Of a stretch of DNA of 64,000 nt, positions 1 to 64,000 are shown piece by piece. Where the stretch lies: the NCBI GenBank assembly GCA_963971405.1, contig OZ020484.1:39888770-39952769 (forward strand), given 5' to 3'. Each line of letters opens with the position of its first letter. Position 1 is the stretch's first letter. A program made the translations under genes and the position numbers. Under the pieces are notes generated by a model, which ran no database searches, was not told the origin of the DNA, and saw only the letters and a list, made by a program, of their open reading frames with translations. The DNA is from Psococerastis gibbosa. Taxonomy: Eukaryota; Arthropoda; Insecta; Psocodea; Psocidae.

Positions 1-39
1 GGCCAAACCGAAGTGATCCGAAACCATCGTATATGCATG

Positions 40-215
40 TTGAAACAGTGGACTCCGGGATGATAGGCCGTGGTCAATCTGAAAGAGTACATTAAACGTT
101 TCATCAACATCTGCGGTCGACATCTTCAGTGGCACTGCGCAGACTTCTAAAATACGCTTTCAGATCGACCACGGCATCACTGATTCAACTGCTTCATCAT
201 GCAATTCCGACCAAG
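40..215. repeat. Foldback repeat, family J copy 1
   Basis: Shares the segment AACATCTGCGGTCGACATC and the flanking CCGTGGTC and CTGAAAG blocks with 25873-26116 and 27174-27345. The two sides are partly inverted copies of each other (GCCGTGGTCAATCTGAAAG against CTTTCAGATCGACCACGGC). Class unknown. Confidence 0.55.
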
Positions 216-671
216 AAAGTCTTTGCAATCATATCATCGTATATGCACCTTAAAAAACAAACAAAAAACTATTTTCTGTTCCTCTCGGCTCTCATCGCAC
301 CGCCCCTGCTATAAACGATTAATACTGAATATACGGGTATGCGTACCTATAACTTGGATAATAATGAACGCAAGCGGCTCGGAATGCACAAGGGGAAGGG
401 TCTGAGATTACAGGGCGCTAATAAGCATTTTCCGCCGACGTCGTTTGTCACGCTCCGAACCAAAACAAACAATCCTAGGAAGAGGAACATCCTTCATTTT
501 AAATAAATTAGCACCTTTCTTTAAACAATCCGTACAGGCTACAGCCAGCGACAATCAAGTTCTGTCTCTTCACTCACTTCGTATGGGTTAATTGTAATTG
601 TACAGGCCCAAAATTAGCCCATTTTAATTGCAAATAAAGACAATTTATTTCTTTCTTACGTATGCCTACAG
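216..671. other. No gene seen
   Basis: AT-rich sequence with only short chance open frames, up to the candidate exon at 672. Confidence 0.4.
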
Positions 672-917
672 ATTTTGGTTTTTGGGGAGATGCCGAGATA
701 GAACGAAGACTATCACGTACGGTAATTTGCCATTTCTTTAGCAGCCAGTACCTAGACTCTCTAAAACATTATATTAACTGCCGATCTGAATGTGTATTTG
801 AAAGTCAGACGATTTTAGGGATGACAATCATTCCTGTCGCACCATTCAAAGTTTTTACGGCATCAGAGACAAGTGAAGATTGGATTAAGATTCAGCTACT
901 TCGTCGCAACTTTCCAG
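672..917 (+). CDS. Candidate internal exon of an unrecognised gene
   Basis: A pyrimidine-rich tract ending in CTACAG (666-671) precedes an 82-codon open stretch that ends at CTTTCCAG followed by GTACAC (918 onward). The exon enters and leaves in the same phase (phase 1 to phase 1), a pattern common for shuffled extracellular modules. The peptide begins DFGFWGDAEIERR, contains SSQYLDSLKHYINC and GMTIIPVAPFKVF, and ends near EDWIKIQLLRRNFP. It has normal amino-acid composition and two nearby cysteines. I do not recognise the family. The next 120 bp are repeat-like and a MITE starts at 1044, so neighbouring exons must lie further away. It could still be a chance open frame. Confidence 0.4.
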
Positions 918-1043
918 GTACACACACTAGCACTAGGCTCTACAGCCCTTGATGGGCTTTGGCCTACTCAACACCACTCCTCGATTTAGTACGGCACTTT
1001 TCCATGTACGGACTCCCAAATCGCTGAGGTCGATATCTAGTTA

Positions 1044-1426
1044 GGCGCCCATTCCACCGACCGGCTAGGGCTATTTACAAAAACGGTGACGTGGTAGCAG
1101 ACATTCAAGACTTAGGCGGGGTTTCCACCGACCTCGCATTGCAGAACGCAAATGACATTGACGGAAATTAGAATTATTCTTTTTATAGAAATCTATTAAA
1201 ATGTTTGTACTTAACATATCCCATGACGCCATTTTTTAATTTTAGTTTTTTGTTTGTGATTTTACTGTATGATCATTGATCAATTTTAACTATGGCATAG
1301 AGGAAAATAAACATTTCCGTCAATTCTGCAATGCGAGGTCGGTGGAAACCCCGCCTAAGTCTTGAATGTCAGCTACCACGTCACCGTTTTTGTAAATAGC
1401 CCTAGCCGGTCGGAGGAATGGGCGCC
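1044..1426. mobile_element. Composite foldback MITE (family A), copy 1
   Basis: Begins GGCGCCCATTCCACC and ends with the inverted counterpart, flanked by TTA on both sides (1041-1043 and 1427-1429). Inside the outer arms, after TGACGTGGTAGCAGACAT, lies a second inverted repeat beginning GGCGGGGTTTCCACCGACC around an AT-rich centre. The 3-bp duplication and GG-starting ends suggest the PIF/Harbinger group; no transposase is present. Confidence 0.8.
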
Positions 1427-1429
1427 TTA

Positions 1430-1625
1430 GTATTTCCAGCGGTTTCATAGACGTCCCTGCAGTCTTCTTCCCATCATGCTTGCTTTGTACATCTTGTTGG
1501 GCATACATGTTCTCTGACATTCTTACGACGTGTCCCAGCCATCGTAAACGCTGTTCTTTTACAAAACGTACTCTATCTTCTCCTTTCATTATTGCGTCTA
1601 ATTCCTTGTTGTTTCTTATACGCTA
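1430..1625 (-). mobile_element. LINE reverse-transcriptase C-terminal remnant
   Basis: The minus-strand translation contains EDRVRFVKEQRLRWLGHVVR, the classic region just after the thumb of many non-LTR reverse transcriptases. It is a short decayed tail abutting the MITE at 1044-1426. Confidence 0.65.
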
Positions 1626-2149
1626 AACCAGCATTCATAAAAACATGAATTTACTTCCAGAGTAAAAGGTAGAAGTAAGATGCAAAGGTTCATACCGGCT
1701 ACCGCACCTATATAATAGCGTTATATAGCACGTGCTCTTTCACATTCATAACCAATTACTTTTCCTTATTAGGATTTACTTGCGGACAGTGAGCAAAAGC
1801 TCTAGAAACTTAGGTGACGCTAGGATATGCTTGAAATTATGAATAGACCTTTTCACAATAATGCAAGTACGAGTAAAAGCTTATGCTTCTTTTTAAGAAG
1901 AGCATAGGCTCACTTCACTTCACATCCCAGTTTTTTCCTTGTCCAGTTACCTCGGACAACTCAGGGAGAAGGGGCAATATATTGACAATTTTTCAAACAG
2001 TATATACAATAATATATCACACTATATTAAGCTTTCGCATGGAGCAAAATAAATAAATAAATAATAATAATAACAATACACTGAAGGCTTTTTTATGAAC
2101 CAGGCCTACTTATAGTGTCCCTTGTCTAATGTCAACGACCCCATGGATT
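1626..2149. other. No gene seen
   Basis: AT-rich, with a short AAT/AAATA simple run near 2050-2075. Confidence 0.4.
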
Positions 2150-2310
2150 TCGAACATTTTTATATTGTCTACAGATGAATTTTTGGCAAATCGGTATACA
2201 TCTTCGATGCCAACCTACACCGGCAACAAGCGATAATGGACAAGCTGAGACAAGGTTACTATTGACGCAATGTAACAGGCGGAAGCATGACTTAATCCTA
2301 GTCCAGTCTA
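2150..2310. repeat. Dispersed repeat M, copy 1
   Basis: Similar in the same orientation to 3838-3990 (shared TTGGCAAA, TCGATG, CAACC, ACAAG and ATGGACAAG/ATGGACGAG blocks in the same order). Class unknown. Confidence 0.45.
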
Positions 2311-2487
2311 GGACTCTGGGGCCTAGGCTATATGCCACTGAAAGATTCCCACTGACCACTATATAAGCTACTGATTTCTTGTCTTGTTGATATCAGCTGC
2401 AAACTATTGACTCGGAGTCATACTCTTTGTTACAACTGACATGCCGGTTGGCAAATAACAATGGCATTGAAGTAACAACGCTTTGCG

Positions 2488-2778
2488 TTACCACGATAAT
2501 TTCCTTTCTAAGAAACCTGAATCGTTTATCTCAATGCCGATTGCTCTGTATTGTGACTCCACCACGTAGTGCCTCCCCAGAGGAATGCACATCTCAAACA
2601 ATTTATATTTTTGCCCGGTACTGTAGCTTTTTGTGCCCGTGAGAATGAAACTGTCCTTGCTGTTGGGTGGTCCCCACGAAATCGCCGATTTAGGAATGTG
2701 TTTGATATTGTCTCCAGTCTGGATTGTTCGAGTCATTTCGAGGAACCCTACGATAATGAATAGGCGGATCTCCCCCAA
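2488..2778 (-). other. Unassigned open frame, coding status doubtful
   Basis: An open stretch of 96 codons on the minus strand, bounded by stops on both sides. The peptide contains SAISWGPPNSKDSF and CIPLGRHYVVESQYRA and looks protein-like. There is no good 3' splice site inside the open frame and no convincing start, and the opposite strand is also open over part of it. Probably chance or an old repeat; kept because I cannot explain the region otherwise. Confidence 0.15.
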
Positions 2779-3470
2779 TCAAAGGGCTTTTAGTCATGTC
2801 TTTTTAATGGGCTTTGAAAAAAGGGCAAGTGGCGATTTAGTCATTATAACTAGAATGTACGAAATCCTTGACAAATTGAACACAGAAAATGACGGCGCTC
2901 TGATGATGGTTACTGATCCGCCATTAAATTTGCTAACACAAAGACTTACTGTATATAGTGTTGCTCTATTTCAAATGAATGTCAATGTATGAATTTCATC
3001 AAGCATTTCCATCTACGACAGATAATGTCACAAATGAGCCGGTTTAGCTGGAGTTGACATCAACAGACACTATAAAATTGGCGTGGCAAGACCACACATT
3101 GAGGGTTTAGGCCTAAGGATTGGCAGAGAATCCCCTTGCTTGACTACTGCTCTATTTGGGATGATATGGTCTGCAAGTCTGCAACATAGCCGGCAGCCGC
3201 GCTTTTCTCAAATCGGTGAAGGTATAAGGTTCGATGAAACCAGGCTTTCAATATCTCGAACTGTCGTCTCATAGTCCAGTGAGTTCCCTGTGTACCTGAT
3301 AGGCCACGCCGGAGCCCCCCCCCCCCCTGCAAGTGGAATATGTCAGCAGTCAGTGCCCAACAAGTGCTGATCTACGACATAAACTTTTGGTTACTTCAAT
3401 TTAGCTGGTTCTACAGTCCTATAAGTAACTGAACCTCGCCATTCCGTCACTTGTCTCTAGACGACGCCTG
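2779..3470. other. No recognised gene
   Basis: Open frames in this stretch lack splice or start support. A run of about 11 C lies near 3316-3327. Confidence 0.3.
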
Positions 3471-3690
3471 GGACGTCGGGACATGTAGAGTAGTGGAACG
3501 GACTCCAACTTTCACCCGAAAGGTTGTTGGTTCGAGTCCTATACTTGCTATAATTTCTGGCCATGCTTCGGAGGGCATACATAGCAGACTGTCCCGGGCT
3601 TTCCTAGTTGAGTGTAAGAGAGGGCTTATAGCCCTAACTCCACTAGGTTGGCTTAGTAATAGAACAAAAAAGTCGATATTTATTTATTTC
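3471..3690 (+). mobile_element. tRNA-derived SINE (family B), near full length
   Basis: A-box-like TAGAGTAGTGG and a perfect B box GGTTCGAGTCC (3530-3540) are followed by a body with GGCCATGCTTCGGAGGGCAT and TTGAGTGTAAGAGAGGGC, ending in a TTTA-rich tail. The arrangement CACCCGAAAGG before the B box resembles a tRNA-Glu-like head. Confidence 0.85.
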
Positions 3691-3724
3691 GTCTCCAGTT
3701 GCGGACTATAAGCTTACTGACTAC

Positions 3725-3818
3725 AGTCGTCTGTCCGCCTCTTCCTCGGTCTTGCCATGAATCTTCTGCCTTCTAGTTCATTGTTCAACACCTTCTTGGG
3801 CACTCTATATTAATAATA
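3725..3818 (-). mobile_element. LINE reverse-transcriptase tail remnant
   Basis: The minus strand reads RVPKKVLNNELEGRRFMARP, matching the common tail ...KxLxxELEGRRxxGRPxKRW of non-LTR reverse transcriptases. Confidence 0.6.
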
Positions 3819-3837
3819 ATTATTTAATCTTGCCCTG

Positions 3838-3990
3838 CCAACGACCTCATCGGTTTCCGAGTTAATTTCTATGCATTGGCAAACCGGTTCACGCCTCGAT
3901 GTCAACCCACACTGACTACAAGTGCCAATGGACGAGCTCACAGATGCTGAACGTTTACATTGTAACTGGCGTTAGCTCGACTTAACCAAA
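3838..3990. repeat. Dispersed repeat M, copy 2
   Basis: Same orientation as 2150-2310, lying between two related LINE tails. Confidence 0.45.
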
Positions 3991-4017
3991 TATGTGAATG
4001 AGTAAAACTCTCTTAGG

Positions 4018-4395
4018 CACTCTTGTTCTTATTTGCCTCCTCTTCGGTCTTCCCATCAAGGCTCTTTTGCCTTCTGGACCATTGGTCAATACATACTTAG
4101 GCACTCTAGTTCCATCCATTACTTCGACCTGACCCAACCATCCGAGTTTCCCTACTTTTGTGTCGTTAATAGTGGATCCAGTGCTTCCAATTCGTTCCTA
4201 TTCTCTATCTATCGGCGTCTGTGGCAGCTCCTAATACAGGGAAGTTTACGTAGTTGGTTTCATATCTTCAACAGAGCCTGGTACGGAAAGCGATGCAAAT
4301 GCAGATGCATAGATCTGATTCCATATCTTCCCTTTGAACTTATGGTCTCCATTATGCATTGTCAAGCCCGATTACCTGTTTCAAGCTAGACATGG
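4018..4395 (-). mobile_element. LINE reverse-transcriptase tail remnant, second copy
   Basis: The minus strand contains KVGKLGWLGQVEVMDGTRVP followed by a GPEGKRALMGRPKRR stretch, the same protein region as at 3725-3818 but longer. Stop codons and frame changes upstream show decay. Confidence 0.6.
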
Positions 4396-4955
4396 GTAGG
4401 TGGCCCACTACTAGTATGTGGACCTCCACCCCGCCTGCGGGCTGCGACGCTCAAAGATGCCTGCGATAAGGACGCAGCGGGGAAGTCCCTACCCTACTGC
4501 GCATTCATCTCCAATACAAATAGCCCGCGCTGTCTCAATGAAATTTTCTTAGATACAATCCCAGTGTCAATTTTTCTAACCCGGGACATTTTTCAAATTA
4601 AAACTATTCTACTTTTATCTTCTTGTCGCTTCTAAATAAATTATGACAGAGATTCTTTTGTCTCGAAATCGTGTCTCACATGTTGTGATGTATTGATACA
4701 AGCGCTCCTGCCTTGTGCATTGCAGCTACCTACTTAAATTCTTAACGGGGGTTTTATGCATCGCAACTGCTACCGGATGACGTAACTTTTAACTATGAAG
4801 AATGCATAAATGAAATATATGCGGTTTACAGCTTGCCATGTTCGTATTTTACGGATTGCTAATTTAATAGCTATACGAAATCAGTAGGACCGTTTATGGT
4901 AATGTTTATCTTTTATATTTATTAACTATTCAAATGGGCATTGTTCTCACAGCAG
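4396..4955. other. No gene seen
   Basis: Unique-looking sequence with a short GC-rich patch at 4420-4500. Confidence 0.35.
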
Positions 4956-5145
4956 CAGACCTACCGCCAACGTAATAGAATAACTTATCGCGGAATAAGT
5001 GTAAATTGTCCTAAATAAACCCCAACGAAAGTAAATTTACTTACTGGAACTAAAGGGGAATAAAAATTAATTCATAAATTGTTTGTCAACAGAGATTTAT
5101 TGATATTCATGGTTGTATATGGTAGGCGTAGGTGGAACATTATTT
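4956..5145. repeat. Dispersed repeat N, copy 1
   Basis: Resembles 20335-20600: AGAATAACTTATC, then CCCCAA, then TTGTTTGTC(A/G)ACAGAGATT in the same order. Confidence 0.45.
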
Positions 5146-5949
5146 TCTGAACTCAAGACAAAAGTAAAAAAACAGTTGAATGTCTTTTGCTGGTACATAT
5201 CACGTTAGATAGAAAATAAATAAACACAATTTCTCTGCTCGTTGCGATCATCCTTGCGTACTGGGCCATAAGCAATTGGGCTAATTTTGTTTGTTTCAGT
5301 CCATTCTCAGGCCCGGTCTCAGCGTCCCACCTGACGGTAATGTTGCAACAACATCCGAGCTAGAGATTAGAGGAACCTCTGGCAGTCCTCAGGTCTAAAG
5401 CGGCCCCTGACATTACCTTATCAAAATGACATTAATAATGATCGTGTAAGGTGGAAAAAGTACAAATTAAATTAAAGGACAAATTACTAGAGCGGGAGCC
5501 TGCTATCCTTTGATTATCTGCAGTGGTGGCAAATTTTCGCACTATTTCCGTAATAGTCCACGGGCTGGATATGCCAAAAAGGGATTTCTGGCTGGCGGGA
5601 GCGGGAGTATTTGGACAGGGGAATTTTTTTTTTTTTACGAAAATTCACTAAACGACTGGAACGCAGAGATGCAATCAAATTGACAAGTGACACTCGAATA
5701 TGAGTGAAAACTTCATGCCAGAAGGGGAACCGCTATCCAGAGGGTGGTGAAATCAGCTGTGAGTACCATAAATTCGCTGAAGAAGTGGCAAATCAAATTT
5801 ACCTCTATGTGTAAGCTTGTCACCCGACAATCATAAAACCCAGTATGCTAGACGATTTTTAGCAACAACAACCCCTTGCCAGAAGGGTCGAAAATGTATC
5901 CTATATAGGGTGCTTTTTGCTAAAAGGGTATAATAAATGCAATACTGAA
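5146..5949. other. No gene seen
   Basis: No coding exon recognised. Contains a T run near 5624-5636. Confidence 0.35.
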
Positions 5950-6420
5950 GAAAAAGAACCGGTCCGAGTTTACTCGAACATGCTTTCAAATTTATCAATT
6001 AGTAGATAGAGAAAATGAGTAATTCATGGTAAATAATTTTCCTATTGTTAAATTTCGGACATCTGGGGGGGGGGGGGGTGGTTTGTCCACCTGATGTCAC
6101 TGGAGGTGAAGTAAATTCTAGATAGGTCAGACATTATATTACATTACCACACAGCAATAATGGCAGGGCACGCAATGCATTTGAGCGCTAATTTTCATTT
6201 TTCAAAAACATTTTTTTTTGCACAAAACCAAATAGTTTTTTGGGAAAGCAACCTGTCCGGTTTCGTAACTTAATTTAACACCTAAAACATGCCGCGTCCG
6301 AGAAAATGAGTTTCTAGATAGGTCAGACCAACACAGCAATAATGGCAGGGCACGCAATGCATTTGACCATCACAAAGCTTTCCTTATACTACGTATAAAT
6401 TGGAAAGCAATAAATTGGAA
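5950..6420 (+). repeat. Dispersed repeat E, with the end block of repeat D
   Basis: Begins AAGAACCGGTCCGAGTTTAC and continues with TAATGGCAGGGCACGCAATG. The right end CACAAAGCTTTCCTTATACT matches the ends of the D repeats at 10.5 and 11.8 kb. A G run interrupts it at 6065-6078. Related copies: 9885-10020, 10870-11215, 48850-49180. Confidence 0.6.
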
Positions 6421-6769
6421 AGCAAAAAAAACTAGAACCACTACGGTCAAAATGGCTTCGTAGCGGTATTCGCTGAACCTTTGGCCAACTTTCCCTCCAA
6501 GTCTCTCATCTATGCCACACCTGACTGCTTCTGGATAACTCAAAAAGTAAAAACGTGCCCATTTTTGACGAAAGTGTTTTTTGGGGGCAATTTTTGCGGG
6601 GAGAAAATGGATTAGAAAAATTTAAAACCGCTTTGCTGCTTTCCACTATTCTTGCTCTTTAAAACTGCATAACCGGTTTTGCTTCTCGACTAGCGGTTTC
6701 GCCACAGCTAGGTACTTAAAGGGGACGTGAAAGTCGCTTACATGCGGGAAAAGGGTACTCTCAGCGGAG
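6421..6769. other. No gene seen
   Basis: No coding signal or recognised repeat. Confidence 0.35.
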
Positions 6770-7010
6770 TTGTTTCCAACGCCTGCTTTCATTTCTGCTT
6801 TTAAGCAACCCTGTCAGCATGGCTGGGGAGTGAGTCTGTTTATTAACTTGAGGCACCCTAAGGGCAGACTCTTTCACCTCGGGGGAAAGGGGAGTTGACT
6901 GACAGGGGTGGACCTCCAGATTATTGTGAATTCCGAAACACTTGGGGAACATAGTCACACGATTAAATCGGAGGTGACCAGGACTCGACACGCACGTAGA
7001 CTGACCGGTA
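6770..7010 (-). repeat. Dispersed repeat C, copy 1
   Basis: The reverse complement matches 34920-35055 and 59137-59235 (GTGTCGAGTCCTGGTCACC, ATCGTGTGACT, GGAGGTCC, GTCAGTCAACTCCCC). It may be an old SINE-like family but no pol III boxes are clear. Confidence 0.55.
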
Positions 7011-7520
7011 TGTACAACCTAACCTCGTATAGTCTCAGCGCGTAACCTCCCACCATGCTCCCCTGCCATCGCTGTGCACACTAACAAGTTTGCTGCAGTT
7101 CGAAACATGCTCTGCTCTCATGGATTCAACATGGTAAGGCCGTTGGCATGCATAAAGTTAAAAAATTCCACAGCCTGCAATTTTTAACCGACATGGTACG
7201 TTAATATATCGTTGAAGGCAGTATCAAAAATCTTCCAACTTTTTCGGGGCCACAATGTTTCGTAAATTTGCAGTTTTGCATGTTGATTACTAATGTAAAC
7301 AAATTATCGACAAATCATCCAATTTAGGCCTACCATTTCGGCTACAGTGTGGATATCTTTAGTTTCACGTTAAAAATGGCCTATGATTTGCTTCCGATGT
7401 CTATAATATGTATTTCTTATGGATAAAAATTATCACACATACTACTGTACCGGTTTAATGTACATATCGTACACTATTAACATATTTCCCCAATTTAAGA
7501 AGATATGTAAAAATGAATCC
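7011..7520. other. No gene seen
   Basis: No recognised coding sequence or repeat. Confidence 0.35.
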
Positions 7521-7529
7521 CTATGTCAC

Positions 7530-7815
7530 GGCATCACGCGCGAACGGCTGGACCGATTTCACAATTTTTTTCGTTTTTTGTTTGTTTGTGTTTAGTCAGG
7601 AGAAGGTTCTTATGGTTCTTATTTAAAAAATTGCGCGAAAAATTAGAAAATTCAGGAAATTGAATATGTATTTTTTTTTCCTTTTCCTTGTCCAGTATTC
7701 CCTGGACAAGGAGCATGTATTACAAAAATTCAATAACTTGCAGAATAATACATCCCGCATCCCCAAGCTACGGGGGGTGGGGCCGCGAAGCGGTCCCAAG
7801 CCCCCCTTGTATACA
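7530..7815. repeat. Transposon-derived repeat with GC hairpin
   Basis: Starts with GCGCGAACGGCTGGACCGAT, a block widespread in arthropod transposon debris, and contains the hairpin GGGGCCGCGAAGCGGTCCC (about 7779-7797). The same hairpin recurs inside the hAT element at about 51694-51713. Confidence 0.4.
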
Positions 7816-8325
7816 ATACAATCTACATACAGTACATGTTTATTTTAACGAGATAAAGGCGGGGTTTCTGTCCATTTATTAGAGCAAAGTAGTAGGAGAT
7901 AGTGAATGATAAGAAATTCAACCGAGCTATTAAGTGTAAATCGGATATACCCACTATCCGCTTTTTGTAAGCCCAGGAAGTCAAATTTCTCAAGAAATAT
8001 TTAGATCGTAACGCAATAAATTGGATAATATAGTATAAGAAATGTTCGACATTTAACACATTGCATACAGTCAGTTTTTTGAAGGCGACAAAAAATGTCG
8101 GTATTTTATGAGATAAATTGATGATGAGATAATAAAAGATATTTTACTTTGTGCAAAAAGGCCTAGTAGGGTATCCTATTTTCTGTTAACTCAATGGATG
8201 TACCTACATTACACTAGCCTAACTGCTGAGTACCGAGGGAAAGCGTAAGTTGTCAGCAATTGAATCTGTTTATTGCGAGATGTGACTCATGACTGTCCTA
8301 TCACTCCTATGAATACGGTACCTAC
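7816..8325. other. No gene seen
   Basis: AT-rich sequence; it could be intronic if the candidate exon at 8326-8497 is real. Confidence 0.3.
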
Positions 8326-8497
8326 CTTTTGCAGACCATTGCGTCCAGACTTCATTAAGGCGAAGCCTTACCATTTCTCCAGCTTTCCCCAGTTTCGGAA
8401 TGGGTGGAGGCCCGATGATAACAATGGTATTAAATTTTGGGGCAAGATCTCTTAAAAATTGCCCCATTTTCATTCTGATAGCGCGAATGAGCTGTTT
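8326..8497 (-). CDS. Candidate internal exon of an unrecognised gene
   Basis: On the minus strand, TTTAATTTTCAG leads into 57 open codons that end at GCAAAAG followed by GTAGGT, both good splice sites. The peptide runs from KQLIRAIRMKMGQF through IVIIGPPPIP to EVWTQWSAK. The hydrophobic strand followed by GPPP loosely resembles part of an SGNH-hydrolase-like fold, but this is a weak impression. No neighbouring exon could be identified, and a SINE lies 40 bp upstream in the gene direction. It may be a true exon of a long-intron gene or a domesticated or decayed transposon segment. Confidence 0.4.
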
Positions 8498-8536
8498 CTG
8501 AAAATTAAATTAATGACAAACTTACACTTCATTTCA

Positions 8537-8802
8537 TAATAAATAAATAAATCTTGACTTTTTGTTGTTATATTACTAAGCCAACCTAGCGGAGTCAGGG
8601 CTATAAAGCCCTCTCTTACACTCAACATATAATAAATATATTTACATATACAACTAGGATGACCCGGGACCGCCTGCTTTACATGCCCTCCGAAGCATGG
8701 CCAGAAAATGTAGCCAGTGTGGGACTCGAACCAACAACCTTTCGGGTGAAAGTCGGAGTCTGTACCACTACTCTACAGGTCCTGATTCTACAGGTCCCGA
8801 CC
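8537..8802 (-). mobile_element. tRNA-derived SINE (family B)
   Basis: Minus-strand copy with intact B box (GGACTCGAACC on the plus strand) and AAATA tail. A roughly 30-bp AT-rich insertion sits near 8626-8655. Confidence 0.85.
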
Positions 8803-9049
8803 TTTCATGATAGCAACAGTCTCATTATTATTGAAGGGGGTGTTTGAGCTGGACTTATGAAGGCTGGTAGGCGGTAGCTGATGAACTGGCCGTCGGAATT
8901 TCTTAATGGACATTAATGGGGGGACCTTACGTGACAAGTAGAAATGTATTTATGGGAATTTTTGCCGGGAAAAAAGTTATTGGACAAAGTTTGTTGGTAA
9001 TTTTATGGCCTACAAATAAATATTTTTTGCTTTCCTATTTAGGCCTATG
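8803..9049. other. No gene seen
   Basis: Short spacer between the SINE and the D/E repeat block. Confidence 0.3.
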
Positions 9050-11855
9050 CGTATATGCGTAGTATAAGGAAAGCTTTGTGATGATCAAAATTTTCGACTC
9101 CGAAATTTCAACGGATTTACACGTTTTGAGGTCCCAGGAACCCAAAAAGTGGTTTTTACGAAATGTCTGTCTGTTTGTCGCTCTGTCTGTTCATCGATTT
9201 CTGGACAAACTACTCGGTCGATTTTGATGAAATTTAGCAAAAATCATACCTCGGGACCATTTTTATTTTATTTTGGGCTAACTCAATTTGGGAGGGTTTT
9301 ATTATCAAACAACTCCAAAAAACGCCTAAAAAATTTATTGCTCAAAAACGGCTCCAACGATTTCTTTTAAATTCACATATATTGTACTCGTTTTTAATGT
9401 TAATAAAATGTGGGGGGTCGCTTGCCCCTTGATAGTTTGCTTCCGGGGGTAAAAAAAATAAAAATAACTCAATTTTCATGAAAGATGACTCAAAAATAAT
9501 TTTTCTAAATTTTAACATTTACACGTTTTGAGGTCCCATGAACCAAAAAAAGTGGTTTTTACGAAATGTCTGTCTGTCGCTGTGTCTGTCTGTCTGTTCA
9601 TCGATATTCAGACAAACTACTCGGTCGATTTTAATGAAATTTGGCATGTAGGTTCACAAAAATCATACCTCAGAACCATTTTTTATTTATTTTGGGCTTT
9701 GGAATTCAAGTTTAGGGGGTTTTGTTCTAAAAAACGTCTAAAAAAATTATTTCTCAGAAACGACTCCAACGATTTCTTTTAAATTCACATATACGGTATT
9801 GGAGTCGTTGTTAATGTTAACAAAACACTATGGGTCACATTCCTCTTGATAGTTTGCTTCTGGTGGTAACAAAATATAAAGAACCGGTCCGAGTTAACTC
9901 GAGCATACTTTCCAATTTATCAATTAGTATTCGAAAAATAAATTTTTGCACAAAACCAAATCCTTTTTGGGAATGCAACCTGTTTGGTTTTTAACTCTAT
10001 TTAACCTTTGGCTACCATGCAACAACACAACAACAACACCTACAACATAGCCTACTTGAAGGTAGAAATTATCGATAGAAAGGTTCTGCAGAAATATTGT
10101 TTTTTAGTCATTATTCATTACAATTGAGTTGTTTTAATTTTTTTTCTCCCAGCAAACTATCAAGGGAGAAGCGTTTTGTTAGCATTAATAACGACTACAA
10201 TACATGTAAATTTAAAAGAAATCGTTGCTGCCGTTTTTGAGAAATAATTTTTTTAGACGTTTTTTGAGAATAAAACCCCCCAAAATTGAGTTAGCCCAAA
10301 ATAAAATAAAAGTTGCAAGGTATGATTTTTGTGTGCATACATGCCAAATTTCCTCCCAATCCACACAGTGGTTTGCCCGAAAATCCATGAACAGGCAGAA
10401 AAACAGGCACATTTTGTTAAAAACACTTTTTTTGGTTCCTGGGACCTCAAAACGGGTAAACCCGTTGAAATCTCTGAATCGAAAGTGTTGGCCATCACAA
10501 AGCTTTACTTATACTAACGTACGAATAATTGCATAGCAAATTATATTAATATAAATAATTAGGCCTTCATGATCAACGTTGGTGCCTACTGTAAAGAGCC
10601 AACCAATAAAAGCATTAATTAGTATATATGTACAATATCATTAGACCTACCTTGCTCTTCATCTTGTTTTTCAATACGTCATTGGTCCCCAGCATGGCAA
10701 CCGCTGTAAGGTCCAATGACGACAACCACCTAACTCTGCTTCTCATTTGCGAGATTTTATACCCCGGCAGCGTCAGTGATCGGGGGTGTGCGTGGATTTG
10801 TACTGAAAAAATAATACAATATAATATATCAACTGTATGTGTGGTTTGAATGGTCCGACTCTTCTTGCAAAGAACCGGTCCGAGTTTACTCGAACATGCT
10901 TTCCAATTTATCAACATTAGTAGATAGAGAATATGAGTAATTTCATGGTAAATAATTGTCCTGTGGTTAAATTTCCGATATCTCGTCACTGTATCACGTC
11001 ACTGGAAGTGAGATAAATTCTAAATATGTCCGACCAACACATAAATTACCACACATCAATAATGGCAGGGCACGCAATGTATTTGAGCGTGAATTTTCAA
11101 TCATTTAAAAAAAAAAAACATTTTTTGTACAAAACCAAACACTTTTCTGGGAAAGCAACCTGTCCGGTTTCGTTACTCAATTTAACACCTAAAACATGTC
11201 TGAAGGTATAAATCATCGATAGAAAGGTTTCGCAGAAAAAATATTTTTTTAGTCATTTTTCATGAAAATTTAGTTACTTTTATTTTTTTACCCCTAGAAG
11301 CAAACTATCAAGGGGCAAGCGACCCCCCGCATTTTTTCAACATTAATAACGACTACAATATATGTGAATTTAAAAGAAATCGTTGGAGCCGTTTTTGATA
11401 AATAATTTTTTTAGACGTTTTTTTGGAGTTCTTTGAAAATAAAACCCCCCCAAATTGAATTGGCCCAAAATGACATGGAAGGAGCCTCCCCGAAGATTGC
11501 GCTTATGAGCGATCGGGCGTCCCTGGTAACGGCGGGAATTACCCCGTCGGCCAATCCTTCCACCACCGGGTCAAGCGACAACAACGTGTCCAAGGCTCGG
11601 ACACGTTAAGTAAGTAAGTAGGCCCAAAATATAAAAAATGGTCCCGAGGTATAATTTTTGTGAACCTACATGCCAAATTTCATCAAAATCGACACAGTAG
11701 TTTGCCCGGAAATCGATGAACAGACAGACAGACAGACATTTCGTGAAAACCTTCTTTTTTTTGGTTCCTAGGACCTCAAAACGTGTAAATCCGTTGAAAT
11801 CTCGGAATCGAAAATTTCGACCGTCACAAAGCTTTCCTTATACTACTACTGGAAA
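9050..11855. repeat. Block of dispersed repeats D and E in both orientations
   Basis: Four D copies: about 9050-9440 and 9480-9870 on +, 10130-10520 and 11270-11855 on -. Each carries GTCT-rich runs, GATTT(T/C)GATGAAATTTGGC-like blocks, AACGATTTCTTTTAAATTC and an end block GTATAAGGAAAGCTTTGTGA. E copies lie at about 9885-10020 and 10870-11215. Open frames here are conserved repeat text with no domain I recognise. Confidence 0.65.
11472..11620 (+). mobile_element. Short LINE or SINE insertion with 10-bp duplication
   Basis: Flanked by perfect direct repeats GGCCCAAAAT (11462-11471 and 11621-11630) inside a D repeat. It ends in TTAAGTAAGTAAGTA. The open frame ends in this tail (SKARTR then stop). 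The GC-rich sequence resembles 17105-17160, and the TAAG tail is like that of the LINE fragment at 59430-59640. Confidence 0.75.
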
Positions 11856-11869
11856 TCAAAAAATGATGT

Positions 11870-12010
11870 GTGGAATGACCGTGTAAGGTGAACATTGTAA
11901 TGATGGTATGGAATGACGATGCTGCAATAGTAATGACATTACTGATAATGTCATTATTACTGACCGTGTAGGGGCCGCTTAAAGCCTTCATTGCCAGTCA
12001 TTATTGGGTT
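11870..12010. repeat. Short hairpin repeat
   Basis: The palindrome GTAATGACATTA / TAATGTCATTAT sits between GACCGTGTAAGG-like ends. A related piece is at about 5390-5450 (GGCCCCTGACATTACC, CGTGTAAGGTGG). Confidence 0.35.
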
Positions 12011-12537
12011 GAAGAGCCACTGCATTCTTGTTTTATTTTTGTATGTTGTGGATCTAGGCATACTAAGCGTTCGCTATACTGTTCGTTTCACGTTACTGGT
12101 GGTTTGATACATAATGGCGCCATTTTGAAATAAATGGATCTAGAATAAAAGCATGCTAGGAAAACAATATTGTTTCCACTTGGAAGGGAAGTGGATAGGT
12201 AGGTAGTCAGCCATTCAATGAGCGATCTGCGATAAACATCAGTTTGACAGTATAGTCATTAAATGGGGATTAAGTCCCATTTTATTGTAGGTATTAACGT
12301 CAAAACTAGATGGAAACAGGAAATCACTCAGTATAATCAAACTAAATTCCACTTCCCATTAGATCATATTTCTGGAGCACCGAAAGTCGAAACTTAAGTG
12401 TATAAAATCAAACAATTACAAGGTACAGTAAAGCAGTATAAATTATTATTATTTACAATTAATTATTCATTATGCTCAGTTAATTCTATTATTCCATTAT
12501 TATTGTTATAATTTACAAAATGTTGTTATGCCTAAAG
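12011..12537. other. No gene seen
   Basis: Unique-looking AT-rich sequence. Confidence 0.35.
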
Positions 12538-13450
12538 TAGGACTCTATATTAGACAGGTATTGTCATCCGCCATTTTGAATCCATTTTAAAGTGCATAAG
12601 CAAAGCATTGGGTGCTTACCTATTTATTTTTATAAACTTAACGTTGTTTACTTGTTATTATTTTTAAAAAACGTTCTACCAATTGGGGAAGTGCTTAATA
12701 AAAAAAATACTCAAACGTGTTTTCGTTTTTTTAAATCTTTTACTTTCTTATAATACTTACCATATAGGATTCAAAATGGCGGATGACAATACCCGGGTAT
12801 ATAGTGCCTTAGCCTAAAGAGGTGTTGAAAATCACTGTTATTCAATTCTCTTATAGGCATGTAAGACCTCTTTCTCTTTTATATTTTAATTGTCTATGTA
12901 ATGTATTGTAATTGTATTTATGTAACAATATAATATGTCCCTTATAGATTGAATCGTATAACGTCATACTGATTTATTACGTAAATGATATAAAAAAACC
13001 CGTGGCACGAAACCCCATTATAAGTCTAGGGCTGAGAACTAGTAGAGGATCTACATACATTGCTCCATTTAGGATTTTGTAGTCACCAACATGCCTGACA
13101 GCAGCGCCTTTCCATTCCAGTGCAGGAAAGGTACAACATGATCACCTCAGCAATAAGGCACTATATACCCGGGTATTGTCATCCGCCATTTTTTATCCTC
13201 TATGTCCTATATGCTAAGTATTGTAATTATTTTTTAAAAAAGTAAAAGATTGAAAAAAACGAAAACAAGTTTTAGTATTTTTTTATGAAACACTTTCCTA
13301 ATTGGTAGAACGTTTTTTATATAAAAAATAAATAAAAAACTATAAATTTCTAATAATAAATAGGTAAACGCCCAATGCTTGGCTTATACACCAGACTTAT
13401 AATGGATAAAAAATGGCGGATGACAATACCTGTCTAATATAGAGCCCTAC
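12538..13450. repeat. Large inverted duplication of a foldback MITE
   Basis: Two arms, about 12538-12810 and 13156-13450, are inverted copies of each other around a spacer of about 345 bp. Each arm is bounded by TATTGTCATCCGCCATTTT and its complement, so each looks like a MITE in its own right. The flanks (CTATATTAGACAGG and CCCGGGTATATAGTGCC) are inverted as well. Confidence 0.7.
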
Positions 13451-13754
13451 TCAGCAAATCACAGACCCCTATAACACTAGTGTTATACAGTATATTCAAT
13501 GGCGAAGGGTACCCCAAACTCGCCAAACGTGCATTCAAAGCCCACAGACTTGCTAAGTTGGCATTACGGAATACAACTTCAAATCCATCGTAATCACCCA
13601 TTGTGAATAAGTTACTTAGTAAAGTTTTACGTTATATCATTAAAAAAAAAACACACAACCGGTTACGACTCACGCCATAGTCAAGTGTAAGAAAACTGAA
13701 TAGACCCCTAGCTATTATGTTTTGCTGCCGGAGAATAAGAAATCACTAAGACAC

Positions 13755-13904
13755 TGGCTACATTTTCTGGCCATGCTTCGGAGGGCATGTAAAGCAGGCG
13801 GTCCCGGGCCTTCCTAGTTGAGTGTAAGAGAGGGCTTTATAGCCCTAACTCCGCTAGGTTGGCTTAGTAATAGAAACAACTGAAAGTCCTCATTTATTTA
13901 TTTA
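13755..13904 (+). mobile_element. SINE family B, 5' truncated
   Basis: Lacks the tRNA-like head; starts in the body (CATTTTCTGGCCATGCTTCG) and ends in the TTTA-rich tail. Confidence 0.85.
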
Positions 13905-14025
13905 AGAGACAGACGATTTGCGTAAACTGTAGAAAAGGGCTAAAAAAGGCCATTTTTCCGCATGTCCGAAATGATTATTTTCGGGGGGCTTAAAAACTTG
14001 TTACAAAGATGAGCCTAGGTCATAA

Positions 14026-14142
14026 GGCGCGGTTTCCACCGACCGGCTAGGGCTAAATACAAATACGGTGACGTGGTAACAGACATTCAAGACTTAGGCG
14101 GGGTTTCCACCCACCTCGCATTGCAGAATGCAAATGACATTG
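14026..14142. mobile_element. Family A MITE, left fragment
   Basis: The first 117 bp of the element, cut at GACATTG by the LINE insertion. The complete copy is at 15331-15725. Confidence 0.85.
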
Positions 14143-14857
14143 GCTTCCCTTCTTGCGCTGGACTCGAGTAGCTACGAGTCCAAGCAGGTGTGGGAATGTA
14201 TGCTTGCACTCAACGCATTGGGAGTGACGAATAAAGTCACCCTCATGTGGGTTCCAGGACACGCCGGGATCGAAGGCAATGAAAATGCCGACGCCTTGGC
14301 GAGAGAAGGGAGCGCGCTACCCTTCATTGGGCCTGAACCCTTCTGCGCCTTCCCGAGAAACCGCCAAACCCTAGAGATTGGCCTATGGGAAGAAAAGAGA
14401 AAGGAAGCATACTGGAAGTCTGTCACAGGCCACAGACAATCCAAAATATTCCTCACTCACTCTAAGAGCTATACCGCCAAAGCACTGAACCTCAGCAAGC
14501 CTGAACTTAAGGTACTTACAGGTGCACTCACAGGACACTGCCACGTGAACTACCATTTAAAGAACATGGGTAAAGTCTTGAATGACACCTGCCGATTCTG
14601 CAAAGAAAAGGCTGAGACTGCTGAGCATATCATCTGCTCGTGTCCGGCAGTAAAGAACAGACGGCTGCTAGCAACGTCCTCTTGGTTTCTATCACCAAGG
14701 GAGGCTTGCCAGTTGGCCCCTGGGCAGTTGTGCAGGTTTTTACGGGACCTGCTGACTGACCAGGACTAAAAGTACGGGGATTCACAATAGATCTTTAAGG
14801 TCAAAGTGAGCCAAGCTCAAGTAGCAGCATCGCCCCATTACTAATCTAAATCTAAAT
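14143..14857 (+). mobile_element. 5'-truncated LINE tail with RNase H domain
   Basis: The open frame, ending at 14769, starts within an RNase H domain (VTLMWVPGHAGIEGNENAD, with its late conserved H and D). It ends with a CCHC-like zinc motif (CRFC, then H and C, around 14590-14645). About 90 bp of 3' UTR follow, ending in an AATCTA simple repeat typical of LINE 3' ends. RNase H plus this C-terminal motif fits the I, LOA or Outcast group; the clade is not certain. The reading frame is intact, so the copy is young. Confidence 0.85.
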
Positions 14858-15447
14858 CTAAGTTGGCATTACGGAATACAACTTCAAATCCATCGTAATC
14901 ACCCATTGTGAATAAGTTACTTAGTAAAGTTTTACGTTATATCATTAAAAAAAAAACACACAACCGGTTTCGACTCACGCCATAGTCAAGTGTAAGAAAA
15001 CTGAATAGACCCCTAGCTATTATGTTTTGCTGCCGGAGAATAAGAAATCACTAAGACACTGGCTACATTTTCTGGCCATGCTTCGGAGGGCATGTAAAGC
15101 AGGCGGTCCCGGGCCTTCCTAGTTGAGTGTAAGAGAGGGCTTTATAGCCCTAACTCCGCTAGGTTGGCTTAGTAATAGAAACAACTGAAAGTCCTCATTT
15201 ATTTATTTAAGAGACAGACGATTTGCGTAAACTGTAGAAAAGGGCTAAAAAAGGCCATTTTTCCGCATGTCCGAAATGATTATTTTCGGGGGGCTTAAAA
15301 AGTTGTTACAAAGATGAGCCTAGGTCATAAGGCGCGGTTTCCACCGACCGGCTAGGGCTAAATACAAATACGGTGACGTGGTAACAGACATTCAAGACTT
15401 AGGCGGGGTTTCCACCCACCTCGCATTGCAGAATGCAAATGACATTG
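14858..15447. repeat. 590-bp direct repeat, right copy
   Basis: Matches 13553-14142 at 588 of 590 positions, read base by base. It starts exactly after the LINE tail repeat and runs into the complete MITE. Confidence 0.95.
15060..15209 (+). mobile_element. SINE family B, duplicated truncated copy
   Basis: Second copy of the SINE at 13755-13904, carried by the 590-bp duplication. Confidence 0.85.
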
Positions 15448-15725
15448 ACGGAAATGTTTGTTTTTCTTTTTATAGAAATCTATCAAAATGTTTGTAATTA
15501 ACATATCCCATGACGCCATTTTTTAATTTTAGTTTGTTTGTTTGTGATTTTACTCTATGATCATTAATCAATTTTAACTATGGCATAGAGTAAAACAAAC
15601 ATTTCCGTCAATGCCACTTGCATTCTGCAATGCGAGGTCGGTGGAAACTCCGCCTAAGTCTTGAATGTTTGTTACCACGTCACCGTATTTGTATTTAGCC
15701 CTAGCCGGTCGGTGGAAACCCCGCC
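15331..15725. mobile_element. Composite foldback MITE (family A), complete copy
   Basis: Both ends carry GGTTTCCACCGACCGGC-type inverted repeats; flanks are TAA on the left and AAA on the right. The inner repeat unit is CCTCGCATTGCAGAATGC. This is the element that the LINE tail interrupted. Confidence 0.8.
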
Positions 15726-17104
15726 AAAAGAGCACACTAAGACATAAGGCAATGCTAGGCTAGGGTACGAACTTCTGGATCGCCCCTTGTACATAGTATG
15801 TGCAATAAAATGAATTTTCAGCTCTAGACTCCTTGCGAAACACATTCACTAGTGTAAGGAAAGGGATGGAAAAGATAATTTACACAGTCATGATTATTCT
15901 TCGGATTTTAAATAAGACTCATCCATACCGACTGTAGAAATTCCTCTATAAGTGTTGGAATTTAGAGGAGACGAACTGAATTTGCTCATTTAGAAGGCAT
16001 TCAAAGACTCTAGCCTCATCTTCAGAGGAATCAGGACCACCCGTGGTACCAGTAAATTACTCTTTGAAGGATGCCCAAGCTTCTACATTTTATTAAATTT
16101 AATAGCACAGACAGTATTGTGGATTATAAATAAACCGAAATAAAATAAATAGTAAAACGTCAGAACTTTTCCGCCCCCGTAAAAATTCGTATTTCTTGCC
16201 GATGAGTTACCAGAAACCATTTGAAGGAAATATGATTGTTCTTAACTTAGGTGTGGGACATTAGTCTAGCCAAATATTTATCAATGACGCCTTTTGTTTT
16301 CCAGTTTGTTAAATTTGGATTGATGTCAGATGACGCGGCAACGTTTGCCGCCAAGTCGACGGTAGTCTTTTTTATTTAAATTAGAACAGTGATTCAAATC
16401 AGCTCGGCGCGTATTTTACTGCTTGTTTTGTCACTGTTTTCTCATGAACGCCTCTAGTGCCATGGTTTCCGGCCCGTGAAGGCTGGCGGGCTACTCAGTT
16501 TGAATTCAATCTGGATCGCTGGTGAAAGTCACACTTATTCTACTAGAATGGTGTGTTGGTGCTACAGAGGTCGGAGTTTTTAAGGAAGAGCATATTCCAT
16601 GATGGTCTAACCAAATAGAATTCCCTTCGAAGGGATATCAAATCGGCTTCATCCGTGTTGAAATTAAAAAAAAAAAAAAAAAAAAAACAGTTACAAGAGG
16701 ATGTACGAATTTTCCAGAAGTGGATGACTTGATAGTGGAAGTGGATGTTTTTATTAGCATTTGTGCTATTTCTGCACACACTACTACTAGGCCGCCTACT
16801 GCTACTGTCGTCCGAACATCCAATTCAGGGGCCCGAGTCCCGGAGGTGCTCCTCCGGGAAAAATTAAATAAAGGAGCAAAATATGCACTTACAGCTAAAT
16901 TCAGCAAACAGTTTATATATGAATTTCTTAAAAAGCCGCCCACGAGAAGGTAATAAAATATAAGCGAAAGATATACATATAAACTATTTTGAAACACCAG
17001 TAATTAAAAAAGAATATCTACAATTCTAAGCGAATGCCATGAAAGATTAAAATCATGTGAACTACTTGGCTGCCAACCCATTCTACAATCAATATATTAT
17101 TTTA
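15726..17104. other. No gene seen
   Basis: Mostly unique-looking. Contains a 23-base A run (about 16665-16687) and a small GC hairpin near 16838-16858 (CCCGGAGGTGCTCCTCCGGG). No convincing exon. Confidence 0.35.
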
Positions 17105-17300
17105 TATGAGCCATCGGGCGTCTCTGGAAACGGCAGGTGTCAACCCTCCCGGCCAATCCTTCTACCAACAGGACATACACAAATCGGTCTTTATCAAGGC
17201 CAGTCCTTAAAACTATATCTATTCTGCTTAATGTCGTTGGAAGCAATTCAAAGAGTAGAGACCGTAGCCGCGACTCAGCAGTGGGTGGCAGTGGACAAGC
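17105..17300 (+). repeat. Diverged relative of the 11472-11620 insertion
   Basis: CATCGGGCGTC, GGCCAATCCTTC and ACC blocks are in the same order and spacing as at 11510-11570. Confidence 0.4.
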
Positions 17301-18293
17301 AATAACGAAGAAAATGGGTGCGTGTTCTAAGATAAGGTGAACAGATACAATATGGAACGGAGGAGACTCAGTAGGATACATGGCTCTAAATCATACAACA
17401 AATCTAATGTTTGGAACATGGCCACAGTAGGGGTAATTGAGATAGGCTCAGAGTATCATGGGAAATGCTTAGCAAGAGGTGGTTTATTGTTCCATTACTG
17501 GGCTCAAACACGAAAACACCAACATTTTTACGCCTTTAAATAATAATTGAGCGATAAATTGTAGGTATTCACCATGGAGTGAGATATCAACTATCGATTC
17601 AAGATGTCTTTGTATCCTTTCTGTTAGCAGCTACGTATATAGAGTGAAAGAGCAGTGTAAAAAATTTCAAAAGATGAAGTAATGAGGTTCATTTGTGAAG
17701 TCATTTTGTAGATGGCAGCACCAGTTGCTGAGATATCAAAGCGTTGATTTTTCCATGAGCCTCAATAATATTTTAAAATTATTTTATTTATGTACTATTT
17801 TAAAGTGATATTTTTCTATAAATAGTGGAATATATATATGTATTAAATTATATGCAGCGCAATAATGTCCAGGCATATTAAAAATATTATAAAAAATATT
17901 AAAAGAATTAATTAGATGTTAAGAACTTAGTTTTCACATACAAACGGCGGCCATTTTGAATAATATGGATATCTTATTGTCGTCAGCGATCCTAGTGACC
18001 TAAACTGTCCCTACAGAACCTTATTGGTTCTACCCTGGCATTTAGTTGAAGAGTTGTGGCTGGCGAAGTTAAGGGACAAAGGCAGAAAGCCTAACAGGTG
18101 TAAAAAACTAAATATCATATGAAATCGACGGATCGAACAGCTGTCAAAAATAAATACATAAGAATAATATATAATAATAAATAAAATAATGTTCAAACAT
18201 GTGGGCAATCATATCATACCGTATCATGTATCGAAATGTAGAGAAGTATTCTTCCAAGGGATTTTTTTTAGCTCTGCAACAGATGTCAGAGTC
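17301..18293. other. No gene seen
   Basis: AT-rich sequence without coding or repeat signals that I recognise. Confidence 0.35.
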
Positions 18294-18422
18294 CAAGGCC
18301 GTAGCCAGGATTTTTTTTTCGGGGGGGGGGGGCTTAGAAATTTCATGGTTTTTACTTTTCCTCTCAAAATCCGATTCTATCTAGTATGAACCCCCATGAA
18401 CCCCCCTTTGGCTACGGCCATG
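18294..18422. mobile_element. hAT-type MITE, 129 bp
   Basis: Starts CAAGGCCGTAGCC and ends GGCTACGGCCATG. Flanked by TCAGAGTC and TCAGAATC (8 bp, one mismatch). The interior has G- and C-rich runs. 8-bp duplications are characteristic of hAT elements. Confidence 0.75.
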
Positions 18423-19764
18423 TCAGAATCAGAGTCAAATAAGAATTAAATACAAAAATCAGATATTGCGAGTGTCCGATTTGCTTATCGTTGGGGAGCT
18501 GGGAGAATGGTGAACCCCGCGAATGTAAAAAACACCAAGAAGTCCAAGAAAATATTTCTATCAGTTTTAAAATAATTAACTGAACATTTTTACAGCCTTC
18601 CTGAATGAAAGTAGTATTTACAGCCACCTTGAATAAATGCGGAACTTTCTAGAATTTCGTGCAAAATAACTTATATTAAAATGTCGCTTTTCTCATTTTA
18701 ACACCAATTCCATGATTTTGTTTCGGAATATAAAGAATTACGAATGAAAATTAATTTCAAATTTTGTTTCTCTTGGTAGTATTTTATGGTAGAACCTTGC
18801 AAATTACAATATTTCCAATTTACAACAAGATATAAAACGGTATAGGCCACGGCAAACGGGTATTCCATAGAACTATCAAATTTTCAACAACGAAGTCGTA
18901 ATTTCAAATCCATGTCATTCGAATCTGCGGGCACAGACTCGATAATGAGACCTAGACAAATAAAATCTGCAGTAAAATCCATGACAACAGGTTCCAATAC
19001 CACAAAAGTGTCAATGAAGTTGTACCAATCTTCAACATAGAAATTTCATATTTTCATATTCTTTATTAGTTTTTGGCCTTAGCAACAACTGGGTACCCAT
19101 GTTCAGTGACCGTGCCCCCAGCCGGGCGGAACCCGTTTTTTCAGATTATGTATAATAATAAGAATTTGATCAGTGCCATACGAAAAGCGTTTGAGTTAAA
19201 TTTCTTGTGAAAGTTAGTACGGGTTAACCATGTAGCCCATGATTCACCGGACAATTTGTGCTCCTACTGCGCCCATTTAAATACCAAAACGCGGGGAACC
19301 CGAAATTTGATACGTCCATTCAGGTAGCCTGTGGTATAGCGTGTAGCGCTGTCAAAGTACCAACATAGCCGATTAAATTATGAAACCATGGAAACATTAG
19401 GTAGAATCAGGAGCTGATTTGTTTGCCTTAGTTTACCTTATGACCTTCCAATTTTAACTGTAATGATCTCACTATGTATACGACTACCAAGTCTTTCATT
19501 TAGACTCGCCAAATGAATTAGTATGATAATGAACTGTTCAGTAACATTAATTTATGAAATTAATGTGGCATAAGAGCGAACTGGAATTGGGTTATTTAAC
19601 TTACGGTCTCATAATGTTGTATATTTGGGCCTCTGGGTTTTGTATTACAATTTATACTGCAAACGAACATTCCCAGATGGGGCATTTCTAAGAGATTGAC
19701 TAGACATCTAAAGGGTCCGCAAAGGTTTTCTCCCATACCTCAGTGATAGTGAAAACTGTACCAA
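18423..19764. other. No gene seen
   Basis: No exon, RNA gene or repeat recognised. Confidence 0.35.
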
Positions 19765-20148
19765 GGCGCCCATTCCATCGACCGGTTAGGGCTATTTACA
19801 AAAACCGTGACGTGGTAGCAGACATTCAAGACTTGGGTGCCGTTTCCACCGACCTCGCATTGCAGAATGCAAATGACATTGACGGAAATTAGAATTTTTC
19901 TTTTTATAGAAATCTATTAAAATGTTTGTACTTAACATATTCCATGGCGCCATTTTTTAATTTTAGTTTGTTTGTTTGTGATTTTACTGTATGATCATTG
20001 ATCAATTTTAACTATGGCATAGAGGAAAATAAACATTTCCGTCAATTCTGCAATGCGAGGTCGGTGGAAACGCCACCAAAGTCTTGTATGTCTGCTACCA
20101 CGTCACCGTTTTTGGAAATAGCCCTAGCCGGTCAATGGAATGGGCACC
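19765..20148. mobile_element. Composite foldback MITE (family A)
   Basis: 384 bp with CAA on both sides (19762-19764 and 20149-20151), inverted ends GGCGCCCATTCC / GGAATGGGCACC, and the nested inner inverted repeat. Confidence 0.82.
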
Positions 20149-20334
20149 CAAGTAATTTTTTCACAATGAGTGACAGCAAGTTTAACAATATGACTAAGGA
20201 GACAATTATGTACATACAGTACCTCAGTGCATGGGTATACAAGGAAATATCATTACCACAGAAACTAAACGAGGTGCCATTGTTTAAATGAGAAAAACTC
20301 TGAAAGGGTCCTCACTCTACCAAAAAGTATTTCA

Positions 20335-20600
20335 GTAGCCATAGCACCAACGTAAAAGAATAACTTATCCAAGGCGTTTGCCCAGTGGCGCGATTTTTAG
20401 GTAATAGTTAAATAAAATGTAATGTACTGTAATGTAAATACACGATTCATTCATTCATTCAATTAGGGTGAATTATCCTTAATAAGCCCCAATGAACGAT
20501 AGGCTAATTAAAGGAATTAATGTGGATACAAATTATTATTGTTTGTCGACAGAGATTAGTTGCTGCGCATTGTTGCATATGCTAGATGCAGGCGGGACAT
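20335..20600. repeat. Dispersed repeat N, copy 2
   Basis: Related to 4956-5145, here interrupted near 20370-20462 by sequence ending in an ATTC simple repeat. Confidence 0.45.
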
Positions 20601-21494
20601 GACAATATGACAAAACATCTTAAGGGATTTCTTTCATTTTTAAATTATTATTTAGTTGTAAATAAATAATCCCCCGGGTAAGTTATTTTCCGTTCGTGCT
20701 ACACAGGGAAGCACTATTTTTATTAGTAAACTTAACTACCCTTTTCAACACTTTCCAGCGTTGTGTGAGCATTTTGGGTTCAGTGAAAGTCACTCGTTAA
20801 ATTTTGCCGGTTAAAATATTTCCCTATGTAACCATTCATTAATGCACATGATAAAGAGAAACCTTATCAGTGCAGTGTAAAGAGCATAATAATTGTGTTT
20901 CCCCCAACATAATGTATTAAAATACCCCAGGTGTAGCTTGTCCATTAACGCTTGCAGCCGGTTGACATTTTACAATTCAAAATGCCAATAATATCCCAGA
21001 ATTCATGGGGTTGTTGGCACAGCTAGACTCAATATATCCATAGTAAAATCGAATAAATTTTTTTTAATTTAAATTAAAAATAACAGAATACTAGACATGG
21101 CCTACAGACGTCTCAAAAAGGTACAAGTACATATAGTGAAGAACTTGCAGACAGACCAATTGGTCTTGCAAGACTTCAGACATCCTGACAAAAACATTAA
21201 GTAAATAGCAAATAAAATATAAAATAAAAAATAAAATAAAATCAGTAGTGTATTGAATCTTTACGAATTTTTACTATATGTACCTTTCTTACACGCAAGC
21301 CCTCGCATGAGCAACAGAACTCGAATGGCGTACGATAATCCACACTGGCTCTCAAAGAGCCCAAGCGTGCATGTCTACTTACACATCCTATAGAACTAAG
21401 TGAGCGTGGGTGCAAGAGAGCCAGTACAGCCTTCCCAGTATATATATTTTTTTTTTATGAATGTTTCAATATGCTCCCAGCTGAACCGGAAAGT
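20601..21494. other. No gene seen
   Basis: AT-rich; no exon recognised. Confidence 0.35.
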
Positions 21495-21730
21495 AAAATA
21501 AATAAATAAATAAATATTGATTTTTTTTTGTTCTATTACTGAGCCAACCTAGCGGAGTTAGGGCTATAAAGCCCTCTCTTACATTACACTCAACTAGGAA
21601 TGCCTGGGACCACCTGCTTTACATACCCTCCGAAGCATGGCCAGAAAATGCAGCCAGTGTGGGACTCGAACCAACAACGTTTCGGGTGTAGTGTAGTCGG
21701 AGTCTGTACCACTAATCTACATGTCCAGAC
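21495..21730 (-). mobile_element. tRNA-derived SINE (family B)
   Basis: Minus-strand copy, B box intact, AAATA tail on the left; a few bases are duplicated near the A-box side. Confidence 0.85.
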
Positions 21731-22573
21731 TAGCTACTATTTATTTAGTAGATCTGGACCATCCATGCGAGTAGCGGATTAACCCCCCCCCCCCCCCCAG
21801 AATGAATTAGTACGTTTCGTAGACATCAATAAATTATTCAATGCCGAATATGCTAAATATTCTAAAAACGGAAAAGTGGTGTAGGTCTGTTGGCATATAC
21901 CGAGAAGCAAATAAGAGACATAAGATAAGTGTGTGGTTCAGGCAACGAGATGTTCAATCAAAAACAAAATCGATGTTGTCATTAAATAGCCTAAAATAAG
22001 GTAAGTAATTGGCAAAATCAATGTAGTCCGACATAAGGCGACATTCCGCCGGGTTGTATCCACCACTGACATTCTTGTCTGGTTACGTGTCTCACAAGTC
22101 TAAGTTTGGTCATCGTCATTCGTCATCCCTTTACTGTGTGAGAGATTTCACCGGATTCACTTCGTGAAATTATTTCGGTTTCAGCCTACCTACAATACTT
22201 CTTAAACTGCAACCCGAAGACTTCGGTCTGTGGAGGCGTCTCTATTAGTGTGCTCATCTCCCTTTACTTTTTCGTAATGAGAGAGGCTTCCTATATCCTT
22301 GTATCCACTTCGTTCAAAGACATATTTCCTGAGTTTCACTCCAACACTTGTCAACCACATGGACACCACCTTGGGGGTGTCAGCACTCAGGCGTATTGAC
22401 TTTTGTCAATCTTATTCCAATCTTTCAAAATGACGTGTTGATCTTCCACTGGATTCACACTCTAATTGCCCCCTTTTGCCTCTTGCTAGCTAGGTACTAC
22501 AACTACGCTAGTATTATAGGGGTCAGTGAGGCATAATACGCTAAATTTTTATGCCAGGGAAAATTGTAGTGAA
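21731..22573. other. No gene seen
   Basis: Contains a 16-base C run (21783-21798). No exon recognised. Confidence 0.35.
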
Positions 22574-22737
22574 CATGGCCGTAGCCAGAGACTCCAGGGG
22601 GTCTGGAGCCCCCAAAATATTTTCAGCGTACACTAGATAGAATGGAGTTTTAAACATATTACCAATTAAAGGATACCTCAAATGGCGTCAGATGGACCCC
22701 CCCCCCACCACCGAAAAAAATTCTGGCTACGGCCCTG
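22574..22737. mobile_element. hAT-type MITE, 164 bp
   Basis: Ends CATGGCCGTAGCC and GGCTACGGCCCTG match the element at 18294-18422. Flanking 8-mers GTAGTGAA and GGAGTGGA agree at six positions, an aged duplication. Confidence 0.65.
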
Positions 22738-22847
22738 GGAGTGGATAAGATACGTGGCTGCAGACAACACGTCGGTCGGTTGCAATCACCCTTAAAATAT
22801 GCAATCAAACGATTAGATGACTTTTCTTGAGAACTGCACCTCGCTAA

Positions 22848-23167
22848 GGTGCCCATTCCATTGACCGGCTAGGGCTATTTCCAAAAACGGTGACGTGGTA
22901 GCAGACATTCAAGACTTAGGTGACGTTTCCACCGACCTCGCATTGCAGAATTGACGGAAATGTTTATTTTCCTCTATGCCATAGTTAAAATTGATCAATG
23001 ATCATACAGTAAAATCACAAACAAACAAACTAAAATTAAAAAATGGCGTCATGGGATATGTTAAGTACAAACATTTTAATAGATTTCTATAAAAAGAAAA
23101 ATCCTGAATATCTGCTACCACTTCACCGTTTTGGAAATAGCCCTAGCCGGTCAATGGAATGGGCGCC
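22848..23167. mobile_element. Composite foldback MITE (family A), internal deletion
   Basis: TAA on both sides; inner unit in the opposite orientation to copy 1; one inner arm and part of the core are missing, giving 320 bp. Confidence 0.8.
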
Positions 23168-23518
23168 TAAGAAGGATTTCGACGTTTACCGCGTACAACA
23201 AATTACGCGACTGTAGGTATTTAGATTGAATTACAAAGTAATTTTCACAGCGCATATTAATAATGCGCAAATCATGGACATTCTATTGAAGTTTACGGCA
23301 ATTGTGTTTGGCTCAAAGTCTCAATGGTGTAGTTGAATGACGGAATAGAAGAAATCCGACTGGGAGACGTTTCATGTAAGACCTAGATCACGATTTCCTT
23401 TCAGCTTACAGATTTGTTAGCTAACAAGCCAAAACATTCTTCCTTAATTTTAATATAAACAAGTCGGACCAATCAATGACGATGGCAGTATTTACAACAA
23501 TAAAACGTGAAAATTGCG
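23168..23518. other. No gene seen
   Basis: No coding or repeat signal recognised. Confidence 0.35.
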
Positions 23519-23730
23519 AAATAAATAAATATTGACTTTTTGTTCTATGACTAGGCCAACCCAGCGGAGTTAGGACTATGAAGCCTTCTCTTACACTCAA
23601 CTAGGAAAGCCCGGGACCGCCTGCTTCACGTGCCCTCCGAAGCATGGCCAGAAAATGTAGCAAGTATGGGGCGGAACCAACAACCTTTCGGGTGAAAGTC
23701 GGAGTCTGCACCACTAATCTGCATGTCCTA
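23519..23730 (-). mobile_element. tRNA-derived SINE (family B)
   Basis: Minus-strand copy; the B box is mutated (GGCGGAACC on the plus strand), so it is probably transcriptionally dead. Confidence 0.82.
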
Positions 23731-23870
23731 AAGAAATAACTGGTAAAGTGTTTTATCAATGTTCACCGTTTATATACGGTAAGTACGTGTACCTCGCAGA
23801 AATCAACAGGAACGATCCCTACAAAGTGGCCAGATCCAGGCAATTATGAGAATTTTCGCGTCATGTTTAA

Positions 23871-24259
23871 GAGAATATGCTACGTAGGGAATGAGCACCC
23901 CAAAATTTGTTGTTTTTATTGACTTTTTATTTATTTATTTAATTAACAAAGCAAGTCATTAAAGATTTGGCTCAAGGAAGTTGTAGAAGACTACTTCATA
24001 TAATAGGAATAATTAAACTTTTGGTACCTTGGTTACTCCATAAATACCAGAACAGACTGGACAGGACTAAAATTTCGCGTATTCAGAGATTTTTGGAAGA
24101 ACTACAAAACCGAAAAGAAAAAATACACGATTATATGATGCACGAAGTAGTCTTCTACAACTTTCATGAGCCAAATTTTCAATAACTTGCTGAGTTAATT
24201 TATTAAAAAATGAAAAGTATTTAATTTTGGGGTGTCAATTTTCAACGTGACATATCCTC
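23871..24259. mobile_element. piggyBac-type foldback MITE, copy 1
   Basis: Flanked by TTAA (23867-23870 and 24260-24263). Ends GAGAATATGC and its near complement. Long inverted arms include GAAGTTGTAGAAGACTACTT. A 72-codon open frame inside is just palindromic text. Confidence 0.72.
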
Positions 24260-24369
24260 TTAAGCATCGTTCCTCATTTCCCTATGATTCCTTTTTACAG
24301 GGGGCTTTCGCTTTGTGAGCCTCTCTTCTAAATTAACGTGACACCTCACTTATACTGTACTGTAAATCA

Positions 24370-24585
24370 CACAGTACAACAGCACTTCTTAGAGTACGTT
24401 CAGATGACAAGCGCATACATACATTTTAGTCAGGCTGTACACATGTTAACGCGCGTTTTAATAAAGCACGCGTTGAACGCTGCGCTAGCGCTCGGCAGTT
24501 GTCAACGCGCGCTTTGAGATCATTGGTTTTCTTTATATTTCTGTTCAGTTGAGCGCGCGCTTTCGACGCCGATAGGCGTATTTAA
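24370..24585. repeat. CpG-rich foldback element, left part
   Basis: Starts near GTTCAGATGACAAGCGC, with repeated GCGCGC/AACGCGCG blocks. It continues at 24966-25140 beyond the MITE. Confidence 0.55.
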
Positions 24586-24965
24586 GGCGCCCATTCCATT
24601 GACCGGCTAGGGCTATTTCCAACAACGGTGACGTGGTAGCAGACATTCAAGACTTAGGTGGCGTTTCCACCGACCTCGCATTGCAGATTGCAAATGACAT
24701 TGACGGAAATGTTTGTTTTTCTTTTTATAGAAATCTATTAAAATGTTTGTAATTAACATATCCCATGAAGCCATTTTTTAATTTTAGTTTGTTTGCTTGT
24801 GATTTTACTGTATGATCATTGATCAATTTAAACTATGGCATAGAGGAAAATAAACATTTCCGTCAATTCTGCAATGCGAGGTGGAGACGCCACCTAAGTC
24901 TTGAATGTCTGCTACCACGTCACCGTTTTTGGAAATAGTCCTAGCCGGTCAATGGAATGGGCACC
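24586..24965. mobile_element. Composite foldback MITE (family A)
   Basis: 380 bp, TAA on both sides, inserted inside the CpG-rich foldback element. Confidence 0.82.
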
Positions 24966-25140
24966 TAAGGGTTCTTCAGTATCAGTCCGTCCAGAACTCG
25001 ACCGAAATGGAAACCGAAGCTTTTAATACGGAACTGCTGGACGCCTGACAAGCGCGTGTCATGTAAACACTATACAAAAATGTAACGCGCGTTCAACGCG
25101 CGCTGAGCGCTTGCAAATAAATGCTCGGAAAGTGTCAACT
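24966..25140. repeat. CpG-rich foldback element, right part
   Basis: Contains GACAAGCGCGTGTCATGTA and AACGCGCGTTCAACGCGCGC, the counterpart of the left part. Confidence 0.55.
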
Positions 25141-25599
25141 GGGGGGGTCTGGAATCCATCTACAACCAGTTTATACATCAATGGGATTGTATTGTAATAA
25201 TTACAATCTTAGCGCAATAACATTCCCATCTAGGATTCGTGCACAGAATATTTATTATACGAATGATTAGCCCCCGTCTTAATTTTATTCCACACATGTA
25301 GGAGGCGGAATGGTCGATTTGGATGTTCATTGAACACTATGGAAGGCACTAAGTATAGGGCCGAGTCGATTTACTATCATATAGAGATTTCTAACAAAAG
25401 CATTGAGGAATGTCAGTACATTATTATAATGACGAATGGAATGCTGCGTTATAAACTGAGTAGGCTATTAATCGCATTTATTTGTTATTGGAAATGAAGA
25501 GCAAAATCAAATAGAGGCACAGTTGGCGCCCGATAACCTGAAAGACTGTTTTCGCTAATGGCTTGAAATTCGTTCGGAAACAATATGAATCAATTTCGA
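25141..25599. other. No gene seen
   Basis: Nothing recognised. Confidence 0.35.
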
Positions 25600-25810
25600 C
25601 TATTTTCCCGTTTTTTAGCTTTAAAAAAATAGGTTAATCGCATACAAACAATTTAATGAATACATCTCAGTCGCCTCATTAAAGAACCTAATAGGTACTT
25701 GTGTCGAGTTAACAGACGTCTCCGATCGCAAGGTGTATAGAGACTCGACAAGTAAAAGCATCTTGCCACCGAAGCCGATTGGCCCTTCATCGACTAATGT
25801 TGACCCCCCC
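25600..25810. repeat. Dispersed repeat O, copy 1
   Basis: Shares AATCGCATACAAACAATTTA and CTTGCCACCGAAG(G)CC with 39395-39535 in PMS1 intron 3. A C run follows at 25804-25815. Confidence 0.45.
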
Positions 25811-25872
25811 CCCCCGTTTTTTCAAATAAAATTCAAAATATGTAATTACAAAGGTTTTCACGGTCGGAGTTA

Positions 25873-26116
25873 AGTGATGAAGCAGTATAATCCAGGAGGA
25901 AAAGCCGTGGTCGTTCTGAAAGCGTACTTACAAACGATTCGTCAACAACTGCGGTCGACATCTTCAGTGGAACTGGAACAGCAGTTGCCTCTGAGATACA
26001 ATCTTACAAGTCTACGCAGTTCCACTGAATATGTTGACCGCAGATGTTGACGAAACGTTTGAAAGTACACTTTCAGAAAGACCAGGGCCTATCATCCCGG
26101 ATTCTACTGCTTCATC
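25873..26116. repeat. Foldback repeat, family J copy 2
   Basis: Clear inverted arms: TGATGAAGCAGTATAATCC at the left and GGATTCTACTGCTTCATCA at the right, with GCGGTCGACATCTTCAGTGG in the middle. Confidence 0.7.
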
Positions 26117-26154
26117 ACAAAATAAAATTCAATGACTGGCCAGGTATTCAACAA

Positions 26155-26306
26155 GGTATTCTTCGGCTTCAAAACAAAACGTTTATTGAACTAGTAATTC
26201 TTCTGTTAAGTTTCAATTTAGGCAGGTATTCAGGTATTCTTCGGCTTCAAAACAAAACGTTTATTGAACAGGTAATTCTTCCGTTAAGTTTCAATTTAGG
26301 CAGGTG
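26155..26306. repeat. Tandem duplication, 78-bp unit
   Basis: The segment starting GGTATTCTTCGGCTTC at 26155 repeats at 26233 with few changes. Confidence 0.8.
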
Positions 26307-26735
26307 AAATAATGACCCGTAGAGGTATATATAAGCAACTTGGCCCCGTACACAGGTCTCGAGTTATTGTAAGTGGACATGCGGCCATCTGGTTCCAGGA
26401 AAACAGAAAGGCGCTTAACAATCGACAGTCTGCGTCTACATGTTTAATTGCTCTGGAATTCCAGAGAATAACGCGGTAATGAGAGCTGGAGACAATGACA
26501 CCGGCATGTGATGGCCGTGGCTATATGGCCACACTGCGTCCATCAAATCTAATAACACTAACTGAAACTTGAAAGCCCAATCGGGGCACCCCCTTCCCCG
26601 GGATACCAACGACACTACTTTTTGCTGTTGTTGTAAAAAGTCGAATTTCGCAGTAAATGTTTATTGTAGAACTAGAAAATAGTTTTTGTTATTAGAAGAA
26701 ATGTTTCTCGACATTTTGATATATCATATCACTAG
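26307..26735. other. No gene seen
   Basis: Nothing recognised. Confidence 0.35.
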
Positions 26736-26854
26736 CACCGCCTGCTTTACATGCCCTCCGAAGCATGGCCAGAAAATGTAGCAAGTGTGGGACTCGAACC
26801 AACAACCTTTCGGGTGAAAGTCAGAGTCCGTACCACTACGCTACATGTCTTGAC
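26736..26854 (-). mobile_element. tRNA-derived SINE (family B), 3' truncated
   Basis: Retains the tRNA-like head and early body only; the tail half is absent. Confidence 0.82.
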
Positions 26855-26884
26855 GATACATGTAAAGTATAAAATAAAATTGTC

Positions 26885-27000
26885 AGAATATCGTCAAAAT
26901 CAGGCAGTTCTGTCATTGTCATTGTGCTAGTGCCTCAGTGACAGTGTAGAAAACTTTCTCTAAGAGATGGTTTCTAAGCAATTTAGGGAACGGGTATGAA
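26885..27000 (-). mobile_element. CR1-like LINE tail (family L)
   Basis: Nearly identical to the reverse-strand copy at 63735-63825; the minus strand encodes the end of the reverse transcriptase (KxxYTVTEALAQ-like). Confidence 0.6.
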
Positions 27001-27173
27001 GTCAGCGATAACAAATCAACGACAAGCAGTATTTTCTCTCACCTAGGTAATTGATGTAATAGTCTACCATACATTGTATCCTACTCGAACACAATATGCG
27101 CACTTTTTGTCAGGTTCGAAAATATGTTTTTTTTTATTACAAAACAAAACTACAAATCTAAGATAATTAATTA

Positions 27174-27345
27174 GGGGACCGTGGTCGATTTCAATGTATG
27201 CTTCCAAACGTTTCGTCAACAACTGCGGTCGACATCTTCAGTGGCACTACATACACTTCTAAGGTTGTATCGCGGAGGTACCGTGGCAACAGCCCGGATT
27301 CTTCTGCCCCCCCCCCCTATTAGACTGCGGCCGTGAAAGCCTTCG
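27174..27345. repeat. Family J repeat, copy 3
   Basis: Contains CGTTTCGTCAACAACTGCGG and GTCGACATCTTCAGTGGCAC; the right side is interrupted by a C run at 27307-27316. Confidence 0.6.
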
Positions 27346-28191
27346 TCATTATATTGTAAGTGTACATTGATGTGAAATTTTAAGTTTCTTCCATAGCCTG
27401 CCAATCGAAATAAGCTGACTGGCATCCCTATGCTTAAACATAGGATGCAGTATTTCAGGGCTTTGTGATTTTTTCAATGAAATCACAGGATCGAAGTTAC
27501 AAAATATTTGCGTCCCACTTTCGCATTTTGGCCACTTGGTAGCGCTTGGGTGTTTCCCGCACAAATTTAAAAATTGGAATGTAGTAGTCAATGTCAATTT
27601 AATCAATCCATAATGACCCAAATTTAATGAAACCATTTTTTTTTTTTTTGTATCATTTGCACACCCAGGTCTAACTACAGTACAGTGGTCAATGAATATT
27701 TAAAGAAAAAAAAAATGCACGTGGTATCCTACGCAGTATTGTAATAATTTATGGAAGTATCACGTACAATACTTCAAATTATGTTCCACGATGAGTATAG
27801 AAAGAGTACTGTACTTTACGTTACGGCAAGTATTCATTAGGGCCTTTTCATACAGCTCATTGGGGGTTTGACATTTTAAAATTTTTAAAGGAAAGTGGCA
27901 AAAAACGTCTTTGCGTCGTGTTCATTAAGCATACCACACCACAGTAGACCATGTATCGGACATTTTTACAACCTCAGCCTTTACCCCTATTTATTCTGAC
28001 GGGTAGTTCCTCACTAACGCAATACGACACCTACCATGTTCCCTTACTTTTGACTCCGTAAGCCATGGGTGGCAAGTGAAAACTCAAGGTGAGTTCCATG
28101 GAAAAGGCTTCTAAAATACAGCATAATGCAATAACGCAAATGTAATAACAAATATACAGTAATTTACAGTGAAGAGGAAGGAACAAAACTA
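27346..28191. other. No gene seen
   Basis: Unique-looking; could include the 3' UTR of the candidate minus-strand exon at 28192-28324. Confidence 0.3.
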
Positions 28192-28324
28192 TTATTTTTG
28201 ACTTTTTCCTTCTGGTAGGTTGTCTTGCTTTGACTTAAAGTTTCCACTCGAATTTCCTTGCTTCAACATTTTGTCTGGCGGGACGAGACGCCTCCTCTGC
28301 TCCTGTTCCTCGAAATCTGTTGCC
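28192..28324 (-). CDS. Candidate terminal exon of an unrecognised gene
   Basis: On the minus strand, TTGACATTTTTAG precedes an open stretch of 43 codons ending in TAA at 28194-28192. The peptide is hydrophilic and basic, beginning ATDFEEQEQRRRLVPPDK and ending PEGKSQK, like the disordered C terminus of a small protein. A strong minus-strand donor (AAAAG followed by GTAAGTGAG) lies at about 28630, but joining it directly gives an upstream stop with no start codon, so at least one exon is missing. No canonical poly(A) signal was found just downstream. Not recognised. Confidence 0.28.
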
Positions 28325-30067
28325 CTAAAAATGTCAATAATATTAGCCTACCGATACATACCAATTAAAATAAGACAACATATTTGGTTTTAGTTAATGT
28401 ATGCTGCAGTGGACCCATAGAGGGAAGTCACTGTCACAAATAATTACTTCGCAAGCCCCATGCATACAAAGGCTTAATAATGCTTCTCGTAGGTTGTACA
28501 GTAACTTGTTGCACTCGGTGTGTTAGGGGAGTGTGCTAAGTGACTTAATTTGGCTACAAGACGGCAACACATGCAACACTTTAAAAAGAATTAAAGCTAT
28601 TGTGGGTTTAATATAAATTACTCACTTACCTTTTAGAAGTATTATTGTAGGCCTACTGTACTTTACATAATGTGTAGCATAGAGTGAAGTTTTCAATCCA
28701 ACAAGCGAACTTATTTTATTACTAAAGTAGGTATTGTTGTAGAGATGGAATCAATAAATAATTTTTATCATTTTTGTTTATCAAAGTATAAGTATCAAAA
28801 ACCCACTCATTTCTGCTGCGTTGTTTTTGTTTTGAAAATGAATGTTGACTTCAAAACAGACAGCCAATAGTAGGCCAAGTGTTATAGAACGTTCGAATAC
28901 ACTCACAATTGTTTCTTAATAAATTAATTTGATTGGTTAAAACAGGGACGCAAATATTTTGTGACTCGGCTCATGTGATTTTCCTAGTTGGAATCACAGA
29001 CGGCCCTATACAGACTAGCATTCTATAGTAAATATTTATTCTATGGTTTCTTCTATTTTGTAAAATCGTTTATGCCAACAAACCGGAACACTTTTCCAAA
29101 AGACTGAACTCTATTAGACAACCCAACAACTTTTGTATTTTACAAAAATTTCAGTTGCATTGCATGAACAGATTTAAGACATAAAATCCCGTTTTGTTCT
29201 CACATATATTCTTCGATAAATATTTAAACAACAATACAATCTTTAAATAAACGGTTCGACTATATGGTAGACCACCTGTTGATACACGTGGGGGTCAGAT
29301 GCCACGTTATCTTTACTGCACTCGATCAAAGCTCACCATTAAAACAACACGTGTGTGTCATTTAATGCTCGTTTCAAATCTTTCTCCTTTAGCCCTTAGC
29401 CCATTGATTACAACCAAATTATTGTAGCTGTATTGGCTCTAAGTCTCAGGCTGCCATATCGTCAATGTTTTTGTCCTTCTGCGCCCATTCCGATTGCCTT
29501 CAATAATTGACCTTTTTTTAAATGTTTTCTAATTCTTTAACTTTGCCCGCCTTTGCTATATTTTTATCATTTACAAGGAATTCGTTTGTTGTCAACAAAT
29601 TAATTAAAATTTCGAGCTTGACACATCACAATTTTAGGGAGATTCATGTACCTAATGAGACGGCGACCAATGTTCGACTTCCGGATAATTTCTTCACAAC
29701 TTTTCGTTTCATGACCCCCTGAGCCTAAAACCACCTTCCGTTCAAAATGTTATATATATATATATATATAGATGTACTGTATATATACCTATATAATTAT
29801 GTACAATGTGTCGCTCATGCACGAGTGACACATTTCTAAATATTGACTTTTGAGATAATTCAAATTTTAGTTCTGACCATTTTTTAGTTTTTACTTGTAG
29901 TTCTATCGAGTCACTTTTGAGATGTGACAGTTTACTTGAAATAGAGGTGTAATTACCACGTCAACGCCTGGAGCACATTCCGAATTATGTCAGTATTGCC
30001 AAACCCGAAGTAGTCAAACTTGAAAATGGATCAGTGACAAAACGCAATCTTATGGAAACAAATTGAA
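28325..30067. other. No gene seen
   Basis: Contains a minus-strand donor-like site near 28630 and a TA repeat at about 29749-29770. Confidence 0.3.
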
Positions 30068-30300
30068 CTAGATATGTGACACTACATTCATAAAATTCGC
30101 TATATTTTCCTCGACATTTTTGTATAAATAACTCAATTTTGCAATTTTTTGAAATGTGTCACTTTTCTCGTCCATGAGCGGTATGTCTGTTGTATGTATA
30201 TCGATTTTATGAAACACTCTAACTTCCGTAAATATGATCAGATCTTGATGAAACTTGGCACATAAATTGATCATACAAATGTCTTGATCGAGTTCGTTAA
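30068..30300 (-). repeat. Diverged D-like repeat
   Basis: Contains GATCTTGATGAAACTTGGCA and TATGTCTGTTGTATGTAT, echoing the D repeats at 9-12 kb. Confidence 0.4.
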
Positions 30301-31699
30301 CCAGCTAGACCCCACATTATATATTTCCTTTGACCACCTTTGTCATTTCTTTTGATATTTCCTCGCATTTCCACTTACGTTTCACTGTTATAGTGTACTG
30401 TAAACTAATAATTATAGTAGATATTCTATGGGACTTAACACTACTAGGTGTTAGTAATTGAAATACACAGTACAATCGTATTGCAATTGTACACATTTGA
30501 AAAGACACTGACGAGTGCAAATTAGATATTGACATTTACATTTTCGATTCTTAATTAATTCTTAGTCGAACATTCTTCTATTAATTGTTCCACTGTAACG
30601 GGCATTAATAATAGGTATAGAATCTCATAAATTCACCAAGACTTAAGTGGACACCACAAAATTCCGTTTCTGTATACAAAGTCAACGTTTATAGACATGG
30701 GCACACAGAGCTCTCATTGACCTCTTAATAATTACAGCCTGTGGTCGTTACTAAAGCCGATTGGAACTCCTTCCACCGGACTAATGCCATTATACGTTTT
30801 TTATATATTATAATATATATATATATATTGTACTATATTATAATTGCTCACTTATACTAACAGAGGTAAAATACAATAATCACACGTTCACACCTTTACG
30901 CCAAAAGCCAAAATTCAGAAGTTATTGTCAGTTTTGGAAAATCCACTGACAATGCGCTTACTCGTGCAACAATCATTACCAACATTTTTATACACACAAT
31001 GGGCGAGCCGGCGAGGGGAGGTCGACAAAAGTTTTCATTGGCGAATCCGAAGCAACAACTCAAAATCAAGATCCCACGCCAAGAGGTCAGCCCCCATAAA
31101 ACTTTCAATGGAGCACGTCGAGATAGGGACGCAGATATTGACACACACAATGGCCGGTCCCGTTAACTATATGTGTAGTTTGTTCACATAATAATTGCAT
31201 TAATTATTTATATTAAAAAACGCGCTTTACCGAACGTTCTTGTCAAACCATAATTTAGAGGCCGCGAGTGGGCTGAGGCTCACCCACATGTCGGGCTAAT
31301 TGACGCTCTAAAGCACCGTGTGAATCACCTGCGATGCATGCCACACATTTATAAGCGATATCGGCTTTCATAGCTTTAAAATGGACACAGGCTTCGCATA
31401 ACGGCATAAGCTATAAGCAGGGGGGCTTTTGGGATTCGGTTCATTAGGTGTTATTTGATTTTTGTCTTATAAGGATCCCCCCCCCCTCCTCTATGCCAAC
31501 AACCCCACTATCTGCCATCCTACTGCTTTATTAGTTCAAAAGCTGATATCAAACAACCAGGGTTACTACACTTGGCAAATCGTACCTATAAATTAATATA
31601 TACAGTATTTGGTGCTTACACATTATTTTTGCAGTATTATATGGTATATATAACACTGGCATCAAATTCAACTTTGGTTGAAGAGGTAACCTCCGCGTT
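30301..31699. other. No gene seen
   Basis: AT repeat at about 30800-30830; a CpG-richer patch at about 31000-31150 with ambiguous open frames on both strands; a C run at 31478-31487. Confidence 0.3.
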
Positions 31700-31830
31700 A
31701 TAACCGAGATAAGAGGATATATAAAAACTGGATTTAGCGGGATTCGAACCCACGGAATCCCGTATAGGCGTAGATCGTGGGTTCGAATTCTGCCAAGCCC
31801 AGTTTTTCTATATCCTATATATTTCGGTTA
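31700..31830. repeat. Foldback with tRNA T-arm-like sequence in both arms
   Basis: Arms of about 55 bp pair: TAACCGAGAT...ATATATAAAAACTGG against CCAGTTTTTCTATATCC...ATTTCGGTTA. Each arm carries a B-box-like GGTTCGAAT(T/C)C in opposite orientations. No complete tRNA can be folded. Confidence 0.65.
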
Positions 31831-32178
31831 CATACTTGGTGCCTTCAGATGTACATTCCAGTGCTGGCTATGACTGATAAGCTACGTCAAAAATGTCTTA
31901 AAAACTCCGACCCGTTTCAGAAGACTACACCATCTTCAGGTTTAGCATCATACTCTTTAAAATGAATTACAAATCTAATCTACAATACATAGCCGGCAGA
32001 CTGGTATACAAAAAAAAACGTTATAGTAACAAAGAGAAAATAAAATCCATGGCCACGTTTTGGCTTATTGGTTATTTAGTCACTTTTGCTATTGAAAGGC
32101 TATGCTGGCAAAAAGGTACAAATCAAATATCTCATGAAATATCAATCGTAGAACTGTAAAAAAATGGCACATCCTTTA
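31831..32178. other. No gene seen
   Basis: Nothing recognised. Confidence 0.35.
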
Positions 32179-32419
32179 GGCGGGGTTTCCATCGACCTCT
32201 TATTGCAGAATGCAAATGACATTGACGGAAATTTGAATTTTCTTTTTATAGAAATCTATTAAAATGTTTGTACATAACATATCCATTTTTAATTTTAGTT
32301 TGTTTGTTTGTGATTTTACTCTATGATCATTGATCAATTTTAACTATGGCATAGAGTAAAACAAAAATTTCCGTCAATGTCATTTGCATTCTGCAATGAG
32401 AGGTCGGTGGAAACCCGCC
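32179..32419. mobile_element. Inner-type MITE alone (241 bp)
   Basis: Flanked by TTA on both sides; begins GGCGGGGTTTCCATCGACC and ends with the complement. This is the inner unit of the family A composite as a free element, without the GGCGCCC outer arms. Confidence 0.82.
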
Positions 32420-32452
32420 TTAGAAGAAATGCTCTGGAATCGACCGATATGG

Positions 32453-32745
32453 GATTATGGGTATGCCTAGAGTTCTCTAAAGAAGAGATGGGACTTTGAC
32501 TGCCGCTATGAATTTCTTTTGAATTGCTTCTGGCATCTGCTGCGTCTTCTTCGACCAATCAGAGCACGACTTGGACAAAAAAATCTGTGGTGTACTCTGA
32601 TTGGTTGAAAGACATACGTGTGTGTCAATTGGCCGAAGTTCTGATTGGTCGAAGAAATCATGACAGGTGACACCAGAAATTCAAAAAATAACTATGGCGC
32701 GAGCGAATGTCCGATTACTCCTATGTAGAACTCTAGGTATGCCTG
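32453..32745. repeat. Foldback containing CCAAT-type motifs
   Basis: Outer inverted blocks GCCTAGAGTTCT and AGAACTCTAGG; inner arms TTCTTCGACCAATCAGA and TCTGATTGGTCGAAGAA. No duplication was resolved. Confidence 0.5.
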
Positions 32746-34059
32746 CCTCTAAGAGGTTCATGATCATGAGCTAATAGGCAGCAATAATTTGCCATAAGTA
32801 TCGGAATCGGACTCGGGGCGCCGTCAGCAGCTCAGCCAGTCAATAATTGGCCGGCACGCCACTCGCAGCGCCCACGGACGTGTCTGCTCCCCAGATTTAA
32901 GATCCTCCGCGGACCAAGAATCCTTGATTGCAGAAAAAAAGGCCAACGTGATTGTCCAATTGACTTTGCAGCTGTACACCCGCTGGCTTCGAAGATGGAT
33001 ACCATGGATCATAGGTAACCAATCGGAGCGTTGCCAAATGCATTTCAGCCTGAGCATTGTAGTGCATGGGTCAAGTGAAAGACGTAAAATGGAGTAATTG
33101 TAAGAATTTGGTTAATTTGATATTATTTACATTGTACAGGCGCACCATCCAGAGAAATATTCAGATGTATCTCTGCCCTCTTCCTGAGAATCATTACTTG
33201 TGTCTTCATCTTCATCTTCATTAGGTAAAAAATAGGCGAATTTATTGGTTGTTTAAAATACGTAAAAGTTTCTTTACAAGAAAATATATTTATATACGTA
33301 GGTATGCATTAGAAGTTCATGAGACATTTCATTTCACACCAATCGTAATCATCTGCGGGGTCTCTAAAAAAACACAGATCCCTATTAATTAAATGAATTT
33401 AAAGATGAACGCCGGTCCCTCACGATCGGCGGAGCTCCAATACGACGGAGATGGCTCCAGCTGATAATAAACCGATACGAACAATGGTGAATTTATCATA
33501 GATATAGGCGGATGCTTCTCATCCTCCAGCAGTGGAATCAGTTTGAGCAGTTATGAACAAAAAAAAATCCAAAAAAAGTCGAAGGGTGGCTCCCTTTTGG
33601 CAGTTCTCAGCCGCAGGACTGCCTCGAATTATACCCGATACTAATGCATGGGCGCAAGTAATTGTCTTGTAGATTTCAATATTTTTTTATTTTTTTTTAT
33701 TTTTATTGTAACTTCTTGTGGCACGGGTCTTGAAATCTGGATTGTGGACCTTTCATTGAGCCGGAAGGGACGTTACTCGGACTCGATTCACAGGGTTTAC
33801 GGAAGTGATATCACATAGGGGAGAAAATAAAATAAAACTGTTTGACTTATCTCATAGGATTGAATTGATTGCCATTTCAAAATCCTTGGGTCTATTAAGA
33901 CTACAGACAAATAAATGACAGCACCTACAATGACAATAATTATTTGCACCATTTCATTTGAAATGCCGTAATAATTGAAACCGCATTCGTAGCAACAACT
34001 TAAAAAACAAAAAAAAAGTTCAAATTATGATAAAAACAATTGAGATTAGAGACTTTCTC
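32746..34059. other. No gene seen
   Basis: Includes a GC-richer patch at 32820-33000 with an unsupported minus-strand open frame. No exon supported by splice sites. Confidence 0.3.
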
Positions 34060-34345
34060 AGTATTGATGCGAAGGTGTTCACCGACGCAAACCCCCGCGG
34101 CGTATCATTCCTCGACAATTATTCGCGTTTATCGACACAGAGCCCATAAACCACACATCGCGGAGGAATGGGTTCACAGCACCCTGTGCCAAATTACCCG
34201 AATAAATCTTTACCGAGATTCGAGGTACGGCGCACGAGCGCAACGTATAATTTACACGCTGCACCCCTGCGGCCCGCACGGAGAGACCTCTTTTACATGG
34301 ACAGCTTCAACTCTTTTCCTAGGATCGACTGGACTGACAGGTATC
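34060..34345 (+). other. CpG-rich block with overlapping open frames
   Basis: About two dozen CpG dinucleotides in under 300 bp, in contrast to its CpG-poor surroundings. An ATG at 34168 opens a frame that reaches a good donor (GACTGACAG followed by GTATCG, donor at 34340). It could be a CpG-island promoter with a first coding exon, or old transposon sequence. Product not recognised. Confidence 0.3.
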
Positions 34346-34496
34346 GCAATACACAGTCTAGCACAAGACGACATAAAATCTACGTATTGAGTAATAAAAT
34401 ACAATTTCTTCATTCAATTCTTTTTTGTTAGCAAAACTTTTAGGAGCGATTCCGATAAGAGACATTTAAACACGACGGGAAATATATAAATAAATA

Positions 34497-34774
34497 TAGC
34501 CCTAACTCCGCTAGGTTGGCTTAGTAACAACAACAAAAAGTCAAGATTTATTTTATTTTATTTTTAAATAAGGAATTTTTTTGTTCCATTACTAAGCCAA
34601 CCTAGCGGAGTTAGGACTATAAAGCCCTCTCTTACACTCAACAAGGAAGGCCCGGGACCGCCTGCTTTACATGACCTCCGAAGCATGGCCAGAAAATGTA
34701 GGAAGTGTAGGACTCGAACCAACAACCTTTCCGGTGAAAGTCAGAGTCCGTACCACTACTCTACATATCCTGAC
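34497..34774. mobile_element. Tail-to-tail pair of family B SINEs
   Basis: A 3' fragment on + (34497-34565) meets a near-complete - copy (34570-34774), so their TTTA/AAATA tails face each other. Confidence 0.8.
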
Positions 34775-35063
34775 CGGTTTACTCCCAACATGTGTATGCA
34801 AACGGCCATACCAAGTTGAATCCACCAGAACAGAGCCTGTTCCAAACTGCGGCATACTTGGTAGTGTGCACAGCGTTGGTAGGGGAACATATGGTGGAAC
34901 ATGATAACGTGCTGAGACTATACCTGTCAGTTTGATTGCGTGTCGAGTCCTGGTCACCTACAAATTAATTGTGTGACTACTGTAATCTATAATACGGAGG
35001 TCCACCCTGTCAGTCAACTCCCCTTCTCCCCGAGGTGAAGGAGTCTTCCCTTAGGGTTTTAGC
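34775..35063 (+). repeat. Dispersed repeat C, copy 2
   Basis: Most complete copy: CCAAGTTGAATCCA, CTTGGTAGTGTGCACAGCG, GTCGAGTCCTGGTCACC, GTCAGTCAACTCCCC. Confidence 0.6.
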
Positions 35064-36879
35064 CATACTAAAAATGTCTGCTACCACGTCAAAAAACATT
35101 TAATATCACTATTGACGTTGGTGGAATCAGCGCCTTATTGGAGCTCCGCCCAACATCCTGACTCTTATAACTGTAACACCGTAACAGAGTTCGTATGTTG
35201 CCTATGGGTTACAAGAAGAGACTCCCGGATTGTCAAAGTTATGCAATTCAGACTATAGTTTACTGTACAGTGTCCAAAAATTACTGCACATGACTTTACG
35301 CTGTGTGTACTGTACATGTAGCCCAGTGTCGGCATGACACCGGCATTGATGTGCTTAGTTATTAATTAAGTTCATAGTTAAAGACAAGTTTGTGTATAAA
35401 CATGTTTTGTAAGCAAAAGTGATGTCACGCAGTTTAAATTATAACTAAGATCCTGAGTATTTCATGACATTAAATTGTTTAAATTTATTACAAAATATAT
35501 TCCGGCGTGAGGGAACCCCTTTCCTAAAGCCGCAGCTAAATAATTAGTGGTGCCGTGCTGATCCTGAAGTAAGATGGTTTTGGTGCGGAGTATATTTTAT
35601 AAGGGCACATTTTTGAGTCACCATACCGGGGAAGACATAATTATTTAGGCACGTGTTTTGGACAGAGGCTAGCCTGTATAGACCTGGATGGTTCTATATT
35701 TAGGTTGGTTATAGCAACAATTTCAGTTTCGTCGCACAATAAGGGAACCAATCAATCAATCAATCAATCTTTAAAAAGGGATCCCGGGGTCGCTCCCAAG
35801 GAATTGTGCAGTCTACGACACGATACATTTGGATACCAAATATCCAAAGATTTCGAGCAATGCCGTGACCCTACCGCACTAAACATTTGAACATATTTTT
35901 TTGACATGATGGCCGTTCCTTGACTTGAAGCAAATAGTTAAGATGAGAAAATAGTTGGCCAAAATGCAATAAGCGCAGTGTACAGAGTGTACTGCATTCA
36001 CTGCTTTCAACAGTGAGGCTTTATTATTGGCCGAAAGCGCACACCGCGCATAGAAGTAGACAAATCAAAATTATAGTTTATTTTTTCCTAGTTTGTGCCA
36101 ACCTGACGCCATGATCGGTGCACACCCAAAGGGCGTTTAAGTCATTGGTCTCTTTTCTCGGCAGTGAAAGGATTAGCCACTAGATGTTTCCTTTTAGAGT
36201 GGCCCAGGGTACGATCGGGTTTTTGGGGTCATCTATAGAGTCCATAAAGGACCTCGTGGCTAGTAACAAGAATTGTTTGGGTGTATTTTAGTTTTTACCA
36301 AAAACAAGATTTAAATCTAGTAAATGCATGTATAGTAAGGGTGACCGCACCCTGTACCCCCCCCCCCCCCCATATCCGTACCTGTGTACTAGTTTGGCGA
36401 TACTTCCACAGTTCTACCATTGACGACAAATACTCAATATAAATCCCTCTGTAGGTTGAGAAGGGGCAAAAGACCCTATTCTACAACCCGTCCTACAAAC
36501 TCAAGCCAGGAAATATAGGTTGGCACTTGGCAGCAGGTGAATTTAATAAATAAAGTAGATACTTACCCCATGCCAACATTTTCCAATTGTTCTCGACTGG
36601 GACATTTCTTTAATGAGTTTAATGTTTCTTCTCCGCACATGCAGTAACACATTACATATTATACGCTACAATAAAAATAAAATATCTGGGACATTCGTTA
36701 CTCAAAGTAACCCCAACCACTATTTATAATATATACAGATATAAAATTTAAAGTACCAGTTACAAAATATATTTTCAATATTTTTTTATTGTTTACATAC
36801 AATGCCTTACATACAATCAAACCATGCAGCAACGCACGTGACATTTGTCTACTGCCACGTTTTAACGTGGGAGTAGAAT
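35064..36879. other. No gene seen
   Basis: Starts with a fragment of the MITE core (ATGTCTGCTACCACGTCAA at about 35073). Contains a CAAT simple repeat (about 35749-35767) and a 15-base C run (36357-36371). Upstream flank of PMS1. Confidence 0.35.
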
Positions 36880-37035
36880 AAATGAGCGGGATTTTGAATG
36901 ATTTTCATTTTTCAGTTGTGAGTTGTCTGCTTTTAGCTTGTAAGACTCGTAAGAGTTGTAAAATGACTAAATGAGCGGAATGAGCCCTGGTAAAATGTAA
37001 ACAAAATTGCGAAGTGATTTAGTGGATGTGATATC
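36880..37035 (+). promoter_or_regulatory. Upstream region of PMS1
   Basis: AT-rich sequence just before the PMS1 start codon, with an in-frame TGA at 37015-37017 that limits the coding start. I see no clear TATA box or initiator. It presumably holds the 5' UTR and proximal promoter, which is inferred from position only. Confidence 0.3.
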
Positions 37036-40000
37036 ATGAATAATATAAATCAGCTACCTATCGAAACTGTGAAGCTTATATCGAGCGCGCAAATTGTAAC
37101 GTCAATTTCAGCAGTTGTCAAAGAGCTTGTAGAAAATTCACTGGATGCGGGAGCTAGCAACATTCAAGTAAAGCTAGATAACTTTGGATTGAATTTAATA
37201 GAAGTTAGGGATGATGGCCCTGGAGTTGACTACGGAAATGTACAAAAAATGTTTTTGGCAGGTTGCACCTCAAAAATTAGAAACTTCAATGATCTCAGTA
37301 AGTAGCCTGTTCTAAATGTAACGTAGGAGCAAAAAAGACGGCCTAACAGTTAACTCACGAAAAACAAACTTGTAACTTAAAAAGAAGACAATCCAAATTT
37401 TAATGACAATGTCATTATTAAAATTTTGGAGCAATGGATTTTACGAAATGCAGGTTTGTTGTGTTAACTACAGTTAATATAGACTTCAGTTTGAGGGTAG
37501 TGTTAAATCACACGCTACAGAAGTTGAAAGAAAAGAAAATAATTTAATTTTGTTGTTTTCTACGCAAGCATTTGGCAAGTTTTGCTATTCCTAGACTAGA
37601 GCTCCTAGAGAATTTGCTTGTCTTCCAATAATTTAATTTTTGTCCTGGTTCAGTGACTAATTGGGAAATACGCATTAACATAACGTTATCTAATTTATTT
37701 CAGGTGCTTTGCACAGCTATGGTTTTCGGGGAGAGGCTCTCAGTGCTATATGCAGGTTGGGGGAAACAACGGTAACTACAAAAACGGAAGAAGATACACT
37801 CGCAATGACCTACACAATTGACCGCAATGGAGTTTCAACAGCATCCAAGCCTTCGCATTTAATTAAAGGGACTACAATATCAATACACCGAATTTTTAAC
37901 AATCTGCCAGTGCGGAAGCAGTATGCTTCTTCGAAGAAAAAAATGGCGGAAGAATTGAAAAAAGTTGAAGCAATTGTGCATTCTTTGTCAGTTATTCACC
38001 CCACACTTCGAATGACACTGGTTCACAATAAAAGTAATATATGGCAGAAAAATTCAGTTAATAGTTTGAAGCAATCTTTTATGCAAGTTGTGGGATTGAG
38101 GTTGGCTTCGAGAATGGAATACTTAAAGGAGGAACACGACGAAGTAGGTATATTTTTAAGTAGCTACAAATTGTTTACAGTTATTGGCGGATATGTATGA
38201 AAATTGCAGTGGAAAAAGTATCCAGCATTCGATTAATAGCAAATTGACCCCCACATTTTCCGTTTTTTTTTTGTTTGTTGTTGCACATCATATTGCATCA
38301 CAACTGATATTTTACGAGAATTTTGACTTTTCGCGAAAAATAGAAATGGAGGGCTCCATTTGCCGCAATGGATTTTGAAAATTCCTAAAGTTGTAAGTGG
38401 TCTTTTATTAGCCGTTTTTTATGTATTGATATTTCACAAGACACACGTTGACGGAGCCAGTGCCCGTTTTATGTGTAGTAGAGTCACTCAGCTATCAGCA
38501 ACAATACTTCAGGTTCATCAAGAAAAACATTTTGCATTAACTTACTTCTACTTTTCGAATGCAGTATTTCATACACTACACGGTGTTTTTTTTTTCTTCA
38601 GATAACCCTGGATTTGTTAGTTCCAAAGAAAGATTTAAAAGAATTTGATGGCATATTCGTCACCTCCTCTATCAATACATTTGTTCACATCAATAAGAGG
38701 CCAGTGTACTTTAAGGAAATTTCAAAGGTATGTATTACAGAGTGGAATTTATGATATATCCATGCCATCGGCATAATTTGTGTGGAAACACAGTGCTATT
38801 TGTTGGACTCTCTGACTTGTCAAAGTGAACAATGTGAATACTGTGCATCCTGCTGCTGTCATGTTCTATCGACTCAATGACCGTGTACATGATAGAAACT
38901 GCCAAAAACCTATCAGAAGTCTGAATGGACTGCTGATCTGTTGGGAGTCGGTAAATGCGTTGGTTAGTGTTGAATGACTACGGGGACGAATAAGACCCGG
39001 ACTATAGCTAAGGAAAAACAGGTCTTAGTTAACAGCTACCTGAGGCTAAGCTATGGAAACGTGTTACGAGAAGGACACAATTCTAAATCTCAATTACAGT
39101 ATAATAAGCCAAAGGCTGCAGCAAAGGCTATCTATCAAACCCGCCCGGTCTTGTAATTGCCATGTTAAAACTATATTTACGTTAAATATCTGATGGAGAG
39201 AGCAAGGGATGTAGTGTAATAGTATTTTGACCTAAGTTGAATCGGCCACTGACAAAGCTCGAGCCAAAGATGAAAAAGATCGGTAGACCGTCAAAATAAT
39301 TGTTTTCTTCTTTATAATTTCAAATCACAGGGCAACTCTGTAAGCTTTAACTATACTCGAAGTTACAACACGGTTAAAGTTTGGGAGATTTCTCTGCGCC
39401 TTTCAATGTGAATTTTTAATTTTTTAAGAAAAAGATTATTCGCATACAAACAATTCAATGAATGTATCTATAATGTATGAGACTGTCACAAGTACGAACA
39501 AGCTACCACTTTGCCACCGAAGGCCATGTAGCATGTAGCCAATTTGATGTCATGATTCTTAATTCATTGAAATATGTTTGCAGGTGGTCTCAGAATGTAT
39601 CTTTCAACACTTTCGAGACATTGGAGAGAAGCATGTGCTCAATTTGGTGTCAATAACACTGCCCCCGGACGACATCGATTTAAATTTGGAACCAAACAAG
39701 ACGAAAGTTTTACTCAAAAATTTAGATAAGGTTTTATCACTGCTTCGAGAAGTGATGTGTAAATATTACGAAACCTCGGTAGTTACTCAGCAAGTTTCAA
39801 AATTTAAGGTATCAGAATGCTACGGAGTTGGCAGTGTGGAGCAAAGAAACAGAGATGAAAATATTCTAATGAAAATGGCAAAGGAAGAGGTTGTATCCGT
39901 CCAAGTACCAGAAAATGTGTCAGAGAGGAGTTGGTGCCTAACGGTCATTAACGAAGATCACGAGAGGACACCTGAACCGCCTCACCCTAAACCATGTCAT

Positions 40001-42868
40001 ATTACTCCCGTTTGCTCACAAATTAATAGAACCAACTGCAATTTGACAACTGAAAAAGAAGTAAAGCAACTAAATGATGTGCTGGCAACATCGTGGGGTA
40101 CCAACCTTGCACGTATCCTCGATACGGCAGGAAGAAAACTTCCTCAGAGGCCAGCGCTGTTAGACTCTCGTCAAATAACACCTGAAAAGCATTTACAAAA
40201 TAAATCTGCGGATAGGCCTAGATTGCCAGACTGGCCAGTTCGTCAGAAAACACCTATTAAAACCCAGGAGATTACTTTACCGGGGCCTGAAATTGTCACT
40301 CCTCTGCCATTGGCTGAAGCTAGTCGCGATGGCAATCCAAGCTTGTTTAGTTATTCAGTCTCCTCTTATCCAACATCTAATGAAGAGAGACCTGCTTTGC
40401 CGGATTGGCCAATTCATCAGGCAACTCCTTCTGAAAATATCGCTCCCCCAATTTTAGCCCAAGATGGTGCTTTCAGACACTCTGTTTCCGCATATCAATC
40501 TTCCACTATTTGTGACGAAAGTAGGAAGGACGAAAATGCTTCAGATAAGATATCTGAAGCTCAGTGGAGTCGGGGTCAAGTGGGACTTAGTAGCGGGAAA
40601 GTGTTAGAGGGTGGATCGGCAGTAGTCAGAAGCCGTCTAATGAATGAAGATGTAGAAATGTTTGACCTCTCGCAGCAAAGCGTAAGCAGCCAAATGGGGA
40701 AGAAAGAATTGAGTGGATTTACCAAGTACGCTCGAATAATGCGTCCAAAAAGTAAGTATCAAATGGACTCGTTCCCCTACCTGGTTAAGTCGAGCTGTAA
40801 CGTCACTGCCCATTACTAATAATACAATATATTATTACCGATATGATAAATCTGTGGAGGATAGTTTGTCTCAGTTAGTCGTTGGCATATAAAACTAAGA
40901 ATTGATGTTTCAATAGATTTTAAATTAAAGCTCATTCATTTCAGTTACATCGGAGCAGCCAGGCCTGATTTTCACTGAAGTCTCAAAACGTCTAGTTGAT
41001 GGTTGGCGAAATTTATCCACCGATGAAAAGGATTACTACAATGATGTTGCTAAGGTAGTTGATGAAGAGCGGAAAACGCATCGATTGCAACCAAAAAATT
41101 GTACAGTGGTTAGCAAACGGAAAAACGAAAAAGAAATACAGGGTCCAGCAAGCAAAAAAGTTCATTTCAAACGACCAGAGAGAATAAGTGTTACTGTTAA
41201 CGCATCGTTTCAAGAAATAGTTGACGCATATAAGCAAAAGAAGAGGACAGAAAGTGACGACCACGACGTCATGCGACTGATAGGACAATTAAACGAGGCA
41301 AAGGGCTGGTTGTATTACAAAAACGGTGAAATCGGTCACATCCGCCACAGTGGGCTCGAAGAAATGGTGCTATATCATAAAATGATGAATAGTCATGAAG
41401 TTGCCAAGAGAAAACTAGAAAATGTAGTAATTCTATCAAACGAGGGTATGGGAATTTCTTGGAAAATCTTACTTTCTCTTCCCACTGTTTACGACGAGAC
41501 CACCTGTAAGAACGTGGTTGTCTGCGACGCCATTACAAAAAATGGTTTCCGCCTTGAATTTGTCCCTGCCGATATTCCCACGTCAGCTGTTATTACTGAA
41601 CTTGCGGCCGATATAGAAAATTTTGGAGTGACAGAGTTAAAAGAAATCTTGCATCTTCTTGATTGGCATGGAGAGGTTGCGGGATTGTCCAAATTGAGGC
41701 CGAAATCTGTAGAAAAGTACATATTGGTAAGTTCTGAACATCAAATTAATATAACCCAGGTTGTGAGGCTATATAGGATGGATACGGATGGAATGTACGA
41801 ACTTTTTTTTTGCATTTAGCGAGCGGTATGAGACATACTCATGTGTACTCACCTTTGACTTCCAATTAACATTGTCTATATTAGTACAATTTTAAGAGCG
41901 GGCAGAAAAGCGCAAAATTTGCCTAAATGAAGAATAAAAACAGTTTTTTATTTCTGTTTAACGGAATTCAATTGCAGAAATCTTGATAGGAATATTGGAA
42001 GGAATACATTACTTTCCCTATCGTACAATAAGGCACATTCACCCCTGTGCCTGTCTGAAAAACAGAACACCAATCCCTTGCATGATCGCCTAGAGTTGTG
42101 ACTTGTGAAGTCCTCTCACCTATTAAAATTATATATATTGCATATACTGTATGTATGAAGATAAAAAAAATCAACAATATATTGAAATAGCAGTGATTGT
42201 ACTAGGTATTATCAAAAAGCTATAACCCTGTATGCCTAAACCAAAATAAAACTAAACTGCATTTGATTTTCAGCACAGTTCATACCTAACACCTACTTCT
42301 GAGGTATCAGCTTAGTCCAAAATATAATAGAGCTAAAACTCATGAGCCATGATTTCAAGAAAGGTCCCAGTTTACTTGTGACACCACGGTGCACTCCCTG
42401 CCCCGAAAATTGGCGGTCCTAGATACAATAAACAGGTAGCCTTTTTGGAATATTGACCTGTACTTTATACTAAAGAAGACCTCTGCGCACTGCTCACGAT
42501 GAAAAAAAGCTCGCACAATTGGTTTACCTATTTAGCAATTAGAACATGTTTTCATGGAGGGTTTGAGTTGGGTTAGACAAACTGCTACCAGGAGTGCACT
42601 GGACAAGGAGACTGTCCACAATGATTGCCTTCTATTTGCCCAAGTTTCCTTGGCGTACTAGTTGTTTTGTTTCGCTCACTGATTAATCAATTGTTTTCAG
42701 AGTGAAGTATTGCGTATAGTGCAGAACAATGCGATGCCGCCAAATGAGCAGGACATGAAGGCTTTGCTCGACTCCTGGCAGCTCTGTCTAAAACATTTGC
42801 CAGCAAAGTGTCTCCACCAAAATGATATTTTTGTACCTATATATCCAGCTGTTGTTAGCCAAAACTGA
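37036..42868 (+). CDS. PMS1: PMS1 homologue, MutL-family mismatch repair protein with HMG box
   Basis: Six coding exons: 37036-37297, 37704-38143, 38602-38727, 39584-40751, 40945-41726 and 42701-42868. All introns are GT-AG, the frame stays open across every junction, and the product is 981 aa (human PMS1 is a similar 932 aa). Residues 1-340 form the GHKL ATPase and transducer: E30 and N34 in the ENSLDAGA motif, DDGPG at 59-63, TSKI at 78-81, GFRGEAL at 94-100. A long linker with three RPxLxD repeats follows, then an HMG box (about 655-722, split by intron 4), then a MutL-type C-terminal dimerisation region. The HMG box and the absence of a DQHA endonuclease motif mark this as PMS1 (Mlh2 type) rather than PMS2 or MLH3. 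PMS1 pairs with MLH1 in the nucleus as an accessory repair factor. The start is supported by the family-like MxxxNQLP opening and an in-frame stop at 37015-37017. The motif-II asparagine is aspartate here. Confidence 0.95.
39395..39535. repeat. Dispersed repeat O, copy 2 (PMS1 intron 3)
   Basis: Matches 25620-25790, including CGCATACAAACAATTCAATG and TTGCCACCGAAGGCC. Confidence 0.45.
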
Positions 42869-42932
42869 GTAAGCACTCCGTACAAAAAACATTTCATATA
42901 TTTTTGTATCTCATTTTACAACTAAAACCATT

Positions 42933-42938
42933 ATTAAA
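42933..42938 (+). promoter_or_regulatory. Putative PMS1 polyadenylation signal (ATTAAA)
   Basis: ATTAAA lies 65 bp after the PMS1 stop codon and is followed by AT-rich sequence. A canonical AATAAA near 43267 is an alternative, more distal signal. Confidence 0.45.
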
Positions 42939-43999
42939 GTTTATTTAAAACAAATTTAAGGAAACATTATTATCCCACCATTAATCCTGGCTATTCTGCC
43001 AGTGTGATTGTATTGACTGAATGTAAATGTATTCGAAATATTGTCGAGCAATCAATTAGGAGCAATTTTCCGGCAACTCTTTTATTCCGGACCGGTTTCT
43101 TTTGCCCATGTGAAATTTTAGTAGGTACTTCTGTTTTGGGGTTATTGCATTCTGTGCCTTTACTTTTGTGTGGTTGAATAGGATGATATTTCACCCGGAA
43201 AAATTAAAATTGAAAAGGCGACCTGTTCAAAAATTAATACTATATGTAATTTTATAAAATGTGTAAAATAAATCCGGGTTCAATACTGGGAATTTTCTAA
43301 TAAAAATTAAGAATAATCAGATATGTGGCAGGGAAGGGATATTAGATTTTCGTAAAGGAAAGCTTTAACAATCGCGCATAGCAATAGTCTACTTTTCCTA
43401 TGCCGGGTTTTTCACTTCTGTCTCATGTACCTCCATACAGTACATCGCAATGGTAACATTTGTAACATGGTAACGTAACATTATTTTCTAATAAGGGAAA
43501 TTTGCGTACCAAGAACTGAATGAATGTGTGCGAACTTCCTCAGCTATATCTAGACTTAGCTGAGACAGATCACGGATCATGGGCTCGTGCAAGGAGAAGC
43601 ATCCTACAATACCACTCAGATGCGCGTATTTGCAATTGTTTGTATTAAACATGATTTGCGGATTAGTTAAAACATCACAGACTGTTAAATGAGTAGCAAC
43701 TACGATTTTAGTTCATAGGTCATAGATTAATATTGTCAAGTATTATTTCAAATTTATCAAGGAGACCAATAAGTAAAATAAGTCACGGTAATATTAGTTG
43801 TCTCACTATGCGACTACTTCCGGAGGAGGTAGAGTAGCAAAGGGTTAACTTATTGTGGAGGATTTGTGTTGTAGCAAATACACTATACAGCCTTCAATAA
43901 CAAATCAAAGATCCTGGAATTTGTCACCATAAGACTAAGCATCAGGAAACAGTTCCTAAAAGCCTGCATATGGTGTCTTATTATATAGATGTGAAACCT
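42939..43999. other. No gene seen, 3' flank of PMS1
   Basis: AT-rich; no exon recognised. Confidence 0.35.
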
Positions 44000-44390
44000 G
44001 GACTATAGTAGATTGGGGACTGAAGAGGTTAGATTGTCATTAGAAATGCGGTGTTACAGAAGAATCTGTCAGGTCAGTTGGAGTGACCACGAATGAAAGA
44101 GTGGTATTGAAGAAGAGTGACATCTGCTACCTCATATAACAATTATAAGAGCGAAATGGTTAGGGTATTTGTTAAGACACGAAAATCTGATGCACACCAT
44201 CATTGAGAGGACAGTGAAAGGAACTAACACAAGAGGGCGACCGAAGAAGGAATTCATGGGTCAACTGAAGGAGGACGCATGAGCTCCAACTTAACAAGAA
44301 CTGAAGAATACAACTAGAAGATTATATGCAGGGAGTTGCTGCCAACCAATCGTTAAGATTGCGATTTGCGACCTCAGAAGAAAAAATACA
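44000..44390 (+). mobile_element. LINE reverse-transcriptase tail remnant (family K)
   Basis: Decayed frame with MRCYRRICQVSW, a GRP-like block and a GVAANQSLR-like end, matching 56190-56720. Several stops and shifts. Confidence 0.6.
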
Positions 44391-45663
44391 CCAGAACATA
44401 AAATATTTTGTTTGGATATTATTCTTCATTCAATGCCAAGCCTAGCTAGCTATATTCTATTGACTTGAATATTAAGAAGCAAAAGGGCTGGCAGCTGTTG
44501 TTAAGTGCTATGTACCAATTTATACCTGAGCGTGCCAACAGTTTGCCAGCTCATTGCTTACTCGACAGCAAGAGAATCAAATTTTACATTTTACAGTTAC
44601 AGTAGTTAAAAAATCTGATGGGTTCACGAAACAAACCAATAAGTGAAATTATTATGATTATGAGTTCTGAGAAAATTTGTTTGCTACTGACCTAAATAGT
44701 TTTTAATAATAGCAGGGGTACAGAAGTTCTCATGATAAAGTGAGACATGGAAATTAACAAGTAAAGGAACAAGCATTCTATGTTTATTTACTTTTGATTT
44801 CGATTTTCCCCACTTTAACGCAGGTATGAGGACTCCCAAAAAAAGGAGATTGAAAATGTGTAACTAATAACAGTGAAGTACAACGTTTCAAGCTCTACAT
44901 TCTTTCATTAAGAATATACAATATGTTGATTCCAACGTTTAACATTGAAGCGATTTGAAAAAATCGCCGTTCGCGGAGGACTGGAAAATTTATAAAATAT
45001 AACAGGCATGCTGATAGCTAGCTGGATTTTACGTTTAAACGAACATAGTCAATCGAAAGCAATAATACAGAATATGTCCGTAGTTTATTAAAATAGCAAA
45101 CCTATAAATTAAAGAATGTACCTGTTTTAAGGCATAGCATTCTATTTTGCTTGTCATTACCCAACAAAAGAAAATGAAACAACTGGTTTGGAGGTGTTGA
45201 TCCACTGTAAACAATTCTCATTTTTAAATAGACATTACTCGATGCCTGGCTATAAAAATGTATATAAGCGCTATTCTGCCAGTTGAAAATATAATTTGAT
45301 ACTTGCTTCTTAGGCTACTATTTTCAAAAGCAACGCTTAGTGTAAACCAGCAAAATAACGACTATCACATTAATTAATTAATGATACAAGTAAATTAAAG
45401 AACAGACCCTTAGATATCTAGACTACAGTCCCCTACTTTATGTAGTAGGTAGGTACCCAATTTAAGCAACGCAATGGAGAGCCAGTAACAATTCTCGATA
45501 CCATCTTTACTATATAAAAGAAACGTTTCAAAGTAAACACCTTAATATTTTGAATTTAAGCGCCAAATAAAGATGAAGCAGTGCACAAATACTTCAGTTC
45601 AATACGAAATAAATACCATACCCTACTTGCTAACTGCAAGTATTTAACTGAATTCCTGTGGAC
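44391..45663. other. No gene seen, 3' flank of SLC25A44
   Basis: AT-rich with no recognised coding sequence. Confidence 0.35.
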
Positions 45664-45669
45664 TTTATT
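45664..45669 (-). promoter_or_regulatory. Putative SLC25A44 polyadenylation signal (AATAAA)
   Basis: AATAAA on the minus strand, about 250 bp beyond the SLC25A44 stop codon, in an AT-rich 3' flank. It is the nearest canonical signal I found. Confidence 0.45.
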
Positions 45670-45918
45670 TGGTAGCTCCATTTCTATTATCAATGATGTT
45701 ATTTCGGAAAGTTAACATTAAACAGTCCAAGTGCCACCTGCACAAAAAATTGTTTTCCAAATATCTGCCCATTTCATTATTGAAGTCAGCCAAATTCTTT
45801 TAAAACTGAGCTAATTTGCATTAGAAAACAAATTTTGCATATTTCACAGGCTAACTTATTTCCTCAAGAGCATTTCATTAGCCCTCCAGCCTTAAATATT
45901 TAAAGTTTTACACTGATA

Positions 45919-48487
45919 TCACCATTTGACCTTGTCTCGATACTTTTCAGTAACGGACAATCTTTTAATTGTTTCGTAGCCGAGGATTATCGAGAAGGAA
46001 AAGGCTGCCGACTGCAGAAGACGTGCGGAAAGACCTTTACTGAACACTCGCATACCTTCTTCTGTCCACAGAATCTGGAATGTCCGGGCCATGGAACCTG
46101 TTCTCTGCACCTGAAGGCGAAACACGTAGGTTACGGCAACATGCATACGACTAAACAAGTATAAAGTTACTACTATTTATAATCAGTCATATAATCAGTC
46201 TATGCTGATCCAACATTATCAAAGAGGGATTAACAAAGTTTCTGGAATTAATACATATTGTATATTTAAATATTAGGTGGGTATAGTGTGAAAGAATGCT
46301 CAAAAGAAATAAAAAAACATTTCAGATGTAATAATAAGGATTATTCCTCAACGTATACCTCGAGCTACCTTAAATGAATGGTTTCCTTGAAAAGTTCTTT
46401 CTCGTACTACGTCACGTCATCACTGAATTATAGTTAAAATTATTATAAGTCCTATTTTTAAAATAATATTAATTAAAATACTGGATGTAGGTATTTGGCC
46501 ACCTATAGAATATTGATATAATGGATAGGTAGCTGGAATCACGTTTGTCGTTAATTAAAACTGATTTTCAATAATTCTATTTATGTGTTTAACATATGAG
46601 GAGCAAAATGCCATAAATATAATTCTTAATGAAACAAAGCCCTGCCTACGAACGGATTTAACCAAGAAAATAATTAAAAATTCTATACCTGAAGTCGCGC
46701 CCGCACGATGTCCAGGGGATTAGTCAAAAGCGTGGTTGTGAATCCACCTAAGGTGCCTGCCACACCTTGGATAAATAAATGGGATACCCATTCGGGGGCC
46801 AGCTTCACAAATTCATCTACAACAAATAACAGAATTAATTAAATTCTCTCTAACTCTCTAACATGCTGTCCTTCGCTGATCCTTATGGTAAACAGGTTTT
46901 GTATTAACCCAAGCTACATTACTTTGATCTATAAAATTGTATGTATGTTGTATAATGTAAATATGCATGCAACATGATATAAAATGAGCCTCCAGGTTCT
47001 TCAAATCTAGGTCACATTACATATTATCTAAATGCCCAAACCATAATTCTTAAGTATTCACTAGGCAGGGACATGATATATTCTGATCGTCTAGCTATAT
47101 ATAGATAACAGAGTATAATCAGTGCAATATGCGACTGAAGTTGATAAGACAAGGTGCCGATGACAACGTTATTCTATCACAGTATGCCAAATCACAAACC
47201 TTGATATAAGTGATAGAAGGCCCACCACATAGCTGAATTGGGCACATAAGCGGCTAGGGACGCAAAATATCCCCTGTAGAACCCTCGAAATCCATCCCTT
47301 ACGTAAATCTGCTGCACTATGTCACCTGTAAGTTGAAACCACGTTCTTCCAGTTGTTTGAATTCCAAGAGGATTCATCAATCCCTGAAACGGAAATAACC
47401 CAACTTTAGTTAAGTAATCTTTTTGGACAATTTTGTCAATTCACTGACAGGTTTTTCGAGGCAGTAGGAAGATACATAATTCTAAACTTAAGTTTGGGTC
47501 CTTCCTCCTTCAAGCATTGGAAGATATTACTAAGCGCACGGAGAAGACCAAAAAGTCAGATTCCACAATGAAAAAAGAAGGAAAAATGGCTCAAACATTA
47601 TTACGACCGTAGCCCATCGCTTCGAAAGTAGAAGCACTTTTAATGTTGGATGTCACGGTTAAATTATTCATTTGAAAATTTTAACTAGCCTTCATCAATT
47701 TAGACCAATTTGACTCACTTGGGACTTTTTACAGTGCTTATCGGCTAAGCCCAGAACCATTAAATGTTGACTAATGACATCGAAAGGAACAATTATAGTC
47801 TGTCCAACTACACTGGCACAGCCACCTCCGACTAGGGCACGTAGGCGTGTATCTACGTTCTTCTGGGCTAACAGATGCCGCACACTTTCATACGTGGTTA
47901 TATAAAACACTCCAGAGACAATTTGAATCGAGCTTATCCAGAAGCCACGATACAGCCCTGTCACACCGTCATTCCTGTAGATTTTGCGAAAAGCGTCAAT
48001 TGTACCTGGAACAAAAGACCCAGCTGAAGTACTGCAGGATTGGATTACATTTTTCTATGTAGGTCTAATGTTGACGTGAAATTGATAGGTAATAATAAAC
48101 CTAAGGGGTAGACCTAAAAAATATAAACAATACATATTGCTATTACTAGTTCATATTATAAATACTTAAGACAGTGAGATAGCAGACACAAGTCCCACAA
48201 CAGCTTGTTAGTGTCTTACTGCCTTGTGAGTTGTGACCTTGTAGCCTTGGCTACTATGAAAGCTTCTTATGATGAGTGACATTCTATGATGCATAACTTG
48301 ATTATGAAGGCTGAATCGTACCTGAGTAAACTTCACCATGCCTTTGAATTTGAAGCCTGGTTTTGACAACAGTCAACGGGTAAAGGCAGCATCTAATTGA
48401 AAACGAGCTGAGCATGCTCATGGGTAAAAATTTGGCTTTATTCATCATGTCCCACTCGATCGTTCGAATAAAATCAATCTCTGTCAT
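45919..48487 (-). CDS. SLC25A44: SLC25A44-like mitochondrial carrier
   Basis: Five coding exons on the minus strand, in coding order: 48487-48322, 48005-47719, 47383-47200, 46816-46689 and 46110-45919. GT-AG introns of 316, 335, 383 and 578 bp preserve the frame and give 318 aa (human SLC25A44 is 314). Three mitochondrial-carrier repeats are visible with signatures YPLTVVKTR, VPFDVISQ and NPLDIVRAR. The first signature carries T where most carriers have D or E, as in SLC25A44. Other matching landmarks are TIEW near the N terminus, GLYRGFW, GFYRGYFASL, YVPNSAMWW and KGLSAR. The family acts in the inner mitochondrial membrane, and mammalian SLC25A44 is a branched-chain amino-acid importer. I start at the ATG at 48487. 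An in-frame ATG at 48526 exists, but the pyrimidine-rich stretch ending in AG just before 48487 could be a 3' splice site for a 5' UTR intron. Convergent with PMS1. Confidence 0.93.
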
Positions 48488-48849
48488 CTTGGTAACGCAA
48501 ACAATAAAAAAAATTAGGTCATCCAAATTTTTACAAAATTTTGGTTATTGTAAGCGCATTGAGTCAGGAGTGAGAACCACAAAACAATTGCGTGTTAGTT
48601 AAAATAATTTCATAATTCTGGAACAAGACAGTAATCTTCGTCATTGTCAAAGCCCACATCACACACAGCAGTTAATTTTTGGAAGAGTCATAACTTCATA
48701 ATTAATTTAAAAACGAAATATTACAATATATTGCACATATTTCCGCATTTCCATTAGTTTGTTTTTATTTAATATGCAAAGCAGACGATACAAGATGTCT
48801 GCCATTTTATTTCTTGTGCCACGTCTTATTTTTGGCGGAATTCCTCAAA
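48488..48849 (-). promoter_or_regulatory. 5' flank of SLC25A44
   Basis: Contains a pyrimidine-rich tract ending in AG immediately before the proposed start codon, suggesting an intron in the 5' UTR. No TATA box or other core element was identified. A diverged repeat begins at about 48850. Confidence 0.25.
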
Positions 48850-49180
48850 AGTGAGAGATAGTTCAAAAGAACCCGTTCATCCTTTCCTATTTATCAATTA
48901 GAACAGGCACTGCAATAGTTTCATGGTAAATAATTGTCCCATGGATACATATCGGCTGTCTAGAGATTATCCCTACACTTGATTGACTGACGGGATTATT
49001 GCATAGCATATAATGGGCAGGCCAATGATAAAATAATACGTTACTACACAAAAATAATGGCATGGTATGGTATGCAATACATTTCACATTTACATTACAT
49101 TACAATACAAATTTGGAAAATATTATTTTTGGCGGGAAGCGACTGTCCTGTATTTCCTATTATAGGAATAGGACTATTCT
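48850..49180 (+). repeat. Diverged repeat E
   Basis: Shares TTTATCAATTAGAA, TTCATGGTAAATAATTGTCC and AATAATGGCA with the E repeats at 6 and 11 kb. Confidence 0.5.
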
Positions 49181-49556
49181 ACTACGCCCTTACGGATGGA
49201 GTCTTCTTTAAATTGTTTGCAATGTAGACTATAGGTATTATTGTAACTTGTGCCACTCTGCCGACTCTGTCTGGCTGGTCGAGGAGACTGTCTAGTGTCT
49301 TGTATCGACCGTGTATACATATAAGCTATTATGTTATCAATAGTCGGCGGTCAAAGCTGGAAGTCTATTCTTGAGTCAGTGGCTCAGTGCTGATCTCCTC
49401 CATGCATCATTACTTACTTTTGAACAACCAGCTAATTCCAGCCAGGCAGGTACGGTAGCTGGTAGGTATCCGCAGCTCAGTCAATGAAGCGGTAAAAAGT
49501 TGTGACCGATTAAGCTTGGAGGTTCTCGACTGCCGACATAAGCTAACTGTTCGACT
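49181..49556. other. No gene seen
   Basis: Nothing recognised. Confidence 0.35.
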
Positions 49557-49782
49557 GTCAGGTCATGTAAAGTAATGGTACCGTACAGACTCCTAATTTC
49601 ACCCGAATGATTGTTGGCACGAGTCACACACTTGCTACATTTTCTGCGGCCCTGCTTCGGAGGGCATGTAAAGCAGGCGGTCTCCGGGTCTTCCTAGTTG
49701 AGTGTAAGAGAGGGCTATATAGCCTAACTCCGTTAGGTTGGCTCAGTAATAGAACAATAAAAGTCAATATTTATTTATTTAA
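49557..49782 (+). mobile_element. tRNA-derived SINE (family B)
   Basis: Near full length; the B box is mutated (GGCACGAGTC). A short MITE follows 10 bp later. Confidence 0.82.
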
Positions 49783-49791
49783 TGTCTTTTA

Positions 49792-49933
49792 GGCGGGGTT
49801 TCCATATACGTCAATGGTCAATGGTAAATATGGTTTTGACGTGGTAGCAGACATTTTTAGTATGTCTTTAATTTCTGCTAAAACGTCAATACCACATTTA
49901 CCATTGACCATTGACGTATGTGGAAACCCCGCC
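49792..49933. mobile_element. Short foldback MITE, 142 bp
   Basis: TTA on both sides (49789-49791 and 49934-49936); ends GGCGGGGTTTCCA; arms contain ACGTCAATGGTCAATGG; core GACGTGGTAGCAGACAT. Confidence 0.85.
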
Positions 49934-51046
49934 TTAATAAAATTGCCAGGGAACCAATGCCAAGTGTGCAGAACTTTTACTTTTGTTGGCAGACCTGTCG
50001 GGGGTTGTTCATTTGCCCCACATTTGGAACCCTAGAAAATAAGTTTCCTTTGAAATTTCCCTTTCCTTTGACGTTTCCCTTCACTTCAATTATATTTTAG
50101 GCGGCTATTCCACCGGCGTCGTTTCTCATTGTGCATGTGTATGACGTGGTAGCAGACATCATTAATAAGTCTCTACCATATTATAACTTCATTTATTTAA
50201 AAGATAAGTTAAGTACCTACATTATAGTCTCCTTAAAATATGGCAGATACTTATTAATGATGTCTGATACCACGTCATGCACATGCACAATGAAAAACGA
50301 CGTCGGTGGAAAAGTGGCGACGCTAGAAATTTTATGGCGGGGGGGGGGGGGGGCTTTAGGACTCCAAGACTTTGATTAATATTACTCATTCATTTCTGAA
50401 GTCTGCCTAGCAAATTATATGACTTTATTATTATTTAAATTTTATTTTTTTAATGTGTATAAGATGCATTATATACACTAAACTATTCAAGTTCAGTAGA
50501 ACAAAAAATTAAAAAGTTAACTTTTTTTCTAAATTTTAAAATTAAAACAAAAGTGTTTTTAATTTCCTGAAATTTCTGAAGTTCTGACACGCTCAACAAC
50601 CTAGTCTTCTCATTCTCTATAATGCAGGATGGCCAAATTGCTGAACAAGTTCTGAATGGCGGTACCAGGTGCAGAGAAAGGTGGGCCGGGAGGTTTCCCC
50701 CAGGGGAAAAAATTGATAAATAATATATACAGTATCTTATAATTTGGGCCTATTTATCAGTTTTTTTTCTCCGTGGGAGACCCCCGGGCCCCCCTTCCCC
50801 AGGGTATAACATGCGCAAACCCTCACTAATCTATAATAGAAAAATGAATCAGAAAATGTGTTGGTAAGCGCATAACTCAACAACGCCTGGACCAATGTGG
50901 ACAATTCTTTTTTTAAATGTTCATTGAAGTTCAACGATGGTTTTTACGGCGAAAAAAATTCGAATAATTGCCGGAAAAACCCTAAAACCAGCCCTTTTCT
51001 TTTTCCCATACAAACGTTTTCCATAACTAAAACGCTGAGTCAATTT

Positions 51047-51281
51047 ATAAATAAATAAATAAATCGTGACATTTTGTTGTTCTATTACTAAGCCAACCTA
51101 GCGGAGTTAGGGCTATAAAGCCCTCTCTTACACTCTACTAGGATGACCCGGGACCGCCTGCTTTACATGCCCTCCGAAGAATGGCCAGAAAATGTAGCCA
51201 GTGTAGGACTCGAACCAACAACCTTTCGGGTGAAAGTCGGAGTCTGTACCACTACTCTACAGGTCCTACAGGTCTACAGGT
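51047..51281 (-). mobile_element. tRNA-derived SINE (family B) inside the hAT element
   Basis: Minus-strand, near full length, intact B box; younger than its host element. Confidence 0.85.
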
Positions 51282-52228
51282 CAATTTGAGCTTTATGTTT
51301 CGCTTATAAGCGAAATTCTCTTCTTTGCCTGTGTCCAGACCTAAAAAAGGGAGACTTCCATGTCCCTAAGCTAATTGCAGGGGACTGTTCTAGAGGGGTC
51401 ACGAGTTGTGGAGTGCCGCTGTGCCGGGACCTGAGTTGCCTCTTATGAATGGGGGTTGTGTGCAACGCCAGATTTTCATATTATTTTGTTAGGTAACTGC
51501 TTGGTTAAGCTAAGTGCATGGGACTATTGTGGAGTGCCGCTGTGCCGGTACCTGCTTGGTTTGGATTCAACTACTAAATAGGGCCACTACAAATATCCTC
51601 AGGTGTCATGCGAGCCCCGAAGGGGCGAGCTGCTTAATGCCCAATGCGAGGCCCCGATGGGGCGAGCTGCCGCCCGTCGTAGGCCCAAGGGGGGTGGGGC
51701 CGCGAAGCGGTCCCAATCCCCGCTTGTAAGGTTTATATATTTAATAAATTAGTGAGGGTTTGCGCATGAAATACCCAGGAGAAGGCGGGCCCGGGGGTCT
51801 CCCACGGAGAAAAACACTGATAAATAGGCCCAAATTAGTGAGGTTTTACGAATATTATACTCTGGAGCAAGGGGACCCCGGGGGTTTCCCCCGGAGAAAA
51901 AAATTAATAAATGGGCCTAGTAAGGTTTGACGGATTTTGCAAGCAGTACCTACAGTTATGATTTTACCGGCGAATAAACATGCCACTCAGGGGGGCCTCG
52001 GGGTCTCCCCCGGAGAAATAGTTTGAAACAATAGGTCTGAAGTATTGGGGTTTTAAGCATTTTGAGTAATTTGTTTTTGTGAAAGTAATTAGTCAATATG
52101 TTGATTTTTTTTCAAGATACATTTCATTTGAAATAAGCATACCAAGAATTAATTTCCCTTTCGTTATTGTGTATACTAGGCCTATGCCTTTCGCCCCCAT
52201 AACGTCTTTGTCACCAGAAATTCTGGGG

Positions 52229-52712
52229 GGTGTTATGGATGCCCCTGGGAGGGGTTTTCCCCCAGGATCCCCTATATTCACGCCAATGGGGAGTAGGCAT
52301 ACCGTAATGAAAGTAAATAAGTTGTTACCAGTTGTGTCGGACGTTTGTGAATTACAATAATTTTTCAATTTAACAAAATGTCAAATATCTCAAAAGTAGG
52401 GGGGCCCAGGGGGGGCCGGAGAAACTGTTGGGGGGCCAGGCCCCCCGGGCACCCCCGTAGCGCCGCCACTGGGTGTTACGGATGCCCCTGGGAGGGACTT
52501 TCCCCCAAAACCCCCTATGCAGGCCAATGGGGAGTAGGCATACCGTAATGAAAGTAAATAACTTGTTACCAGTTGTGTCGGACGTTTTTGAATTACAATA
52601 ATTTTTCAATTTAACAAAATGTCAAATATCTCAAAAGTAGGGGGGCCCAGGGGGGGCCGGAGAAACTGTTGGGGGGCTAGGCCCCCCGGGCACCCCCGTA
52701 GCGCCGCCACTG
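52229..52712. repeat. Tandem duplication of the hAT right terminus
   Basis: Unit 1 (52229-52471) and unit 2 (52472-52712) both run from GGTGTTA(T/C)GGATGCCCC to GCGCCGCCACTG, so the terminal sequence occurs twice in a row. Confidence 0.88.
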
Positions 52713-52731
52713 CGGTGGAATAGCCGCCTTA

Positions 52732-52955
52732 ATATCTTTGATTCCAGCTGACTGGATTTGTTGGAAGCTCAGCTATCTGCATAATTGCATAACCATTTTA
52801 TTGTAGAAGTTTAATAGGCGATGTACCTACTTAAATACCGTACTTTATAATAGAAGATTATCTAGAAGAGTACCTAGGTGGTCTGACGGTACCTGCCCCT
52901 TTTTGTTGGAGGAAAATGTAGCACACATAAACAGGAATGCAGGAATACAATCTTA
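52732..52955. other. Spacer, no gene seen
   Basis: Short unique stretch between two MITEs. Confidence 0.3.
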
Positions 52956-53343
52956 GGCGCCCATTCCACCGACCAGCTAGGGCTTTTTACAAAAACAGTG
53001 ACGTGGTAGCAGACATTCAAGACTTGGGCGAGGTTTCCACCAACCTCGCATTGCATAATTGACGGAAATGTTTATTTTCCTCTATGCCATAGTTAAAATT
53101 GATCAATGATCATACAGTATAAAATCACAAACAAACAAACTAAAATTAAAAAAAATGGCGTCATGGGATATGGTAAGTACAAACATTTTAATAGATTTCT
53201 ATAAAAAGAAAAATTCTAATTTCCGTCAATGTCATTTGCATTCTGCAATGCGAGGTTGGTGGAAACGCCACCTGAGTCTTGAATGTCTGCTACCACGTCA
53301 CCGTTTTTGTAAATAGCCCTAGCCGGTCGGTGGAATGGGCGCC
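52956..53343. mobile_element. Composite foldback MITE (family A)
   Basis: 388 bp; TTA on the left and TAA on the right, so one flank has mutated or the duplication is really TA here. Inner unit in reverse orientation. Confidence 0.8.
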
Positions 53344-53837
53344 TAAAGTGTTCCCGAAATATTCCGATCCAAATTGATCCATAAACATAATAATGCAGTG
53401 AGATTTTATGACACCACCTTCAGTTCTATTTCACGACAGTATGTCATGTTATTTGCCCCCGGATTGATCTCACCCCTTACAAGTTCAACATAGGAGCTTG
53501 GTTCATGAGACACCATCTGTTTCATCAAGATTAAGCAACAAAAGAATAAAACAATCGTAAATCTGAATATTTAGATCCCGGTTGGTGGCCCGGCCATTCC
53601 CTATATGCATTCAATATCCACGGGCATAATCTAATGTTGGGTTTTTAGTATTATTGCATTTTTTCTTGTTATAGCAGACAAGAGCTCTGCTTTCTGAATT
53701 TATTGAGTCATCTTGATTTTTTTGTCAAGATATTTGATTGCTAAAGTTTTTTTCGCTAAGAGCACGAGAACCAATGGACAGCATGATAAATATATGAGCC
53801 GTATTTAAGTGAATTTTATGGTATACTATATAATTAA
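53344..53837. other. No gene seen
   Basis: Nothing recognised. Confidence 0.35.
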
Positions 53838-54857
53838 ATAAATAGACAATGACTTCTTGGGCGATACAGGGTTTGTCCGGAAAATAGTGGGACTGCATTT
53901 TTCCTGCCCAAACGGAGCAAAGGTCTCCATGGGTGGAGTTGGTGGTGGGGGGTTCTTGGGAAGCAGTGCACCGGTCGCCAGGGTGGAGGGTCGTCCGAGC
54001 CTTTGCGGCGTCAACATCGGGCTTCAAGCGAACCTCTGTTAATGTGTGTCGTCACGATCGGAGATGAATCTCGAATACTCGAACAGCGTTATGCTGTCAA
54101 GTTTTGCGTTAAACTTGGCAAAACCGCGACCGAAACAGTTGTTTTGATGAAAACAGCTTACGGAGATGATGCCATGGGCAGAACAAGCGTGTTGGAATGG
54201 CACAAGTTGTTTCGCGAGGGCAGGGAGCAAGTTGAGGACGATCAACGCGCAGGACGTCCTTCTTCAAGCAAAAGTGGCGAAAACGTGGCAAAGGGATGAT
54301 TCACAAGGAATTGGTACGACCAGGTCAGACAGTGAATGCAGCATTTTACGTGAAAGTGCTTGACCGACTGAGAAAACGGATCGTCCGGGTCCGCCCAGCC
54401 TTTGCGAATGCGTGGAAGCTGCATCATGACAATGCACCAGGTCACACAGCGCTCATTGTCAAGAAGTATCTGGCCAAACATGGTATTTCAACCATCGCCC
54501 AGCCACTCTACAGCCCTGATGTCCCTCCCCCAGACTTTTTCTCTTCCCTCACCTCAAAAAAAGTATTAAGGGACACCACCACAGCCCGGTACAGGGAGTT
54601 CAAGACGCTGTGACGAGGAACATAAACGAGATTCCGACTTCCGCGTTCCAGGGGGCTTCCGAGGATTTAAAAAAAAGCGCTGGAAGAGCTGGGTGGCTGC
54701 AGAAGGTTCCTATTTTGAAAGTTTTTAAGTCAATGTACCGAGATTGTAAATAAACTTTCTTTCCTGGATTCAGTCCCACTACTTTCCGGACAAACATAAC
54801 TTAGTCAACCTGGCGAAGTTAGGGCTTTAATGCCCCCTCTTACGCTCAACTAGGGAG
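53838..54857 (-). mobile_element. Family B SINE interrupted by mariner
   Basis: The left piece (53838-53866) carries the AAATA tail and GACTTCTT; the right piece (54797-54857) continues with CTTAGTCAACCTGGCGAAGT. The tRNA-like head is missing. Confidence 0.65.
53867..54796 (+). mobile_element. Internally deleted mariner element
   Basis: TA on both sides (53865-53866 and 54797-54798). Terminal repeats share TTTGTCCGGAAA and GTGGGACTG. The N-terminal helix-turn-helix region is readable (EQRYAVKFCVKLGKTATET, EWHKLFREGR, AGRPSSSK). After a deletion and frame change near 54297, the C-terminal half follows with HHDNAPGHTA (second catalytic D) and YSPDVPPPDF (third D). The segment with the first catalytic D is gone. 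Length is about 930 bp against about 1.3 kb for intact mariners, so the element is dead. Confidence 0.9.
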
Positions 54858-54925
54858 GGATTAATTTTCTGTATTTCTATGATTAGGCAAACCGTATTCA
54901 CACTTCTGTCAAAATAAATGCTTAA

Positions 54926-55318
54926 GAGGATATGCTACGTAGAAAATGAGCACCCAAATTTGATGTTTTTATGGACTTTTCATTTTTTATTTAATTAACT
55001 CAGGAAGTTATTAAATATTTGGCTCATGGAAGTTGTAGAAGACTACTTCGTGCATCATATAATCGGGTATTTTTACTTTTCGGTTTTGTAATTCTTCCAA
55101 AAATCCCAGAATACGCATAATTTTAGTCCATTCTGGTATATATGAAAGAGCTAAGGTACCAAACATTTAATATTTGTTATTACATGATGCATGAAGCAGT
55201 CTTCTACAACTTCCATGAGCCAAATTTTTATTGACTTGCTTTGTTAATTAAATAAAAAATAAAAAGTCAATAAAAACAACCAATTTTGAGGTGCTCATTT
55301 TCTACGTAGCATATCCTC
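54926..55318. mobile_element. piggyBac-type foldback MITE, copy 2
   Basis: TTAA on both sides (54922-54925 and 55319-55322); ends GAGGATATGCTACGTAG and complement; same interior landmarks as 23871-24259 (GAAGTTGTAGAAGACTACTT). Confidence 0.8.
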
Positions 55319-55322
55319 TTAA

Positions 55323-55559
55323 GTATTGGCAATATAATAATATTATCTTTCCGATTGTCTTATCTCAATGGTTTGAAGGTGTAGGTTACTGTGTGTATTA
55401 ACAAATGCAACTTCAACCCCCAGGATCCTAAATAATCATAAAAATTGATCCAGTGCTGTTGGATAGGATAAATTGAGAGAGCCAAAATTGGGGTGCCAAA
55501 TTATCCACCCCCCCCCCCTACTTCGAATGCTTATCGTTACGCCATTGAGTATTGCTACT
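55323..55559. other. Spacer, no gene seen
   Basis: Contains a C run at about 55508-55518. Confidence 0.3.
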
Positions 55560-56125
55560 ATAATCTTTCGTGAACTTACCAGGATATTTTTATTTTTTGC
55601 TTTAATGAAAAGGGCGAGAAGACTTCTACTTGTACATCTACAATTTGCTTAAATTATATTTTAAATCATGTGAAAATCTCCCTATCCGTATCCCTATAGC
55701 ACATTCTCTAAGAAGAGCAGAGCGTTTCCTGGTGCCTTTTCCTGCGGTGGAAAACTTTCGGAAATCTCCGAACTATTTGGTTCCGAGGTTGCTAAACGCT
55801 CTGCCCTTCTTTTTTGACCCTGACATGAAGCCCAGAACTTTCGCCAGTCAAGTTAGAGTCTGGCTGTGTGCAGTAGAAAACGTGGAGTTCCTCCTGTCCT
55901 CATAAACCCCTTATTTATTTATTTTATTTAAATGAAAAATATGAAATTCTACTAATTTATCATGTGATGCTGTATTTTATTTTATTTATTTCTATTTTTA
56001 ATTTTTAATCTTGAGTGATAAATGTACGTTGATTCTCTTTCAGCTATGTAGCTGTTGTGGCTACTGCTGATCAGTGTAAATGTAAAATTGTTTTCAATAC
56101 ACATATTATTATTATTATTATTATA
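55560..56125 (+). mobile_element. LINE 3' end with reverse-transcriptase C terminus
   Basis: The frame at 55630-55905 reads HxYNLLKLYF-like text, then RRAERFLVPFPAVENF and NYLVPRLLNALP, the end region of a non-LTR reverse transcriptase. A roughly 200-bp 3' UTR and an ATT simple repeat (56103-56125) follow as the tail. Confidence 0.7.
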
Positions 56126-56189
56126 TTTAGTGTTTTTTTTTTTTCATTTTTTTATTCGGGACTTAGCTTCCCCCAGACGTTTTGAGATT

Positions 56190-56720
56190 TTCCACCAATG
56201 TGGCGAAGGAAAGAGTGCTTATATAAAAGTTAGAAGAATGAAATGGGTAGGACATTTATTAAAACACGAAAACGTGGTACACACCATCAGCACAGTGGCT
56301 GGAACCAATAGATGAGGGTGGAAGAAGAAGGAATTTATGGATCAACTGAATGAGGACGTATGGGCTGGAACGTACCAACAACTGAAGAGGAAGGCGCAGG
56401 ACTGAGTGAGCTGGAGAACGATATGCAGGGAGTTGCTGCTAACCATCAGTGAAGGCACAGTGGCTGGAACCAATACATGAGGGTGGCAGAAGAAAGAATT
56501 TATGGATCAATTGAATGAGGACGTATGAGCTGGAACGTACCAACAACTGAAGAGGAAGGCGCAGGACTGAGTGAGCTGGAGAACGATATGAAGGGAGTTG
56601 CTGCTAACCAATCATTGAGAGTGTGCCCTCAGAAGGGTTTATTATGTTGTCAGCCGATCATCAGCCCTGCATCCGCTAGGAACCGACCTGCCAACCAATC
56701 GTTGAGATTGTGACCTCATG
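56190..56720 (+). mobile_element. LINE reverse-transcriptase tail (family K) with internal tandem duplication
   Basis: Begins with RRMKWVGHLLKHENVVHTI. A 165-bp unit starting GTGGCTGGAACCAATA at 56295 repeats at 56460. Ends with QSLRVCPQKG-like text as at 44390. Confidence 0.7.
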
Positions 56721-57259
56721 TACAGTAGTATGGACAGCACTATCTACCAATGCATGGCGGGGCCATGCAGTATTCCTTACCAAGTCTTTTCTAGCTATAT
56801 GATGGGAACCACCCAAGACTTCCCTCTTACTCTTGGAGAGACACCTATATTAGAGATTTTAGATTTTCTTTTAAACTTTGGAGGGTGTTGGGCACTTGAA
56901 ACAGATGATAACGGCTCTCGAGATAAACGATGAAAAGTTGTGGATTATGAAGAAAGTTACACGGCATGTGCACACCCTCACGAGCATTTCATGAGGCTGC
57001 TCGCGGAATGAATCTCTCGTCAGCCAACAAACCCGCAGCAACTCCACTTTGACTCCCGGAAAAACATCCCCAGTTTTACGCATCAAGGTCCATAATGGGG
57101 AAATACACTGCAATGAATTGGAAATCTTATTATTTCTGTGTAGGTATAATCAATCGTTGAAGATTTAGACACGTCTTTTTTCCTACTTTAGAGAACCGTT
57201 CAAACAAGGGTTGGGAGTGAGTTTACTACTTGTAGCCATGACTAAATCACTCTACTTTA
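56721..57259. other. No gene seen
   Basis: Nothing recognised. Confidence 0.35.
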
Positions 57260-57524
57260 GGCGGCAATTCCACCGGCAAATTTACTTCATTTGTGATTTG
57301 AGATTTTTTTATTTTATTTTAAGGAGATTATTATATAGATACTTAACTTATCTATTATAAATTAAGTTATAATATGGTAAAGACTTATTAATGATGTCTG
57401 CTACCATATTATAACTTAATTTATAATAGATAAGTAAAGTATCTACATAATAGTCTCCTTAAAACAAAACAAACAAAAAATCTCAAATCACAAATGAAGT
57501 AAATTCGCCGGTGGACTTGCAGCC
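57260..57524. mobile_element. Foldback MITE, 265 bp
   Basis: TTA on both sides (57257-57259 and 57525-57527). Almost the whole element is one palindrome; the core ATGTCTGCTACCATATT is at its centre. Confidence 0.82.
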
Positions 57525-57527
57525 TTA

Positions 57528-58115
57528 ATGCGTGAAACATTGTCAGTCATTAAGTATTCGTACCGTACGGTACATAATTATATTCATTTACTGCTGCATG
57601 TTATGTGCCTGCGGGCCTACGATGGCAATTAGTATATATTAACTTATTCTTGGGGTAAAAATGGAAACAACAATTTTGAATAGAACTATCCATTATAAAA
57701 TTATCTTGTTTACAATTTTAATCACAGGTTAGCATTACAAATAACAGCGATAGTAGGCACGCTGAAAGTTTCGTAGATGTGGAGAAACGTTATTAATTAA
57801 TTTTCTAAAATGTAACGTCTTACGTCATTAAATAACCTGTATATTGTAGCCCTAATTAGACTTACCCTCGCCTAATCCAATAAATCCATCCATGGAACAT
57901 GAGTCCACATACATTATTAAACAAAGTGTTAGTTGGACTTACATTACATCGCCTGCTGTATTAGTAGTCTAGTCATTAGAGGCAGGGCACAGTCATCGAA
58001 CAACTAGGGTGGAGCCCATTGTCAGGGGAAGGGGGTGACGTTTCGGGAGTGGGCATGCTACTCCTGAGAACGACTGATGGAACACAGCAGACAATGCAAG
58101 ATAATGCAAAATTTA
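57528..58115. other. No gene seen
   Basis: Nothing recognised. Confidence 0.35.
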
Positions 58116-58250
58116 TTGAGCTGAGTTTCCACCGACCTCTCATTGCAGAATGCAAATGACATTGACGTGGTAGCAGACATTCAAGACTTATTAATGATAT
58201 CTTCTACTACGTCAATGTCATTTGCATTCTGCAATGAGAGGTCGCCTTTG
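58116..58250. mobile_element. Foldback MITE with inner-type arms and the shared core
   Basis: Arms ACCGACCTCTCATTGCAGAA and complement, with TTGACGTGGTAGCAGACATT at the centre. Terminal bases are degraded, so the duplication is unclear. Confidence 0.72.
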
Positions 58251-58699
58251 CAATATTTTAGAGCCACTTTTCAGTTTCAATACCGGAAACCTTAGAAAGT
58301 TCTCTCCTCCCCTCTCATGACCCATCTGTAGTTTTATGAATGGTAGCGAATGAATGAGTGACTCAAATGAATGAATGGACATCCCGTTATGGGAGTACGA
58401 AATCGATTACTGACTACCAGTTCTAAACATGTGTACCTCTAATCCGAGGCCTACTCGCAACTCAAAGTCACACGAAGCTTGGGCATTAGCACCGAGGATA
58501 CCGAATGCCCATTCATAGTGAATCCGCCGTAGCCAATCATTGTTGTACTAGGCCTATAATATATAATATACAAAATACTACAAGAGCAGTGTTACGAGAC
58601 GAGTAATGCTATCCATAAAAAGAGTGAACCCCCCCGTGAAGAACTTAGCCAATGCGGAAGTCATTGATTAGAATAAATCTTGTTTTATGGTTGGTATGG
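58251..58699. other. No gene seen
   Basis: Nothing recognised. Confidence 0.35.
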
Positions 58700-59235
58700 G
58701 CTATGCTAAGTTACCTTGCCAAGTTGAATCCAGTGGACCAGAGCAGGTTCAAAGATGCAGATAACTTGGTAGTGTGCACCAGAGGCGTAAAGTTTTAGAA
58801 TGAGGGCAGGGGTAAAACTAAGTAGACCTTATGACGTCATCAGGCAGGATTTAAGGAAAAATTGAAATTATAAGAGAAAAATAGTAGGGTTTTAGGCATT
58901 TTAATAGTTGTAAAGTATAACTGTAGATTTTACAAAGCTAAAAAGGGAATGTATATATTCATATTGCTGCAAAGGGGACCATATGAAGCATGAACCACGT
59001 CTTACAATGCTCGAGGCTGGGGGGAGGGGACAAAGCCCCCCCCCCCAAAATGAGAGGGGGGGGGTGTCAAGTTGGACCGTGCCCCCCCCCCAACTTTACG
59101 CCCCTGGTGTGCACAGCGCCGGTAGGGAAACATGGTAGGACTTGTCCTGGTCACCTCCGAACTAATCGTGTGACTTCACTGTGTTTCCCAAGTGGTTCGG
59201 AATCCACTATAATCAGGAGGTCCCCTGACCTATGG
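58700..59235 (+). repeat. Dispersed repeat C, copy 3, split by a hAT-type MITE
   Basis: CCAAGTTGAATCCAGTGGA to GTAGTGTGCAC, then after the insertion GTGTGCACAGCGCCGGTAGG to GGAGGTCCCCTGACC; same order as 34775-35063. Confidence 0.7.
58780..59106. mobile_element. hAT-type MITE, 327 bp
   Basis: Perfect 8-bp duplication GTGTGCAC (58772-58779 and 59107-59114); inverted ends CAGAGGCGTAAAGTT / AACTTTACGCCCCTG; interior G/C runs at about 59038-59091. Confidence 0.88.
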
Positions 59236-59429
59236 GCCCACACCGTGGCCTGGGACTGTGTCCAACCATACTACTACTAATGGGCTATGCTAGAGTTCTA
59301 TGTAGGAGAGATGGGACATTCGAAAATATTTATTACATTCATTATTATTTTACTTTATCTTTTGTAAAAGGGGGGATCTGCACGGGACTTGTCTTTTGTG
59401 ATCCCCTTCCAAATGTAATTCTATTGTTC

Positions 59430-59640
59430 TTACTTACTTCAGCCAACGCCCGTCCTTGGCTGCTCAGCCATTTGACGCCGTGCCTCCCAGTACATCCGTG
59501 CCTTGAGATGTACGTCATTGTCGTCGATTCCATGTAGGGCAGGGCAGTGGGCCAGGTGGTCTGCCGTGCCTTCCTCCAGCGAGCATAGGGGGCACATTGG
59601 GCTGTCGACGACTCCGATTTTATATATTATAATTCTATTG
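59430..59640 (-). mobile_element. LINE C-terminal zinc-motif remnant
   Basis: The minus strand reads SPMCPLCSLEEGTADHLAHC, a CCHC motif found at the end of several LINE ORF2 proteins, then RMYWEARRQM and a stop followed by a TAAGTAAG tail. Confidence 0.65.
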
Positions 59641-60155
59641 TAATTTGTACACTTGAAGAAAAATACAAGGTATTATTATTATTATGTAATTATTATTTTT
59701 TGAATCCTGGTGTCACCTGGTAGGTACGTTTTTCAATGGCTGGTCAGAGGAGAAGTGGCAGCAGTAAATTAAACAAATATTTTGGCGCACTCGAATGATA
59801 CGGCGCTCCAAAGCAATCGTACCATCCCGTTAACATCGCTGTTATGGGGGATATGTGGGTGCGGCAAAAAACGTTTCATAAAATAGGGGTCAAACTTTTC
59901 TATAGGTTTCACACTGATCTGCATAGGCATACTCAAAGTACCAATTTTGGTGGAGGCACAAGTGGTATGTTGAAATTTTCACATTGAAGCCTGGGTCGTG
60001 TTTGTAGGACCATAGAAGAGTTTGACTCCTATTCTACGATACGTTTTTTTTTTTTTTTTTTTTACCACATCTCAATATTCCCCTTAATAGCGAAGGTTAT
60101 CATCACTCACTGTTTGGTCCATTTATATCTTTTATGTCCCCCCCCCATCCCCTTA
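59641..60155. other. No gene seen
   Basis: Contains a T run at about 60044-60062 and a C run at about 60139-60146. Confidence 0.35.
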
Positions 60156-60297
60156 GGCGGGGTTTCCACATACGTCAATGGTCAATGAGAAATATGAAAT
60201 TGACGTTTTAGCAGACATTGAAGACATACTAAAAATGTCTGCTACGACGTCAAAACCATATTTCTCATTGACCATTGACGTATGTGGAAACCACGCC
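60156..60297. mobile_element. Short foldback MITE, 142 bp, second copy
   Basis: Same length, ends and arms as 49792-49933; TTA on both sides (60153-60155 and 60298-60300); core variant GACGTTTTAGCAGACATT on the left and ATGTCTGCTACGACGTC on the right. Confidence 0.85.
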
Positions 60298-60559
60298 TTA
60301 GATATCAAGGAAATGGACCAAACAATTATTTTGGAACCATATTAATGATTGTTTTAGTGACGATATCTAATTGTTTCTTATGATTAAACTTTTTGTTGAC
60401 TATCTTACTTTTTTGCACTTGTTGATTACTTGATTGTAACTTATAATTTAACATAATAATATATTTATTACCGGTATTTATTTATTTATTATTGATATCG
60501 TTGAAAACAAGGGGGGCCGGGGAAATGGTTTCAAAATATAGGCCTCCAGAAACTACATG

Positions 60560-60910
60560 GAAGACTGCAGTGAGGACTTCATCTCACTTGATATTTTGAC
60601 ACTGCCCAGTGCCTACATACTACAATGCCTGTTGTATGTTTTTGATGAACGAAGCTCTTACATTAGAAACTAAGACGTGCATAACTATAGCACTAGAAAC
60701 GCTGGAAATCTTCAGGTGCAGATCACTAGAATAAATCGAGTCAAAGATTGCAGTAATTATTGGGGCATAATTTTTTTTTTAATTACCTTTCAGAAGGCAT
60801 AAAGGCACTGGGCAGGAGAAGTTTCAAGGTTCGGGTGAAGAAATCTCTGATACAGAAGGCATACTATTCCCTGACCGAGGCAGTGGAGGATAGGCTGGGG
60901 GAGTTATAGT
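60560..60910 (+). mobile_element. CR1-like LINE tail
   Basis: DFISLDILTLPSAYILQCLL is followed, after a degraded middle, by KSLIQKAYYSLTEAVE and a stop, the same protein end as at 63225-63470. Confidence 0.6.
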
Positions 60911-62159
60911 TATAGTTGTAGTTAATTTGTACTTAACAACGATTTTTATCTGCTTATAATCTTTAACTTAGGACATTTATAAAATAAATTGACGTGATGT
61001 ATGCCACATAATGATTCTGATATACCTAGGTAATGGTTAAGATTTACAGACGAAGACTAATTAATTATTGTTATTACTGCATAATGTAGGGGGGGGGGAT
61101 GCCGGGGGGATGCCTGGGGAATTTTTTTTTCTTCGACTATTTAAATGGGAAATATCAAATCAAATAGGTAGTGCGATTTTACGCTTAATCAAGAATCGAT
61201 TACGAAATTGATTGATTCGATTCCAGCTATAGCAAACTTCGGCGCCGGTGGCAAAATATAGCTTAGGTAACTTATTGTGGTTAGTTTTGGAACACAAGCG
61301 CTTTCTGGATTGCATTAGCCCTATGATCATCCAAAACTCCCTTGCCGGCGTGCAACCTACCGCCACCGAAGTCGTATAGTATAGTATAGTATAGGTCACA
61401 ATGATTCAGGCCCAAATATAAGAAAAAAAGTAGGCCCTTCTTTTCCAATACTCATAGGAACTGTATGTTGAACTGAAAATTAAAATCCCAATGTTCTGTC
61501 GAGATAATGAAAAAATTCAAGGAAAAAATTACGGAACACTTTCCAGATGACAGAGTTATTGCTTCGACAATGAAACGTAAATGAAAAATGAATGGTTTAG
61601 TTAGCTCAAGGCACCCGCGTTGGGACCCATTTCTTCCTCGAATTAAATGTAATAAATTTTGAAATATGTTCTTATACGATTTTTTGAATTAATTTGGAAT
61701 TTTATTTGATAAAAGTTGAGAAAGGGAGGCGGTACTTTTTTCAATCATTTAAGGAAGGAATAATTCAAAAAGTTTTTATTAATACATTTGTGAAGACAGT
61801 TGTTTCTGCGCTTTATATTTAATTTGATCCTGGGTGGAAATATGTCCTGTGAAAATAATTTTTTCATAAAGTTTATTTTAGGTATTTCCATTTAATAAAA
61901 TTTCATTTTCTGCATTTTTAGAGTGAGTTACGATATGTTTTTGGATTGTTCATGGGATAATAACCCGCTCAAAATGGGTACCCTCATGGCTAACAGCTGA
62001 TAGATAGATTTTAATTTTTTCTAATTTTCAATTGGAGCCGTTAATTTTATCATTCGGCAACTGTTACAATAATTTTATTGCTACATGAGAGCGCTAGCCC
62101 TTCTACGGCCCTAACCCCAGCTCGGAAGTATAGCCTATACTAGCCTAAAAAGGTCCCAT
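60911..62159. other. No gene seen
   Basis: AT-rich; a G run is at about 61089-61098. Confidence 0.35.
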
Positions 62160-62310
62160 AGATCTCGGGTCCAAAACATTGAGCAAGCTCCCTCTAGAAA
62201 TGGTGGGCCTACCTCATAAGGCATTCAAAAATAAACTGAAATTTTTTTATATCTTAGTCTGTCCCTATTCCATCAACGAAGTCATGGAGACTGACCTGGA
62301 TAGCCTTTAG
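62160..62310 (+). mobile_element. Possible LINE reverse-transcriptase end
   Basis: LSKLPLEMVGLPHKAFKNKL followed by NEVMET and a stop resembles the last residues of a CR1-like reverse transcriptase. Weak. Confidence 0.4.
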
Positions 62311-63224
62311 GGTCATTGAATCTTTTATTTTATTTTGGGACTGATTTATTTATTTTTTCTCTTTTCATAACGTTGCACACCAAGAGCCAACTTAAAGCAT
62401 CATTCTGCAGGGGCCAATACATACGTGGAGCTGAAAAAGGCGTGCCAGGATCGAGGGGAGTAGAGACGTCGATGCCACATGTGTCTGCCAACCAGCCAGC
62501 CGGCTGTAACTTGAAGAGTAAAAGAGATTGGTAATGCACAATTTGGAATACGAACATCAAAAAATCAGAAAGATCCAAGGACGAGATTGCTGGGATAATA
62601 TAGGCAAACATGGGGTCAAATTTTTGTCCTTATTATGGACAGTTGGTGAATATCAAAACAAGCAATAAGGTGGGATGACGTTTGAAACTTTGGAAAATAT
62701 GTATTGAGGGGATGGTGTGGCCAGTGTGAAAATGGGTTATTGATAGCGGCTATTTTATTATTCTCTCGATGTTTTATATATATTTCTTCGACTTTCAACT
62801 CTATTTCTTATTTCGTCCCTCCTTCAGCCATCGCAATACATCTGCAATAAATTGGTTTTTCAAACTTTTGAGTTTCAATCCATAACGTTTTATCACGTAT
62901 ATATGCCCTTAGAAAACATCAACTCACAACTGAAATCATTTGAAATACAGTATGTACGAGTATACATGCTTAAATGATATAAAGAGGGCCCATTGCCGGG
63001 CATTTCTATTGGCCCTGTGTGTAATGTAACCTACTGTAATATTTCGCCTACTGCGTTTACCGTAAGTCTATTACCATCATCATCATCAACTATCATCTCT
63101 AGTGAGCCTCCTCCACTCTCTCCTGTCCCTCCACTTCTGATCTTTCGACACTTCCTTTGGTACCATTCACCACAAGAAGTCTGTACATATGTAGATGCAT
63201 TTTACATATCTTAAAGCCTGGGGT
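62311..63224. other. No gene seen
   Basis: Nothing recognised. Confidence 0.35.
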
Positions 63225-63935
63225 GAGGAGGAATTTAAACAAAACGGGGACACTCACACCTACAACACGAGGCAACGGGGAGACCTTGTAAGGCCAGCGC
63301 CACGCACAGACAAGTGTGAGCGACTGGATCCTATACTACAAGGTTTCGCTTACCTTTGAAAACTCCCGATTGAACTGAGAGCGGCGAGAAATGCTTTTAA
63401 CTTCCCTAAATTGCTTAGAAACCAACTCTTAGAGAAAGCTTTCTACACTGTCACTGAGGCACTAGCACAATGACAATGACAGAAGTACCTGATTTTGACG
63501 ATTTTACTTTATACATTCTTGTGAATTACCTGTTGATTACTTGTATTGTATAATTTAACAGAAATATATATATATATATATATATATATTTATTTATTAT
63601 TTACACTGTTCTGAGATCGTTCCCAATCTGGTTTCTGTATCTCTTCCTTACAATACAATACAATATATATTTCCTTTAAATTATACAATACATGTATATA
63701 GTATAAGATAAAATCGTCAGAGTATCGTCAAAATCAGGTAGTTCTGTCATTGTCATTGTGCTAGTGCCTCAGTGACAGTGCAAAAAGCTTTCTCTAAGAG
63801 ATAGTTTCTAAGCAATTTAGGGAAGTTAGAAGCATTTCTCCCCGCTCTCAGTTCAATCGGGAGTTTTCTAAGGTAGGCGAAACCTTGTAGTATAGGATCC
63901 AGTCGCTCACACTTGGCCTTGGTCTTCTCCTTCTT
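63225..63935. mobile_element. Inverted pair of CR1-like LINE tails (family L)
   Basis: The + copy (63225-63520) reads HTYNTRQRGDLVRPAPR, KLPIELRAARNAF, EKAFYTVTEALAQ and a stop. The - copy (63705-63935) is its inverted counterpart. An AT repeat (about 63563-63590) lies between them. Confidence 0.7.
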
Positions 63936-64000
63936 CTTGTTCCCTCTATTTCATCCTCCCGTCATTTCCTCACTCACCTGATGTTATTATATATATAATA

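Follow-up and report, generated by a model that had tools for sequence, protein, structure and literature searches.

A probable 590-bp target-site duplication around a truncated Lian-like LINE, with long duplications at three sister insertions

A truncated 3′ end of a LINE stands between two long direct repeats in the stretch of insect DNA analysed here (64 kb, hereafter the window), and this raises the question of how a single insertion could come to be bordered on both sides by the same 590 bp. Target-site duplications of LINEs are usually ~5-20 bp long; 590 bp is outside this range, although the short length is usual rather than required. An earlier note on this DNA had described the repeats as near-identical, matching at 588 of 590 positions without indels, with a LINE end (14143-14857) that abuts both of them exactly. 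Realignment bore out both descriptions. The only two mismatches are at repeat positions 113 (A/T) and 445 (C/G), no indel is present, and the repeats stop at the LINE's two ends. The note had also pointed to an overlap of three bases, CTA, at the junction; there is indeed an overlap at the 3′ junction, but it comprises four bases, CTAA. Beyond this, the 5′ junction is itself ambiguous by two bases, TG. The features of the locus are collected in Table 1.

Table 1. Features of the locus in window coordinates, followed by the four insertions with long duplications.
Feature	Position	Strand	Remark
Left copy of the probable 590-bp target-site duplication	13553..14142	+	588/590 identical to 14858-15447
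Right copy of the probable 590-bp target-site duplication	14858..15447	+	588/590 identical to left copy
5′-truncated 3′ end of putative Lian-like LINE	14143..14857	+	end of RNase H, zf-RVT-like stretch, 3′ UTR
Simple LINE tail, AATCT/AAATCT units	14841..14861	+	CTAATCTAAATCTAAATCTAA
CTAA common to tail and target	14858..14861, also 13553-13556	+	putative first-strand priming site
TG fitting both target and LINE	14141..14142	+	2-base overlap, 5′ junction
Dispersed repeat inside duplicated segment	13751..13905	+	second copy 15056-15210
Foldback MITE, part of target	15330..15728	+	four other window copies read through 15447/15448
L028, 187-bp duplication			1 mismatch
L034, 486-bp duplication			2 mismatches
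L009 (window copy), 590-bp duplication			2 mismatches
L035, 640-bp duplication			0 mismatches

The LINE piece between the repeats retains the end of an RNase H domain (Pfam, E 9e-8) and a zf-RVT match that, at 25.2 bits, lies below the Pfam cut-off of 27.5. Its stop codon is at 14767-14769 and is followed by a short 3′ UTR; AATCT units like those of its tail are present in the tails of most sister copies. A longer stretch of coding sequence is available from sister copy L032, whose 590-aa ORF piece contains Pfam RVT_1 and RNase_H. This piece is 50% identical, over 83%, to an Aedes protein named Lian-aa1 retrotransposon protein in UniRef, and 49% identical, over 99%, to another Aedes protein that its source names an R1 element, so that the source names disagree on the LINE's identity. 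The other named protein matches, among 120 of 480 listed, include proteins from the psyllids Cyamophila willieti and Diaphorina citri. Judged by the reverse transcriptase and RNase H of L032, in which the likeness to Lian-Aa1 of Aedes consists, the window element appears to be a Lian-like LINE; this placement was made by protein similarity together with source names that disagree. Lian is a member of the LOA clade.

Relatives of this LINE are numerous and closely alike. A 37-base pattern from its 3′ end matched the genome (a 409-Mb assembly of 68 contigs) at 193 places when up to two mismatches were allowed (91 on the plus and 102 on the minus strand; positions listed for 100 of the 193), while the reversed control pattern gave 0 genome matches. 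In a search with the LINE piece, the best 40 of 257 candidates were scored, and all 40 are at 100% (rounded) identity. With such near-identical copies, the family appears to be young.

What did the target look like before the insertion? The full 590-bp segment was found twice in its own genome, both times at the window locus (40 of 1758 candidates scored), in a search that skips very common words, so that uniqueness of the rest of the segment is not implied. The remaining 40 listed matches all lie inside repeat positions 198-359, which correspond to the dispersed repeat. At the other end of the segment, the presumed second-strand break at 15447/15448 falls within a ~400-bp foldback MITE, in its left arm, of which 118 bp are duplicated at 14025-14142. 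At the break point, the MITE sequence is read through in the right copy and in the four other MITE copies of the window, and the left copy passes into the LINE. Because the MITE copies read through the break, the pre-insertion site most simply consisted of the left flank, a single 590-bp segment and the remainder of the MITE. The two repeat copies do not differ anywhere in the 118 bp of MITE arm, and they have in common eight variants that are missing from the four other MITE copies; sharing these private variants, the 590-bp copies derive from one parent sequence. At the window site, the single-copy state is comparable on the MITE side only, in the LINE-free MITE copies; in this one assembly, no LINE-free allele of the site turned up.

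The 64-kb window contains five copies of this foldback MITE, each of ~390-400 bp (1043-1435, 15330-15728, 19764-20158, 24584-24969 and 52949-53346). It also contains long self-complementary foldback stretches at 63311-63915 and 54917-55327, with arms ~80-83% alike. A search for RNA families in the 64-kb window gave no match.

We then turned to sister insertions of the same LINE. We examined 85 loci, of which 30 came from the LINE-piece search, 28 from the 37-base pattern and 27 were fetched by position; they are not taken to be a subset of the 193 pattern matches. Repeats in the pattern set were removed (L056, the same locus as L009, and L068, the same as L011). Excluded from scoring were 30 loci with a 5′ end outside the stretch examined, 12 of these from the LINE-piece search, and L060, a flank duplicate of L059. 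The scored set therefore consists of 54 loci with both LINE ends in reach and is a set of copies short of full length, in which the detectable duplication length is limited by the right flank, to between 780 and ~1550 bp.

Several classes of outcome were observed. At 36 of the 54 scored loci, the duplication is 8-18 bp long, most commonly 12 bp, and two of these 36 have one mismatch. One locus has a duplication of 44 bp. At another 13, the scoring rule called no duplication; by eye, at least three of these (L031, L040 and L090) have a duplication of ~10-13 bp shifted by extra bases. At the remaining four loci, the duplications are 187, 486, 590 and 640 bp long, and intermediate lengths, above 44 and below 187 bp, are not represented among the 54 scored loci. 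The direct repeats adjoin both LINE ends at each of the four long loci, with one extra base at the 5′ junction of L034. Three further copies with long flanking duplications were thus found, a check that the earlier note had proposed.

Two explanations of these lengths were rejected. When left and right flanks of different loci were mis-paired (540 of 2862 possible pairs), a single pair matched over 8-10 bp and no pair over a greater length; with nothing above 10 bp in 540 mis-pairings, a chance repeat is excluded, and so is sloppy flank matching. A fixed long stagger of the R9 type was rejected because the long duplications vary in length and the commonest duplication is 12 bp.

The sister copies bear directly on whether the window structure is real. 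An assembly artefact could string together a haplotype that has the LINE and another that lacks it, and 99.7%-alike copies beside one insertion are a familiar sign of unpurged haplotypes. However, nothing in such a join would set its limits precisely at the truncated 5′ end of the LINE and at its tail, and the same geometry is present at three further loci. We regard this artefact as very improbable. Given three sister copies with similar long duplications, the structure is most likely a real, uncommon LINE outcome and not an assembly mistake.

A pre-existing 590-bp tandem duplication, with the LINE landing later precisely where the two copies meet, would lead to the same final arrangement of parts. 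This order of events is, if anything, a shade less probable still, since it needs an exact border at four separate loci of different repeat length, and since, across the four long cases, only 5 of 1903 positions distinguish one duplicate copy from the other. Neither a haplotype assembly error nor a tandem duplication that trapped the element, both put forward in the earlier note, is an easy explanation for four loci whose repeats end at the LINE ends. Divergence among the duplicate copies is low and falls within the range seen between LINE copies, the LINE parts of the long cases being 99.5-99.8% identical to L032, and as far as sequence comparison goes this is consistent with duplication at insertion. 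At L034 it carries little weight, because other copies of its target repeat resemble each other just as closely.

Since some targets of this LINE are themselves repeats, single-copy versions of a site can be read in the same genome. The 486-bp segment of L034 is present at 20 genome places, two of them at L034 itself, and the 18 others have the segment once. We rebuilt the L034 empty site from 100 bp of left flank, the 486 bp and 100 bp of right flank (686 bases) and compared it with two of the 18 relatives, which lie at other genome places and are not alleles. The rebuilt site is identical at 684/686 and 683/686 positions, and each flank is identical at 100/100 bases; full flank identity in both relatives means that the LINE is absent from them. 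The two L034 copies have G at position 468, where both compared relatives have T, and each L034 copy has one further change of its own. The shared G indicates that both L034 copies most likely come from one pre-existing segment.

That these two relatives have the segment once is also evidence against a tandem duplication that preceded the LINE. Ectopic joining of two repeat copies at L034 was considered as well and is thought unlikely, as both copies share a variant that is missing from the two compared relatives. The repeat that carries the 486-bp segment is a young one of unknown type, found at C14:20140391-20142833 and at 18 other places with listed identities of 98-100%.

We conclude that the best account of the window locus, to which we assign a probability of roughly 85%, is ordinary target-primed reverse transcription whose completion used a break in the second strand hundreds of bases distant. 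The reading of the repeats as a target-site duplication with strand breaks ~590 bp apart, as the earlier note had it, is supported by the three sister copies, whose 187-, 486- and 640-bp duplications are placed alike, and is supported further in the 486-bp case by the two relatives of its target that carry the segment once and have no LINE.

As we infer the events strand by strand, a Lian-like LINE would have inserted by target-primed reverse transcription, starting from a bottom-strand nick at ...CTAA^GTTGG. The freed 3′ end would have served as primer for reverse transcription of the LINE RNA, starting in its AATCT-type tail. A break in the top strand would have arisen 590 bp downstream, in contrast to the ~12 bp downstream that are usual for this LINE, and the 3′ end at the remote break would have been joined to the truncated cDNA with two bases of overlap. 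Each side would thereby have retained one strand of the 590-bp interval, and filling in of both single strands would have left one copy on each side. The LINE endonuclease would have had no part in the remote break, which would be an unrelated nick or gap.

The junctions were compared between the long and the short cases. At the 3′ junction, target and tail match over 2-4 bases in 4/4 long cases and in 26/37 short ones. The sequence before this junction is A/T-rich in both classes. Of its last three bases, the first is T in 25, the second A in 29 and the third A or T in 36 of the 37 short cases, and the three are TAA (L009), TAT (L028), TAT (L035) and AAT (L034) in the long ones; this first-strand A/T motif is partly built in, because the junction point is anchored at the end of a tail-like run. 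The second break differs between the classes. The duplication ends in A or T in 33/37 short versus 1/4 long cases (Fisher p = 0.012), and in 24/26 versus 1/4 (p = 0.009) in the cleanest subset, in a comparison that is post hoc and has a long class of n=4. Priming was probably normal in the long cases, and the second half of the insertion probably used a break 187-640 bp away.

The 5′ junctions are less uniform and bear on a further alternative, in which MMBIR-like template switching copied the segment twice and captured the LINE cDNA in passing, without a normal first-strand nick. Two of the four long cases have a 2-base overlap at this junction, as such switching would suggest, a third has an extra base and the fourth shows no clear overlap; extra bases at the 5′ ends of sisters L031, L040 and L090, seen by eye, show that error-prone joining takes place in this LINE family. 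The 3′ side, in contrast, is ordinary in all four, with an intact tail and a 2-4 base match to the target. We consider this alternative unlikely, and it departs from target-primed reverse transcription with a remote second break chiefly in the way the first strand was opened.

The four long cases all belong to the 18 scored loci that the LINE-piece search supplied, with 0/36 in the other scored loci. The LINE-piece search favours copies keeping ~700 nt or more of the LINE, and the other 36 loci were taken in listing order from contigs C1 and C2 and are mostly shorter elements; the window locus was also on the positional/pattern list and is counted with the LINE-piece group. Because the long cases are confined to loci selected by LINE piece, their frequency is uncertain, and we give no frequency for the family. 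Copies keeping at least 700 nt make up 26 of the 54 and include all four long cases, and none of the 28 shorter copies is a long case. A rank test of element length between long and short duplications gave p = 0.08. The tie of the long cases to a longer element could stem from cDNA length or from sampling alone.

A broader picture, which we offer tentatively and with some doubt, is that this LINE has two finishing routes. One would use a near cut, at ~12 bp and with a last base that is usually A or T, and the other a remote break that is not made by the endonuclease. The remote route would then account for a regular minority of germ-line insertions, those with longer cDNAs, and through it the LINE would steadily give rise to small local duplications.

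Other features of the sister copies were also observed. Seven of the 54 scored sisters are insertions of ~72 nt, with a 5′ end at the base matching window position 14780, ~10 nt after the stop codon; L057, L065, L077, L086, L090 and L092 share this start, and L039 starts one base later. These insertions may represent a truncation hot spot or a very small SINE-like unit. A predicted RNA fold of the LINE 3′ UTR, as a cause of such a hot spot, was not significant (z -0.77). By eye, extra DNA precedes the LINE 5′ end at four loci, as poly-A in L031 and L048, ~80 bp in L040 and ~9 bp in L090, and may reflect template jumping. Finally, L059 and L060 (C1, ~44.62 and ~44.63 Mb) are ~10.5 kb apart, with the same flanks and 100% identity over 1.5 kb upstream, and this pair appears to be a later duplication of the whole locus.

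The second half of LINE integration has been called very poorly understood in a section of PMC6895275, and the survey described in part of PMC2912911 gathered duplications of 5-30 bp only. Surveys restricted to short duplications miss long cases. A young family with near-identical copies is a natural set for comparing short and long outcomes of insertion, and the present results indicate that LINE activity outside cultured cells, too, produces duplications of several hundred bases. Among the titles and abstract openings covered, mostly from non-subscription literature, there was no report of long duplications in natural Lian/LOA copies.

The kind of event is already known, and it entails no new mechanism. 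The window LINE family belongs to the class of LINEs with long duplications, having cases above 100 bp beside a majority of short ones; what is new is its occurrence in genomic copies of a LINE that appears Lian-like, the window case being accompanied by three sister cases and by single-copy relatives of one target. The earlier note had treated the length as exceptional. It is so relative to most sisters, but long duplications are documented for L1 and ZfL2-2.

For human L1 in HeLa cells, sections of PMC5223499 report duplications above 100 bp in at most 10% of events. In cells deficient in nucleotide excision repair, they report duplications that range from hundreds to thousands of bp (median 1495 bp); the inserts are mostly at typical first-strand sites, and use of a more distal, unrelated nick is proposed. 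Truncated L1 with extremely long duplications in HeLa is also mentioned in a passage of PMC2912911. The likeness of our cases to L1 in repair-deficient cells lies in the long duplications. The difference is that those arose in cultured human cells, whereas ours are insect genomic copies with 187-640 bp beside a 12-bp mode.

For zebrafish ZfL2-2 in wild-type chicken DT40 cells, part of PMC2666801 describes one of 25 insertions with a 1228-bp target-site duplication and 24 of 25 with alterations of at most 20 bp. Here the likeness is the two-class pattern of lengths; ZfL2-2 is, however, another LINE, and it was observed in a cell-culture assay. For rotifer R9, a 126-bp duplication is given as the stagger of this element, as cited in a section of PMC6895275. 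R9 and the present LINE are alike in having strand breaks far apart, but 126 bp is characteristic of R9, while the long duplications here vary from 187 to 640 bp and most duplications are ~12 bp.
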